Part shown: positions 1-64,000 of the stretch, one piece after another | Position numbering within the stretch: the stretch's first letter is position 1 | Layout: the number at the start of each line of letters is the position of its first letter | Assembly (NCBI GenBank): GCA_010093605.1 | Contig: MU004199.1 | Coordinates: 1,320,730-1,384,729 of the forward strand | Length of the DNA: 64,000 nt | Direction of reading: 5' to 3' | Origin: Lophium mytilinum | Taxonomy: Eukaryota; Ascomycota; Dothideomycetes; Mytilinidiales; Mytilinidiaceae | The notes under the pieces: generated by a model | Databases searched by the model: none | Told to the model about the DNA's origin: nothing | The model's input: the letters and a program-made list of their open reading frames with translations, nothing else | Translations under genes and position numbers: made by a program

Positions 1-42
1 AATAGATAAATAGATAAATAGATAAATAGATAAATAGATAAC

Positions 43-76
<34 letters not shown>

Positions 77-480
77 CTACTTATCTAGTATATATTTTTC
101 TTTTTTTTCTAGGTTTTTATAGTTATAGAGAGAAAAGGTATCTCTAAGAGATTTTAAAGATAAATTAAATAACTCTTATAGAGATATCTATAGATTAGTT
201 TATTCTCTTAAGCTTATAAAAGAGGAGAGCTTATAGCTTAGTATAAGTAAAAATTCTAGATTCTATACTATTACTCTCTAGGGTGCTCTTTTAAAGGTAT
301 AGAGTTAATATAAGAATAGATAGATAGATATATAGATAGAAATTATATTATATTAGTTCTATACTATATTAATAGAAATCTTCTATAGTTAGATATATAC
401 TATACCTTTAAGAAGCTAATCTCTATTACTTAATTCTTTTTTAAATATCTTAATTGTATATAGGGTATAAGTAGAAGGAT
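1..480. repeat. AT-rich island with GATA microsatellite
   Basis: The first ~77 bases are a microsatellite of AATAGATA-type units passing into pure GATA. It is followed by ~400 bases of very AT-rich sequence with no credible ORF and further scattered TAGATA runs. Such composition next to normal-GC genes is typical of RIP-degraded repeats in Pezizomycotina. That origin is inferred, because no transposase fragment is recognisable. GC content rises abruptly after about 520. Confidence 0.75.
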
Positions 481-722
481 GCATTTCTACTAATAGCACT
501 ACTGGTCATCATATATATATTGGCTGGCATGCGCAATAAGCTATTCCGCACAGCGTTTTGACCCCGCTTCGTCTGGAAGAGCGAAGCTTACACAACCTCT
601 GTAAGGTACTTAGAAGAACTTGTATTAAACTCTGAGCACAGTCCGACCTCTAACGGGAGACATTTCAAGAGGGTTATTATGGTGTTCTAGTCATGTTGAT
701 GCTCTTCCCAAGCACAGCGCAA

Positions 723-1634
723 TCACTTAACCACAAGTCTCTCCAGCGTCTTGTCAACAATGGACAATAGCTCTGCGAGTTTGTTGGGGTCTCTCATCTG
801 TGCTGGAACATCGTCTCTCGTCCTTGCGAGCGCCTCTCTGACAGCCTCAAACTTCTCTTCTCTCGCAGTGTATTCCCGTATGACTTCGCCTGTGGCGAAC
901 TCAACATACACTCGTGTGTCCCTAATTCGGAAAAGGACATCGTCCAGCCGCATGAAGAACCGACATAGCAGCAGCATTCGTTCAGGCATGACCCGGGTTT
1001 TTACCGATAGCATGGCGATGCCGTTGTCCGCCAATTCGTCTTCGTAAAGCATCACATCGTCAAAGAAGAGGATTGGATCAGGGCGCTTTAGTAGTTGTAG
1101 TGGGATGGGCGTTGTCGTAGGCTCGAACGAGGGGTTGGCTACGGGCGTGCTGCCTTTGTAGTCTGTGCTGTACGACCAGTCGAATGGTTTGACAACTTCC
1201 TTGATATCTTCGAATTGCTTGGATCTGGTAGAGTATTAGTAAATTGAATGTCAAAGGTATTTCTTGCTACAGGGTGAGGAGAGTTACCGGTTCTGCTGCC
1301 ACTCCTTCGAATATGACACCTTCAGCATAGCTTCTCCAGTCTTGTCGACGCGATCTAGCGCATCAAAGGCGTTGAACTCAATCTTCCAACTGGTCTCCTT
1401 GTGCTCCACAATCACGAGGTTGTCCCCAAATATCATTTCGGGAGGTGTGATGCCGAGCTTCTTGTTCATTTCTTCGATTGGGCCGGCCTTGAGAATGGGT
1501 AGCTTGCGCGTGGTGATCTTGAAGCCATGCCGCGTGATAGACGTATCCTCGTGGCCGGGGAGGTGTGTATCGACCGGGGCGCCATTGATGCTTGTCGCCA
1601 TGGCAGTGCTTCGCGACTGGAGCTCTGAGTGCAC
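723..1634 (-). CDS. TIP41: TIP41-like protein (TOR/PP2A signalling)
   Basis: Two exons on the minus strand: 1634-1288 and 1224-723, with a 63-nt GT-AG intron at 1225-1287. The protein is 282 aa. Family signatures seen are the N-terminal block with PEMIFGDN, followed by FNAFDALDRV, then the exon-2 block ILFFDDVMLYEDELADNG and MLSVKTRVMPERMLLLCRFF. These match the TIP41/TIPRL family, which in yeast binds the PP2A regulator Tap42 and acts in TORC1 nitrogen signalling. The junction splits an Arg codon and restores the family sequence exactly. An internal Met at 1598 is an alternative start; 1634 is the first in-frame ATG. Confidence 0.9.
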
Positions 1635-2272
1635 GACGGGTGTACTTGGGTGGATGATCAGGCCCCGCTGAGGATATAATGACAGTTCAACACCTTCTGG
1701 GGAGCCTAGAGAGCTATCAGGCGTGCCAAGAGTGCTGCATTACAAGAGCTAATGATATAACAGAGGACCTCATGCAGTGCTGGGAAAGTGTATACAGCCC
1801 TGACAGCCACTTGCAGGTGATGTTTGATCGTGGTGGGGCAGTGAAGCACCCCGCCTCGAGCAAACTGTCAAGCTAACCATGTGTTCCACAAGCAGCCTCC
1901 ATCGAACACGAGGAGATAATCCAAAGCCGTCTGGTGTAACCCAGAGAGCTATCAACTCTGCCAAAACTGGCATTCCTCCTGTCTTGAGAACATGCATGAT
2001 GACCTCAAGCGGTGCCTGTTAGGCGAACAGATGGAGCCATTTTCCTGATGCTTCAGGTCTATTTACGACTCACGAGCCCAATGTCTATCTCGTATATTAT
2101 ACACGCAGCTGTTACTATGCCTCTGCAAAGACCGGGAACCCAGGCTAAGCCGTCTGCAAGCCTTGGAATAACCTGCGACAACGCCCAATTTTTTTCCAGA
2201 AGAGCGCTACCAGCACGTATGTAGTGTTGTGGGAAAGAAGCAGATTGGCGACCATTACATAACTCAATCGTT
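1635..2272. other. Spacer without supported gene
   Basis: Short ORFs occur on both strands, but none has family-like sequence, plausible introns or a signal peptide. The stretch contains the TIP41 promoter and the 3' flank of the next gene. A repeated element is visible in outline: 'agagagctatca' near 1707-1720 recurs near 1945-1957, with further loosely similar sequence around each copy. This suggests an old diverged duplication. No RNA gene was seen. Confidence 0.4.
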
Positions 2273-3294
2273 TCACTCTAGCTTCTTCATTAATCCACTC
2301 CTAACCCGTGTATTGACGACTCCTCCGATTCCAAACGCGGGGACGATTCGACCCATGCGCGCGAGACAGCTTTTCGCCCAATCCTTGGTCACCTTAACAG
2401 CTCTTTCTCGCCACTCGGCCCGTTCCCTATTGTATAGATCAAGTCCAAGCAGATGTAGCGGCGTGCTGACCACCTGCAGGGCCGCCGGTGTGATTATCTG
2501 AGCAGCGCTTGCACTGCTAATGTACTTTTGAAGTGAATCGCCCATATACCGAGAGAGGTGCGGTGCTACGAGCGGAGGGAGGTTGAAGGAGGCGAATATG
2601 GTAAGGCTGTCTCTCAGGGCAAAAAGGGCGAACGTGGCCGTGGGCACAGGTCGCGGTGTCGAGTTCGCGGCGCCGAACATCTGGGTAAAGCGACTGTCCT
2701 TGTAGAGACATAGTGCAAGATTACTTGTGGATGTTGCGGCGAATTTGGGTAGACCTGCGGTTACAGTGGAGGCTGATTGGGCGCGCATGGTAGAAGAAGC
2801 CGAGTCGATCGAGTTGGCGGCCATATAGGTACCAAAGTAGAGAGACTACGGAAGGGTCAGCATACGAGCACTCCTGCGAGGCGAGCAGACGTACGAAGAT
2901 CAAGGCGAACGGCTTCGAGAAGACGAAGCGCTGAGGTCGAAACAGGAGCTCCACAAATGAGCTCTTGAGGCTGCCCCCCAGTGTATTGCGGCCTGACGCA
3001 TTCTCAATGATGCCTCTGCTCGCGGTCAAATCGAGAGGCTCAGTGTTTTCAGCACCCTGGATTGGGACCCTACCGGTCAATGATGGTGATCACAGGCGCG
3101 ACGAGGAAGCCAGCTGCAGACGCGGCCGTCACGTCGGCGCAGATCCGAAGGCCAAGCTTGCGCGTATTCCAGGTGGAGGCATCCGGTGTGCCAGCTTGTT
3201 TAATCGTCCCTGCGAGTGCTTCAGGACTCCAGTCCTTCGTGGATGACGGGGTCTCCGGCGGTAGTCCCGCTGATCGAGAGCGATCCTCTCGCAT
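2273..3294 (-). CDS. Multi-pass membrane protein of unknown function, possibly mitochondrial
   Basis: Three exons: 3294-3074, 3015-2895 and 2845-2273. GT-AG introns lie at 3016-3073 and 2846-2894. The product is 304 aa. Hydrophobic stretches occur near residues 55-73 (VTAASAAGFLVAPVITII), in the SKPFALIFSLYFGTYMAAN block around 105-124, and in TFALFALRDSLTIFASF and AAQIITPAALQVVSTPLHLL. The basic Arg/Lys-rich C-terminus and regularly spaced polar segments resemble mitochondrial inner-membrane proteins, but I do not recognise the family. No carrier signature PxDxxR is present. Both introns join blocks that read continuously, so the model is firmer than the function. Confidence 0.75.
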
Positions 3295-3624
3295 TGTTAC
3301 CTCCTCTTTCCCAGGTTGAGAATGCTGTGAGGGTGCATGTGGACGGTATGGCTATGGCGAAGAAACCATAGGAAGCTGGCTGACGGCCAGGCTGGTGGCT
3401 GGCTACTCAAAGTCTTTCCAAGCTTGCCAGTAGTCTGGCGTCACAGCGTCGTCGAGAGCACTGCTGCAATTGGCCATGGTTAAGCCGATGGAGGCCGACT
3501 TCGACGGCACTGTGACGGTCAGAAATGAGTGTCAGTGGTTTATGTCACCAAAATCTTGCTTCAAAGTCTGCATGGTCCAGTAGAGTCTTTGGTGTAATTC
3601 GTGCAACGTGATATATTTCGAAGC
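3295..3624. promoter_or_regulatory. Upstream region of the membrane-protein gene
   Basis: About 330 bases lie between the start codon at 3294 (minus) and the VPS36 stop at 3625. No ORF is supported. It should hold the promoter of the membrane-protein gene and the VPS36 3' UTR. No distinctive motif was found. Confidence 0.35.
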
Positions 3625-5598
3625 TCATATCGTCAAGATGCCTTCTTCAGGTGTGTGGACGAGCCAGTTCTCCCAAAATCGCAGACCGTCCAAGCCTTGC
3701 TCACGACAGAGCGCTCCTCGCTCCTCTGCCATTTCGAGCTCTTCGCTCGCCACTCCAACGCTCCACCCAAACCTCTCTGCCACCTCCTGTGCGGTTACGC
3801 CTCGCCCATACAACCGCCAGTCCCAAGTAACTTCAGATGCTGGTGGCTGGTGATGCAGTTCTCGGAGCCATGAGAGGAGGGCAGCAACCGTCTTCTCGTC
3901 TGTTCGATCTCGCCCTTGCACAACAAGGAGACCGCTTTTGAACATTCGCAGCCGGACAGGCAGCTTGAGCTTGTCCCACAGCCGGGCAGCTTTCTCGAAG
4001 TCCGTCGGACTTACTAACTCCACTCCGCCTCTTGCACGATTGAACACAGCCCACAGGTCTACGAGAGTCATGATGCCGCCTTCTCTTTTGAGGATGCCTC
4101 TTGTATCGTCTGTGAGCCATTCCGCTAGATTCCTAGATAGTTCCGACACGTATAGCAAGTCGGAGCCGGATCCAAGCATGTCTTTCGTCGTGACTAGACC
4201 AAGCGCAGACGCCGATTGCGAGAGAATAGAGCTTGCTTCCGAGCTGCCGTTGGTTCCCAAGTTGGCTTGCGACGCGAAAGACTCTGCTAACGCAATGATT
4301 TCTTTTGCAGATGTCATGAGGGCTTCGAGATCTTCGAAGGCGGTTCCGATGACAAGCTCGTTATTTTTCCTTCGTTCTAGACCTCTTCGTTCGAGGCCTG
4401 CAATGCCAACGACCTTTTGACGTTCGGGGTCTCGGGGGTTCTGGTCAGAACTCGAATTGTATCCATCGTCGAACGCCCCAGAGAGTCGATTAGGCTTCGG
4501 CACTGGCGGTGCACTCTGAAGAAGCCATTTCCGTTGTACTAAAGCGTTTTTAAGTCGCTCGAAAAACACCTTCTCTCCTCCTCCGCGGAATGAGAACTTG
4601 ACGCTCTCCACTGCCTCGTCTTGCATTGATAACCTAGAAAGGGCAGGCCCGGGGCTCTCAGACCTGGCAATCCCTTTTGCTGATGCTAACCGCTTGTCTT
4701 CTATTGATACCAACGACGCACCGCAGATCTCACAGGTGAGCAAAGACGGATGGTTTTGAAATGTGCATCGAGGGCATGGGAATGCGGCAGATGAAGCGCT
4801 AGGACCGAGGGGATTCCTTGAACCCGAAGCCGACGACAAATCTGTCTTGTCTTGATGCGCTCTCTGCGGTATCGGTGCTACTACGTGTGATTGTCTGTTG
4901 GTAATTGAAGATATCGCCGCCTTCACCACGTGAACTAGCGGCGGCTTGATGCCGCACGCGAGACATGGCGGCAAGGGAGTATGGACATTCGCGGTGGCGG
5001 GGTCGAAGTTTGATGGAACAGGATTTGAAAAGGAGCAGATGGGGCAAATCCAGGTGGCGCTGGCCGCGGTCGAAGGCGCAGGAGAAGATGCAAGAGACCG
5101 CAAGGGACTGCCATGTCTCTCTGGGGGCGTAGAGCTAGAGCTACTTGAAATGGTGCGACCAGCGGCAGTAGAAGGGCTCCTTGTGGAAAACGAGAGCCGT
5201 TTGGAGGGTTTCGGGTGGAAAGTCACCTTCGGGGAGGACTTGAGGAACCCGGCCTACAGTGTCTTAGCAAGAGTATTCACACACTCAGAAGGCTGTCTCA
5301 CATAATACTCAGGACGTTCGACATCCTTGAGGTTTATTGCCACGGAGCACTTCCTTGGTTCTTCGTTGTCTACATAGCAGGCCCGGTGTGAAGTCAAGTA
5401 CGCATGGCCATTCTGGAACTGGGGTATCTTGAATCTCCTACAGCAAGCTCGAGTTAGCACTGCAGTGGCCAGTCGCTCTTAGAACATAGCGACTCACCCC
5501 TCGTACAGCCCAACAGCATCCTGCACGAATAGTAGGGTCTCTTCAGGGAGCAGAGAGGGGCGCAAGGCAGTTGTGAGGTCAAGCTGGTGGAGAAACAT
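3625..5598 (-). CDS. VPS36: ESCRT-II subunit Vps36
   Basis: Three exons: 5598-5498, 5437-5302 and 5253-3625, giving 621 aa. The N-terminal GLUE domain is built across all three exons, starting MFLHQLDLTTALRPSLL and continuing through RFKIPQFQNGHAYLTSHR to AGFLKSSPKV. Two NZF-type zinc fingers are inserted in the GLUE domain, as in yeast: Cys 149/152/176/179 with an unusually long 23-residue inner loop, and Cys 239/242/253/256 (FPCPRCTF...CEIC). The rest of GLUE (VFFERLKNALVQRKW) and a C-terminal EAP30-type winged-helix region follow. Vps36 recruits ESCRT-II to endosomal phosphoinositide and ubiquitinated cargo. The whole family order is intact. Confidence 0.93.
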
Positions 5599-5956
5599 TC
5601 AGGACATGGGGTTTGAAGGAGCGTCGACCACGCAGAGGTCACAGTCTCTCTAGATCGGCGCCCACTGTAGCAGACCTTCGTGGTATGTCAAGGTTAATGA
5701 TGTTGGTGATGCGCTGCGGGACGGGACCCGCCAATCCTGATGTTCAAGGGTTCTGTCCACGTGATCAATGCGCTAACACCACCTCACAGCCGTCCGCCTC
5801 ACCGTCTCTCCTGCAACCTCCATCTTCCGTCTCCCATTCACCATCTTCCACTCTTCATAGTGTGCTGCCCCTCTCCCTTCCTTTCTACCATAGTTCCTCT
5901 GACCCCCAGTGCCATCAACTCACAGCCGCAGCGCTCCTGTATCGCTCCCTGCGGCC
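5599..5956. promoter_or_regulatory. Divergent promoter VPS36 / THP3-like
   Basis: A 358-base intergenic region between two divergent start codons. The half next to the plus-strand gene (about 5800-5950) is strongly C/T-rich on the plus strand, which is the usual look of fungal 5' leaders. A CACGTG E-box lies at 5759-5764 within 'gtccacgtgatc'. Confidence 0.5.
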
Positions 5957-7628
5957 ATGCTATCCACATCCTCCGGGTCGTGGCACCAGCACCCATCTAC
6001 CGCAACCGCTGCCTACAACGCCGTACCCGCCCGACGCACACTCAACCAGCCCGGACCCACTCATGTGAGTCTGCTGCACCCTCTTGACGGAGAAATGCAT
6101 GCTGAACGCCGCCTGCAGCCGCAAATGGCTCAACCACAACCCGTCCAAAAGAACAAGGTCGACTGGTCCAAGGCAGTCCGTGATTACGTGCAGCGTGCGT
6201 TCGCACAAGAGAACAATGTTGCAGGCGTGTCGCGAGAGGAAGTTCAAGAAAAACTGAAACAAGTCATCACCGCGGTCGCTGAGAAGGGGATGATGGACGA
6301 CGTGGACTGGGCGAGCCATCCCCTCCCCCAGCAGTTCGTGCTGCAAGACAGGCGGAGGGCCTTGGGCGTAGACGGGCAGCAGAACGCTTGGCCCACTCCC
6401 GCGTCGCATCTCGCTGACCCGCTGCATGGACACACTAACAATGCATCATTATCTCCCTCCAAGAAACGCAAGTCTACCGATGCATCGCTGACCGACCACC
6501 CCGACGACTCGCAACCGCCCTGGAGGAAGACTAACAGCCGCAACATGTTCGAAGACCGCATCACGTACGCCAACCAAGGCCAGGCCAATCGTGTCGACAA
6601 GAAACAGCGCAAGAACAAGGAGAAAGACAATTTCATCAATAGTAAGTTTTCGCCAGCCGAGTTGGAGAAGAGACGGCAGCGATTTGGCAATATCTCCACA
6701 GACGTCACCCCTCCTTGGGCATCGCCTCGAACCGACGACGCTGAAGCCAGGTCTGGTCCTGTGGTTGGCACATGCCAACAATTGGAAAAACGTTACTTCC
6801 GCTTGACCGCACCCCCGAAGCCCGAAACCGTCCGCCCTCTGCCCGTACTAGAGCAAACGCTGGCACTTCTGAAAAAGAAGTGGCGAGAGGAGAAGAACTA
6901 CGGCTACATCTGTGACCAGTTCAAGTCTTTGCGACAGGACCTGACTGTCCAACACATCAGGAGCGCGTTCACCGTTGATGTGTATGAAATCCACGCCAGG
7001 ATTGCCCTCGAAAAGGGGGATTTGGGTGAGTATAATCAGTGCCAGACACAGCTACGCGCACTGTATTCGCAGAACCTGGGAGGGCATCCAGAGGAGTTCC
7101 TGGCTTATCGTATCCTCTATTTCATTCACACGTGCAACCGGACCGACATGAACGACATGTTGGCAGACTTAACCCCTACAGATAAGAACGACCACGCGGT
7201 CAAGCACGCACTGGCAGTCCGCTCTGCGCTGGCTTTGGGCAACTACCATAGGTTTTTCAGACTATATATTGACTATCCCAATCTGGGGGGCAATTTGATG
7301 GACAAATTCGTTGATCGCGAGCGTGTCGCCGCTCTCGCTAATATGTGCAAAGCGTTAGTATTACGTTTTTTATCTCTGTTCTGGTATTAATGCAGTCTGC
7401 TAACGAATTTCCAGGTATAAACCCTTTGTCAAGCTAAGCTTCCTCTCTTTCGAACTCGGGTTTGAATCCGATCGTGCTTGTCTCGATTTCCTCGTCCAAA
7501 AGCAAGCGCAGCACTTGATCCAAGATACGGATGGAGAACTCTGTTTCCAAACGGGCAAAGCTGGACTTCTGTTCGACCAGCTACGAGCCCAAGCATTCGC
7601 CAAAGTAGACATTAAAGGACAGATATAA
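5957..7628 (+). CDS. THP3: SAC3/GANP-family protein, Thp3/LENG8 type
   Basis: Exon 1 is 5957-7353 and exon 2 is 7415-7628, with a GT-AG intron at 7354-7414 that has an excellent branch site (gctaac) and splits the Ala codon of MCKA|YKPFVKL. The product is 536 aa. A second 54-nt, stop-free candidate intron (6065-6118, donor GTGAGT, branch ctgaac) would shorten it to 518 aa. The N-terminal half is disordered with a basic patch (KKQRKNKEK). The C-terminal half carries the SAC3/GANP core: GTCQQLEKRYFRL, LRQDLTVQHIRSAFTVDVYE and ALEKGDLGEYNQCQTQL. Yeast Thp3 pairs with Csn12 in transcription elongation and mRNA processing, so that role is inferred. Confidence 0.9.
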
Positions 7629-8300
7629 GCCGTCTGAAACGACGGGTAGGGTGTCCTGCACCTTGCCGTATGTGCTTTGACTCTTTCTTCACACCCGTCC
7701 TTCAGTCTTGTTCATATGTCGACACGAATTCCCTGCCGGTGACGCCGTGTGAGGCAGCCCAGCGAAGTCACAAGTCTCCCCTCGACGGCTAGCTTCAACT
7801 GCCGCTTTTACTTTCTTTTTGCGCCTACACTACTTTGCCCACCACTTTCGCAATACTTGGACTCGATCTGGCTTTGTTTTCGAGCCCGCCAAGCGGCAGC
7901 GCTTCGTTTCGGCAGGCTTCCACCGGCCGGATCGTGGGGCTGCCGCATGAAGTGGTGTTGCCAGAAGCTTTCTCGGCAGCGTCCAAAACGTTTCATGTCT
8001 CGGAATGGCATCTTCGGCTTCCAGGAAGCGATATAGACAGGGATTGACACCCGAATTTACAGTGCTACGTCACCAGTGCGACTGTTGGAGGGGGAGTGAA
8101 GACGTCTTGGTTCCGAAGCAAGAGGGCAACTGGGATTGAGCTCCCCCGATGACTGGCTGAGTCTACAAGTCGATTTGGGCGACGAGGACCGAACGGACGG
8201 TTCTTTGTCTCAAGGCTCAGTGCCGTCCTCGTGGGTCGATTGTACCCTTGCACTGACACGAGTGACAAATCTACGGTATGCGTTTTCTGATCTTTAATTC

Positions 8301-8370
8301 GGCACAATTCCCCTGGCACAACTCCCATGGCACAACTCTCCTGGCACAACTCCCCTGGCACAACTCCCCT
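8301..8370. repeat. 14-bp tandem repeat, five units
   Basis: Five exact-length 14-bp units of consensus GGCACAACTCCCCT run head to tail. There is only one to three substitutions in all outer copies, and the last two units are identical. The tract is isolated in non-coding DNA between THP3-like and BEM1. Confidence 0.9.
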
Positions 8371-8904
8371 TTTGTTTGCATGGCTAGCTGGGTGGGGTTG
8401 GGTTTCGGCGGTCTGTTTTCTTCTCGGCGACAAGTCTTTGCTTCTGCGGTGCAGCTGTCGGCACACTCGTCCTGCTTGCGCGGTGGACAAAGGCTGGGGG
8501 AGGGAGTGGTGACCAATAGAAAGTTGAATTGGGCTTGGGCGACGGTGATTCGTCGGGGCTGCGAAGGGATGTTAGCTTTAGGATGGCAGCGCTGCTAGGG
8601 CTGAAGGGGCATCTTAGGGTTCAATACATAGTGGTGATGGCAGGCTTAGTGCGATGACAGGCTCGTGTGGTGCAACGGGACGGGTGTCTAGCATGGCCTG
8701 CCGGCTCAGCTTATGGCCTAGCCGCCCGCGCGTCAAGGCTGGCGCGTCGCAGCGTGTCGATTCCCTGCCCGCAGCGTGGTGGTTCCCGGGGAGTCGCACG
8801 CGGAACCGCTGCTCGCCGCATGTCAGGAATCCGGATGGTGTTGGCACAGCGGCTAGATAGCAGACTCAGAAGCAAATAGCCTCATGTCGTTCGAGCTGAA
8901 CTGT

Positions 8905-9060
8905 CTGCGCCGTGACTCCTCTCGCTGTGGCGCCCTTTCGCCGTGACCCCTCACTGTGAGGTTCTCTCGCTGTGATGCCCTCTCGCTGTGAATCCCTCTT
9001 GCTGTGCCGCCCTCTGCTTCCGATTCTCTCCCGCCGTGACGTCCTACCTTTCACCGTGTC
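8905..9060. repeat. Degenerate ~16-bp repeat (CGCTGTGA core)
   Basis: About eight to nine imperfect units of the form CGCTGTGANNCCCTCT occur in a row, variants including CGCCGTGAC and CACTGTGAG. They are followed by two more distant copies. The tract lies in the upstream spacer of BEM1. Confidence 0.75.
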
Positions 9061-9694
9061 CGACAACAACACGACTTTAGATGTCGCTGGCCACAATCGC
9101 AACTATCGCCCGTAGCACCCGCCACGCCGTAGTTCCAAAGTGCGCAGCTCTCGCCGCCAGGAAGGGTGTCCCCACCCATCCAGGCACAGCATCGCCGTGG
9201 CAGGCCAACCCTCCGGCGCGCGCAGAGACAAAGAGCACCGCTGGGCTAGTCTAGGAGTGGCTGCCCAGCGTCCCGCCTGCGCTTTCAAGGGTTGTCTGCA
9301 AGGGCCGGCGCAGACTCCGCCCTTCATTTCTGACGCCGACAGAGGACTACAAGCTACGCCGTGCAGAGAAGGCCGTTTTCCCAGCAGCCTTCATAGCTTC
9401 ATCGCATCTGACGCCATCCGCCATCCGCTGCCCGTCCGTTGCCTAGTCCCCAAAGACGCTCATCTCCACGGCTTGCTGCCTTTGCGGCCCAAGCACGCCA
9501 ATCTTACCTAGGTAGCTTTTCATCCTGGCTGGCAGTCACAGCCGCGCCTCACCACGCCCAACTCGCCCTACACCACCCAGCTCGTCCTTGATACAACACC
9601 ACGACGCATCGCGCAACTCCCCTATCCCTATCCCTAGACCGCGCCGCCCTGCTTCCATCGCTGTGCCCGCCGCCGCCGCGCCCACCGGACCGCT

Positions 9695-11823
9695 ATGGTG
9701 AAGGTATGTTTGCCCCCGGGCCTAGCCCGCTCCCCCACGTGCGCGCCAGCGTGCTGAGTCGGCCGCAGTTTCGAAGATCCATGAAGGGCGACAAGGCCGA
9801 CAGCAAGCCGCACCACATCTCCATTCCGACCAAGGACGCAATCGCCATCGTGCCGCCCAAGAAGGTGAGTTCCAAGGTTCTAGCGTTGTCGCAAAATCCA
9901 CCTGCCCCGCCTTGCGCCTACGCCTGCGCCTGCCATTGCGCCTCGCGACTCCTGCTGACGTCTGCCTGGTGCTGTAGGTCATCAAAGCCCTCTACGACTA
10001 CACACCGCCCGACTCGAGCCCGACGTCCGGCTACCTGGGCTTCTCCCAGGGCGATTTCCTGCACGTCGTCGGCCGCGAGAACGATTCCGACTGGTACGAG
10101 GCCTGCAACCCGCTGCAGAACACCCGTGGCCTCGTGCCCGTGACATACTTTGAGCTGGTAGGCAAGACGGTGCGGGACAGTGGCAGCTCGACCAAATCCA
10201 TCCCCTCCAGCCAGCCCAGCGCCGGCCACGACTCCGGATACGCCGAAAAGACGCCCGCTGCTCCCGGCGTGGCCATTCTCGACACCGACGGGCCGAAGCC
10301 GATGCGCATGTCCAAGGCACTGGGGAAGGGAGGGGCGGGAGCGGGGGCCATGGTGTACGGCATCGTGATGTACGACTTCAAGGCCGAGCGGCCCGACGAG
10401 CTGGAGGCCAAGGAGGGGGAAGCCATCATAGTCATTGCGCAATCCAACCCGGAATGGTTCGTTGCGAAGCCCATCACCCGCCTGGGTGGTCCCGGCTTGA
10501 TCCCGGTGTCCTTTATTGAAATACGAGATATGACGACCGGACAAGCCGTCCCTGACGCTCAGGAAGCTGTTCAAAGGGCTGGGGTACCCAAGGTTGAAGA
10601 GTGGAAGAAGATGGCCGCCGACTACAAAAACGGCAGCATTCCGCTTGGGAAGCTCGAGTCCAATTCCGCTCAATCGCTACAGCAAGGCATGGAGCGGATG
10701 AGCCTGGGAAGCAAGAACCAGGCCGGCTACGACAGCAATGGCCAAGTCACTCCTAGTGTAAGTTGCGCGCGTAAAATCCCATCCCTACCAAAGCTGACCA
10801 CGGTTCTAGACTGGAACACATTCTCGGAGCGCTAGCGCATATCAAAACCAGCCGCAGTATCGGGGGTCCGACCCTAACCTTCTGGCCCCCGTCAAAGCAT
10901 GTGTCCCTCGTTACTGTTTCGCAGACGACATCTTCTGGTTCATTATTGAGTGCCAGATGGAAGACGGGAGGCACTGGGAACTGCAGCGTCTCTACCAGGA
11001 CTTCTACGACCTTCAAATCCAGCTGATCGCTGCTTTCCCAGTGGAGGCTGGCACATCGGGGAGCGTCGACCGAACTCTACCCTTCATGCCTGGCCCAGTC
11101 ACTTACGTCACCGACAATATTTCAAACGGCCGCCGCGCAAATTTGGACGAGTACATAAAGAATCTCCTCAAGCTGGGGTCTCACATCACACAAGGGACGC
11201 TTGTCAAGACGTTTTTCGCCCCTCGCCAGGGAGACTACGAAATTGACCCGGATGTAATCGCTGCAGAAGAGTACCGCATGTCCCAAAGCTCGCAGCATTC
11301 TTCCGATCCATCCCAGGGGGCTTCACGGGAGTCTTCCGCTGACCATCTTCCATCCCAAAACCCGCAAGCTGCGTACCCAAACTCGTCGAATTATCCATCC
11401 CAGGCCAATCACCAACGGGGACAGGCGTCTATGTCGGGCCAGCAACTTCAAAATCCGCAACATTATCGGACTACATCGGACCTCGCGCCACCAATGCTCC
11501 GCCAAACGTCCTCTCTAACGCAGAATTCAGCGACCTCGGCGAGTGCGAGTGCGAGTGCGGCACTCAAAATCAAAGTGTGGTTCGAAGAAGACAACTGCGT
11601 GGTCATCCGTATGCCACAGTCGTTCCGGTACAATGACTTGTACAAGAAACTGCAAGAAAGGAGAGCACTAGAACGACCTGATGAAGGTAGTTCTGAGGAG
11701 TTGGTTGTGGAATACCGAGATGAGAGAGAAGAGCGCTTCTATCCAATCGAGAGTGACGAAGATTTGGCAATTGCGGTCGAACGGAATCCCAAGCTGACGC
11801 TTAGCGTGACTGCTATGCGGTAA
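9695..11823 (+). CDS. BEM1: Cell-polarity scaffold Bem1 (SH3-SH3-PX-PB1)
   Basis: Four exons: 9695-9703, 9769-9864, 9978-10757 and 10810-11823, giving 632 aa. The first exon is only nine nt (Met-Val-Lys) and joins to FRRSMKGDKADSKPHH, the conserved Bem1 N-terminus. Domains are SH3-1 at about 36-96 (VIKALYDYTPP), SH3-2 at 160-218 (YGIVMYDFKAERPDELEAKE), a PX domain at about 326-430 (DDIFWFIIECQMEDGRHWEL), and a C-terminal PB1 domain from about 545 (LKIKVWFEEDNCVVIRM). In yeast Bem1 holds Cdc24, Cdc42 and PAK kinases together at polarity sites, and the PB1 domain binds Cdc24. All four family domains are present in canonical order. Confidence 0.95.
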
Positions 11824-13153
11824 ACTCTACTGTCTGCACGGTTTCTTTTATCCTCTTATTCTACGTTGGAATGGGCAAAGCACGAGTCTCTGATTCAGGA
11901 TATTGTCCACGCAACGTCTGGGGCAGCTTGCAGTAGGATTTTGATGAGTCGATGATTTGATGAGCGCGGGGAGCGATACCGAAGCGACGAGATTCCTTAA
12001 ATTTGTTCTATTCCCCTTTTCTTTTCTCGTCCCACTCGAGGTCTCAAGATCCGGGTCATTAGGGTGGAGGGCCACCTATGTAGCAGATACGACGATGAGG
12101 GTCGGAAGGCGGCTATTCGCGGAATCCCACCGGGTTTCGGCTGGATGGCTTAACAACACTACCAACGCTTTCTTTGGCTACGACCTGTTATCTACTCACT
12201 TCTGTGTTTGCTCAAGCACGCTTCTTTTGGGTCATTGGTTTGGCAACGTCGGAGTTCTGGTGAACGGCGTACCGAGCCGTTTTCTGCACTTGTTCTGTAC
12301 TGGTCTCCTCTTCATGGGCAAGTATATTGTGCTGCTTGGTTCGAAGGGCACTCTGCTCACTTTCTGTCTTCTCTTATATAGGTGGAGCGTTGGCTTCACA
12401 GCTTATGGATAGTGGGACTGGGATGGTAGGAGTAGCTGGATAGGTCATGATACCATAGTGGTTCATCCCATTTATCTTGTTTGGAGTTGCTACTTCTTTA
12501 CAAATGTATGGAGATGCGTTGAGTGAGTCATTCGAGGTGGTAAAAAGGTTCAAAAGGTTGGATTGCGATATATCTCTCTGGTGGTATTGTCTCCTGAGTA
12601 TTTAGCTCCTTAAAATCTATTGGTATCCTTAGAGAGCTTGCGATTAAATGTGATACACATCTACTCAAGCCATCAACAACAAGCAAAGCTTGCACTTCTC
12701 CTGCGAAACCCAGCGAGCACCCTCACTCATTGCAGAGATAACCCAGTCCCGTTTTGCGGCGAAGCTTGGAGTAGAAGAGTTCCAGATGCTAGACATATCT
12801 AAGGTTCCTCCATTCGGAGAATACGGCCGTGGCTAAGTTATGGTAGATGAGGCAGACATAGTCTCTAAACGATAATGCATCCAACACCATATAGCCATCA
12901 GCTCTTCTCTAGCTATCCTGTCCTGTCCACTTCATTAAGAACCGGCCAGGAGCCCCGAGTATGAAGCAAAATAGATATCTCTATCAAAGAGTAGCATGGC
13001 ACTGTGGTCACCTAATTCCTCGGCTCCTTCCGCACTACGGCGTGTTTACGCTAAAAAAGATATCACAGTATTCTTCAAGCGCTCTATCCAATCTAAGCCA
13101 GATTGACTCACTTCTGGAAGCCTCCAATGAGCAAAAATTAGCAAAAAGAAATC
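11824..13153. other. BEM1 3' flank and gene-free spacer
   Basis: No supported protein gene. A 151-codon plus-strand ORF at 11957-12412 sits directly after BEM1 and is hydrophobic and low in conserved features. I consider it BEM1 3' UTR or chance. Composition becomes more AT-rich towards 12500-12700. Confidence 0.4.
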
Positions 13154-13252
13154 TTCCGTCGCCGGGAATCGAACCCGGGCCTTGCCGGCACTTGATCAAG
13201 TGTGAGGACTCTCGATGAGAGCGGCAAATCCTAGCCCCTAGACCACAACGGA
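13154..13252 (-). tRNA. tRNA-Glu (CTC) with 27-nt intron
   Basis: The gene is on the minus strand. The acceptor stem TCCGTTG pairs with CGACGGA, followed by discriminator A. The A-box region GTGGTCTAGGGGCTAGGAT, anticodon stem TGCCG/CGGCA, and T-arm CCGGGTTCGATTCCCGG are all intact. The anticodon loop reads C-T-CTC-A then C, giving anticodon CTC. A 27-nt intron (TCGAGAGTCC...CAAGTG) is inserted one base 3' of the anticodon, the canonical position. Mature length is 72 nt before CCA addition. Confidence 0.93.
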
Positions 13253-13499
13253 TTGAAGGTCTGTGAAATTTTGTTTGTAAATATCCCATAATTTTACGGC
13301 AGGCGGATACATTTAGCCTTGCCTGCTGGTTTAAGGATGGTGAACGAAAACCCAAATACGAATACGAATTCATGGAAAGGTGGGACGGCGGGGCTTGATG
13401 GAGTGGGGCATGCGTAATTCGTACCGTACGGCGATCGGGGGGTTAGCAACGAAAGACTTTAGCGGCACTAGGTGCCTACTCTTAGCACGGTAACCCTTA

Positions 13500-14160
13500 C
13501 TACTAACTTAAAAGGATTCTATTTAATATAGTATCTCTATATACTCTTAGAGTAAAAAGACCCTTCTTTAAAAATAGTACTTCTAGAGAAGGTAATAGTA
13601 AGAAAGTATTCTTAGTAAGTTTTACTAGAAATAAGAAAATACTTAAAATTCTAAGTTAAAAATTTCTCTAAGTCTACCCTAAGTCTACCCTAAGTCTACT
13701 CTAAGTATTTTCTTCTTTTAAGAATTTCTCTAAGAATTTCTTAGTTCTAAGAGTATTAACTATAAATCTAAACTATCTAAAGACTTTTATTTTCTAACTT
13801 TCTAATTATATAGAAATCTTCCTCTTTAATAGCGTACTTATTACCTAAAGTAGAATAGATAGTATTAGTAGTAAAAGAATTAAAAATTTAAAAAGTTAAT
13901 TATATTTATAGAAATAGTAAATATATATATATATTAAATACCTCCCCTCTTCTTCTCCCCCCTCTCTAAGGTCCTAGGTTCGAGCCTGCGCTAGATTTTC
14001 TTTTTACTTTTTACCTTTTTAGTAGGTTTTCTAGGAAATACTTAGGGTGGACTTGGGGTGGACTTAGAGTAGACTTAGCGTGGACTTAGGGTGGACTTAG
14101 GGCGGACTTGAAATTCTAAGCCAGCCCTAAAGTTCCAAGTATCTCTTTTTAAGAAGTTGC
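13500..14160. mobile_element. AT-rich degraded element with inverted minisatellite arms
   Basis: Very AT-rich sequence. The left arm (about 13636-13720) has 11-bp units AAGTCTACCCT. The right arm (about 14030-14155) has the inverse complement type ACTTAGGGTGG. The outer flanks also match in inverted orientation once C-to-T and G-to-A changes are allowed. For example, the inverse complement of the right flank gives acttggaact where the left has acttaaaatt. This looks like a short terminal-inverted-repeat or foldback element decayed by RIP. No transposase is visible. A pol III B-box-like string GGTTCGAGCCT lies inside at 13977-13987. Confidence 0.6.
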
Positions 14161-15349
14161 CTTGGTTCTAAGCGGGAAATACGACTCTACTTGATTAGGG
14201 GGTCCGCCTGATTATAAGGCCTGCAGGAGGTAGCCCGAAGTCTTCCGTCGCATACCCCCCCATCGCGGTACGGTACCTTGTGGGCTTCGGTCAAGCGGGA
14301 ATCTAGGTTCTTGATAGTCTCTGCATTATACTTGGGAAAATCTACTTGTAGTATAAAGATACTTGAGGCTATGTAGAAGATAAGAGGACGATGCCTTCTA
14401 AAAACGACTATGTATGTTGCAAACATGACGCCGTGCAGAATATATTATTCTATGAAGCTGCAGATAGGTAAGACCAATCACCGCTCTTAAATCTCTTTCT
14501 ATACCCTCGCTGGTAAGCACACATACTCCCGAGTGAGACGACAGCATTTTTAACGCATGTGCAGTAGTACTATAAACTTTTACTACTGCATACTTTGCAA
14601 GAAGGGATGAAGGACATGGCAGGGACGGCTAACGGCATCGGGACGACCGATAATCGGGCCGAGTATCCTTCGTCGTTAGTTCCACTGTCTCCGCATCTTC
14701 TCCATCCACTTTGTCTCTCCCATCAAAAAATTCATCATTCGTTATCTGCAGTCGCCAGAGACGGCCAGCGCATGCTCTACTACTTTAGTATCCTAGCGTG
14801 GAGATGGATACTTCAAGAGTGAGGTTGGTGAATTTAAAGGAGCTTCTACGAAACGCCTGGCAGCACTTTATATTACGGAGGAAGATTGTTTTTATGAATC
14901 TAAGCTTTCGTACTGTCAGATCCATCAATTCATCATCCTCGTACGGGTTTCTCGGTATCTTTAAGGGGTGGTGAAGGGTGTGTGAAAGTAGAGCCTATTA
15001 TCCCTGTCTTTTCATCATCAATGGGATCGATCATTTTCACTCTCCCACTATCTCCAGCGCACAGTCACTCGAGAAGTACGCAACTGAGAACTATGAGATA
15101 AGTGGGGAGATTAGCTGGGTTGAGTGGAGAAGTGTTGTGAAGCGCAGTCACGTGAAAGCGGAGGCGGAAGTCCGTCACCGCTTCACGACTCAGGATTGGA
15201 AGGTAAGATAGCATAGAATGCCGAAGTTTCTCGTAGACTGTAAAAGCCGATCGAAGGAGGAAGACGTACATAACATCGTTGGTTAGGTTCAAGATCTAGA
15301 TTCTTTTCGACCTTGTTCTCCGCTCTCTTCATCTCTGCTCCAAATTACC
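14161..15349. other. Gene-free spacer
   Basis: Only short ORFs (up to about 79 codons) without recognisable sequence are present. The last few hundred bases are presumably the promoter of the downstream DUF1445-like gene. Nothing else was seen. Confidence 0.4.
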
Positions 15350-16267
15350 ATGGCCATATTCTCGATCACGAAGGCCGGCGCCGATAGAGGCACGAAAATT
15401 ACGACAGGGGCTGATGTTCGTGTTGCCGCAAGAATCAACAACTTTAACTCTCCAACCTCAGGTCTTGCACCAACGTTCTTGCAAGCCAACCTAGTTGTTC
15501 TCCCGTCCCGATACGCTTCCGACTTTCGTCTTCTCTGTGCGCGAAACCCAGTACCATGTCCATTAATTGCGGAATCAACTTCAACCGGCTGCTGGAACTC
15601 AGTGACGTCCACCATCCCCGGCCTAAATGGAGGAGCTATCCTATCCGACTGTGATCTCCGCCGCGACGTGCCCAGATACATGGTGTATAAGGACTCGACA
15701 CCCATCAAGAAAGGTTGTCTAGATATAGTGGACGAATGGACTGACGATCATGTCGCCTTTCTAATTGGATGTTCGTTCAGCTTTGAGTCTGCCCTGACCG
15801 CGGCTGGCCTTCCTCCCCGACACACAACTCTGAATCGAAATGTCCCTATATACCGGACGAGCATTCCGCTATGTCCCGCTGGTGCCTTCACGGGAAGCAC
15901 ATACGTGGTCTCAATGAGATCTTATAAGGCCTCAGAAGTAGAGAGAGTGCGAGAAATTACTAGGGCATACACTGCGACGCATGGCGAACCTATTGCATGG
16001 GGCTGGGATGCGGTCAAGAGACTCGGGATTGAAGATATTGACGCACCGACTTGGGGTGAGTCGCCATTAACACAAGATGAAAGACCGCTGGGCGATGTGG
16101 AGGGGGAAGAGCATGATGTTCCCGTGTTTTGGGGGTGCGGCGTCACTCCGATGGAAGCTGTGGCGAGATCTAGCCTGGAGGGAGTCGTCATGACACATGA
16201 TCCTGGCTGTATGCTTCTCTTAGATTGCCGAGACTCTGATATAGTACCGGCAGCGTGTGTTGCGTAG
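15350..16267 (+). CDS. D-glutamate cyclase / DUF1445-like hydro-lyase family protein
   Basis: Intronless, 305 aa, with start context accATGG. Family features are the mid-region SFSFESALTAAGLP, the block NVPIYRTSIPLCPAGAFTGSTYVVSMR, and the C-terminal FWGCGVTPMEA...MTHDPGCMLLLD. These match the UPF0317/DUF1445 family, which includes the C-terminal domain of mammalian D-glutamate cyclase and many bacterial putative hydro-lyases. A role in D-glutamate or 5-oxoproline handling is inferred from the family only. The N-terminal ~30 residues are less typical, as would be expected if the enzyme core starts around residue 25. Length is slightly above the bacterial norm of about 260-270. Confidence 0.85.
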   Translation: MAIFSITKAGADRGTKITTGADVRVAARINNFNSPTSGLAPTFLQANLVVLPSRYASDFRLLCARNPVPCPLIAESTSTGCWNSVTSTIPGLNGGAILSDCDLRRDVPRYMVYKDSTPIKKGCLDIVDEWTDDHVAFLIGCSFSFESALTAAGLPPRHTTLNRNVPIYRTSIPLCPAGAFTGSTYVVSMRSYKASEVERVREITRAYTATHGEPIAWGWDAVKRLGIEDIDAPTWGESPLTQDERPLGDVEGEEHDVPVFWGCGVTPMEAVARSSLEGVVMTHDPGCMLLLDCRDSDIVPAACVA

Positions 16268-17021
16268 GTCAACAATGCAACATCACTGGTATTCGTTGGT
16301 CATATGCTTGATAGACGGTGCGAACATCGTTGCAGTGCTGGATTTACCATTTAAGGTAAGGCGATAGTTCGTGATATTCTAGAACCTAGCCCTGGTCCGA
16401 AACAGTAATGATCTCAGCTCCAGTCTAACCGCGCGACTCCATAACTTTGAGCGGAGTTGCTGTGCCGCATGTGCCGCATCGATATCTCAACCCCAAGTGC
16501 CTCACACCACCTCTCAGAGGCGGTAGTTGGCTTAGGACTGTACTGCGCCCTACCAATTCTCGTTGTCCAATCGTGGTTCATCTTCGCCCAGCCGCGCGCC
16601 AGGGATAGGTGACATCAATGCCTCAAGAACCCGCCGACATCTCATCACCAATCACTTCAGGTCTTCCTTAGGGTGTGAAATGGACCAACTCACTGCTGCC
16701 TTTGCTGGGGAGTCGGGCGCTTGCGGAGAAACTCAAGTGGCTCTCCATTTATAGATCTAACATGAGAGCGCTTGCAGCGGAGCTGAGAGTGCATATATAC
16801 AGCCAGGTGCCCGTTAACAGGAAACGCGATTCTGGATACAGTTTCTGTTCTGATGCTATAATTAGTCTTGTTGTATAACCTATAAAAAGATTTGAAGATT
16901 TCCTAGAGATGGCAGACATCCAAGAACGCCTACATTCCATCACATCAGCGTGCCATCATTTCCGCTATTATCCTTAAACTATCTTTTGAAGCACTCTTAA
17001 CGAAGTTAGACATCCAAGAAA
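16268..17021. other. Gene-free spacer
   Basis: Short ORFs of 61-67 codons only. No RNA gene or repeat was recognised. Confidence 0.4.
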
Positions 17022-17840
17022 ATGTCGCTCCCCCAGCATCCTCTCTGTTTCGAACCCAACTCTACCTATGGCAACATCTCCTCTGGGGACGTTCCGGATA
17101 ATCAGAATGATACGCCTACGACTAGCAGTGCCGACTATTCTTGGGATGATTCGGATCACCGTCAGATCCGCAGCCCACAGCCGAGCCGACCCATCAAAAC
17201 TCTCTCCAAAGTTTCCGAGGCTACCGGTGCCTTACAGCCCCTGGATGTAATCACTGGCAAATCTGACGGCACCAAGAGGACCAGACAGCGAAGCCACTCG
17301 TCTACCTCTGCTCATAAGCGGCCTCGAATGCAAGAGGATGAGCTATGGAGTTTGTACACCGAAATACGTCCAGGACCAGGTCCGGCGCTCACGTCCCAGC
17401 ATATCACTATGCAGGAATGGAGTGCCTTGCACGATCGAACTGCTGCGGGCATCCATAGTGTAGAGAGAAACATGAGGCTTATGATTGTTCATCGGCAAAA
17501 GCTCTCCACATCGACGGCTCACTACATCTATAAGGCCGTTGGAAGCTTGAGATTAGAACTAGAACTCGGATTCTTGCAGCTGGCAGTCAGAGATTGGGCC
17601 TGGGATTACTTGGAAACTGCATTTGAGGACATCTGCAGTTACTTTCTATACTCTGCTGCTGCGTCTCTCGAAGGCCGAAATGTTGATAGAAATAGTCTTC
17701 TGGTTGATGCTATTGAAGAACTGACAGCTGGGATGGAGCTGGCGCTTCAGGAGTCGACTTGGGAAGAGACAGAGGAGTTGTATGAAGAGCAGACAGAGCA
17801 AGAGGCGGGAGAGGAGACCGAGGATGACTCTGAGGAGTAG
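17022..17840 (+). CDS. Hypothetical charged protein with acidic tail
   Basis: Intronless ORF of 272 aa. The N-terminal ~110 residues are polar and disordered and carry a basic nuclear-localisation-like stretch (KRTRQRSHSSTSAHKRPR, about 86-103). Residues about 110-240 look helical (LWSLYTEIRPG, QEWSALHDRTAAGIHSVERN, LRLELELGFLQLAVRDWAWD). The last ~25 residues are almost pure Glu/Thr/Asp. I do not recognise a family. The composition suggests a nuclear protein. The gene sits alone in a gene-poor tract with 750 bases upstream and 460 downstream. Confidence 0.6.
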   Translation: MSLPQHPLCFEPNSTYGNISSGDVPDNQNDTPTTSSADYSWDDSDHRQIRSPQPSRPIKTLSKVSEATGALQPLDVITGKSDGTKRTRQRSHSSTSAHKRPRMQEDELWSLYTEIRPGPGPALTSQHITMQEWSALHDRTAAGIHSVERNMRLMIVHRQKLSTSTAHYIYKAVGSLRLELELGFLQLAVRDWAWDYLETAFEDICSYFLYSAAASLEGRNVDRNSLLVDAIEELTAGMELALQESTWEETEELYEEQTEQEAGEETEDDSEE

Positions 17841-18306
17841 ATGGGGATGCGACACGGCGGCACGTTGAAGATGAAGATAAGCTGATGATATGTTTCTCCA
17901 GGAACGGGGTGGAGGAATCGTGAGCGCGGCAATCTGTTGTTGTTTTTCTTACCTATTCGACGCTCGTTATTAGTAGTTCCTGTACTTCGCTATGAATCGC
18001 AAAGCATTGCGCGCTCGTTGCTTTACTACCTTGCCCTACCAACAGTCCCGTGCCCCAGTCAGTGGAAGTTTGTTCGCAATGTGTTACAAAGGTAGTGACA
18101 GCTTCGGGTTCCGCTTTATTTTCATCGGTCTGAGTCAGTCAAGACATGCGGGGTATCCTCTTTGGTACTAGCGCTCTGCGATTAGAACAGTGCTGCCTGG
18201 GTTCATCCACAGCCCTCTACCTCACCTTTGTAGCCTTACAACCTTATTGTCATTTTTCCTCACGAACCTAAGAGAGCACGCAGTCGAGGACTTCAGAAAC
18301 TGATCT
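17841..18306. other. Spacer / promoter of Zn2Cys6 regulator
   Basis: No ORF is supported. The stretch presumably holds the promoter of the downstream transcription factor. No clear repeat was seen. Confidence 0.4.
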
Positions 18307-20519
18307 ATGGAGCGAATCCGTAGAGCTCCTTTCGGGGAGTCAGCGAATACTTCGTACAGTCCTTTTCCTGCAACTTCTCCGTTAGCGTTATCTGATTAGC
18401 AATAGATGTGAAAGATGTCGTAGAAGAAAGGTCTGGACAAGGAGCTCCTATGGCAGTGCACGCACTAATAGCTCCTGCAGATCAAATGTGACCGTCGAGA
18501 GCCATGTTCGAAATGCGAACAGTTTGGGGCGAAATGCGTCTTTCGAGGTACCGGAGAAAAGCAGCGGTTAGGCAAAGAACTTAGCTCTTCGACGATATGT
18601 TATCGTGCTCACAAGATGCCCTTAGGCCAGTCCGGAAAGGCCATGTCCAAGCACTTGAAGGTCACGTGGCTTCCCTGGAGCTTCTGCTACGAAAGGTAGC
18701 TGCTGCCGACAACAAGCAACGAGATGAGCTTCTCGCCGAGTTCAAAATTGTCTCAAGTGCAGTGAATCAGTCTTCACCCGTTCAGTCTATCGAGGGTACT
18801 GGCGTCAATAAAGGTGATCTTGCGTTGGCCCGAACACGAGCCGGACAAATGAAGAAGCTGAGAGCAAAGAACGCGTCACAATTTTTCGGTGGAACGAGCC
18901 TATTTCATGGCCATGAATCCGTAGAGTTACCAGTTCCTCTGCCAGATTTCAGCCTCGAGGCTCTCTCGACTCCATTGAGCACCGTTCCGGAAGTATCACC
19001 TTCGAGCGGAAACGGTCTGAAGTTAAGGAATGACCACTTCCCATATAGGCCTCACGATGAGATCCCTCGACGTCTGCTCGCAACATTCTTCCAGGAGCAG
19101 TATTACTACAACATGTGCGTCTATCGAGAGTATTTCCTCCGCGACTATCATGCTGGAACAGGCCGATACTACTCGGAAGTACTTCTATACGCAATATGTG
19201 CCATGGGTGCTCTAGCGTGCGAAGACTCTAGCCTCCGAGAGCTATCCGGCACCTTCTCCAGCCATGCCGAAACACTCCTGTTCGACTCGTTGGACAATCC
19301 CGATATGACTACCTTGCAAGCCCTAGTCCTTTTGGGACAATGCGAGATCGGCTACGGAAAGGCTTCGAAAGGCTGGCTATTCTGCGGTATGGCATTCCGT
19401 CTGACCCACGAGATGGGACTTCATCTCGACCCAAACAACTGGAACAACGGCACGCAGCCCTCGGTCGATACGGAAGTGCTGCGGCGGGTGTATTGGGCCA
19501 CCTTTATCGTAGACAAGCAATTGAGTCTATATTTCGGCCGTCCGCCCGCTCTCTACCCGTATGAATCCGATGTCAGGAGCACCATCAGGATACCTTACCC
19601 ACCTGAATGGGAAGGCCTCCTCGATACTTATATCGGGAAAAGGAACACGAGCACTGCTTTTGAGGATGGAATCGCCCTCATTGGATCTTTAACCTACCAG
19701 GTTGAGTTATGCAAAATCTTACACAACATTATCACAAATCTTTACGAAAATCGACGAGTGAATGCGGATCATGCTGTCATTGCTACTACGGCGCAGCAAA
19801 TTCATGTTTCACTCACGACGTGGTTGGCCGGACTGCCTGCAAAGCTTCATTGGAATCAGTGGACTGTTGGGAAGGTACCTGCATATGTCCTTCATCTACA
19901 GTGAGCCCCTAGAATATTTCTCTGTGTTTCAAATCCACTAATGAAGTCTGTTAGCATGCTCTTCCACACAGCAATGATCATTCTCCACCGTCCACCCCGT
20001 CATTACTTCGAAAAGCCCGGCATCGCAGCCAGCGAAGACGTAGAGATATGCTACGAGTCCGTTTACGCCCTAGTCCGGTTACTCCGAAGCTACTCTCGAT
20101 ATTACCGCTATCAGAGTCTCCCGCTCGACTTCGTTCACAGTTTATCCACTGCCGCAGGAATTATCATTATGAAACGGTTTTTCGAAAACGCGACGTTCGA
20201 TCACTCTGAAGTCTCGACTTCACTAGGGGTAATCCTCCGCGCGATGGATGATGTGAAGAAAACCTGGCCTTGTATGAAGGAGATCCAGGACAGCGTGCTC
20301 GAAGCTATGAAGAGTCGAGCCAGCGCTATACCGCGGATGGATCCAATGCCGAGTCTTGATCTTAGCACTAGTCTTTCTGCGGGATTGGAATTTCCGATGA
20401 ATGGAGAGGTGCAAATGAATGAAGAGGCTGGACCTGGGTCTTTGGCTACGGATTTGCTTGTGGACGATGACTGGACCGCTCAGTTTCTAGGATTTCCGTG
20501 GGACGATCAACTTGTCTGA
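18307..20519 (+). CDS. Zn2Cys6 transcription factor with fungal middle-homology domain
   Basis: Five exons predicted: 18307-18353, 18400-18430, 18481-18566, 18626-19900 and 19955-20519, giving 667 aa. The binuclear cluster is assembled over exons 2 and 3 and follows CX2CX6CX5CX2CX6C exactly: Cys 19, 22, 29, 35, 38 and 45. A short leucine-rich linker follows (ALEGHVASLELLLRKVAA). The fungal_trans region has YNMCVYREYFLRDYH, GKASKGWLFCGMAFRLTHEMGLHLD and LRRVYWATFIVDKQLSLYFGRPPAL. The first exon is the least certain part: the ATG and the 47-nt length are chosen because they give the right phase. Target genes are unknown, and no adjacent cluster points to a pathway. Confidence 0.85.
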
Positions 20520-21113
20520 CCCCGCATATCATATAAGTCTGGGAATCTGCCGGTGACGCGTGTATACTGGTTAGTAACCGAACACGGATGTGCGGACGTT
20601 CTGCTTTGACTGTCGATGATAGATGCAAAGACTATGAAAGAAACTCACGAGCGGGGCGAATCTGCGTCATTGCTACACATATTGACGATACGACATCCAG
20701 CATCGACTACCGAAGACCGTCGAAACACAGCAACCCGGTGCAAGAACTCGGGCCAAATATTAAACATGTAACATCCTGTCGCTCCCGCAAATTCCACCCC
20801 AGTAAGCTTTTCACTTTTGTCAACGGCGTCAATTACGGGAGTAACTATTTAGAGACAAGGAGAAAGGAATGGCTAGTTATTGTAGCGCTCTTATATCCGC
20901 GGCTTCGATTGGCTGGAGTGCAACTGATCAGCGGACATCCCCCAGAATGTGCCTCGCTAAGTATATCGAGTATGCCTTGTGAGTGCCTTGCCAAGGAAGG
21001 CTGCACATGGGGGGCTGTTCGGTCCTCAAGTTTTCAGTATATCCGGATCTCTGAAAATTCGTGTAAGTATTGCATTCCATTTTTTGAGTTCTCTCCACCG
21101 TCTTTGAGAATAC
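20520..21113. other. Spacer between regulator and membrane protein
   Basis: A 180-codon open frame (20588-21130) crosses most of this region. Its composition is irregular and it overlaps the next gene's start, so I do not call it a gene. It may include 5' exons of the membrane protein. Confidence 0.35.
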
Positions 21114-22088
21114 ATGGATCCTCTTGTTGACGTTGTGCTCGTGCATAGCTGCCACATATGCAAATCAAACCCCATTAAGCGCGAAGAAACTCAGAATGCC
21201 GAACCACACCGAAGCTCTTTCCTTCTCAGACCGCATCCACAAGCGAGACTCTTGACACTCGATTTACACCTACGAGCCGACGATGCGATTACGAATGCGA
21301 CAGCAGCCCTCTTGAACGACTTAGCCAAGGAGCGGAAAGAGTCGGGTCAGAATACTGATAACGCAATCATCTTGATCGTAGAAGGTCCTCGCAGTACATT
21401 AGTGTCCCGGGCACTTCAGGTCGCAGTCACACGTTCAGGAGCAGGCCTCACAGGGGCTGATCGCAATCCCATATGTGAGAACATCTACGGAATCTTGCAG
21501 ATATCGCCGTACCGGACATGGCACCGCCTAGTCTTGAATGCTTGCCTCGCCCTCGGTCAGATCATATGCTATGCAGCTTTTCGCCATTACGAGATTTACT
21601 GCTCGACTGAGGATGTCTGTGATGACTACGAATGCCCTGAAGTGAGTATATCAATCATTGCTAGGTCTAATAAAGCTGACCATATCCAGGTTGGCGACTC
21701 AAACTTCGATCTGGCCCTGGCTGTAATAACACATCCAATCATAATACGCATGCTATGTATTCTCGTATTCTGGGTAGCCATGGCAGCATTGCAGTATCGC
21801 GATAATAAACATGCTCTGCTCGTCTGGTCATGGCTCCTTATATTTGGTGCATATGGGGGCCAGTGGGCTTCCGAAGGCTTTGCGCCTATGAAGATGACGC
21901 ATGCCGCTCCGACATCATTGCGTCTGTTGGGTATCAGCATGGCCATCATTTCCGGCTGGGGTCTTTACTGGGTTTGGGGCGGTTGGTTGCCGCAAAGATT
22001 AGACGGTACACTTCGGAGATGGGCTCAGGACGCTTGCACAAGACCACAGACAAGGTTTCGGAGGTTGAGATTTCAACCGATGCAGTAA
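21114..22088 (+). CDS. Multi-pass membrane protein, unknown function
   Basis: Open frame of 324 aa. A very good 48-nt intron (21642-21689; donor GTGAGT, branch gctgac, acceptor ccag) is stop-free and a multiple of three. The protein is therefore 324 or, more likely, 308 aa. Four hydrophobic segments are visible: LVLNACLALGQIICYAAF, THPIIIRMLCILVFWVAMAA, ALLVWSWLLIFGAYGG and ISMAIISGWGLYWVWGGWL. The N-terminal ~130 residues are soluble and charged. A short Cys cluster (STEDVCDDYECPE) sits between segments 1 and 2. The C-terminus is Arg-rich and probably cytosolic. No family was recognised, and the start is uncertain. Confidence 0.6.
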   Translation: MDPLVDVVLVHSCHICKSNPIKREETQNAEPHRSSFLLRPHPQARLLTLDLHLRADDAITNATAALLNDLAKERKESGQNTDNAIILIVEGPRSTLVSRALQVAVTRSGAGLTGADRNPICENIYGILQISPYRTWHRLVLNACLALGQIICYAAFRHYEIYCSTEDVCDDYECPEVSISIIARSNKADHIQVGDSNFDLALAVITHPIIIRMLCILVFWVAMAALQYRDNKHALLVWSWLLIFGAYGGQWASEGFAPMKMTHAAPTSLRLLGISMAIISGWGLYWVWGGWLPQRLDGTLRRWAQDACTRPQTRFRRLRFQPMQ

Positions 22089-22743
22089 GGGGCATTTGCG
22101 ACTCGCTCGGGCTACAGCTTGTATAAGAGGTGACATGCTACCAGGCCTAGGTCTTTTCCTTTCTTCATCACACGCGTCATCTGCTACTTCCCTTAGGGGT
22201 ACGCGAATAGAAGTGCTTCCTTTCTCTCTCTCTTCATATCTTCCCCTGTCTCCTTTCTTATCTATGATGCTTCTTATGTCTCGTGTCCGGGCACTACGTC
22301 CACTGACGAACGAAATCGAAATTTGCTCATCGGCGCCGAATCGACCGCACTCCGTTCGAGAGCTAATGCGCAGAGAGAGGGACAAGAAACCTTAAATATG
22401 GGCTGCCTATGTGCGCTTTCTGGACTCTGTTTCTATCCGATGACCGGAAACATACGCTAATCCAACCACTGCCTCGTACTGCCACTTTACCAGGCCAATC
22501 TCCGCTTGTGTTATTCTATTCACGCTTAGTCACGGTAGGAGGTTTGGTCCAATATCAACTCTGCTACGTTTTAAAGCATGACGCATTCACATAGCAAGAA
22601 TTAGATGCCTGGTGCATAAGTCTGCGGCTTCTGTCCTATCACATTCAATGTCTGGATCACCGTCACCACCACCACCACCCCATTTACTCTAGCTCGACTC
22701 TCTAGTTCGTTCCAAACCTCCATCTATACTCGAAATCGCGATC
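22089..22743. other. Spacer
   Basis: Only short ORFs. The last 120 bases contain a CACCACCACCACC run and a C/T-rich leader before the next start codon. Confidence 0.4.
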
Positions 22744-23418
22744 ATGGTTTCGCGGGCGCAAGTAAAGGAAGACCAATGCGCAAAAAAGTTGGAAAACGCC
22801 CGAGACAGCGAAGACGAGAACGAAAGTCTTAGTGTCAAAATCGAATCTAGCAGGAGGGTTATTACTGAACGGGAATGCAAGAGAAAGGCTATCGAAGAAC
22901 CACACGAATCAGATGATGATACCGACGTTGCAACCGTTTACCTCAAGAAGGTCAAGCTTGCCGCAGATTTGGGGGTTGAGGATGAAGTAGCGCCCACGGA
23001 TCTAGCATTCGGCTACGGCCAAGACGGGCTGCAACACGAATCGGAATATTTCGCGGAACCTTCCATCACAGACTCCTTGTCGATCATGTCTGACTTCAGC
23101 AACTTTGATGATAGCGACTACCAAGCGCTTCATGACCTTCTCAGGATGCTCGACTCGGATGTCAATCTCCAAATTGACAAAGTGGCCCACCTTGAGCGTG
23201 GGGACATCAGAGTGACCCAGAAGGAGAAGGCGTTTGATTCGTTCTGCAAAGTCAGACGCCTACTGAAGGAGGTCGAAATGACCGGGCTTATGCACATGAG
23301 CGATGAGAAGGTAGAGACGCTACTGAACCGCGCTAGGAAGTTGTTCTACTCTACCGTTTCGGAGCGACTATCGAGTCTGCCACCGAATGAGGAGGTTATT
23401 CCCGGTTCGATGAGCTGA
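22744..23418 (+). CDS. Hypothetical small acidic protein A
   Basis: Intronless, 224 aa, start context gatcATGG. The N-terminal half is highly charged and carries a KRKAIEEP...KKVKLAADLG signature. The middle is acidic and Ser-rich (SLSIMSDFSNFDDSDYQ). The C-terminal ~90 residues look helical (HDLLRMLDSDVNLQIDKVAHL; KVRRLLKEVEMTGLMHM). The N-terminal signature recurs in the next gene, suggesting distant paralogy. No known domain was recognised. Confidence 0.55.
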   Translation: MVSRAQVKEDQCAKKLENARDSEDENESLSVKIESSRRVITERECKRKAIEEPHESDDDTDVATVYLKKVKLAADLGVEDEVAPTDLAFGYGQDGLQHESEYFAEPSITDSLSIMSDFSNFDDSDYQALHDLLRMLDSDVNLQIDKVAHLERGDIRVTQKEKAFDSFCKVRRLLKEVEMTGLMHMSDEKVETLLNRARKLFYSTVSERLSSLPPNEEVIPGSMS

Positions 23419-23846
23419 ATTTCTATGAGCATGATTTGCTTCTCCTGCAACCCCACGTTGATATTGGCATCTCAAATGGATGAACTCGAAGGGACGTCAA
23501 CAATGTGTCAAGTAGGAGCATATCACCGAGACGATCGTACACTGTGTAAGCTAGTATAGTTATGTGAAGGCATCATCCCATTGTTAAAGCACATGATTTA
23601 CTTCTGGACCGCATTCACGTCTGGACCACGTTCGCTTCTGGACGGTGTTCACTGCCCAGCACTGTCTTGTCATGAAACATGACACACTTTCACTTTACAA
23701 TTAGCAATTTCTCCAAGTATATAGTCCGCGCTAGTCCCAGCTCTCTTTCCCAGGTAGATTCCTTAACACTATTTCCACACTCTCCTACCTCACAACCAGT
23801 CCTAACTCTTCTTTTCAACCCCAAACCTTCAGCCCGTCCTGTCAAC
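23419..23846. other. Spacer with 17-bp triplicate
   Basis: Contains a 3 x 17-bp tandem repeat (23602-23652, unit like TTCTGGACCGCATTCAC). Downstream of it is a C/T-rich leader (23750-23845) for the next gene. Confidence 0.6.
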
Positions 23847-24299
23847 ATGAACCGGTACAACCTACGCAAGCGGAAGGCTACCGAGTCTCCATCTGCTTTA
23901 GTCAACGACCAAGCAAAGCATGCCATCCGCGCTGAAGCAAGCAAGAAATTGAAGGTTACGCATGAAGATCTGGGCATGGTGGATGCAAGCACCGAAGTGG
24001 TTGATACCGTCGAAGTAGGAGCAAAGGAGATCGCACCCATGGAGGAAGTTCCAGTGGGCGATCAGACCGCTGTGGCTACCAACTACGGCACCTCCACTGA
24101 GGTCCCAGTCCTATCGAAGGAGCTCGTGAACACCCTTGAGATGCTAGCTTCAGTGGCCAAGCAGCAGACCAACGACATTCCCATCCCGCAATTCTTTATT
24201 GACCACGAGGACCAGTTCCGCAAGCTGATGGAACAGATCAAGGAGGCAGGAGACGAAATGAGGGTTGAGATGATGAAGGTGTTCGTGGCAAACGTCTAA
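23847..24299 (+). CDS. Hypothetical small protein B
   Basis: 150 aa from the ATG at 23847 (context aacATGA). The open frame extends upstream, but the C/T-rich leader argues for this start. The N-terminus reads MNRYNLRKRKATESPSA then KKLKVTHEDLGM, a basic, nuclear-looking sequence similar in outline to the preceding gene. The C-terminal half is helical (FIDHEDQFRKLMEQIKEAGD). No family was recognised. Confidence 0.55.
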   Translation: MNRYNLRKRKATESPSALVNDQAKHAIRAEASKKLKVTHEDLGMVDASTEVVDTVEVGAKEIAPMEEVPVGDQTAVATNYGTSTEVPVLSKELVNTLEMLASVAKQQTNDIPIPQFFIDHEDQFRKLMEQIKEAGDEMRVEMMKVFVANV

Positions 24300-24952
24300 A
24301 GTCTCGTTGTCAACGAATCGGAGCGCGAGTAAGGTCAGCTACCTATCGAGATGGAGCTTTGTTTCACGAAGGTCGTATGGGGTCGGCCTGCGAGATACAT
24401 CCAGAACCCTGCTATGAGACCTGGCTAAGGTACTGGTCATAGCTGCGAAGACCCTATCTGGAGATTTCGAAGACGGCGATAAGACCGAGGGCTCAATACT
24501 GTTCTGATTATTTTCCCTCGATCTTTACGAAGTCTCGCGATGCACCGACTCTCAAGTGGTCGTCTTAGCACACGATTTCCGTGCACAGTCTCCAGAAGTT
24601 GGGCGATAGCTGGAGAAAATCTCCGCTATTCGCAGCAGTAGTTCTATTCTGAAGTTAAATTCAATTCTTTAAACACCAAGTATGTGCCAATAAAATCTAC
24701 CGTGTAATGAAACCCTAACACTGCGTGAAACTTAGTGCAATGAGTAATGTAGCTTGCTTCCCCAAAGGGGATGATAAGCGCTAGTTCGGATTAGTGCTGG
24801 CGTATTTTTGAATGTTTTACAAGTTGGTGTCCGTTTCAGCCTTCGGTGCCTTCTTCTATGCAAACGGGGTATTGATCCGTCAGATCACTGGACTAAGAAC
24901 GCACATATCATCGCAAAACTCTGGAGAAATTCAGAGAGCTACAAGTCGAAAA
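24300..24952. other. Spacer before kinase-ankyrin gene
   Basis: No supported ORF except a 47-codon in-frame upstream extension of the kinase-ankyrin frame (from 24812) that I treat as leader. No repeat was seen. Confidence 0.4.
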
Positions 24953-27900
24953 ATGGCAGTCAACGACGGTCGGGGATCTCTTACCGAGGACGAGTGGGGA
25001 TTTTCGACTCCCTCCAACGATGCGGCAGATCAGCCTCCGAAAACTTCTCAACATAGCCTCAATGAAGATGACTGGGGCTTCCCAACTAACAACACTGGCG
25101 ATACATCACCAAAGCCTGACACTCATTCTGCAGAAGAAGACGAATGGGGGTTTCCTATTGACAACAAGGGCGAGGCTACATCAAAGCCAGGCGAGCCATC
25201 CGTAGACGAAGACGAATGGGGATTTGCAATTGATCAAGCAAACGCAGCCACCGTGAACGACGCATCTGATCTCCTGAAAAAATGGGGTCTCGACTCTGAG
25301 CCTACTTCTCCCACCGGCGCCCCCAACGTCAGCGACGACCTTGCCGGAGCCGCTGAATCCCTTTTCGAAGGTTGGAAAACCGCGACTAGAACTGGAAATA
25401 TCGGCACCTCACTATCGACCTTCATTACGATCCTGTCAAGCCTCGATATTTCTGGCCCAGAACACCTTCTCATCCGCAGTCTAAAGCAAAGGGCCGTCAA
25501 AATAGGCCAAGGCTCCCAATTCAGCGTCTTCTTTGACAATTCTCCCATCGGCGAAGATGACGGCAAGGGAAATATCACCCAAAGGAAAGGCAGAGTGGTC
25601 AAGCGCGTCCGAATTTCAAAAATGGCGCTGAGTAGTGAAGAGGAGTTGGGGTTCAATGAGCAGTATTTACAGACACTTCGGCATTTAGAACTTGAGGTCC
25701 TCAGTCTGGGGTTGTTGCGACATCGGAACATTGTACGGTTACTGAGCTGGGGATACGATTACCAGGATCGGTATACGCCTATCCCGGTTTTATTCATGGA
25801 AGCTGCGCTTGCACCCCTGGATGAGTTTCTGTCATTGGAGAAGAAGAGCGAGGGCCTACTGGTGGCGTTGGGTGTTAAGAGGTGGGATGTCAAGTACCAC
25901 TTTGCGCTTGATGTCGCGGCGGGGCTCGAGGCGATACACAGTTTGAACATTGTGCATGGAGATGTTAAGCCTGAGAACGTCTTAGTGTTTCGGAACGATG
26001 ATCCAAAGGTTCCTTACGTGGCGAAGCTCAGCGACTTTGGAGTATGTGTGGATATGAGAATCGATGGGCAGAAAGTCACGCCGGAATCCTACCTTGGGAC
26101 TAGCTCGTGGACTGGCAGCGAGGTTGGGATCGGACAATGGAACGATGAGACGCATGGAATCTTTACGCAGGAGCTGTTGAAAAAGTTCGATTCGTACAGC
26201 TTTGGGTTGACGTTGCTTTCGATAATGGGGGCTTATGGCGGGTTGCCTCCGATTACAAAAGAGCCGGGGCTGGGGAGAGGATTCGGACTATTAAAGGAGA
26301 TCGAAAATTCACTGAAAGAGGCCAAGGGATGCCCCGAAGGCATCTTAACTCAAGTCAAGGCAGCATCAAAAAAGCTTCTGGCCATCAAGCCGTGCGAACG
26401 TCCACTCCCGTCTCCGATTCTACTGCGAACCGATCTTCCGGCCTACGTAGATTGGCTTCAAGTAAGTACGTCGGTGCAGCAAACACAGCAAAGGAAGCGC
26501 AACGGCCATGCGTATTGGTTTTCTCTCGATATACATGTTCTCAGATCTCTAGACCAGCAGTATACACAGCAAGAGAAACGGGGAAAGTCTAGTGGGTTTA
26601 GTGGCGAATCTCTTTTCGGAATGGCGGAAGCTTGCTCGCAGCAACCAACTGACGGATCCGCCGACAAGATACTGAACTTTCTCCTTGCATCAGCGGAGAA
26701 AGGTTACACTCCTGCAAGAGCGATTTGTGCAAAGGTGTATGAGGCATTTGATCGTCAATTAGACGTTGATGAAAAGACGTTGACGCACTGGGAAAGCGAG
26801 GCTGTGGCAGATGGCTTCATGTTTTATCGCCATCCATTTCTAGAAGAAGAGAGGCATGAAGGACAGCGACAACTTTTTAGGAGAAACGGTGGCTACTGCG
26901 ACGACCCTTTTCTGAGCATGGCCCCAATCCTCGCAACAGCACGAGACCTGAATAGGCTCACAATCTGGCTTTCCAAATTCAGCATCGATTCTGCTGTGGA
27001 TTCCATCGGAAATACCATTATGCATGTCTGTGCTGCTCTCGGGGAGGTTGACTCCGTCAGGCTTTTATTAGACAGATCAAAAGCGGACCTTTTCAACGAG
27101 AACGAGGAGACGCCGCTCTACAAAGCCTGCCAGGCCGGCCACACGGCTGTCGTCCAGCTGCTTCTTCGTAACGGTCATCGAGCAACCCCTACCAAGGATA
27201 TGAATGTTTCCCCATTGCACTGGCTTTTCAACTTTCCCGAATCAGATATTCAGCAAATTGCGGAAGCTATGGTCAAGAGCGGAGGAGCTGATGTCAGCCA
27301 TATGATCAAGCCGCCAAGATATTACGAGAACGCGTCAAAGTATCTCATGAAGCATTTTCCCTTCGAATTTCCACTTGGTACCCCTTTCCACTGGGCGGCA
27401 TTTGCGAGAAACAGAACCGCACTAGACGTTCTTCTAAGCCTCGGAGCTAAGATTGACGCTACCTATGATAACGGGAATCATGGAACAACACCTCTTGCTC
27501 AAGCCGTGTGTACCGAAGATGCGCCTTTAGTTGCCTACCTCCTCGAAAGAGGTACCGACACTTCCGTCAACAACAAAGAAGGCCGAAATCCCCTCCATCT
27601 AATGAGCCTAGGCGCCGGGAATGAGAACCCACTATCTTCGACGAAATGGGATACTTGGGTTAGACACGGAAATTGGAGAAACAGCGTTCAATCTGCAAAA
27701 GACGTAGTGCAGCTTCTAGTCCATGCAGGTGTCGATATCGAGGCCCGAGCGACTGGATACGGGAAACGCACGCCCCTACTAATGGCTTCCGACCCGATCT
27801 ACATGAAGGAGCACGTCGTTCAAGCACTCTTAGAGGAAGGTGCGAATGCGGACGCGCAGATGGATAGGTCGGATTTCAATGTACTGCACCTCTGGTGCAC

Positions 27901-29131
27901 GGCTGACCCGAGTCTGCTACGGTATCCCCACGTCTTCAAGGACTTCTTTGCGTACATCATCGAAAAAGTCAATAACCTGGACTGTCAAGCAGGTGCAATG
28001 GAGGAAACCGTCCTTCACCAGATGGTTAAGACGCAAATGCCTGCAGAGAAACTGTTTGAGTACATTGAACTTCTCTTTGCAGATCCGAAGCACAGTCCAA
28101 ATATGAACGCGAGGAACCGGGACGGGAATACGCCGCTCATGGTAGCTTGTCTGGGGCTCCCAGAAGGCATAGTAGAGAGGATCGGATTCCTTCTCAAACG
28201 TGGAGCGCAGCCCAGTCTCATGAACAACTACCAAGAGAACTTCATCCTGCGTCTCGTGGAAAACTACACCCTCATGGATGCGGATACTCTCTCAGCTTTG
28301 CAACTCCTATTTTCCCACGAGTCTCTCACGCCAGAAGTTCTCCAAAAGTTCATCAAAGAAACAAGTTTGACGGCTTTGACAGAATGTGCTTCGCAAGGCC
28401 GCATGAAAACCCTGTCCTACCTTCTTCAACTCGGCATGCGCAACAGGGTCAACGAAACGGTTACGGTGCGACGGACAGTGAAAACCGTTTTGGATGAAGC
28501 ATTTTTCTCGGCAAACTCGGCACGGTTCATATACATCCGCAATGCAAGTGACCTCCTTACCAAGGAAGAAATCGAGGAAGCCGAGCAAAAGAACCACCTT
28601 TATACATCCGACTCGGGCGTTGTAAACCGCTATGGCGGAGCTTCCGCCGCAAGAGCAAAGGAATCTTACTGGGCCTATCCGGAGATTTTTGCGCTGCTTC
28701 AATCTCATGGTGCGGTGCGAATACAACAGGCCGAGCATAGAGGTCCGTCGTGGAGAGACGCGATTGATCTTCCGGTATTGGGGATGACGAAGAACACGCA
28801 ACCAAACCTCGATCACTGGAGGCCGCTGTACGACCTAGAGGAGCTGGAGGATGGATGGGAAGAAGCTGCGTACGAAGAGTTCATGGATAGCTATTCATAT
28901 CTTAGCGAGGAGGATCTTGCGACATTGGAAGTTCCTATTTTGGCCTTTGAGCGATGGCCAAAGCTCGTGGAAATGCTAAGTGCGAAGAATGGTTGGTACC
29001 GCGGGGTTCTTAGAGATGGGAGGAGTGTTGAGGTCAAGATGATGGCAAAGGGGCAGGGCGGGATAGAGCAGGTGAGAGACTTGAAAGGCAGGACGTTGAA
29101 TGTGAAGGAGATTCTTGAGCGAGGATACTAA
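24953..29131 (+). CDS. Protein kinase-ankyrin repeat protein with N-terminal EDxWGF repeats
   Basis: One long frame; 1392 aa from the Met at 24953. A 96-nt stop-free candidate intron at 26462-26557 (donor GTAAGT) would reduce it to 1360 aa. Residues 9-95 hold four 24-26-residue repeats, each with ED[ED]WGF. The kinase domain spans about 180-500 with all catalytic features: glycine loop GQGSQFSV, Lys in VVKRV, HGDVKPEN (about 334-341) and SDFGV. A linker with Sel1-like character follows, then about ten degenerate ankyrin repeats from about residue 655 to 1150 (GNTIMHVCAALGEVDSVRLL; ETPLYKACQAGHTAVVQLLL). An acidic C-terminal region (YEEFMDSYSYLSEEDL) ends the protein. Kinase-ankyrin order recalls animal RIPK4/ANKK. 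The stop lies 27 bp from the convergent HeLo-pseudokinase gene. Substrate unknown. Confidence 0.85.
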   Translation: MAVNDGRGSLTEDEWGFSTPSNDAADQPPKTSQHSLNEDDWGFPTNNTGDTSPKPDTHSAEEDEWGFPIDNKGEATSKPGEPSVDEDEWGFAIDQANAATVNDASDLLKKWGLDSEPTSPTGAPNVSDDLAGAAESLFEGWKTATRTGNIGTSLSTFITILSSLDISGPEHLLIRSLKQRAVKIGQGSQFSVFFDNSPIGEDDGKGNITQRKGRVVKRVRISKMALSSEEELGFNEQYLQTLRHLELEVLSLGLLRHRNIVRLLSWGYDYQDRYTPIPVLFMEAALAPLDEFLSLEKKSEGLLVALGVKRWDVKYHFALDVAAGLEAIHSLNIVHGDVKPENVLVFRNDDPKVPYVAKLSDFGVCVDMRIDGQKVTPESYLGTSSWTGSEVGIGQWNDETHGIFTQELLKKFDSYSFGLTLLSIMGAYGGLPPITKEPGLGRGFGLLKEIENSLKEAKGCPEGILTQVKAASKKLLAIKPCERPLPSPILLRTDLPAYVDWLQVSTSVQQTQQRKRNGHAYWFSLDIHVLRSLDQQYTQQEKRGKSSGFSGESLFGMAEACSQQPTDGSADKILNFLLASAEKGYTPARAICAKVYEAFDRQLDVDEKTLTHWESEAVADGFMFYRHPFLEEERHEGQRQLFRRNGGYCDDPFLSMAPILATARDLNRLTIWLSKFSIDSAVDSIGNTIMHVCAALGEVDSVRLLLDRSKADLFNENEETPLYKACQAGHTAVVQLLLRNGHRATPTKDMNVSPLHWLFNFPESDIQQIAEAMVKSGGADVSHMIKPPRYYENASKYLMKHFPFEFPLGTPFHWAAFARNRTALDVLLSLGAKIDATYDNGNHGTTPLAQAVCTEDAPLVAYLLERGTDTSVNNKEGRNPLHLMSLGAGNENPLSSTKWDTWVRHGNWRNSVQSAKDVVQLLVHAGVDIEARATGYGKRTPLLMASDPIYMKEHVVQALLEEGANADAQMDRSDFNVLHLWCTADPSLLRYPHVFKDFFAYIIEKVNNLDCQAGAMEETVLHQMVKTQMPAEKLFEYIELLFADPKHSPNMNARNRDGNTPLMVACLGLPEGIVERIGFLLKRGAQPSLMNNYQENFILRLVENYTLMDADTLSALQLLFSHESLTPEVLQKFIKETSLTALTECASQGRMKTLSYLLQLGMRNRVNETVTVRRTVKTVLDEAFFSANSARFIYIRNASDLLTKEEIEEAEQKNHLYTSDSGVVNRYGGASAARAKESYWAYPEIFALLQSHGAVRIQQAEHRGPSWRDAIDLPVLGMTKNTQPNLDHWRPLYDLEELEDGWEEAAYEEFMDSYSYLSEEDLATLEVPILAFERWPKLVEMLSAKNGWYRGVLRDGRSVEVKMMAKGQGGIEQVRDLKGRTLNVKEILERGY

Positions 29132-29158
29132 GGTAGATTTATCTTCGCATACAGTCCT

Positions 29159-30799
29159 CTATAGTTTGCTCCCCTTTGACAACGCATCTACCACTTGCTT
29201 ACGAAAATCAATCGAGAGCTCCACTGCATCTTCTTGGCTCTCATTCGGTCTCCAAGATAGGCATTTCTGAACAACACCAGCGTAGCCCTCTCCCATTTCT
29301 TGTTTCAACTCCGAGCCGGCCGCCAATTGTCCGATCATTCCACTCACGCGCTGGAAAAGAGTATGTTGCTGCGTCGAGTCAATCCGCGGGTTCTTCTCCA
29401 GCGGTCTCGCAAACACAGTAGACATAGTCTTCCATAAGCCGATTTCAAGCAGCAAAACTCCCAGAGAGTAGATGTCATGCTCATTCGAGAATTTGTGCGT
29501 TGGTTTCCCGAAGCGTTGCTGGTGATGGTACAGATTTGGCTCCAGGTCGAAAAGCTCGTGAAGAGAAGTTGAGGCTTCGAGCGGCCGAGCGACGTCCCAG
29601 CCGACAAGGTAAGGGAGCTTTTCTAGATCATTGGATGAACCGGGAAGCATCAAAACGCTCCGGGAGCAAATGTTTTTGTGAACCCAGCCGGAAGTATGGA
29701 TAGTCAGGAGCGTGGCGGCTAAGGCGCGCGCCGTGCGAAATCGGCCTCCTAGGGTCAGCTTTGGCCTTCCCACAATCAGAGCGTGGAGGGTTGGTGTTTC
29801 CTCAGTGCCCAAAAGAACCTGAGGTGAACGGTAGAGAAGAAGGCTTCGATTCTTGCTAGGCTCGTCTAGAAAACCTAGGCAGCTGAGAGTGTGCATACGA
29901 TATCCCTCTTCAGCGTCCTGCTTTGACAGATCCGAGTCGACCGGGCCCTGAAGTAGCCATGTGAGCCTTCTGAGGGGTTCTTTGAGTGCTTTGGCCCCAT
30001 CGTAGTCGCGCTCGCTCGTAGCAAGCGCTATTGCGTCGTCGTACTGCCGGATTTCGACAATGACATCCATAGAATCGAAGCCCGACTTATCTTCGTAGAC
30101 ACCACGTAGGAGCTCTTGTTTAGGTTTCAAGATAACGGGATCTTTCATGTCTCCATCTAGCGCATCGTAGTTCTCGGGTGGCTGAGAATGCACTCTGATC
30201 TGCCTCTCCGACACCTCCTTGACACCGAGGTCTACGGCCTGCGAGCTGGCAGCGAAACCTGGGGTCGAATTTCCAACCAGCAGCAAGATAATTGAGAGCG
30301 TCTGCCGCAGTCGATCCGTCCACTCGGTGTAGTGCAGGAGGAGCGCTTCCATCGCTTCTTTCCCGAATAGCGCCCATTCCAAGGGGGAGGCTTTCTTTCT
30401 CCAGGTCTGGCACCGTGTCCTCATACCGTTGCCAAATTTCCACTTTTTCTTGGCTCCCGCGTCCATATCCTTTGCATCTCCCGCTATCTCCGGTACGACG
30501 CCTGCAAACTTCGATGCCTCAACTCGATACGCGCCTAACGCTTGGCTTAGCGCATCAAGGCAATGCTGAACATCTCTTTTCACACTATCCCGGACTCTGG
30601 AATCACGTAGAAGACCGCGCTCCTCACCAAAACAGACGTCGGTGAAGGTTTCGACGAAGACAAGTTCGTGCTCTAGCCGCTCGGAGATGTCGCGTTTGGC
30701 GGAGCCATACTCCTTGATCTCGGCTGTAACTTCGCGAATAAAGACTGTAGTTTCGTAGATTAGAGAAATAATCTCTAGAGAGGTGCTGAAAAGATCCAT
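29159..30799 (-). CDS. HeLo-like domain plus pseudokinase protein (MLKL-like architecture)
   Basis: Intronless, 546 aa from the Met at 30799. The frame is open 34 codons further upstream, but MDLFSTSLEIISLIYETTVF is the usual form of a HeLo-type N-terminus. Residues 1-210 are predicted helical and resemble the prion-inhibition-and-propagation HeLo/HeLo-like family. Residues about 290-540 are kinase-like but dead: the HRD-x-K-x-x-N loop reads WVHKNICSRSVLML and the DFG site reads VGWDVARP. The late-lobe motif HDIYSLGVLLLEIGLW is kept. HeLo-type domains are membrane-attacking helical bundles in fungal incompatibility and are related to the four-helix bundle of MLKL. Proteins of this architecture are expanded in Pezizomycotina and mostly uncharacterised. 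A cell-death role here is inferred. Confidence 0.82.
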   Translation of the reverse strand: MDLFSTSLEIISLIYETTVFIREVTAEIKEYGSAKRDISERLEHELVFVETFTDVCFGEERGLLRDSRVRDSVKRDVQHCLDALSQALGAYRVEASKFAGVVPEIAGDAKDMDAGAKKKWKFGNGMRTRCQTWRKKASPLEWALFGKEAMEALLLHYTEWTDRLRQTLSIILLLVGNSTPGFAASSQAVDLGVKEVSERQIRVHSQPPENYDALDGDMKDPVILKPKQELLRGVYEDKSGFDSMDVIVEIRQYDDAIALATSERDYDGAKALKEPLRRLTWLLQGPVDSDLSKQDAEEGYRMHTLSCLGFLDEPSKNRSLLLYRSPQVLLGTEETPTLHALIVGRPKLTLGGRFRTARALAATLLTIHTSGWVHKNICSRSVLMLPGSSNDLEKLPYLVGWDVARPLEASTSLHELFDLEPNLYHHQQRFGKPTHKFSNEHDIYSLGVLLLEIGLWKTMSTVFARPLEKNPRIDSTQQHTLFQRVSGMIGQLAAGSELKQEMGEGYAGVVQKCLSWRPNESQEDAVELSIDFRKQVVDALSKGSKL

Positions 30800-31960
30800 G
30801 CTTGGAGAAATTGTGTGGCGGAATGCTGATGACTGGATATGTGCGGCTGAAGTAGCGGAAAAGTTATACTTACACCTTTTGGCCCCCACTCTACCCCGCA
30901 CCAGCTGGGCCTTTCAATCAGTTACTTCGGACAAGGAAGAAGCAAGAAGAGTAGCTGGCTTGAGTGAAACTGCAAGGATTGGTACCCAACACGCCCACGT
31001 AAACCTATCTTCAGGATCCACAACAGGCAACCACTCTGAAAACTACTTTTTGTCAAGCGTCAATGCACGCCCCTATCGTCTGTCGAACTGAAACTGGGCA
31101 AAAGAGATAACTCTCTGGTCAATTTGATTCCTCTCACATCTCGAGCCTAAACCTTAATAATATGGGTAAGGTCACGCAGATATCAGCACGGAACATAACT
31201 ACAGCCGTGTATCTAGGAGCCAAGCCAAAAGCCATAAACGTTGTATTGAGAGCCGCAACGAATGGACATGTCGAGTTATCGAATATGTCAACAATTCAAG
31301 ACTCTTGTTTTCAGACACGCGAGATCAAGAATGGACGATTTGGAAAGTATAGGTGAATCGGGTAAGTATTCCGTCACGTGACGGAATCCTGCCTTGACCT
31401 CTCCAGCCTCTCGGCCAACGCGACGCAGACAACGCCCCCGGCAAAAATAATTTGCAGGCTCGTGTTCTTGGTATCGAAAGACGCTGGATGTGGATGCATC
31501 TCGCTACACAAGGTGATGGAGCCCTTTGAAAATCGACAATTGGCCTTGGCGTGTACCCAGGATACACGTGCGCGCCCGAAAGCGGCTATGGCGTTCAGGG
31601 GAGCCTCCGAGCTCGCTTCCTCATGCCAGCCTTGCACGCCTCAAGTCTCGCCCGAAGCCATGCTGATTTCCACTAGGATAGGCCAAGAATTCCGGCCATC
31701 TAGATGCCATCCACATGCTCATTATTCGATGGGTAGATTGCGGATGTATGAGAATGGACTGTTATCGGCGCCATTACTTTCAGTGGCGTGCGTAGGGGAG
31801 CAGAAGCGCAGAAAACAAATTCACAGTACGGAGCAGTCGCTGTCTAGTCTCAAACACTCGAACATCTTCTCTAACTTTTGTTTACTTCCAGTTGCTCACT
31901 CGCTTCGTCGATTCGTCATTCTTTTGGCTTCTTTTTTGTTTTGTCTCTCGTTAAAGCAAC
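30800..31960. promoter_or_regulatory. Divergent intergenic region with perfect CACGTG palindrome
   Basis: About 1.16 kb between two divergent genes. A perfect 20-bp palindrome ATTCCGTCACGTGACGGAAT lies at 31368-31387, centred on an E-box. Just upstream of the HeLo gene the minus strand has GTAAGTATAAC...ATATCCAG, a possible 5' UTR intron. ORFs here (up to 215 codons) have no family-like content and overlap the secreted protein's leader. No RNA gene was seen. Confidence 0.55.
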
Positions 31961-34220
31961 ATGAAACTCACTATCTGGACGTCATTCCTTACAGTCGCCC
32001 TTGTCGCGGCATCCCCTCTTTATGATCTCGAAGAGCGTGACCAGGAACATCCCGAATGCCACCCCTCTTCATGCTGTGTTCGTGGATGGGAGACCCAGTA
32101 TGGAGGTGCTACTTACTGGAGCAGTCAGGACAAGAAGTACCGCACTAAAGAAGCATGTGGGCGCCACTGTGCTGCGGATGGACGGTGCCAAACGTATTCC
32201 ATTGAGAAGAACAGCTGCCGCCATTACAAATCTTCGCTGTAAGAGGACTGTATCTCGTGTTATTGAGCTGGGTCTAATGTTACCTAGTGATAGAGTTATG
32301 CACCGCTCAAAGGGTGGTCATCGAGACTTCTACGACAGATGCTGCGCTGGAACAGAGCATCATCCCAAGCCGACGCCGAAGCCGTATTCTCGCCCTGTAA
32401 CGGCGTCGACACCCAAGCCCAGTGACTCCACGAGGAAAACTTCCGCCCACTCAACCCTGAAGTCTTCCAGCGCCTTGACGAAGAAGCCTTGCAGCAGCTC
32501 CACCCTAAAGACATCCAGCATCTCAACGAAGAAGCCCTGCAGCAGCTCCATCTTGACGAGTTTCAGCGCGTCTAAGAGGCCTTCCGGCAGTTCTTCAAAG
32601 CCTTGCTCCACCGAGTCCCCACCTGCTAGCAGATATTCCAGCTCTGCTAGGCCCAGCTCAACACTACCTGCTTACCAAACATCTTCTTCGCTCGTTACAT
32701 CGACCAGATACGCACCAAGCAGTCACAGTTCTAACACGCCGTCTTTTACGCCTTTTTCATTGTCTCCAACATCTTCAGAGGCGCCTTATTCGACACCTGA
32801 GCCATCTTCCTCGATAACTTCAGACATTGTCTCTTCCGTCTTTTCAGCGGCTCCTTCCTCGACCTCAGATGCTATTTCATCAACGTCATCTCAGATAATT
32901 TCTTCGACGCCCGAGGTTCAGTCTCCAACGACTCTGGAGACATCCTCATCAACGCTGTCAGAGAATGCCTTCTCTACCTCAGTGGCTGCTTCTCTGTCTT
33001 CCACGTCCGACGCGTTCTCATCTACTTCTTCAGAAACTGTCTCTTTAATATATGAGACCTCCTCTTCGATACCCGAGAAACCGTCTTCAACATCTTCATA
33101 CACTGCTTCGTCAACATCGGATGCTGCTTACTCTACTTCTTCAGAGACCCCTTCTTCTACAACATCTGAGATTCTCTCATCAACATCTACTGATACTCCT
33201 TCCTCAACCTTAGAATTGATTTCGTCGACATCTTCCGAAGCTATATCCTCAACCTCCGATGCATTCTCTTCAACCTCCTCAGAGGCACCATCCCCAACGT
33301 CGGTCGACTGTCTCTCAACAACAACAACTTCAGATGCTAGTTCTCCAACTTCTACGGAAGATTTTTCCCCAACCTCGGAGATTGCTTCCCCAACTTCAGA
33401 GATTTCTTCCACGTCCTCCGAGGTTTCGTCTTCAACATCTTCAGATGCGGTTTCCTCGACCTCAGTTGAAGGTCCTTCCTCCACCTCGGACTGCTCAACG
33501 TCTTCCAAGGTTCCGTCTTCAACCTCCGAGATTGTTTTCCCAATTTCAGAGACTTTTTCCACGTCCTTCGATGTTCCATCTGCAACATCTTCAGACGCTG
33601 TTTCGTCGACCTCGGCTGAAGCTCCCTCTTCAACTTCAGATTGCTCAACGCCTTCAGAAGTACCGTCCTCAACCTCAGAGATTGTATCCCAGACCTCATC
33701 GGAGACGTCAAGTCCATCTTCCACGATCGAGTCATCCACCACGCTCGAGCTATCAACCACAACCACGCCCTGTTCGAGCGAAACACCAGCATTCACTCTA
33801 TCGTCCACGGACAATCCTGAATCTACACTCCCAAGCAGCACTACGGAGACCGCATCATCCACAAGCGACTCATCCAGTACTCCCTTCTTTACACCCACAC
33901 CAACACCAACACCCAGTCCAACTCCAACGCCAACTCCGAGCAGCTCGGCCCCCGCAGCGCCTGCACCAACCTGTGCAGTTCAAGGCAGCCTCAGATCTGG
34001 AATCACCTACACGAACATTGCGGGCCAGAGCTTTGCTGGTTGCAAAACCCGGTGTCAGACCTACACCCTCGCTGGTCGTTCCTGCCGCGTATACGGTTTC
34101 AATTCCTCGACTCTTGTCTGCACGTTGTCGCTAGGATTCGGGGCCCCAACGTTTGACATTGCGTTTACACCGAACACTTCTGGGGTGCTGACCTGGTATG
34201 ATGCTACCTGCGCATTGTAG
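31961..34220 (+). CDS. Secreted mucin-like protein with two PAN/apple-like ends
   Basis: Exon 1 is 31961-32238 and exon 2 is 32288-34220, with a GT-AG intron at 32239-32287 splitting a Leu codon. The product is 736 aa. A signal peptide (MKLTIWTSFLTVALVAASP) is followed by a small Cys-rich module (ACGRHCAADGRCQTYS...NSCRHY...YDRCC) resembling fungal PAN/apple-like domains. Then come ~560 residues of Ser/Thr/Pro repeats likely to be heavily O-glycosylated, a PTPTPTP linker, and a C-terminal PAN-like module (AGCKTRCQTYTLAGRSCRVYG...CTLSLGFG). No GPI signal is visible at the C-terminus. A 50-residue tandem duplication lies at 33421-33720. The protein is presumably an extracellular or cell-wall surface protein; ligand unknown. 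Confidence 0.82.
33421..33720 (+). repeat. 150-bp tandem duplication in the Ser/Thr region
   Basis: Two consecutive 150-bp units encode 50-residue blocks of the form SDAVSSTS[VA]E...STSDCSTxS...PSSTSEIV. They differ at scattered sites but keep frame and length. Each has one Cys, the only Cys residues within the mucin-like core around this position. Confidence 0.8.
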
Positions 34221-35175
34221 TTTGCGATGGGAATAAAGTACGAAGAGTTTCCTCCTAAGAGTGATTTGAAAACGTAGATAACTGGACTATTTCATAATGT
34301 TTAATTATTCATATCTGTTTATATAAACGGTTTCCTCCTCCCATGCCTCTTTAGCATAGACGGGCTAGCCTTGAACGCGATACAGTCCTTACAGGTGTAC
34401 CTTCCAATGGAATCTACCTCAAGGCTAATTGTACAGGCTATCAAACATATGACAGGCATTAAACAGACTGCGTCATGTAGACCATCGGCGTCGCCAGTGG
34501 CTACAGCCAGATTCATCATCCGTTCATCATGGTTAAGGGCGGTAATTATGTCTAAGCGATTTTTTTTACCCACGACGAACAAGCAGCAAACAGCTTAGCA
34601 GCAAACGGTCCCAGCCTATATAAAGTCGTTCTTTCGCCGTCGAGTCTTCATAGTGGCTCTTCATTTTCCCCGTCGTCCCCTCGTTGCGCGGCATCTTGTC
34701 GCCATTTTGGATTTTCACCTGCAATATTATACACCTTAAAGGTGAGACTTGAAATTACACATCCTATAGGATGCGTAAAGAGACTGGAATTAAACCTTTC
34801 TCTCCTTAATTGCAGGTATTGTACAGTGATACTGGTAGGTCTCAGAGATGACAATCACCTTCGATGTTCTCTTTGTTGGTTGCCAGCCGGCCAGCTCGCG
34901 TACTCTCGGGAGACAGTGCTCGGCCTCTCCCCCCTATGCATTTTCCGCAACTGCATATCACGACATTCACCTTCCTGACCGGTATAGAATCTCGTGGGAG
35001 GCCCGTCTCACGCCCGGCTCTAGCAGGTTCCAAAGGAACTCCCCGTGCTCACAGACATCGCTCGCCTTCTTGAACGTCCCGATTCACGCAAGCTTTTTCC
35101 TGGCTTCAACGACATCACCTACCGCACTTTTTCTCTGCTAGAAGTTCATCAACGCTACAATCTACAATCACAAAA
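34221..35175. other. Spacer
   Basis: No supported gene. A 14-bp palindrome (CATCCTATAGGATG) occurs around 34758-34771. ORFs of up to 97 codons on the plus strand near 34850-35140 read into the leader of the next locus and are not family-like. Confidence 0.4.
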
Positions 35176-36497
35176 ATGGCCAGCATCTCTAGCAAGCTGA
35201 TGCCGCCTTTGTTCCGCAAGCATGGTGAACCCCAGCTGCCACTATCTCGAGAAGAAGGCGAGAAGCTTCTCAGCCTTGCCCTAGGCTTCAAGTTCAACCG
35301 TCTCGGGCCGACAAGAGGGGGCAAGGCATACAGTCGCCACGACCGCGAAGCTTTTGCGGAGCGGTAAGAGATATTTCCGAATCTCACACGAGCCCTTTTC
35401 TTTTTTTTGAGACCTAACGTTATCCGGTCAAGTCACCCCACGATCCCCAAAAACGCCGTACTCGTATCCGTCGACTTCGAAAGCCTCTCCTGGCTCCCTT
35501 CATTGCATCCGTTATATGGCAAAATCACCGAAGTCGAATCCGCGTTCTTCGACTGCCGGAAAGCGGACGAACACCAGTCTTGGGAATGGGTCGGAGAAGA
35601 TGTCACCGCAAAGCACTATATCGTGGGCGAGTACGCACATATACGTCTGATATCGATGACAGGCGTGGTCATTCACTATACGCCGCCGACAAGTTTGCGT
35701 ACGGCACTAGCGAGATAGTTCCGGTCGCTAGTCTCCGGGACATTCTGATGAGAAGAACTGCGGATTCCTCATGGCCCCAGACCGGCTGAATCCACTTCCG
35801 GCTTAAGATGGCTCTTTAACAGAGGCTGAGATGACTACTGAGGGCCTCTGATGTTCTTCTCGTACTGCTGCACCATCGACAGCGACCGCAAGATCGACTA
35901 CCCCAGCACCAGAAACGAAGTATCGCACAATCATCCTCATTGCACATGCTTTCGAGAACGAGGACAACTACCTCCGCCACCAGTTGGAGATCTCATACTC
36001 CGACGTCGACGTTTATGCCGTCATAGACACTCAGATTCTCCTCTGCGGCAAGCGACAGCGGCCCCCTGGCCTTCGCGAGCTGTTGGTGAACCGGTACGGT
36101 ATCATGCCGGAAACCCTCCACAACGGTGCGAACGATGCCGTCTACACTGTAGCCATGGTTTTATTCCATGCAGTTGACAAAGAGGACAATTGGAAATTGA
36201 CTCCGACTCGTTGGCTTGCGAACCTGAAGATGAGGATCGAAAAGGAAGCCGGCGGTAGGTGTGAGACTTACGGTGGACTGGGACATGCAAAAGAGGCATG
36301 CCAGGGAGCCAGTTGGTGCGGCGAAGAACGATCTCGAGAAGGCGCTTGAGAAGTTGACGGTTGAGGGGCCTACGATTCAAACGATCGAACGTACCGCACA
36401 CGCTCCGGACACTGACCCCGCGAAGGACGCAGAGCGGATCCGCGCTGCGAGACTTGCTCGGCTTGGAGGAGGTGCTGCTCAAAAGCTAGGAATATAG
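35176..36497 (+). pseudogene. Gfd2/YDR514C-like (RNase H-fold) gene, apparently frame-disrupted
   Basis: Four coding blocks in three frames resemble the Gfd2/YDR514C-like family of DEDD-exonuclease-fold proteins. Block 1 (35176-35364) splices well to block 2 (35435 on), which has NAVLVSVDFES and HYIVGEYAHIR. The family sequence then continues in another frame (SDIDDRRGHSLYAADKFAYGTSEIVP, to a stop at 35787), with no intron able to bridge the one-base shift. A third frame carries TKYRTIILIAHAFENEDNYL, VIDTQILLCGK and TLHNGANDAVYTVAMVLFHA. A 46-nt intron (36259-36304) could add the charged C-terminus ending at 36497. Either the gene is dead or the sequence has indel errors. Confidence 0.6.
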
Positions 36498-37970
36498 GAT
36501 TCGAAAGGACTGTTCCAGAGGTGAGTGGGCCATGACTCTGCCGGCATTTTCATGCCTAGAGCCCCAATCAAAAAGAAAAGATATTGTCACGTTCGAGACG
36601 GAGGATGTTTTGGGAAAATGATAATGAAACAAAGCTGGGATTACTGATGAGTGCTCTCTAGGCGATGGCTTTCTAGTAAACAAGAAACGTGTCATGTTAG
36701 TTAGATTGCGGGGCCTGTCGGTATCCAAGTCGGGCATGGCGCTCCATCTCGCGGATAGAATTTAGGAATTGTATGACTCGGCAAAAGGGTTCATTGCATG
36801 GGAGGTAGAGGTTACTTAAGCTTGGTGTTCCGTGCCAAGAACGGTGCCCAGTATGCGACCCTGCTAGTGTGTCTAACGTGAAGCAGGTGGTCCAATTAGA
36901 AACCGAATTGTACCGTATTTCTCTGACAACATACAAAAGCCACTCTTGGCACCCCTAAACCTATAAGCGTTTAGTTTATCGGGAATCGAGCTGTCAGATG
37001 CCGATGGGCCTGTTACAGGCCCACAAATCAGCCCGATAGGCGTGACATGATTCGCTCAACGAGTAAGGTTAAGATAGCGCTGCCAAGCGTAGCTTTTGTA
37101 TATTGTCAGAGAATACGGTAAGAGTAGCACGCAGCATGCAGCATGCAGGTTGTGTGGTTGCACAAGGTCGCCGCTCGGTGCTCAACACCTGCACCATTCG
37201 AAGCCAAGACCTACTTGTTCAGGAGAGCTGTTTCGGTCACGTGTGGTCTTCCCGACTTTGCGTTCACGGCTATGCGCCCATGTATGACTGAATGGTGCCT
37301 TGGAACAAACGGGGAGCTGCACGTGTATCAGGGCTGACCACAAAGACCTTTTAGCTCCAAGTCAACAACTTTTGCGGCGAAATCGCGATTTCTTTCCGTG
37401 GTGATGGAAAAGTTGCATGTGCCGGCGCGCCGGGCCAAGGCGGAGCCCTTCGCTGATGACGCAGCCCACCGGATCAGATATTCGCGCAGCGCTAGCGACG
37501 GATCAGATAACTTTAACTGGAAACGTGGGCCCAACGGTGAATGTCTCCCAATCACGAATCTCTGGGCTTCTGAGGCCCCATTGGGGAAGCCCTTGGCACT
37601 GTTTCTTTCCAGCGATTTCTCAATCTTCTAGAGTACCCATCTTTGCGCCTGTCCTCGCATCTTTTTGTCTGTGATATTAAAACCGTTACAGGACTGTCTC
37701 TGCTGAGATAGTAAAGGCCCGATGAGCTCTCGAGAGGCAATTACAGCACCATGTACATAGTACACCATCCCAAATGCCTATCCTCGGGCAAGCAATTGCC
37801 GGCCCAACAGCCCCACCTTCTCGCATTCGCAATTCCAATGGCGTTTATCCGACATCGGTGCGCATGACTGGCTCTGCTTAAGATCAGATAACTTCTCCCG
37901 TTTTCCGGGCCTGTCTCCCTCTTTCCCCCTTCTCTTTATCTGATCTTACCAAGAACGAATTATCCCCGAA
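36498..37970. promoter_or_regulatory. Spacer with GATA elements upstream of the AIF-like gene
   Basis: No supported gene in the first kilobase. The last ~470 bases hold GATCAGATA-type sites near 37470 and 37500. A perfect 13-bp inverted repeat, TAAGATCAGATAA (37879-37891) and TTATCTGATCTTA (37936-37948), ends 22 bases before the start codon. These are consensus binding sequences for fungal GATA factors; actual regulation is inferred. Confidence 0.6.
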
Positions 37971-39512
37971 ATGCATCTCCCAGACGTGTCACATGACTCT
38001 GTGCCTGGTCTTGGCCATGCTACGACCAGACTTCCGCATCGAATTCTGATCGTTGGTGGTGCCTATGGCGGGCTCATGGCTGCGCTGAATCTGCTGAGTC
38101 TGGCAAAGGGCAATACAAACCGGCCGAGTGCCTACCCGTTGCCGGATTTGCAGAAGAGAATGTCGAGGAGAGGGGTGCATATTACCGTGCTGGATCAACG
38201 GGACGGCATCTGTACGCCTCACTCTTTTCCGGAACCTGCCTCTTATACTCACGCGTCGTAGTCCACTCCGTCGGTGCTCCTCTTGCCCACGTCTCCGAGA
38301 AATCCTCGCCAGTAATGTGGAAGCCTTTCAAATCTTTCCCCGAACTCCAACACCCCAACCTCAGCTTCGAGCAAGGCTCCCTCACAAAGATCGACTGCAA
38401 GTCCCGAATAGCTTGGTACACGGACATTCATGGCATCCTCCAGGAAGAGCCATACCACTACCTCATCCAAGCAACTGGCCTGAAGCGGAACTGGCCTATA
38501 GTTCCTCGCGCCCAATCCTGTAATGAGTACAACAAAGACGCTAGTACCCTCATCATCCAGATCAAGAACGCTAGACACAAGCGCGTTGCTGTTGTAGGCG
38601 GAGGCGCCGTGGGGATTGAGTTCGCTGGCGAAGTCAAGCACAACCACCCCGGCCTGCACGTTACGCTGATTCACTCCCGTGCTGAACTCTTATCCGCCGA
38701 GCCCCTCCCAGCAGAGTTCAAATACCGCGCCAAGATCTTGCTCGAGGACCTAGGCGTTGAGGTCATCACGGGGAACCGAGCCACCGTGGAAGAGCAGTCC
38801 GAGGGGCACTACCTCGTCACCCTCACGAACGGCAAGACGATAACGGCGGGCGCTGTGATCAATGCGACAGCTAAGCACCTCCCGACGACAGACTGTCTGC
38901 CCCGGGAGGCGGTTGATGAGGAGGGCTATGTTAGGGTGACGCCGACGTGAGTATACCACCGTTTTGATATCTCCAATTCCGAACGACTCCTGACTTTGAT
39001 AACAGCCTCGCCTTCCCCACTTCTGTCCCCAACTCCGCCGCTCACTACGCCATTGGCGACGTTTGCGCGTGGAGCGGGATTAGGCGAGCCGGCGGAGCCA
39101 TGGTGATGGGCCAACTGGCCGCCACGAACCTCTTCGCTTCCATTTTGACATCTGAGGACCCGAACTTTACTCCAGAGCACGCCGAGCTGCCCGAGTTCCC
39201 AGCTGTGATGGGTCTGGCCGTGGGCGATCAGGCAATTGTGTATTCGGCGGGGACTGGGGTGGAATGGGGAAAGAAGACGATGGAGGTCATGTTTGGGGAG
39301 GACCTGGGATGGAATTGTGAGTTTGCATCGATTGGGTGTGAAGCCGTGGACTTGAGCTAATGTTCGTGACAGATTGTTTGAAGTACATGGGCTTGGCAGA
39401 TGCGGAGGAGGTGAAAGCTGAAGTGCTTGAAGAAGTTCAAGAAAAGGTCGAGAAGATTGAGTTACTGGATGAAATGAGAGAGGATGATTTGAGGCAAGTT
39501 GTGGCTGTTTAG
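37971..39512 (+). CDS. AIF/AMID-like FAD-dependent oxidoreductase
   Basis: Four exons: 37971-38211, 38262-38946, 39006-39316 and 39373-39512, giving 458 aa. The FAD dinucleotide fold is at the N-terminus (RILIVGGAYGGLMAALNLL). The NAD(P)H fold follows mid-protein (KRVAVVGGGAVGIEFAGEV, then an Arg-containing loop). The late FAD motif is HYAIGDVCAW. This is the Pyr_redox_2 layout of AIF-like/AMID NADH oxidoreductases. No mitochondrial presequence is obvious and the first 25 residues are polar. The last exon adds an acidic helical tail (EVKAEVLEEVQEKVEKIELL). All three introns restore frame. The upstream GATA inverted repeat hints at nitrogen or light/iron GATA-factor control. Confidence 0.88.
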
Positions 39513-39827
39513 ATGGTATTTGATATACCAAAAACACAATGGCTTGATGTCAGGGGCAGATTTCCGTCTAATTAGCGATTTCATGATGTTCAACCAGGCA
39601 GCTTTAAATGGTATCAAAATGGCTCTCATTGAAGAGTTCTGGAGAAAATGTATGTACGTGAAAATAGGTATTCAAACCTTGTGAATTCCATGATGCGTCA
39701 GACCAACCTAGCAGCCGTGAGACAAAAGAGATGCGCCGGACCTATGCAATTCCGTGCTTGAAGACAGAAGATTCCGAAAGCATGGACCTGCCATGGTCAC
39801 TCGAGAAATGTGTTCCCTGAACTTGCT
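39513..39827. other. Convergent 3' intergenic region
   Basis: 315 bases between two convergent stop codons, expected to hold both 3' UTRs. Nothing else was seen. Confidence 0.4.
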
Positions 39828-41954
39828 CTAATTCTTCGGCTCCTTCGCCTTCTTCTCCTCGCTCTTGAACCACGCCGCTAGCTCCTGTAGCCATTTCTGG
39901 AACTCCGCCCACCAGTTTTTGCTATTCGTCGGCGGGGCAACGGGAGGTGCAGAAGTCGGTGTGGAGGTTGGGACAGCGCCGTTGCCGCCATAGCCGCCTA
40001 TTGTGCGTGAAGATGTCACAAGGGTTGAGTATGGCACTAGTGAGGACGGGAGGGTGAAGTGCGGAATGCTGCTTGGGGGGCTCGGAAACCCGGAGACGCT
40101 GGAGCTGACCGCGGTAGGGGACAGTTCAGTGGTAGCGTACACTCCAGAAGAAAAGACCGAGCTGGAGACGGGAGCGACTGCCGTTGAAATTTCAGTACCA
40201 GTGGGGAAGAGCGCCGTCGTGTTCAAGACGACATTTCCGCCAGTTGAGACGGCGTTCAGAGACGTGCTAGGCGCCGTTGGAGCAAGGGAATAGCTAACGC
40301 TGAGGCTGATGGAGCTCGTGGGGGCTGGCGGCGCAGAGGGGAATCCAGAACTTGCGGTGAGGGTGGGATAACCAGTTCCAACCGGCCCAGTGGCGTCAGG
40401 TCCTGTGAAGTAAGCAAAGGAAGAGGGAACAAAGGTTGGGAACAAGTCGGTAGTGTCGGTGGTGGGAGATCCAGTGCCAACAGGTCCGGTAGCGCCAGGC
40501 CCCGTGAAATAGGAAAAGGCAGAGGGAACAAAGGTCGGGAACAAGTCGGTGGTATCGGTGGTGAGAGCAAGCGGGCAGACCGTCGTGTAAACTGGGATCA
40601 CAGAGGTGATCACATGAGTCGAGTGAGCTGGGCAGTTGGGAAACTCAGAGGCGCATAGAGTCGTAGTAATAACCGTCGTCGTGTAGACCACAGACGTTGT
40701 CCAGACAGTCGTGTCGGGGCTTCCGGCCGAGCTTGATGGCGCGCCAACCGGCGTAATCACGGGAGAACCAGTGCTAATAGGGAACAGGTCGGTAGAAGAT
40801 AGTATGGGAACACTATACGATAGTACGGGGCTTGACCCAGGCGCAGTTCCAGAAGGCGACGGGGGGAACCCAGAGCCACTCGGGAAAGATCCGGTTCCAG
40901 TGCCAACGACGGGCGGGAGGTTGGAGGTCTCAGCAGCCTGCAGGGAAGTGGATGGGACCGCTGACTCGGATGCTCCAGTCTCGCTTGCAGTTAGAGTGCA
41001 GACAGTGGTGGAGACAGCGATGACAGAAGTCACATATACCACACCGCCAGCGTTGGAGCTAGTCAATGTGACGGTTGTGAAAACGGTCGATGTATAGACA
41101 GGAACGGAGTACGACGTAACTCCTGTAGCAGCAATCTCGGTTGAGGACGGAATGGCCGCGGAAGACGATACTTCGGTGGCCGCAAGCGACGACGACGGCA
41201 CAACGGTGGGAATAACACCCGTTAAGAATGTCGGTATGAGCTGAGTTGAGACTAAGGATGGCGCCAGGGAGTAGCTGATCGTCAAGTTTGAGCCGACGGT
41301 TGGTACTGGGAAGGAAGCTCCCCCGGACCCGGTGGGTAGGTAAGTAGAGAACGGGAACGGGAACGGAGGCGGGGACATAGGCGCAGTTCCTAGGGATGGC
41401 GTGATCAATGAGCTTGACGGGAATGCCAGCATGGTAGTCGACGAGGTTGTAGGCGAAAGCTCCGTTGTCGATGGTGGAGGAAGCGTGAACGGGATTGTGT
41501 AGTTCGAGAGTGCGCTGGATGGAGACACTGCGGTGCCCCCGAGTGACGATGAAGGATAGACAGCAGTGCCCGTCGATGGCAAGGGGGTGAATGGGACCGT
41601 AAAGCTGACTCCTGGTCTAGTCCCGGATGTAACTAGTATGGTCGACACCGAGCTGGAAGTTGACGACGAAGCTACACTGATCACAGTGCTAGATTCCACG
41701 GGTGGGGTAACCGTAGTGATGAAGAATGTGAAGCTGGAGCTGGAGCTGGAGCTGAGACTGGACCCACCAGTGACCTCGGTTGGAGACAGCTTGGTGGAAG
41801 TAACGGCGGTTGATTCTGAGGCGGTTGATGCTGAGACTGTCGCACTGCTCGACTTGGAGGGCTGGCCGTAGCCATATTGTGGGACAGGGCCGGCAACAGC
41901 GGCGCCAATCTGGCTCGCAGCCACAAGTATGGAGAGGTTATCAGAGAACCTCAT
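39828..41954 (-). CDS. Secreted Ser/Thr-rich cell-surface protein
   Basis: Intronless, 708 aa from the Met at 41954. The frame is open upstream, but this Met begins a signal peptide (MRFSDNLSILVAASQIGAAV). The body is dominated by Ser, Thr, Pro and Val, with VYTSTVFTTVTLTSS- and VVYTTTVITTTLCASE-type segments common in fungal wall glycoproteins. Cys residues are sparse and paired (CASEFPNCPA, TTVCPLAL). A 33-residue tandem duplication (TTDTTDLFPTFVPS...) is present. The C-terminal 32 residues break the pattern: a Trp/Lys/Glu amphipathic helix (NWWAEFQKWLQELAAWF) then a basic tail, with no GPI signal. Probably a wall or extracellular protein; function unknown. Confidence 0.78.
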   Translation of the reverse strand: MRFSDNLSILVAASQIGAAVAGPVPQYGYGQPSKSSSATVSASTASESTAVTSTKLSPTEVTGGSSLSSSSSSSFTFFITTVTPPVESSTVISVASSSTSSSVSTILVTSGTRPGVSFTVPFTPLPSTGTAVYPSSSLGGTAVSPSSALSNYTIPFTLPPPSTTELSPTTSSTTMLAFPSSSLITPSLGTAPMSPPPFPFPFSTYLPTGSGGASFPVPTVGSNLTISYSLAPSLVSTQLIPTFLTGVIPTVVPSSSLAATEVSSSAAIPSSTEIAATGVTSYSVPVYTSTVFTTVTLTSSNAGGVVYVTSVIAVSTTVCTLTASETGASESAVPSTSLQAAETSNLPPVVGTGTGSFPSGSGFPPSPSGTAPGSSPVLSYSVPILSSTDLFPISTGSPVITPVGAPSSSAGSPDTTVWTTSVVYTTTVITTTLCASEFPNCPAHSTHVITSVIPVYTTVCPLALTTDTTDLFPTFVPSAFSYFTGPGATGPVGTGSPTTDTTDLFPTFVPSSFAYFTGPDATGPVGTGYPTLTASSGFPSAPPAPTSSISLSVSYSLAPTAPSTSLNAVSTGGNVVLNTTALFPTGTEISTAVAPVSSSVFSSGVYATTELSPTAVSSSVSGFPSPPSSIPHFTLPSSLVPYSTLVTSSRTIGGYGGNGAVPTSTPTSAPPVAPPTNSKNWWAEFQKWLQELAAWFKSEEKKAKEPKN
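40368..40565 (-). repeat. 99-bp tandem duplication within the surface-protein gene
   Basis: Two 99-bp units encode 33-residue blocks with DLFPTFVPS[AS]F[SA]YFTGP[GD]ATGPVGTG. The repeated marker GGGAACAAGTCGG recurs exactly 99 bases apart (about 40438 and 40537). Frame is preserved. Confidence 0.85.
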
Positions 41955-43341
41955 TGTGCTGAGAAACGAAATGAACCTTTTCTGACTGGAATCGTACAGA
42001 TGTGGTGAAAGAAACGGCACTGCCTGGTAAACGAATGTAAAGAACGGACAGAAAAGAGCGTCGAGCCTAAAAAAATGCTCAGTGAATCCAACAAAGAGAG
42101 GTCGAAGGATGAGAGAGAAGGCGGGAGCTAGAGGCCGGTCAATGGTAGATATAGAAGGGATTGAATCCAGATTTGGCCCCATGGGCTCCTCTAATTCTAC
42201 ACTCAGGCATGATCGATGCCCCAAACACGAAATTGGTCAAGGGTTATTTGTTTCTCGGGAGCTGCGCCTTCACGGCCTGCTCCGCGCAAACAACAGAGAA
42301 CTGAAACTCTGGGCGTAGGCCCAAGCAGCGAGATCCCGGGTGGGCTCAAGATGAGCACAAGGGTGTGCCGACGCAGCCTCAGTCCATGGAGTCTAGGCTT
42401 ATGTCAATCAGACGGTGAAATCGAGCCGACAACAGGCTCATCAATGGCCATTCTGGATGTGATTGTTGGCAGCGATATCTGACAGCGTCCCGCAGGATGG
42501 GCTTGAACGTGACAGAAGACAACCAATCCTCCTGCGAGTGTCAGCGGCAGCGAAGATGAGGCTGTTCAACGCGGTTAGCTCAAGCCTTTTTCAATTAGAT
42601 GCCGTGGTAGGATGCTGGCGTTGTGTGGCACGAGGGGAATGAAAGGAGTGAGGGATGGGCGCTGCCCCACTGTTTTGCAAGCGGGCAGAGTGGAACCGAA
42701 ACGCGCCCCGGACGCCACAAACAAACTCCCGAGCCAGCGACTCACGACCCTCAATTCCTTGAAACAAGCACCGTGCAGTCATCCAACTCTCATATCAGCT
42801 TTGTTTCCTTGGGTTCTCCCTGTGCTGCAAACCTAATACATGAACCATCCTAGCCAAGTCAGCGTCACAGTGAGCACACTCTCCAGAACAGGTTGGACGT
42901 CAGTCATCAGATCTATCAAAAAGCTGTGCAACTCCAACAGACACTTCATGGATGCACTTCCCTCGCAGGGGCCGTCTAGTACCGCCAATTTAAACTTGTT
43001 AATAGCCAAGATGCTGCCAGCTTCGTGAATTGCCAGCTACATTTTGCCGTACTGTGCGACTAGTCCTCTGATGCAGATATACCATAATATATTGACATTA
43101 TATTCTAAGTCATCAGTTCGATTGGTTTTGAGTTGTAATTACTATTGACTGATATTTATTTGAGTGAAAACTGGAATTCGTTGTCCCGAGGCAGAAGCCC
43201 CCGATGCTTGAGATCGCATGCATGAAGATGATGCTAAGCATAAGCGGCTACTTCAGCCCATTGAGCAGATTCAAGGCCAATCGTGGCAAGTCGCCGCTTC
43301 AATTTCACTTCGTCTCGATCGGTCCTCCATGGAAGTAGTTC
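41955..43341. other. Spacer
   Basis: About 1.4 kb between the surface-protein start and the OPT transporter stop. Only short ORFs are present. The part around 43050-43160 is AT-rich. No RNA gene was seen. Confidence 0.4.
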
Positions 43342-46026
43342 TCACTCTAGCGCAAAGCAGCGCTCAACACTCTCCGCATTGTTGCCCCACCAATTCGGCA
43401 TCGAAACCACTTTGCCCGAGCTGAAGAACACAAAGATCATCAACATGGAGATGTTGAACGCCGCATCGCAGGCCGCCGCAATCTGGAAATTGTACCGGCG
43501 CCATGTCTCAAACCTCTTGCGGTAGAAGTACCGCATACTGAACCAAGCGACGATGAGGCGGCTCGTGTATCCCGTGCTGAGATTGCCATAAAACACGGAT
43601 ACGCCCGACGCGAAAATGGTGACGTTCCAGAGCTGGAATTTGGCGCGCGGGAAGAGGCGATGCAGGGCGAAGATGACGAAGGGAGCACCAGCGCCGAAGA
43701 GGAACGCCCAGGGGAGAGGGTGGTATATGTGTTGAGCGAAGAGGCGTTTAGGACCGACTAAAACATATTGGACGGCGAGGGTATTGTAAGAAGACAGGGA
43801 TTGACCAGTCCATTGGTTGAGAGGGCTAGAGCAGTAAGCAGTGAGCTGGAAGAGGTTGGCTGCAGAGTGTACTTACTCTTTCTTATTACCAAGAAGATAT
43901 TCACCCTTGGCTGAAAGGACCCATTTAATGATACCATAATTGATTGGTACGCCGATCAGTGTACCCAGTATCTGACTGAAGAAGAGGTCTCGTGGCGGGA
44001 TGTGCATATAGTGCCCGATCTTTTGGTCCTGTAGCATGTATTGTGCGCGGTACCTATCAAACCGTGATTAGTAGACTCAAAAGAAAATAATACGTGGAAC
44101 TCACCAGATATCGCCTGCAATCGCTCCATACGTTGACGAACCGGCGGGGTGCCTATGATTAGCCCCAGCCTTGGTATGGATCATGTAGCCATAGATCAGC
44201 TCGTTGAATGAGCCGATTGGGACTTGGTAGTTCGAGAGGGAGTACAGCCATGCGAATGGGATGATCATGAATCCTGAAGTAAATAGTGCCACAATGAAGG
44301 TCCATATCGGGATGAAGAAAAGGCCTTTAGCAAGAATCGTGATGATGGTGACGAAGGACCCGACAAACAAGGCTATGTACCACCATAACGGAACCTCTTT
44401 GTACGCACGCTGAAGGACATTGAGTCTGTCGGAGTAGAGATGGTTGACGGACTGCGCACCTTGCCTCCGGGCTCGGATATGCAGCTTCTGAATTGTTTCA
44501 CGGATCTTGGGCCATCCAAACAGAATCATCCAGGTCAAGGCGGAGATATAAGAAGAGTAATCGAAGAACAAGGCCCATATCTGCTGGGTCCCCATGTACG
44601 CTGTGTTCGGATGGATAAGCAGAGGAAGATGCACAACCTTTGGACTCGTCACGTACCTGGTCCGTAAAATGCGTAGGCAGTTTCGTTCATGGTGTTGTCC
44701 GATCCTATCAAAGCAGTGAGTGGATATCTGGTTCCATTGGCCAAGAACAATCGATTCGACATCAACCCGCTTTTTCGAATAGATTAGCAGAGGAAGAAGC
44801 ACAGTTTTTGGACTCGTAACATACTACTTGAATCCTCCGAGGTCGCCCCACTTTGCCGCAGGCAGAAGAACCCAGCAGTTGAATGCGAAGGCAATGAAGA
44901 GAACCACGCTAGTCCAGTATGGCATGACCATTGGATTTCCGTAGGCAGTCGATATGTTAGACCAATCCAGAGTCAGGTTGAGAAAGCCCATGCCGCCAAT
45001 GCCTCCTCCGATGAAATTGGCAACGGCGTTCTCTGGAGCAACCCAACACAGGAAGGACAACGAGCTGAGGAAGGGGAAGACGTATTCAGGTAAAAATTGC
45101 CAGAGCGTCACACCGACCAGGACGGCAAAGAAGACGTTTTTCTGTTTCCGGCCAATCCTAGAATTTACAGATGACGACTTGAGTGTCTCGAAAAGCGCGG
45201 TCTGCATAAGCGATTGCGGCCAGATGTAGATAGGGTCGTAGATGAGGAATTGCCTAGCGAGGGCCGCCATTGCATATCCGAGATAGACGATGGCCCACAT
45301 GAAGAATATACATGCAGCCGCTGGGATCTTGTCGCCGTAGTACAGCTCGGCCAGCGAGATGGCGGTCCACGCAGCATTCGAAGTGGCGCCTGAGTTTGCT
45401 GTGACGGTCACGAGAACATGTTCTGGAGAAACGTTAACACACGAATGAATTTTTCTGGCGAGGCATGCCCATACCTTTAGAGTTCCAGGGGCCGGGATTG
45501 AGACTGAAGCCCCATTTGGTGAATGGGACTCGAATCGTCTTCGCAGGCAATATACGAGCAAGCCACAGGCCAACATAATGAGAAGCTACAACCCGTAAGT
45601 AATCTACTAAGACACCTCGTTGAGTCCACAATACGCACCCACTTGCACAAAAAGGATGCTGTAAGGAGATGCTGTCGTCCGATATATTCCCATCTGATAC
45701 AGCACTGCTCCTGGAGAGATGAACAGAACCGTGAGGACGAAGTACCGGAACGTAAGGGTCGGCAAAGTTGGATCATCCTCCAGGTTTACAATCCGACGAA
45801 CGGTCAGTGGGAGCTCGAGGACGTCGGGTTCGAGATCTTCCTCCGCTTCATGCTTGGCAGTGGAGTCGTTTGGATCAACGGCAATTTCGGGGTCAAGCTT
45901 CTCGTTGCCAGTCTCCACGGGCGCCTTCGTACTAGAAGGACTTATCGGGGTGGGCTGAATGGTGTCTTCCGAAGCATCCTCGCTCGCTGTCGGCTTCCTC
46001 TGGAAGCGCCTGACGAGAGACGCCAT
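43342..46026 (-). CDS. Oligopeptide transporter, OPT family
   Basis: Seven exons: 46026-45639, 45585-45475, 45422-44828, 44727-44657, 44600-44105, 44053-43877 and 43825-43342, giving 773 aa. A charged cytosolic N-terminus of ~85 residues leads into membrane segments typical of OPT transporters. Hallmarks are LNPGPWNSKEHVLVTV (the NPG motif), WPQSLMQTALFETLK, FIGGGIGGMGFLNLTLDW, the block AGDIWYRAQYMLQDQKIGHYMH, KWVLSAKGEYLLGNKKE and the C-terminal NWWGNNAESVERCFALE. Family members take up tetra/pentapeptides, glutathione or siderophore-metal complexes by proton symport; the substrate cannot be told here. The third and fourth introns share sequence (see findings). The third intron uses donor GTAGTA, chosen because the alternative creates a stop. 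Confidence 0.9.
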
Positions 46027-47215
46027 GTCGAGTGGCTGCAGAGACTACTGCAGGTGCTGCACTCGATGTAGATTTGAGGCTGTACCGCTCAGCGCGGTCA
46101 AGTGAGGTTGATGAAGGCAGGAGCAGGGTCCAATCACGCCATGCAGCGCGTGGCATTCTACCATTTTATCATTTCAAGAAATGCATCGCATGTTTGGTAC
46201 GACATATGGCCCCGCAATCGCGCAAGGCTTTCGTGCTTCAATACGTGAGCATTGTTGCAGTCGGTAAGCCTGGGGACTGGGGGTCTGGGGACACGAAAGA
46301 AATTGGTGCTGTAACCTGCCTGTTTCAGCGAATGATCTTCCGTCGCATAGTCTAATATTATTCGCAATTCAGTCCCAGAGAAGAGAATTTTCACATTTAC
46401 CTAAGTAATGATTGTACGATATGGACTCGCCTGCATCAAATCCAGCAAGTCCCTGAGCCTTTTGCCTGCAATCCCAAGGCGCGTTCCAGAGGCACGGGCA
46501 GAGACTATGCCGAGCAAGAATCAGACTGTTAATTTCAAGCCGTCTCATGATGAAATCTTTCCATCGCTGCATGGCTCCCCCGTTCTCGCGAGACCACACA
46601 CACGGTAAAGCGGATTACTAGGCTCGGAAGCTGTTCTCAATGAGGGTGCAAGTCGAGCCCGCGCTGACGGATCGGTATGTCGAACATTTCCATGAGACAG
46701 GGATAGGCTCCCGGTATGCGATGCGCCGTGTCCCATTAAGCATCGGGATCAGAGCACAAGAGTTCTAGCCTTCAAGCTTCTATTCCGTCAAAGCTTCTCG
46801 GCTGCTCGGGATTTGTGGTTCTCGTGGTAGGTGGATGATCATGATTCTCGGAGCAACAGAGGGCCCTACTCGTGGCAAAGTATCTACGCTTTCGGACGCA
46901 GGTGGAGAGATAGGAAAGTCACGAAGTCACGAAACCTCGAATGGGCGAGCTCTGTTCCTGTCTTTCAGTAGGCGTGCGTGCACCAAAGGGAGTGTGGATA
47001 AGGTTGGAATGGAAGGCCTGAAACGGAACGCCTCAAGAAAGCTTGGCTTCTAGCTACCGCGGTTTAGACTCCTCTCAATTAAGTAGTTTCAGTTTCAGGG
47101 TTCAAACCCACGTCCCAGTCGATATCCTATACCAAAGTCCCTAACATTATTGCCGTGTAAGAGGTTTCAACCCAGGCATCACTTTCAAAAACCACTGTCC
47201 GTGTGCGCAAACGCT
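46027..47215. promoter_or_regulatory. Divergent spacer OPT / rhodanese
   Basis: 1.19 kb between divergent starts with no supported ORF. A B-box-like GGGTTCAAACCC at about 47098-47109 is not part of a foldable tRNA. Confidence 0.4.
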
Positions 47216-47581
47216 ATGGCGAGGACTGTACTTGTAGACGTTCGTACGCCGGGAGAATTTGCAACTGGGTTCCTAGGTTCAGCCATCAACATCGAATATC
47301 AAGACATCAGCCAGCTCGCTGAACGTGCCAGCAAGACAGACGAAATCACACTTTATTGCCGCTCTGGACGTCGATCCGGAATCGCATTGGAGACTCTCAA
47401 ATCATTGGGGTTCGAGAGTGTGCGCGATATCGGTGGATTGGAAGAGGCCAGGGAAACGCTCCGAAAGGAAGAGATCCAGCGCTCTCGCGTACTACCCAAG
47501 GACATCACCTCAAAGGAGTCATTAGACAGCTCTTGGAGAAAGCTACTAGATGGGTTAAAGACCCAGACCGACGAGAGTTGA
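47216..47581 (+). CDS. Single-domain rhodanese (sulfurtransferase-like)
   Basis: Intronless, 121 aa from the Met at 47216 (MARTVLVDVRTPGEFATGF). One rhodanese domain is present: DVRTPGEF, then the active-site loop YCRSGRRSGIA with the catalytic Cys, then NI.../GFESVRDIGGLEEA. The loop has six residues from Cys to Gly-rich end, as in single-domain sulfurtransferases of the GlpE/PspE type. A Lys-rich helical tail follows. The frame is open upstream for 22 codons, but this Met fits the domain start. The gene lies head-to-tail with SMC2, with only 123 bases between. Confidence 0.85.
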   Translation: MARTVLVDVRTPGEFATGFLGSAINIEYQDISQLAERASKTDEITLYCRSGRRSGIALETLKSLGFESVRDIGGLEEARETLRKEEIQRSRVLPKDITSKESLDSSWRKLLDGLKTQTDES

Positions 47582-47704
47582 AGGGTTGGGTTGCAGTCAC
47601 GTGCGGAATATCACGTGTGCGGAACTTGCCGCGTTGTTGATCTTCATCCCGCCGATTGTTTTGACGCGTCCCGCAAAGAACTCCAGCCCGTCCACACCGC
47701 CGCC
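47582..47704. promoter_or_regulatory. Short intergenic region with twin CACGTG motifs
   Basis: Two CACGTG hexamers at 47598-47603 and 47612-47617 lie in near-repeat contexts (TCACGTGCGGAA and TCACGTGTGCGGAA), 14 bases apart start to start. They sit in the compact region that must carry the SMC2 promoter. These are bHLH/Cbf1-type sites by sequence. Confidence 0.6.
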
Positions 47705-50700
47705 ATGAGGGTTGTCGAAGTAGTCATAGACGTAAGTGAGGTGTCTAATGCCGAGAGAGCAGCAGCTAACCATTTCTAGGGTTTCAAATCGTACGCCGTC
47801 CGCACGGTAATTTCAGGATGGTGAGTGCCGCTCCAGCTCACAACAAACTGACTTCTGACACCGCAAAGGGACGAGAGCTTCAATGCAGTCACCGGCCTCA
47901 ACGGCAGTGGCAAATCTAACATTCTCGACTCGATATGCTTTGTTCTCGGTATTACCAATATGAGCACTGTTCGCGCTCAGAACTTGCAGGTATGGCGTCT
48001 CGGGCAAGAAAGCTGGCTGGGCGCAGTCTCTGACCAATTTTAGGACCTTATATACAAGCGCGGTCAAGCCGGAGTGACCAAGGCCAGTGTTACCATCGTC
48101 TTCGACAACCGAGACAAGAAGAAGAGCCCCATCGGCTTCGAGGAATACGCACAAATCTCGGTGACGAGGCAGATCGTGCTTGGGGGAACCAGCAAATACC
48201 TGATCAACGGACACCGAGCGCAGCAGCAAACAGTCCAAAACCTCTTCCAATCCGTCCAGCTGAACATCAACAACCCGAATTTTTTGATCATGCAAGGTCG
48301 CATTACCAAGGTGCTGAACATGAAACCCGTGGAAATACTTGCAATGATTGAGGAGGCTGCCGGAACGCGAATGTTTGAGGACCGGCGGGACAAAGCATTC
48401 AAGACAATGGCCAAAAAGGAAATGAAGGTTCAAGAGATCACCGAATTGCTGCGCGATGAGATCGACCCCAAGCTGGACAAGCTTCGCCAGGAGAAACGAG
48501 CATTTCTAGATTTTCAGCAAACACAGAGCGACCTTGAGCGGCTCACCAGATTGGTAGTGGCCCACGACTACGTGCGATACAAAGCGAAGCTACAACAGTC
48601 CGCGGATGACCTGGAGGCGAAGAAACAAAGAGCGAAGGATCTTGAAGAGTCTGCTGTGCGGCTCAAGAACGAGATTTCGTTCCTCCAGGAAGACATTAAG
48701 AAAGTCAAAGCCACCAGAGAGAAGGAGCTTCGCAAGGGCGGCAAGTTCCAGGCTTTGGAAGACGATGTCAAAACTCACTCGCACGAAATTGTTCGCCTTA
48801 GCACTGTTTTGGACCTGAAAAAATCTAGCATGGCTGAAGAGGAAGATAGGAGGAAGAAGGTTGAGAAGAGCGTGCAAGAGCTAGAGACACAGTTGAAGCA
48901 GAAAACTGGAGTGTATGAGAAATTCCAGCAAAAGTACAAGACCGCGCACGACGAGCTGACCAAGCAAACCGAGGAGGTGGAGAAGAAGGAAGAGCTCCTC
49001 CAAACTCTCCAGACTGGTGTAGCGTCTAAAGAAGGGCAAGAAAGCGGCTACCAAGGGCAGCTTCAAGACGCAAGGAATCGGGTCAGTACTGCGGCAACAG
49101 AACAGGAGCAAGCAAAGTTGAAGATCACCCATCTCGAGAAACGCATCAAGGAGGAGGAGCCCCGAGCGAAGAAGGCCAAGGATCAGAACTCAGGCCTTTT
49201 GAAGGATTTAGAGGCTCTCCGAGCGCAGGCCAAGAAACTCGAGGCCGACCTCGGAAAGCTTGGGTTCGAACCTGGAATGGAAGAAGACATGTACAAGCAG
49301 GAAACGGCATTTCAGACTCGAGTACGCGAGCTTCGACAACAAGCTGATGGCTTGAAGCGAAAGGTTGCCAACATTGACTTCAGTTACAGCGACCCGTCGC
49401 CAAGCTTCGACCGATCCAAGGTCAAGGGTTTGGTAGCTCAGCTGTTTACTCTCAAAAAGGAGCACACGCGTGCAGGAACTGCGCTGGAGGTCTGTGCGGG
49501 TGGTCGTCTTTACAACGTGGTCGTAGACACTTCAGAGACGGGCAAGGAACTTCTAGATCACGGCAAACTAAAGAAGCGGGTCACTATCATCCCGTTAAAC
49601 AAGATATCGGCATTCCGTGCGTCTGCAGAGGTAAGGCAACCTTGCTCTCCGTGCTGTTGAACTCGACTGACAAATGTGGCAGAAACTTGGTGCCGCTCAG
49701 AAAGTTGCACCTGGGAAGGTCGACCTAGCACTTGATCTGATAGGCTATGATGACGAAATCACGGCTGGTATGGAGTTTGTGTTCGGGTCGACCTTCATCT
49801 GCGAGGACGCCGACACTGCGAAACGCGTAACCTTCGATCCTGCAGTCCGGATGAAAAGCGTTACACTTGAAGGAGACGTCTACGACCCTTCCGGCACACT
49901 CTCCGGGGGTAGTGCGCCCCAGTCAAGTGGTGTGCTCGTCACCCTTCAAAAGCTCAACGAACTTACCAAGGATCTTACTGCCCAGGAACAGAGTCTGGCT
50001 TCGCTGCAAGCAACAATCTCCAGAGAGAAGAAAAAGTTGGATGCTGCTCGGAAAACTAAACAAGAACTTGATTTGAAGACCCACGAGATCAAGCTTACCG
50101 AGGAGCAAATTAGTGGCAATTCCTCTTCTTCGGTATGCCCTTTCAGCCTTTGAAGCAGATTATATCACTAACACACCGTAGATCATTCAAGCAGTCGAAG
50201 AAATGAAGGCCACCATCACGCAATTGAAGAAGGATATCGCCGATGCCAAGACAAGACATGATGAGGCCTCGAAAGATATCAAACGGATCGAGCGTGACAT
50301 GAGCGAGTTTACGAACAATAAAGACAGCAAGCTTGCCGAGCTGCAGTCAACGCTGGACAAGTTGAAGAAAACCTTGAGCAAGAACTCTGCGTCAATCAAG
50401 CCGCTTCAAGCAGAAATGCGGGAAGCCATGGTCGACTCTGAGCAATGCGGTGGCGATCTTGCTGCAGCGCAAGAGCAACTTCAGGACACCCAGACTACTC
50501 TAGCAACCCAGCAAGAAGAGATCGATGCTCTTGTAGCTGAACAAGCTCGCGTGAAGGTATTGTTTTCCTAGGTCTTGCATTTCCGGATATTTGCTGATGA
50601 CACACCAGGATGCTCACGATCTCGCTTCAGCTCACCTTTCGGATGAACAAGCTAAGCTAACCGGATTCGACGACGAATTACGAGCTCTAGAAGAGGCAAC

Positions 50701-51598
50701 TCGATCTAAATCCGCGCTCATCACCGAGGAGGGTCTTGAGCAACAAAAGCTTGGTCACCAGATCGAGAAGTTCCACAAAGAGCAAGAATCAGCCGCTCAT
50801 ACCCTCAAGGCGCTCGAGAAGGAGCATGATTGGATTGCCGATGAGTGCGACAACTTTGGACGGTCCGGCTCGCCATACGATTTTAAAGGCCAAAACATGG
50901 GCGAATGCAAATCTACCTTGAAGAACCTCAAGGAACGCTTCCAAGGGATGAAAAACAAAATCAATCCGAAGGTCATGAACATGATTGACAGTGTCGAGAA
51001 GAAGGAGGTCAGTCTTAAAAACATGATGCGGACTGTCATCAAAGATAAGCGCAAGATTGAAGAGACCATTGTCAGCCTGGACGAGTACAAGAAGGAGGCG
51101 TTGCAGAAGACATGGGAAAAGGTCAACGGCGATTTCGGCAACATCTTCAACGAACTGCTCCCTGGTAGTTTTGCCAAACTCGATCCCCCAGAAGGCAAAT
51201 CTATCTCGGATGGATTGGAGGTTAAGGTCTCCCTTGGCAAAGTATGGAAGCAGAGCTTGACAGAACTCAGTGGAGGTCAAAGGCGAGTTTCCTTAGTAAT
51301 TTGTTCTAGAGGCATAATCTAACACTCAAACAGGTCGCTGATTGCGCTATCTCTCATCATGGCACTTCTCCAATTCAAACCAGCACCCATGTATATTCTG
51401 GACGAAGTGGATGCCGCACTTGACCTTTCACACACGCAAAACATTGGACGGCTCATCAAGACACGTTTCAAGGGCTCTCAGTTCATTGTTGTCAGTCTGA
51501 AGGACGGCATGTTCCAGAACGCCAACCGAATATTCCGAACAAGATTCAGCGAGGGCACAAGCATCGTTCAAGCCCTGACACCTGCAGATCTAAGGTGA
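47705..51598 (+). CDS. SMC2: Condensin subunit SMC2
   Basis: Eight exons: 47705-47731, 47780-47820, 47869-47989, 48044-49630, 49683-50132, 50182-50556, 50609-51282 and 51334-51598, giving 1179 aa, the usual SMC2 size. The N-terminus reads [15 protein letters not shown] with Walker [10 protein letters not shown]. The Q-loop region has [12 protein letters not shown]. Long coiled coils flank the hinge (about residues 523-680; VKGLVAQLF..., [28 protein letters not shown]). The signature [14 protein letters not shown] and Walker [19 protein letters not shown] close the ATPase head. The last intron (51283-51333) is GC-AG with donor AG|GCGAGT and splits the Arg of SGGQR. SMC2 with SMC4 forms the condensin ATPase core for mitotic chromosome compaction. 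Confidence 0.96.
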
Positions 51599-52092
51599 TG
51601 TCGTCTTTAGCGTTTTTCGTTCTCGACATGTATTATATTGGGAAGCAATTGGGTAGGCGTGCCGCAGTTGCAGTTATGAGGGTCGATTGATTGCATAAAG
51701 AAAGCGGAAGTCTGGTGTTCGGGCTAGGGTGTGAATATCGGGGCGGTGGACTATTATGACATTGACGACTACTTCAAGTATCGGTTTTACGTGTTTGGAA
51801 ATTTGTCCAGTTCCCTCTTTCAAGGTCCCATTTCGTCTTCGCTTCGGAGCTTCTGATGTACTCTCAGCAGGTGGGGAGGACTTCCTTCCTAAAGTTGTCG
51901 TTCCTTCCAGTCGGAGAACGACTCACTGTCTCTTTACTTCCTCTCACTGACTGCTAGCCGCGTCCTCGACTTTTTGTATCATCTTCTCACCTGTAACCGC
52001 CACTCCACATCCATCTCCTCTGGATTTCCTCCACTCCCTACAATTCTTACTCAAGCGCATTGACATTTCCGACTGTGGGCTGTCACGGGCAT
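51599..52092. promoter_or_regulatory. Spacer / leader of the disordered-protein gene
   Basis: No supported ORF. From about 51950 the plus strand is C/T-rich (CCATCTCCTCTGGATTTCC...), typical of a fungal leader. Confidence 0.4.
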
Positions 52093-54108
52093 ATGTCAGC
52101 CCCCAGAATCAGCCTGCCTCCAGAAGCCCTCCCTGCTTTCTTTACACCAACCCCTCGAGAGCCTGACAGTGCCGGACCAACAGCAGACTATTTCCTCATC
52201 CCAGCATCCCCTTCCGCTGCGGGCATTGATGGCGATGGCCGGACAACGCCGCAGACTCGACGTTTCTCCGAAGCGCAGTCTAAAAAATGGCCGACAATTC
52301 ATGAGCATACCTACCAAACACAGTCTGCAGCAAAACATCTAGAGCCCGAGAAGCGTCGCCCGAGCTACATCTTGGAGAATACATCGGACGAGCCACCAGG
52401 AAGGCCAAGCGACAGCAGTCCAACCGATGCCCCTATCCGTAAGATGTCGAGCGTGGAGCCAATCCGCCGACGGAACACGGGTGGGTCGCTATTTAGCCTC
52501 TCGCGACAAAGCACAAGAGCCTCCTCAATTAGCAGCATGGCGCGAGGTATCGTCAAAGGCCTCCCCGACCTCCGCATGTTCAGCGATACAGACGATGGTA
52601 TCAACCCAACCATGAAGCGCAAGAGAACGTTCTCCATTTTTACTTCGAAGAAAGAAGTACGAGACCCGACGGCGTTAACAAAAGAGAAAGAGAGTCTCGA
52701 GAAGTCGAAGCGGGACACAATTGATGCCATCCCGCCCTCTAAAGGCAGCGTCAAAGACCGCCGCAACCTCGACGAGCATGGCAGGGCTCTCAAAATGCCT
52801 ATGCCGTCTGTAATGCCAGATCTCCCACCTCGATCACGAAGCCCAATATCCCCGCATAAATTCATGGTCGCAATTCGTCGTCCTCGAAGTCCCAAGACAC
52901 CGCTTCCTATGGATGTCGAGCCATCCCATTATTTAGCTCCCGGAATCACACCTATTCCAGAGAGCGTCCAGGTCATAACTCCCAGCGAAGAAATGGTCAA
53001 GAATATGCACCATCAAAGGCCTTCCACAGATTCTCCATCTTCGACGAAAGGAGCCGTCCGACGGCCAGGGCATTTCCGAACTGCGAGTTGCCGCTCAAGC
53101 GACCCCTCAGTTCACAGCCCTGATTCCTTAAGAAAACGCCCACTACGAGGGTGGCTTAGCCAATCACCAAGCCCGAGAGATCCTGAAATGGGAGGTATGG
53201 AGACGAACAACTTCGACGAAGCTGCCGGCGGAGAATCGAAACAACGAGAAGGCTCAAAGTCCTCTACGGGCTCTGTGTTCAAATTTCCACTGTCTCTGAT
53301 CTCAGGCAGCAAGCTGGTGTCACCCCTCAACCAGCCCAAATCGGAAAACCCGACCAAACCGACCAAACGCGCCTCCTTCAGTATCACATCTGCCATTAGA
53401 CCCCTCAACCTCAAACGTGCCTCCATTAGCAACGCAACTGCCACTGGCTACAAGCGAGCCGCCCCTGTTACCATCCGCCGCTTGTTCTCGCGCTCAGATC
53501 GTTCAGCACAAGGCGCAAAAACCCCTCCTCCCTTCTCGGCGCCGGCCTCAGTAGAGCGCGATTTCAATCCATTCAAGTTCAGTCCACCAGAAGCCGTCCG
53601 CATACCAACACCACCGCACTCGTTAAGCAGCAGCGTCAAGTTTGACACGGGCGACTTGTTCTATGACACCCAGCGCAGACCGACTCCGAAGGATACCAGC
53701 AAACAAGGTGGGGTCTGGGACTCGGACACACTGCTCATGAGCCAAACCCGCATGTTTGATACCAGTGGCAGCGAAGACGACTCACCGCATGAAGGGCCGC
53801 CCAAAGACCTTGATACGCCGCCAGGACCGTCGGGTCCGGCGGAATGGTTTAGGGTGCAGACGTTGGACGAAGAAGAGCACGACACGGGCAATTTCGGGAG
53901 GCTGGAAATGGGGGTGGAGGTGACGCGGGAGGAGTTTGACTGGATCGTGCCGGATCATCTGCCAGGGAGTCCGCTGTGTCCGTTGAGTCCGAAGCATAAA
54001 AGCGGGGGGTTAGGCATTTGTGTGTACCACGGACGGACCAAGACACATAAGGGCGAAGCGGACTGGGGGGTAAGGGAATCCAAAGCGGGAATCCCACGAT
54101 TTCAGTGA
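52093..54108 (+). CDS. Long intrinsically disordered protein of unknown function
   Basis: Intronless, 671 aa from the Met at 52093. An in-frame Met 11 codons upstream at 52060 is possible. The sequence is Ser/Pro/Arg-rich with many SP and TP sites (SPTDAPIRKMSS, RSRSPISPHK, SPSPRDPEM), basic clusters (MKRKRTFSIF, EKRRPSYIL) and no globular domain that I recognise. Short ordered-looking patches are ARGIVKGLPDLRMFSD and GKSSTGSVFKFPLSLISGSK-like stretches in the middle, plus VTREEFDWIVPDHLPGSPLCP near the C-terminus. The density of proline-directed sites suggests a CDK/MAPK phosphoprotein, as an inference. Confidence 0.75.
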   Translation: MSAPRISLPPEALPAFFTPTPREPDSAGPTADYFLIPASPSAAGIDGDGRTTPQTRRFSEAQSKKWPTIHEHTYQTQSAAKHLEPEKRRPSYILENTSDEPPGRPSDSSPTDAPIRKMSSVEPIRRRNTGGSLFSLSRQSTRASSISSMARGIVKGLPDLRMFSDTDDGINPTMKRKRTFSIFTSKKEVRDPTALTKEKESLEKSKRDTIDAIPPSKGSVKDRRNLDEHGRALKMPMPSVMPDLPPRSRSPISPHKFMVAIRRPRSPKTPLPMDVEPSHYLAPGITPIPESVQVITPSEEMVKNMHHQRPSTDSPSSTKGAVRRPGHFRTASCRSSDPSVHSPDSLRKRPLRGWLSQSPSPRDPEMGGMETNNFDEAAGGESKQREGSKSSTGSVFKFPLSLISGSKLVSPLNQPKSENPTKPTKRASFSITSAIRPLNLKRASISNATATGYKRAAPVTIRRLFSRSDRSAQGAKTPPPFSAPASVERDFNPFKFSPPEAVRIPTPPHSLSSSVKFDTGDLFYDTQRRPTPKDTSKQGGVWDSDTLLMSQTRMFDTSGSEDDSPHEGPPKDLDTPPGPSGPAEWFRVQTLDEEEHDTGNFGRLEMGVEVTREEFDWIVPDHLPGSPLCPLSPKHKSGGLGICVYHGRTKTHKGEADWGVRESKAGIPRFQ

Positions 54109-54229
54109 GGGTAACCGTGGTGGGTATACTTTGAATCTGACGTTTTGCTGTGCTAATGGGGGTTAGGTGACTGTAAGGCTGATCAATGTGGAAGCTGGTA
54201 AATCGGTTGGATTTGACGTCAGTTTTTAT

Positions 54230-55698
54230 TTAGCGTTCGAGTGCCTTTTCGAGGCTCAACCTGAACGAGTCCTGGTCTATACCTCTTCCTATCACCACAA
54301 TCTTCCCTACAGCTGATGATGGAGCATCCGCCTCCGTGGGCTCCTTAGACCGGGCGCTGTTGCTTTCGTCTAAAAATTCGAAAACCTCGCGTACCCCTTG
54401 CAGCAGCTTTACTACTCCATCAGTTAGAACGATACGGCCTTTTATCCTGTGAACTTCGAAAGTCAACTGCTTTGATGAACCCGACAACGGGAGCACCGAT
54501 TCCCATAGCACCGAGCGGAGCCATGCGTCTACTGCATCTAATTTCTGAGGCTCAAGTACTGGTACTGGAAGCGATATTGTGGAGATGGTCTAGAGGTGTC
54601 AGTACGGTTCTGATATGTCTAATCTTTTTCGAAAGAATGATTCTCACTGGATCTAAATGACTATGTCCCTTGGTCGTGAATTCCAGTTCGTCCGCCTCAA
54701 TAGAGTCATACGCGTGGAGATCTAGCAGTACGCTCTCGAGTTGCGGGACTTGACTACGCTGCGTAACGTGAATCCTCGCTAGTCCGTTGATGGACTGAAT
54801 ACGAGCACGAACGGTCTCGAGCTCGGAAGGGGTGACTAAATCTGTCTTGTTGATGACTACGACATCCGCATGGGATATCTGGAGATGTGCAGTCGTCAGT
54901 TCATCGCCTTCGTGCTTGTGGTTTTCGGTAGCGTCGTGGACTACCGTCTCAGCTGGTGCTTCATCTAGGCTTTTGAGGATGTTCTTGGCGTCAACCAGTG
55001 TGACAATGCCGTCGAGATAGATGGTGCTCCCGAGCCCTTCGTCAACCCAGAAGAGAGGTGCTATGTTGCCAGGGTCTGCGAGGCCGGTGGTCTCGAGCAG
55101 GATGTAGTCGAAAAAGCCGCGGCGGTCCATGAGCGACTCGATAGCTGCGACGCCGGAATCTCTGTAGGCATGTGTTAGGAGATTGCTGAGACCGAGACTG
55201 GCGTTGGTGGTCATGACACCTACTTTACAGAACAGCATATGCAGCCGTTGGCTAGATCTAGCCATTCTTCCGCTTGCTGACCGTCCTTTGATACTGTGAG
55301 GGACTTTTCTATGTCGACAGCTGTGGTGAGAAATTGAATTAGAGCGGAACTCTACAAACGCAGGGCAAAGTCATACAATCACCAAACTCTGTAAGCGGTG
55401 GTCAGAGGACTTCTTTTCAGAGCATGTGCATGGGACGAACCATTCAGTATTACTGCAATCTTCTTTCCGTGGCGTTCTGTCAAGATGTAATTCAGAAGCG
55501 TTGTCTTGCCAGCTCCGAGATAACCTAGAAGTTTAGTTGACGTCGAGTTGCAACTAACCATAAGACCATACCTGTGATTATCGTTATGGGAACTTTTGTG
55601 ACTGATACCTCGCTGACTTCGGTCTCAAGGCCGGTCTCATCTTGTCCCGAGGCTACGAGGAGAGGTGGCGCCTCATCTTCATCCAAGTCAACGCTCAT
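54230..55698 (-). CDS. ZNG1: ZNG1/CobW-type zinc-chaperone GTPase (COG0523)
   Basis: Six exons: 55698-55572, 55524-55441, 55388-55377, 55320-55224, 55161-54648 and 54589-54230, giving 397 aa. The third exon is only 12 nt, flanked by GT-AG introns of 52 and 56 nt. Motifs are the P-loop [12 protein letters not shown], the metal site GCICCS (CXCC), switch/Walker [11 protein letters not shown], the base-recognition NKTD, and a C-terminal CobW_C domain with [14 protein letters not shown] and [14 protein letters not shown]. The family moves zinc to client enzymes, notably methionine aminopeptidase in eukaryotes. The N-terminal docking motif known as CPELVP in ZNG1 is here only APPLLV. The gene is divergent from MOB3 and convergent with the disordered-protein gene. 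Confidence 0.93.
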
Positions 55699-56263
55699 AG
55701 TAAGCTGTATAGTGCTGTCTTTACAGCCCCTAGCAATGCACCGAAATGGTGGCTATGATCGCCGATATTGAAACCTTCCCTGAGCGGTTAGAATCGGAAA
55801 GGGCTGCGAGGATCTCTGACAAGGAATAAATAAAAATGGGAGAGTTTATTTGGAGGTAAGCGGTTGAGACTTCTGAGTGAACGACTGATGGACAAGAGGT
55901 GAATATTGATTGGAAATAGGAATATATATACTGAATCGCGGAAATTGTGGGGACGCTTTGAGAACACCGCTTCGAAACTTCGGAATTGCTCGAAGCCGCA
56001 GTGTTGACCTTAAGGAGAGAAAAGGCAAACACTTACCCTTGTGCTAGAGCTGGACAGGCCTTCCCACAGTAGGTAATATTAGAAGAGGACGTTGATGGTA
56101 AAGGGACTTGCCGGAGTGACGTGAAGCTGGAGTGAAGAAAGAGTCTTCCCAAATCAGGTCTAGCGCGTCACATCTCTTGGCATACCCAAATACCAACCCG
56201 TCCGATCGTGAACTCCAAGCACAAGCCCAATCCCCAACCCGACACCGTGTAACGAGCCCGAGA
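55699..56263. promoter_or_regulatory. Divergent promoter ZNG1 / MOB3
   Basis: 565 bases between divergent start codons. No supported ORF and no distinctive motif beyond mild C/T richness next to the plus-strand start. Confidence 0.4.
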
Positions 56264-57858
56264 ATGATGGCAGCATTGTCTCCGTCGAGCTCGCCTCGAC
56301 TACCAAGCCCGCCGCCGATTGCAGAAGACCAGATAGGGCCGAAGTCGCCAACAGGCGCCCAAGCCGAACAACAGGCCAAGCTGTTCAGCATAGTAGACCA
56401 TGGCGCGTCAAGGAGAATACGGCCGGGGACAAAGGCGGAAGATATGACCGAAGGCCCTCCGCTGGTGGACTTGACAGAAGTACGTTAGCGATCTGGGAAG
56501 GCCAAAATCCGCAGAGCCACAGCAACACAACTTCATCGCAGACTACGGAGCTCCAAGCTAATTCAATTCTCTAGATAGACTCGGCCTTCCAGCTGACCGA
56601 ACACCTCAAAGCCCTCCACAATGCCCTCACGCATCCAATAGGCACAAACAATACAATCCCCATCGACAAGACCATGGCCATGCGACTTGCCCACCCCCCG
56701 GACGGCGTCGACAAGTCGCTGTGGCTCTACGAACTCTGCCGCTTCCTTACGCAAAAAGTAAACTCAATCATCATCGCCCTCTTCTCCGACAACCCGCCCT
56801 GCTCCTCCCACACCTGCCCCGAGATGCGCGCCTCGGAATGGCAGTATCTCTGCGCGGTCCACGACCCCCCGAAATCGTGCTGCGCAATCGACTACTGCTG
56901 CCACACGCTCGACTGGGCCGCCAATACGCTTACATCGCCCAAACACTTCCCGTCGCGGTTGGCGCTAGGGACTGAGGCCAGCACGGCGCATTTGCAGGTG
57001 CGACAGATTACGAATATATTCAGGAGGGTCTACCGCATCTTTGCACACGCGTGGTTCCAGCACCGCGAGATGTTCTGGAAGGTAGAGACGCGGACGGGGC
57101 TCTATATCTTCTTCAAGACGGTCTGCGATGTCTACAGCTTGATTCCCGAGGACAACTTTACTATTCCACCGGACGCGGAAGGAGTGGAGTCGACGCCGAC
57201 AGCGACGTCAAGCACGGTTGCGTCGATCTATGTGCGGGACGACGAGAATAGGCCTGTGGACGAAGAGAAGCTAGAACCACCTGCTTCGGAGAAGGAAGCG
57301 CAGCCCGGAAACACTACAAAGCGCGTGCATAGGCATACACCGTCGGTCGGCGTAACAGCCGTCTCCACCGTCGTTGAAGAGAACGAGGATGAGGAAGAGA
57401 ACCCAGCAGCACAAAAACAAGCGGCCGCAGAAACAAAATCAGAACCAGAGATCCTCCCTGTGCCTGAGGAGCTAGAGCCAGAAGAAGAGGAGCTAATCGA
57501 GCCGCCGACTCCCATGACGGCGATCGAGGACTCGGCAGACCAAGCCCAAGATCTTGCAGAACCTGAAAACAAGCTGCAGCGTGCCCTAACGCCAGAATCC
57601 GAGCCAGAGGTCGTGGAACCGCCTGCCGCGGAGGCGGAGCAGCACCCGCTGTCCGAGACGGAAGATCCGCTGCCGAAAGCGGAAGAACTCGATGAGAGTG
57701 GGGTTGCGGATGCGGAACCAGCGCCTGTCGCACCAGTGGCGGCGGAAGCGGAGGACGAGAAGGGAGAGAAGGCCGAACCCGCGGCAACGACAGTGGAGCC
57801 TGTGGAGACGAAGGATGAGACGGCGGAGGCGGGTGAGGCGAAGAAGGACGATGCGTGA
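56264..57858 (+). CDS. MOB3: MOB-family protein, phocein/MOB3 type (STRIPAK), with long acidic tail
   Basis: Exon 1 is 56264-56479 and exon 2 is 56575-57858, with a 95-nt GT-AG intron. The product is 499 aa. The MOB domain starts near residue 75: DSAFQLTEHLKALHN, LWLYELCRFLTQKVN, then the zinc-binding core CSSHTCPEMRASEWQYLCAVHDPPKSC, AIDYCCHTLDWA and HAWFQHREMF. These features match phocein (MOB4), the fungal MOB3 of the STRIPAK complex, better than MOB1 or MOB2. From about residue 300 the protein is a Glu/Ala/Pro-rich tail of ~190 residues (PEELEPEEEELIEPP) absent from animal phocein. An upstream in-frame ATG at 56132 exists but gives a non-conserved extension. Confidence 0.88.
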
Positions 57859-60800
57859 GCTGTTGTTACTGTCCGTTTGGGAAGGGCATATGTAACAGTA
57901 ATTCCAGGGTTGGTAGAGACGATGCTGTTACCAGGGAGTTTAAGTTTGTAGCGCTTGAGCGCTTGATGGGCATTCTATTAGCCTTTGATACCACGTCAAA
58001 TAAGCTTCTGGTAAATAGGATGTTTTGTATAAGTACGACATTATTGAGAGTTTATCACATCTTGTACCAGTCTAATGCGCGTCAGACGTTTTCGTGTAAT
58101 GTTAGATTTGTGATATAATCCACGCGTCCTCTTGTGTAATGTCAACGGCCTAGCTAAACGCTTCTTCCCTGTGATATTATTTAAGCAAAATATGCTAGTG
58201 TTCCAAGATTAGAACAGTAAGGTCAGGTCATGAATGTAAAAAGCTTATGTAGCAGAGACCTTAAGTAAATACCATTAGTAAACGCACAAATACTTTAAAT
58301 AGCAAGATGCTTCTGTTGACTGTTAAGCTTCACTCCCAGGACATCCTAGCGAGAGACGACGCTGGTAGATGAAACATAACCATTAGTCCTACCGGTTCAA
58401 GGCCTATATTTCCCCATGTAAGAGCATTCGAAGTGCGTTTAGAGCGGTGAAGAGTGTCCGCAGGCTCAAGTGTTCTCATGCTGTGCCTCCCAGCTCATCA
58501 CGCACAACATCACTTCACCGCATGCAAGACCGTTGCGTCATCCATGGGCAGCGATCAGCACACACCCTTCCCGGCCCCATTCTCCCCAGACTCGCCAAGC
58601 AGCGGGTCTGTGGGATCAGTGCCTTTTCTTTTCTCTGGAACCGATTGCAGCAGGTTGCCACGTGCCATCCGCGAACCAGGCACCTCCACAACTCTCATCG
58701 ATCGTCATCGGCATACACGTTGCAGGAGACGTGGACAGCGCCGTGCTGCGTTGATGCGCTGCATGAAGGTGGGTCTGCGGATAAAACAACGGTGTTCTTC
58801 TTACGGGAAGTCGAAGCTGGCACTACTCCATTAATCAAAGGCCTGTAGATGACTGCCAGAACGCGCTGCTGCCGGTTGGTGTGATTGGCCGTCTACTTTA
58901 ACCTTTTAAAGAGGTGCAGAGGGTTGATCAAATTGGCTCGCCGCGGGCGGGAACGCAGTTCGCCGTGCCGATGATCGGTGAGAGGGGCAGGTGGAGGTTG
59001 CAGGGTGGCTGCGACGTGAGGCTGAAAGCGGATGGTGAGAGAGGGCTGCCGCGGGCTTTTCTGGCGTCGACGGGCGGCTCGCACAATTGCTTCTTCTGGG
59101 CTGGGGCGCCGGGGCGGTGGTCGGCTGGGATGGGGCGCGCCAGGAGGCTGGAGGCGGGTCCCTGAGGCTTGGGATCAGGAAGAAGAGCAGCGCTGTTGCG
59201 TCTTGGATGAATGAAGAAGGTGGACGAGGTTGTGATGCAGGGGATGGCACAGACTTTCACCGACGCGAGCGCACGATGCAGCCGGGGACTCGAAGGGGCG
59301 CGAGGGTGCTGCATGTTGCGCATGACGAGGCCGACGAGGTGCCTGGCGCGGCCGGATGAGGTGGTGCTCATGCTGCCTGGTGTGAGGTGTGCAGTTGGGC
59401 GGGGCGGCTTCGACGTTCCGATATGTGCCCATCCATGCTCGATCAGCTGCGGCTTGCCGTCTTCAGGCGAGCGCAAGCTAAGCGGTGCTGGCGGAGCTTG
59501 GTGGTGGAGCACGCCGAAGGAGTCGGACCATGCTGGATGTTCCGCCAGGGTGTTGACGTCCTGGCTTTATCTGATCCTACCTGCTTCCACCACCAGAGCC
59601 AGCATCTCAGCTTCTGGCCATCACGCCCTCTCCAGCTCTTGAAACGCCGGGGATGCACGAGCAGCTTCACGCAACTCAAAGCATGTCGGCTGCAGGCAGA
59701 GCAGGCAAGAGTTTTTCGAGGCGGCGGATTCGCTGACGGAGCGAGGCCTGGTCGCCCTCACACTCAGGTCGCTTTGGCGAGGGCGCAGACGCCACAGTAG
59801 CTGCAGCCTCTGACAGCACCCCGGCCCGCAGGGAAGTCTGGGGTAAGAATGCCTGATTGGGCTGGCTACAACGCCTTGCTGCTGGCCAACGGGCCGGACT
59901 GGTAGGGGACCCGGTGCGCGCGCCAATTGCTGAGCGCGAGGCCGTCTGGTGTGACTGTCAGTTGAGGTGCAGACGCCGATGCAGACGCCGATGATGCTCG
60001 AGGCCTGTGAACAGAGGCCTGTGCTGCTTTTGTTCGAGAACGACAATAAGAACGCCTGGTCTGGCCGCTGGGAGCGGGTGGGCGACCGCATCGCATGCCG
60101 ACAGCCGGGGGACATGCAGACTGCTCCTTTGTGACGTGGAGAGAGGATGGGCAGTCCAAGCTGCCTCGTCGACGACGCCGTGCTCAAGGGCTGCAGCTCT
60201 GCAGGAGCAGGGTGTGTGGTGAGGGCGCTCAGGGCAGCAGAGTAGGCAGATGTTGCAAGCATCGAGGCGATACTGTGGAGCATCTTGGAGTTACGAGAAG
60301 ATTTGACAAAGCCCCCACGCCCCGCGCTTTCTATTTGGCGGGCGGCCAAGTCACGTGCTGGCGCTATAGCGTAGTGCAGAATAATCAGCACTCAGTTGAA
60401 GCATGCGCAAACAGCCACGATACTTTCTTACACACAAGTACCTTCTTAGCATACGCCAACAGCATTAGCTACTTATCTCTCCACTACACCCTTAGATAGT
60501 GCTGATAATTCAAGAGTATCCTTATGTAGTGGGGGGTTCTCACTTTCTTGAGGCGTCTAATATTGTTTCCTACTTGGTACAGAAAGACATGCCTGTGCTG
60601 CCTGCGGCTCTGCAGTTAATTCTGCCTCTATTCTGCACACATGGGATGAGGGACAGACTACAGCTCCCCGCCCGCGACCTCGAGAACAGCCCCCACGCCA
60701 ACACCCGTGACTTTGCTCACGCTTCTCCGCACTGGCCTCTGTGGCTGCTCTAGGGCTTCAACGGCAGACACGGCACGGCTCACGAGAGACGCCGCCGTTG

Positions 60801-61599
60801 GATGGCCTCTGCCTCTGCCTCTTTTGCATGCCGAGGGCGCATCAAAACGCTGTTCGCAGCATCGAGACACGGCAGCAGCGTGCAGGCCAGACTGTGCACA
60901 CCTCTGCTCCTCCCCTTCGGCATACCCCAGACGGCGATCGCAGTGACAAGCTTGCAGTTATCGCGGCTGCGGCGGAGATCCCAAGCGCTGCAATAAACCC
61001 AGGTCAGACTTCCTGCGCGCCGCCGCCCATATCCCGCAAACCCGCAGCCTTGAGAAAGGCCGCTGCCCCCATCCTTCTCGCCCTCTGTCTGCTGAATCCC
61101 ACGCTCGCCGGCCACCACGAGCTTCCCTCCACGCTGCCACGCAGAGACGGCCCTCGAAGCACCGAAGCACTCTTCTAAGACCGCCCATCATCCCGCTCTC
61201 CCCAGCCCGCCGCCCGCGTGTCGCTGCAGGTCATCCACCAACCTGACGGAGCACTCCGCGACCCCAAACCCCTCCACGCCGCCGCCCTACACCACCACCA
61301 GGGCACACGCTTCCCTGACTATCCCGTGATCTCCGCTCAAATCGCCCCGGGGTGCTGTTGATCTCGACAGCCTCGACACTCGAGTTGCATCTGCTGCCGT
61401 GCAACCTAAAGGACCACACACCTGGAGGATGCTCGCCGACGTCCGATAGCCTCAACCCCAAGACACCGCAATTACCCACTGCCCGCGACCCGTAAGCATT
61501 GCACGCGACCGCTTGAAACCGCGAAATTACCACTGGGAGCCCTCCGTGAGCTTACCCACCCCTCGACGCCGCTGCGACTCGGCGAATTGACGACCTACC
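57859..61599. other. Long spacer / leader of the C2H2 regulator
   Basis: 3.7 kb without a supported gene. About 58910-59480 is GC-rich and purine-skewed on the plus strand, and 60600-61590 is strongly C-rich. The latter is plausibly the long 5' leader of the transcription factor. ORFs up to 256 codons occur on both strands at 58.9-60.4 kb but overlap each other, lack family signal and read as low-complexity Pro/Ser/Arg/Ala translations. A CACGTG lies at 60353-60358. No RNA gene was recognised. Confidence 0.45.
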
Positions 61600-64000
61600 A
61601 TGACGGCGCAAATTCTTTCCATGCATACATCGCACGCGTCGGATTTTGGAAAGATGGACTCGATGCTCCCCCAGAAGATGGACACCTCCCAGGTCGAGCC
61701 GCCGACGCCCTCGTCACCGGGCGAGAACCGCGGCCGCCGGCGCAACAGGGAGGATGGCGGAGACATCATGGACGGCGATAATGGCGACGACGGCGAGGCC
61801 GGTGGCTCCTCGAGGAAGCGCAGGAGGAGCCGCAAAGGTCTGGACAAGAAGTTCGAGTGCCCGCACGAAGGCTGTGGGAAGAGCTATTCGAGGGCAGAGC
61901 ATTTATACCGCCACCAGCTCAATCGTAAGTTCCCCTTCGTCCTTTTAGCAGGATTTGCCCCCAGAGGTAAAGTAGAGAGGTGGAGGGCAGCGGCAGGCCT
62001 CACGACCCGCTCTCAGGGCAGCATATGTCTCGGGGAGGCGAAATGCACCCGTGGTTCGCGTGGAAAACTTGTCTAACCGCGGTTTCACAGACAATCCAAA
62101 GCAGATCTACCACTGCGACTTTCCCGAGTGCCACCGCTCCTTCGTCCGCCAGGACCTATGTGCCCGCCACAAGGAGAGACACACGGCGCGAGGCTCGCAG
62201 CTGCTGCGCAAGGACACATTCATGCACAATATCAACCCTATTGTGACCGCCGCTATGGCGCCGAAGAACCAGCCTGGGAACCTTGGCAAGATGGTGAGGG
62301 CCTCCCCCACGGCAAGACCCCCCCTGAGGGATTTTAGGACTCTCACTGACGTCCTGCAGATTCAGCAGGGACCACCGGAACGATCCTTTGCGATGCAGTC
62401 TCCTGCGTCTGCCGTGCCCAGCTCAGGCACTGCGGGCTCGGAAATCTCCCCGCCGCTGGACCCTACGCTGCACTCTCCAGCATCTGATATAGCCGCGCGG
62501 CAGGTGCACAATCCCCTGAACCGCACGCGGAGTGACGACAACTACCGCGGGCCTGATGCCAAGCCCTACGATATGGCTTCTCGGCCTCCAGGAACGTTCG
62601 GACCGCCTCATCCGCGACAGTCCAGCTTCGGGTCCTTCAACAATGTCCGGCCTCAGGTCTCGCCGCATATGAGCAACGGGACTAACTTCTCGCGACCCGA
62701 TCTGCGGACCCAGACCTCGAACTTGACATCCTACGGCTCGAATTCGCCATACAACTCGGCCACAACGCCTGCACAGTCCTACCCCACTTCGGCACCCGTC
62801 AACAGTTCGTACCCATCACAATCGCCCTCTGCATACCAGCCACAGCAGAACTTCCCGCCGTTTTCTTCTCTGCCGCCTCCAGAGTATGCAACGATGACGC
62901 AAGCTCCAGCCGCACGAGATCAGGACACTTCGTCCTACAACGGGACCTCTGGGCCGACCCCAATGAGCGGAATGGAGAACACGTCCTCCGGCGACACGAG
63001 GATGAATGGCGTCTCTGAAGCGCAGTTCGTGGAGAACATGACCCCGTCGTATGCCATGCCCGTGTTTGGCGGCGACGGATATAGCCGCTCTCCTTTTGCT
63101 ATGGCAGACGACTTTGCAGCGTGGCTGTTCAACGACTCCAACTCCTTCGGCGGTCCTGGCACGTCTCCGATGGGATATCCAGCTGGCGGCGGTGGTGTTG
63201 GAAACGCAATAGGCGGTGCTTCTCAGATCGGCCTGCAAGCACCGTACTTCAACTATGATCCCGTAGTCAGTGGTTACTACAACCAGCCTGCACCTCCGCA
63301 GCACCCCATGGCTGTCAACAGCATTCTCGATACTAGCTTACCAGAATCTGCGCTCTCCGAGGACAAGAGGCAACAGCTGTTGGATCTGATCATGGGCCGC
63401 TTCAACGAAACCGATCATGCGCCCGTCAAGAAACAGAAAGATGAGATCTGCGACGGCAATAAAGAGGACGACAACCATGTTCTCAGCCTGCATATGATGC
63501 AGACCTACATTGGCTCCTTCTGGGTTCATTTCCATCCGCAGCTACCGATACTGCATCGGCCAACGTTCAACGCAGCATCATGTCCCGATCTCCTGCTGTT
63601 GGCTATGATGTCTCTGGGTGCGTCGTGCTTAGACAAGACCTACGGACATGAGAAAGCGCAAGCGTGCTCTCAGCTGTCAAACTTCTTAGCGTGGCACTTG
63701 CGCTGGGAGATATTCGTAAGTATCAGCTGTCTATACTGCTCTGCATTCAAACTGACTTATTCTTGCAGATGGATGCAGATTTCCGCCCGCCAGCCAAGCT
63801 GTGGGTCTTCCAGGCACTTTTGCTGCTTGAGATGTTCGAAAAGATGTACTCAACACGTCCGCTACACGAGAGAGCGCACATACATCATGCCACCACGCTT
63901 ACGCTGATGCGGAGAGGCTCTTCGTTGATTGGGAGGTCGGCCATGGACTCACCACCCAGCGTCAAGGACGCAAAGGTTGGGGTGAATGGCAACCATCCCT
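61600..64000 (+). CDS. C2H2 transcription factor with fungal middle-homology domain (cut by window end)
   Basis: Exon 1 is 61600-61924, exon 2 is 62091-63715, and exon 3 starts at 63769 and runs off the window. About 728 residues are visible. Two classical fingers CX4CX12HX3H are present: the first at about 87-109 (CPHEGCGKSYSRAEHLYRHQLNH), whose last His codon is split by intron 1, and the second immediately after (CDFPECHRSFVRQDLCARHKERH). A basic patch (RKRRRSRKG) precedes them. A ~300-residue Ser/Pro/Gln/Asn-rich linker follows. From about 570 a fungal_trans-like domain begins (MMQTYIGSFWVHFHPQLPILHRPTF; LLLLAMMSLGASCLD; WVFQALLLLEMFEKMYS). Target unknown. Confidence 0.9.

Follow-up and report, generated by a model that had tools for sequence, protein, structure and literature searches.

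A convergent kinase-ankyrin and pseudokinase gene pair suggests a kinase-triggered cell-death switch in a fungus

We identified a pair of convergent fungal genes, P0001 and P0002, that encode a kinase with ankyrin repeats and a pseudokinase with a probably helical N-terminal region, respectively. The recurrence of such kinase-pseudokinase pairing in the same genome suggests a kinase-triggered cell-death switch that resembles animal necroptosis. We interpret P0001 and P0002 as a two-gene signaling cassette in which the kinase triggers a pseudokinase executioner, a reading to which we assign a probability of roughly 0.45. This model builds on the observed structure of the genes, their sequence motifs, the families to which they belong, and the recurrence of their linkage.

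All coordinates are positions within the window, the 64,000-nt stretch of DNA that was analyzed. P0001 spans 24953..29131 on the plus strand (1392 amino acids) and P0002 spans 29159..30799 on the minus strand (546 amino acids), each comprising a single open frame. Both frames are uninterrupted and the positions of their stop codons (29129-29131 and 29159-29161, respectively) were verified, confirming the convergent arrangement with stops 27 bp apart that had been described in an earlier, sequence-only reading of this DNA. No direct or inverted repeats of at least 25 nt were detected within 22500-33500 except for those at 32742-33445, which lie outside of the gene pair. Two short tandem rows with a low score were observed at 28331-28357. 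A scan for bacterial-type promoters and terminators was given no weight, since the host is a fungus.

P0001 begins with four repeats that feature an acidic W-G-F core (from residues 12, 38, 61, and 85; 24977..25225, plus strand), as identified by sequence inspection. A kinase domain follows at about residues 178-510 (25484..26482, plus strand), where a Pfam match to residues 243-425 was extended by alignment, and an ankyrin-repeat region covers about residues 676-1110 (26978..28282, plus strand) based on matches to Ank_2, Ank, and Ank_4; the extent of both domains is approximate. The Pkinase (59.9 bits versus a cut-off of 31.7) and Ank_2 (110.2 bits versus a cut-off of 27.3) matches exceed their Pfam cut-offs, and the catalytic loop of the kinase reads H-G-D337, with D361-F-G as the next motif. 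With its catalytic motifs kept, the kinase looks active, and the inferred order of an intact kinase followed by ankyrin repeats was upheld.

The sequence-only reading had also likened P0001 to animal RIPK4/ANKK. The likeness holds for domain order, but a specific relationship is not supported, since Roco4 (7.6e-9) and LRRK2 (5.4e-7) lead the matches of the kinase to solved structures. Among the best 60 of 231 such matches, no animal RIPK was present and the plant ScRIPK accounted for one match. The top solved-structure matches of a related kinase at C13 were MRCK beta and LRRK2. RIPK ancestry of the P0001 kinase, as judged from these comparisons, is not supported. A scan for amyloid motifs, limited to the RHIM-core pattern, recovered one weak candidate (LQLG at residue 1158 of P0001) and none in P0002, and no NACHT or NB-ARC domain was detected in either protein (Pfam, E up to 1). 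The linker of P0001 bears a weak likeness to that of a second relative at C9 (14 of 500 shuffles were as good) and no likeness to that of C13 (498 of 500), while 3 of 500 shuffles were as good as the comparison between the C13 and C9 linkers. A Sel1 domain is not claimed for the P0001 linker; the Sel1 match was at C9 only and scored 22.6 bits versus a cut-off of 30.7.

Structure and profile comparisons place a TKL-like pseudokinase domain at about residues 300-546 of P0002 (29162..29902, minus strand). Motif reading revealed a degenerate catalytic loop (29648..29686, minus strand), in which H-K-N376 replaces H-R-D, and a degenerate DFG position (G-W-D, residues 400-402) with a pseudo-activation loop (29564..29611, minus strand). 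These replacements bear out the earlier claim of a catalytically dead kinase domain. A serine/threonine cluster at residues 409-412 of the pseudo-activation loop is a candidate phosphorylation site. The best of five solved-structure matches of P0002 (E up to 1) was the MLKL pseudokinase 6vbz (E = 0.0054, residues 334-457). A profile of nine members of the pseudokinase family described below ranked TKL kinases first, and because B-RAF (1.7e-11) and IRAK4 (1.6e-9) outrank MLKL (2.3e-9) for this profile, P0002 was not classified as MLKL. A partial match of P0002 to the antiphage kinase MAD6 (NCBIfam; 33.7 bits versus a cut-off of 460) was read as general kinase similarity.

The N-terminal region of P0002 (residues 1-215; 30155..30799, minus strand) is a candidate HeLo-like module based on a sub-cut-off HeLo match (Pfam stretch at residues 56-168, 30296-30634), helices in a low-confidence model, and a match to the HeLo region of a paralogue at C3. 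HeLo (PF14479) scored 12.3 bits against the whole protein and 14.9 bits (E = 0.023) against residues 1-215, both of which fall below the curated cut-off of 23.2 and thus short of family membership. Single-sequence AlphaFold2 yielded a pLDDT of 36.6 for P0002 and 43.4 for residues 1-215, where helices were seen, and neither model was usable. No solved structure matched residues 1-215 at E up to 1. A profile of six HeLo regions from the same genome gave an hhalign probability of 3.0% (E = 0.015) against this region and no match by hmmsearch. When the six regions were compared individually, 0 of 200 shuffles were as good as the comparison with C3 (one of the six) and 10 to 134 of 200 were as good as the remaining five; z values of 2-3 in such shuffling carry no meaning, because control stretches of P0001 reach a z of 2.7. 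The HeLo label initially proposed for P0002 is therefore weaker than claimed in the protein itself, but HeLo exceeds the Pfam cut-off at 4 of 11 pseudokinase loci.

These 11 loci comprise the P0002-type pseudokinase family in the same genome, the one genome to which all family counts refer. Two members, at C9 and C13, carry a caspase-like front end, and at both loci a DUF6594 gene sits between the kinase-ankyrin and pseudokinase genes; a literature search for DUF6594 in fungi returned no match. The C9 island also holds a patatin-like gene. Pfam scanning of selected frames detected no gasdermin.

The adjacency pointed out in the sequence-only reading is repeated elsewhere in this genome, with a kinase identified within 2.7 kb of 6 of the 11 family genes. 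The reciprocal best kinase relative of P0001 is C13 and the next is C9, both of which are kinase-ankyrin genes beside family pseudokinase genes, and three further family genes are arranged head-to-head with a second type of kinase. All six partner kinases, including P0001, keep the kinase motifs (HGD or HRD, plus DFG). The three head-to-head pairs are paralogues; apart from the pair genes, the stretches that were read contain no frame common to them. Five of the family genes lack a kinase neighbor, and four of the seven best second-type kinases lack a family partner. Furthermore, a check of 17 ankyrin loci (L015-L031) recovered a fourth kinase-ankyrin candidate (C3:1815-1817 kb), where a kinase frame precedes the ankyrin match by ~1 kb and no family gene is nearby, which rules out that every kinase-ankyrin gene is paired.

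Linkage was evaluated at the level of lineages because duplicated pairs are not independent, yielding P = 0.027 if 282 kinases are counted and 0.051 if 400 are counted, under the assumption of uniform placement. HET genes (150 of 152 matches) were used for comparison. With an extended kinase list, a kinase lies within 6 kb (start-to-start) of 5 of 11 family genes versus 6 of 150 HET genes, and within 8 kb of 6 of 11 versus 8 of 150; the C9:1340 pair falls beyond 6 kb and inside 8 kb by this measure. The P value of 2e-4 for the extended list is biased, because some of the seven kinases that it adds to an independent list had come to light via the tested loci themselves. The unbiased figure is that from the list independent of the tested loci (2 of 11 family versus 6 of 150 HET genes, P = 0.095). 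The independent list comprises 119 positions from 137 matches. The other 18 matches were left out because each was taken for the second piece of a gene, which in one case (C4:1,093 kb) removed both pieces in error; no HET or family position used lies within 8 kb of that gene.

These values are compatible with a linkage that is historical only, as are the paralogy of the three head-to-head pairs and the unpaired C3 candidate. Specifically, one or two ancestral neighborhoods may have been duplicated, or accessory genes may have pooled in fast-changing regions, with P0001 and P0002 acting independently. We consider this rather unlikely, since the pairs persist at protein identities of about 27-35% among kinase-ankyrin genes and 31-56% among head-to-head pseudokinases with no other flanking frame in common, two distinct kinase types are tied to one pseudokinase family, and HET genes, which are likewise accessory, are near kinases in just 6 of 150 cases.

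Pseudokinases often serve as allosteric partners, and P0002 might accordingly be a scaffold, decoy, or inhibitor of the neighboring kinase, with death, if any, proceeding via other proteins. Such a role would be consistent with the 5 of 11 family members that have no adjoining kinase, which indicate that the family has uses outside of this pairing. Front ends of the HeLo type (4 of 11) and of the caspase-like type (2 of 11), which portions of a 2025 review connect with fungal or animal cell death (PMC12881547), nevertheless render a functional pair that is not of the executioner type improbable. Ordinary signaling, in which the pseudokinase would be an adaptor that serves development or the response to stress and has no part in cell death, is very unlikely given the same front ends and the patatin-like gene in the C9 island, despite a weak match of P0002 to DUF7580 (19.1 bits versus a cut-off of 27), which has no stated function.

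In the two-gene cassette that we favor, the ankyrin repeats of P0001 would detect a ligand or partner and thereby activate the kinase, which would in turn phosphorylate P0002 in its dead kinase domain or otherwise engage that domain, perhaps via the pseudo-activation loop. The helical N-terminal module would thereby be released to damage the cell's own membrane, and we infer a role in self-inflicted death, be it in defense or allorecognition. Other cassettes of the same genome may operate on this principle with different kinases, one of which has WD40 repeats, and with the caspase-like front end. It is possible, if doubtful, that these cassettes represent a modular, gene-clustered death system, where a kinase with sensor repeats acts as the switch for a linked TKL-like pseudokinase with an exchangeable HeLo-like or caspase-like front end, where some cassettes include a DUF6594 membrane protein, and where the logic of necroptosis operates without an NLR or amyloid.

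Fungal HeLo executioners are known chiefly via NLR and amyloid triggers. A linked active kinase is a concrete candidate trigger for a HeLo-type executioner, and if P0001 acts on the pseudokinase, the animal kinase-to-pseudokinase death switch would have a fungal counterpart, whether by descent or convergence. The pairing also provides a search rule for other fungal genomes, namely an active kinase beside a family pseudokinase. Broader exploration of fungal HeLo/4HB proteins is called for in the portions of the 2025 review considered here (PMC12881547).

According to the same portions, fungal HELL domains occur in kinase and pseudokinase proteins, and the architecture of such HELL/HeLo proteins is similar to that of P0002 and, more clearly, its C3 paralogue (PMC12881547). 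P0002 differs in its sub-cut-off HeLo match and in its linked active kinase, which is absent from the account in those portions. HET-S/NWD2 and HELLP/PNT1 are likewise two-gene clusters of a sensor and a HeLo-type executioner (PMC12881547, in part), whereas the P0001/P0002 pair lacks NACHT and NB-ARC domains (Pfam) and has a kinase as its proposed sensor. Fungal protease-gasdermin clusters, as outlined in part of that review, also combine a sensor (with WD40, ANK, or TPR repeats) with an executioner, and their protease domains can be fused to kinase-like domains (PMC12881547); in contrast, the caspase-like domain here is on the pseudokinase protein, and the selected frames that were scanned contained no gasdermin. 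RIPK4/ANKK share the order of kinase and ankyrin repeats with P0001, but P0001 has a long linker and W-G-F repeats, and its best 60 of 231 structure matches include no animal RIPK. RIPK3-MLKL differs in that the fungal kinase and putative executioner genes adjoin, P0001 has ankyrin repeats but lacks a clear RHIM, the nearest solved kinases of P0001 are Roco4 and LRRK2, and the pseudokinase profile matches B-RAF better than MLKL. The fungal pair nonetheless resembles this system in combining an active-looking kinase with a putative executioner, in which a probably helical N-terminal region is joined to a dead kinase domain within the TKL range. While descent from RIPK is not supported, we propose that the cassette may work like RIPK3/MLKL.

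The 43.18-Mb genome (24 contigs) includes two uninterrupted open frames that converge within the window (C19, positions 1320730-1384729): the kinase-ankyrin gene P0001 on the plus strand at 24953-29131, and its neighbor P0002 on the minus strand at 30799-29159. The sequence-only reading had described a tail-to-tail pair with stops 27 bp apart and, on the plus strand, a kinase followed by ankyrin repeats; both the spacing and the domain order were recovered. Specifically, P0001 comprises, from its N-terminal side, four repeats built on an acidic W-G-F core (24977-25225, as read from the sequence), a kinase domain that retains HGD and DFG motifs, a linker, and ankyrin repeats. P0002 comprises an N-terminal region, helical in predicted models of low confidence, and a C-terminal kinase-like domain, where HKN and GWD replace the canonical motifs, consistent with the earlier proposal that this domain is catalytically dead. 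The NCBIfam model for the antiphage kinase MAD6 weakly matched P0002 residues 337-492 (29432-29902; E 1.5e-8, 33.7 bits, cut-off 460). Beyond the 5' end of P0002, a 41-nt repeat occurs nine times in a long Ser/Thr-rich frame (31965-34217), whose product looks surface-exposed or secreted.

Pseudokinase domains like that of P0002 were identified at 11 loci (contig:kb), with the identical set returned by two separate queries of the genome: the focal C19 locus, C9:1319, C9:1340, C5:446, C5:2408, C10:1094, C3:1994, C13:1028, C13:1459, C1:771, and C15:797. A third query recovered 9 of the 11, with C1 and C15 absent. Among the best 60 of 444 PDB sequences, a profile of nine members ranked TKL kinases on top (B-RAF, 1.7e-11; IRAK4, 1.6e-9; MLKL, 2.3e-9). 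DFG was detected in none of the 10 members with a readable loop (all but C15), and the HRD aspartate was lost in nine of these, C13:1028 being the one that retains it.

Pfam HeLo scored over its cut-off (23.2 bits) at four family loci (C3, 137.8; C1, 48.1; C13:1028, 40.7; C15, 25.6 bits). The HeLo match and the pseudokinase match at C1 and C15 fall in different frames of the same strand; that the two belong to one gene at each locus is inferred. The N-terminal region of P0002 is a candidate for the HeLo-like bundle that had been proposed: none of 200 shuffles aligned with the C3 HeLo as well as residues 128-169, and the low-confidence models are helical, but residues 1-215 scored 14.9 bits, the remaining five HeLo comparisons were not significant by shuffling, and P0002 was missed by a profile built on six HeLo regions.

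The closest relative of the P0001 kinase by sequence alone was at C13:1466 (51.6 bits; next kinase 27.4), and the reverse query returned P0001 as best (55.1 bits), followed by C9:1334 (31.5 bits, barely over the next at 28.6). Both relatives share the kinase and ankyrin architecture and retain HGD and DFG, with no W-G-F repeats seen in either by eye. Each adjoins a family pseudokinase gene, in tandem at C13 (frame edges ~2.6 kb apart, closer if a caspase-like first exon is included) and convergently at C9 (2.58 kb). A second kinase, C13:1456, with motifs HQD and DFS, lies on the opposite flank of the C13 pseudokinase. No family gene was found near a fourth kinase-ankyrin candidate (C3:1815-1817).

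Kinases of a second type, all retaining HRD and DFG, lie head-to-head with the C9:1319, C5:446, and C5:2408 family genes at 0.4-0.7 kb, that at C9:1319 also carrying WD40. In the flanks examined, these three loci share no frame beyond the pair genes at E 1e-4. Among the seven best of 33 matches to this kinase type, three are paired with a family gene and four are unpaired. Together with the two kinase-ankyrin neighbors and the focal pair, six of the 11 family genes therefore have a kinase within 2.7 kb. A profile of five kinases detected none within the 8-10 kb examined around C10, C3, C1, C13:1028, and C15.

Under random placement of 282 kinases (the first-look candidate count), a kinase within 3 kb of five of the 10 non-focal family genes has P 1.8e-5; with duplicated types collapsed to lineages, the result is 2/7 (P 0.027). 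HET-domain genes form a large family in this genome (at least 152 matches, 274 first-look candidates). A kinase within 6 kb was more frequent in the pseudokinase family (5/11) than among HET genes (6/150; P 2e-4, or 1.4e-3 minus the focal locus), with both values reflecting a kinase list built partly from the tested loci; the initial genome-wide list alone, which misses P0001, yields 2/11 versus 6/150 (P 0.095). Deep support in the pseudokinase and kinase trees was weak, and the trees do not show how many origins there were.

A DUF6594 gene (28 matches genome-wide, grouped here into 17 loci) sits between the kinase and pseudokinase at both C9 and C13. The N-terminus of the C9:1340 protein is caspase-like (Peptidase_C14, 23.7 bits; cut-off 21.4) and is matched by two upstream exons of the C13:1459 gene (46% over 56 residues; z 7.5, 0/500 shuffles as good) that Pfam alone does not name. 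The two proteins also share a linker (z 11.6, 0/100 shuffles), which in C13 partly resembles the C15 HeLo region (z 6.4, 0/200 shuffles). The C9:1317-1343 kb interval holds a kinase-WD40 gene with a HeLo-like pseudokinase, a kinase-ankyrin gene, DUF6594, a caspase-like pseudokinase, and a patatin-like phospholipase frame (81.3 bits), and by its predicted domains is an island of putative death-type genes. A direct repeat (~205 bp, 84% identity) lies beyond both ends of the C9 kinase-pseudokinase cassette (C9:1332501-1332693 and C9:1342512-1342716), with these two copies the only ones returned by a genome-wide search; it could be a common upstream element or a duplication scar.

HELL domains on proteins with kinase or pseudokinase domains, and kinase-like domains fused to proteases, already appear in sections of PMC12881547. 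Sections of PMC2838846 describe TKL kinases as isolated in several fungi, with large numbers in Laccaria bicolor only. No description of an active kinase linked to a HeLo-pseudokinase appeared in the sections covered of PMC12881547, PMC10197012, PMC2838846, and PMC9815663, or in a wider, partial literature search. The PDB ranking of the P0001 kinase, headed by Roco4 and LRRK2, does not support descent from RIPK4-type kinases. The linkage, architecture, and catalytic states observed at these loci are best read as a sensor kinase that acts on an executioner gated by its pseudokinase. In the mechanism suggested by MLKL and HET-S, as treated in sections of PMC12881547, a P0001-type kinase would phosphorylate its pseudokinase partner, the helical bundle would be released, and the freed bundle would kill at the membrane.
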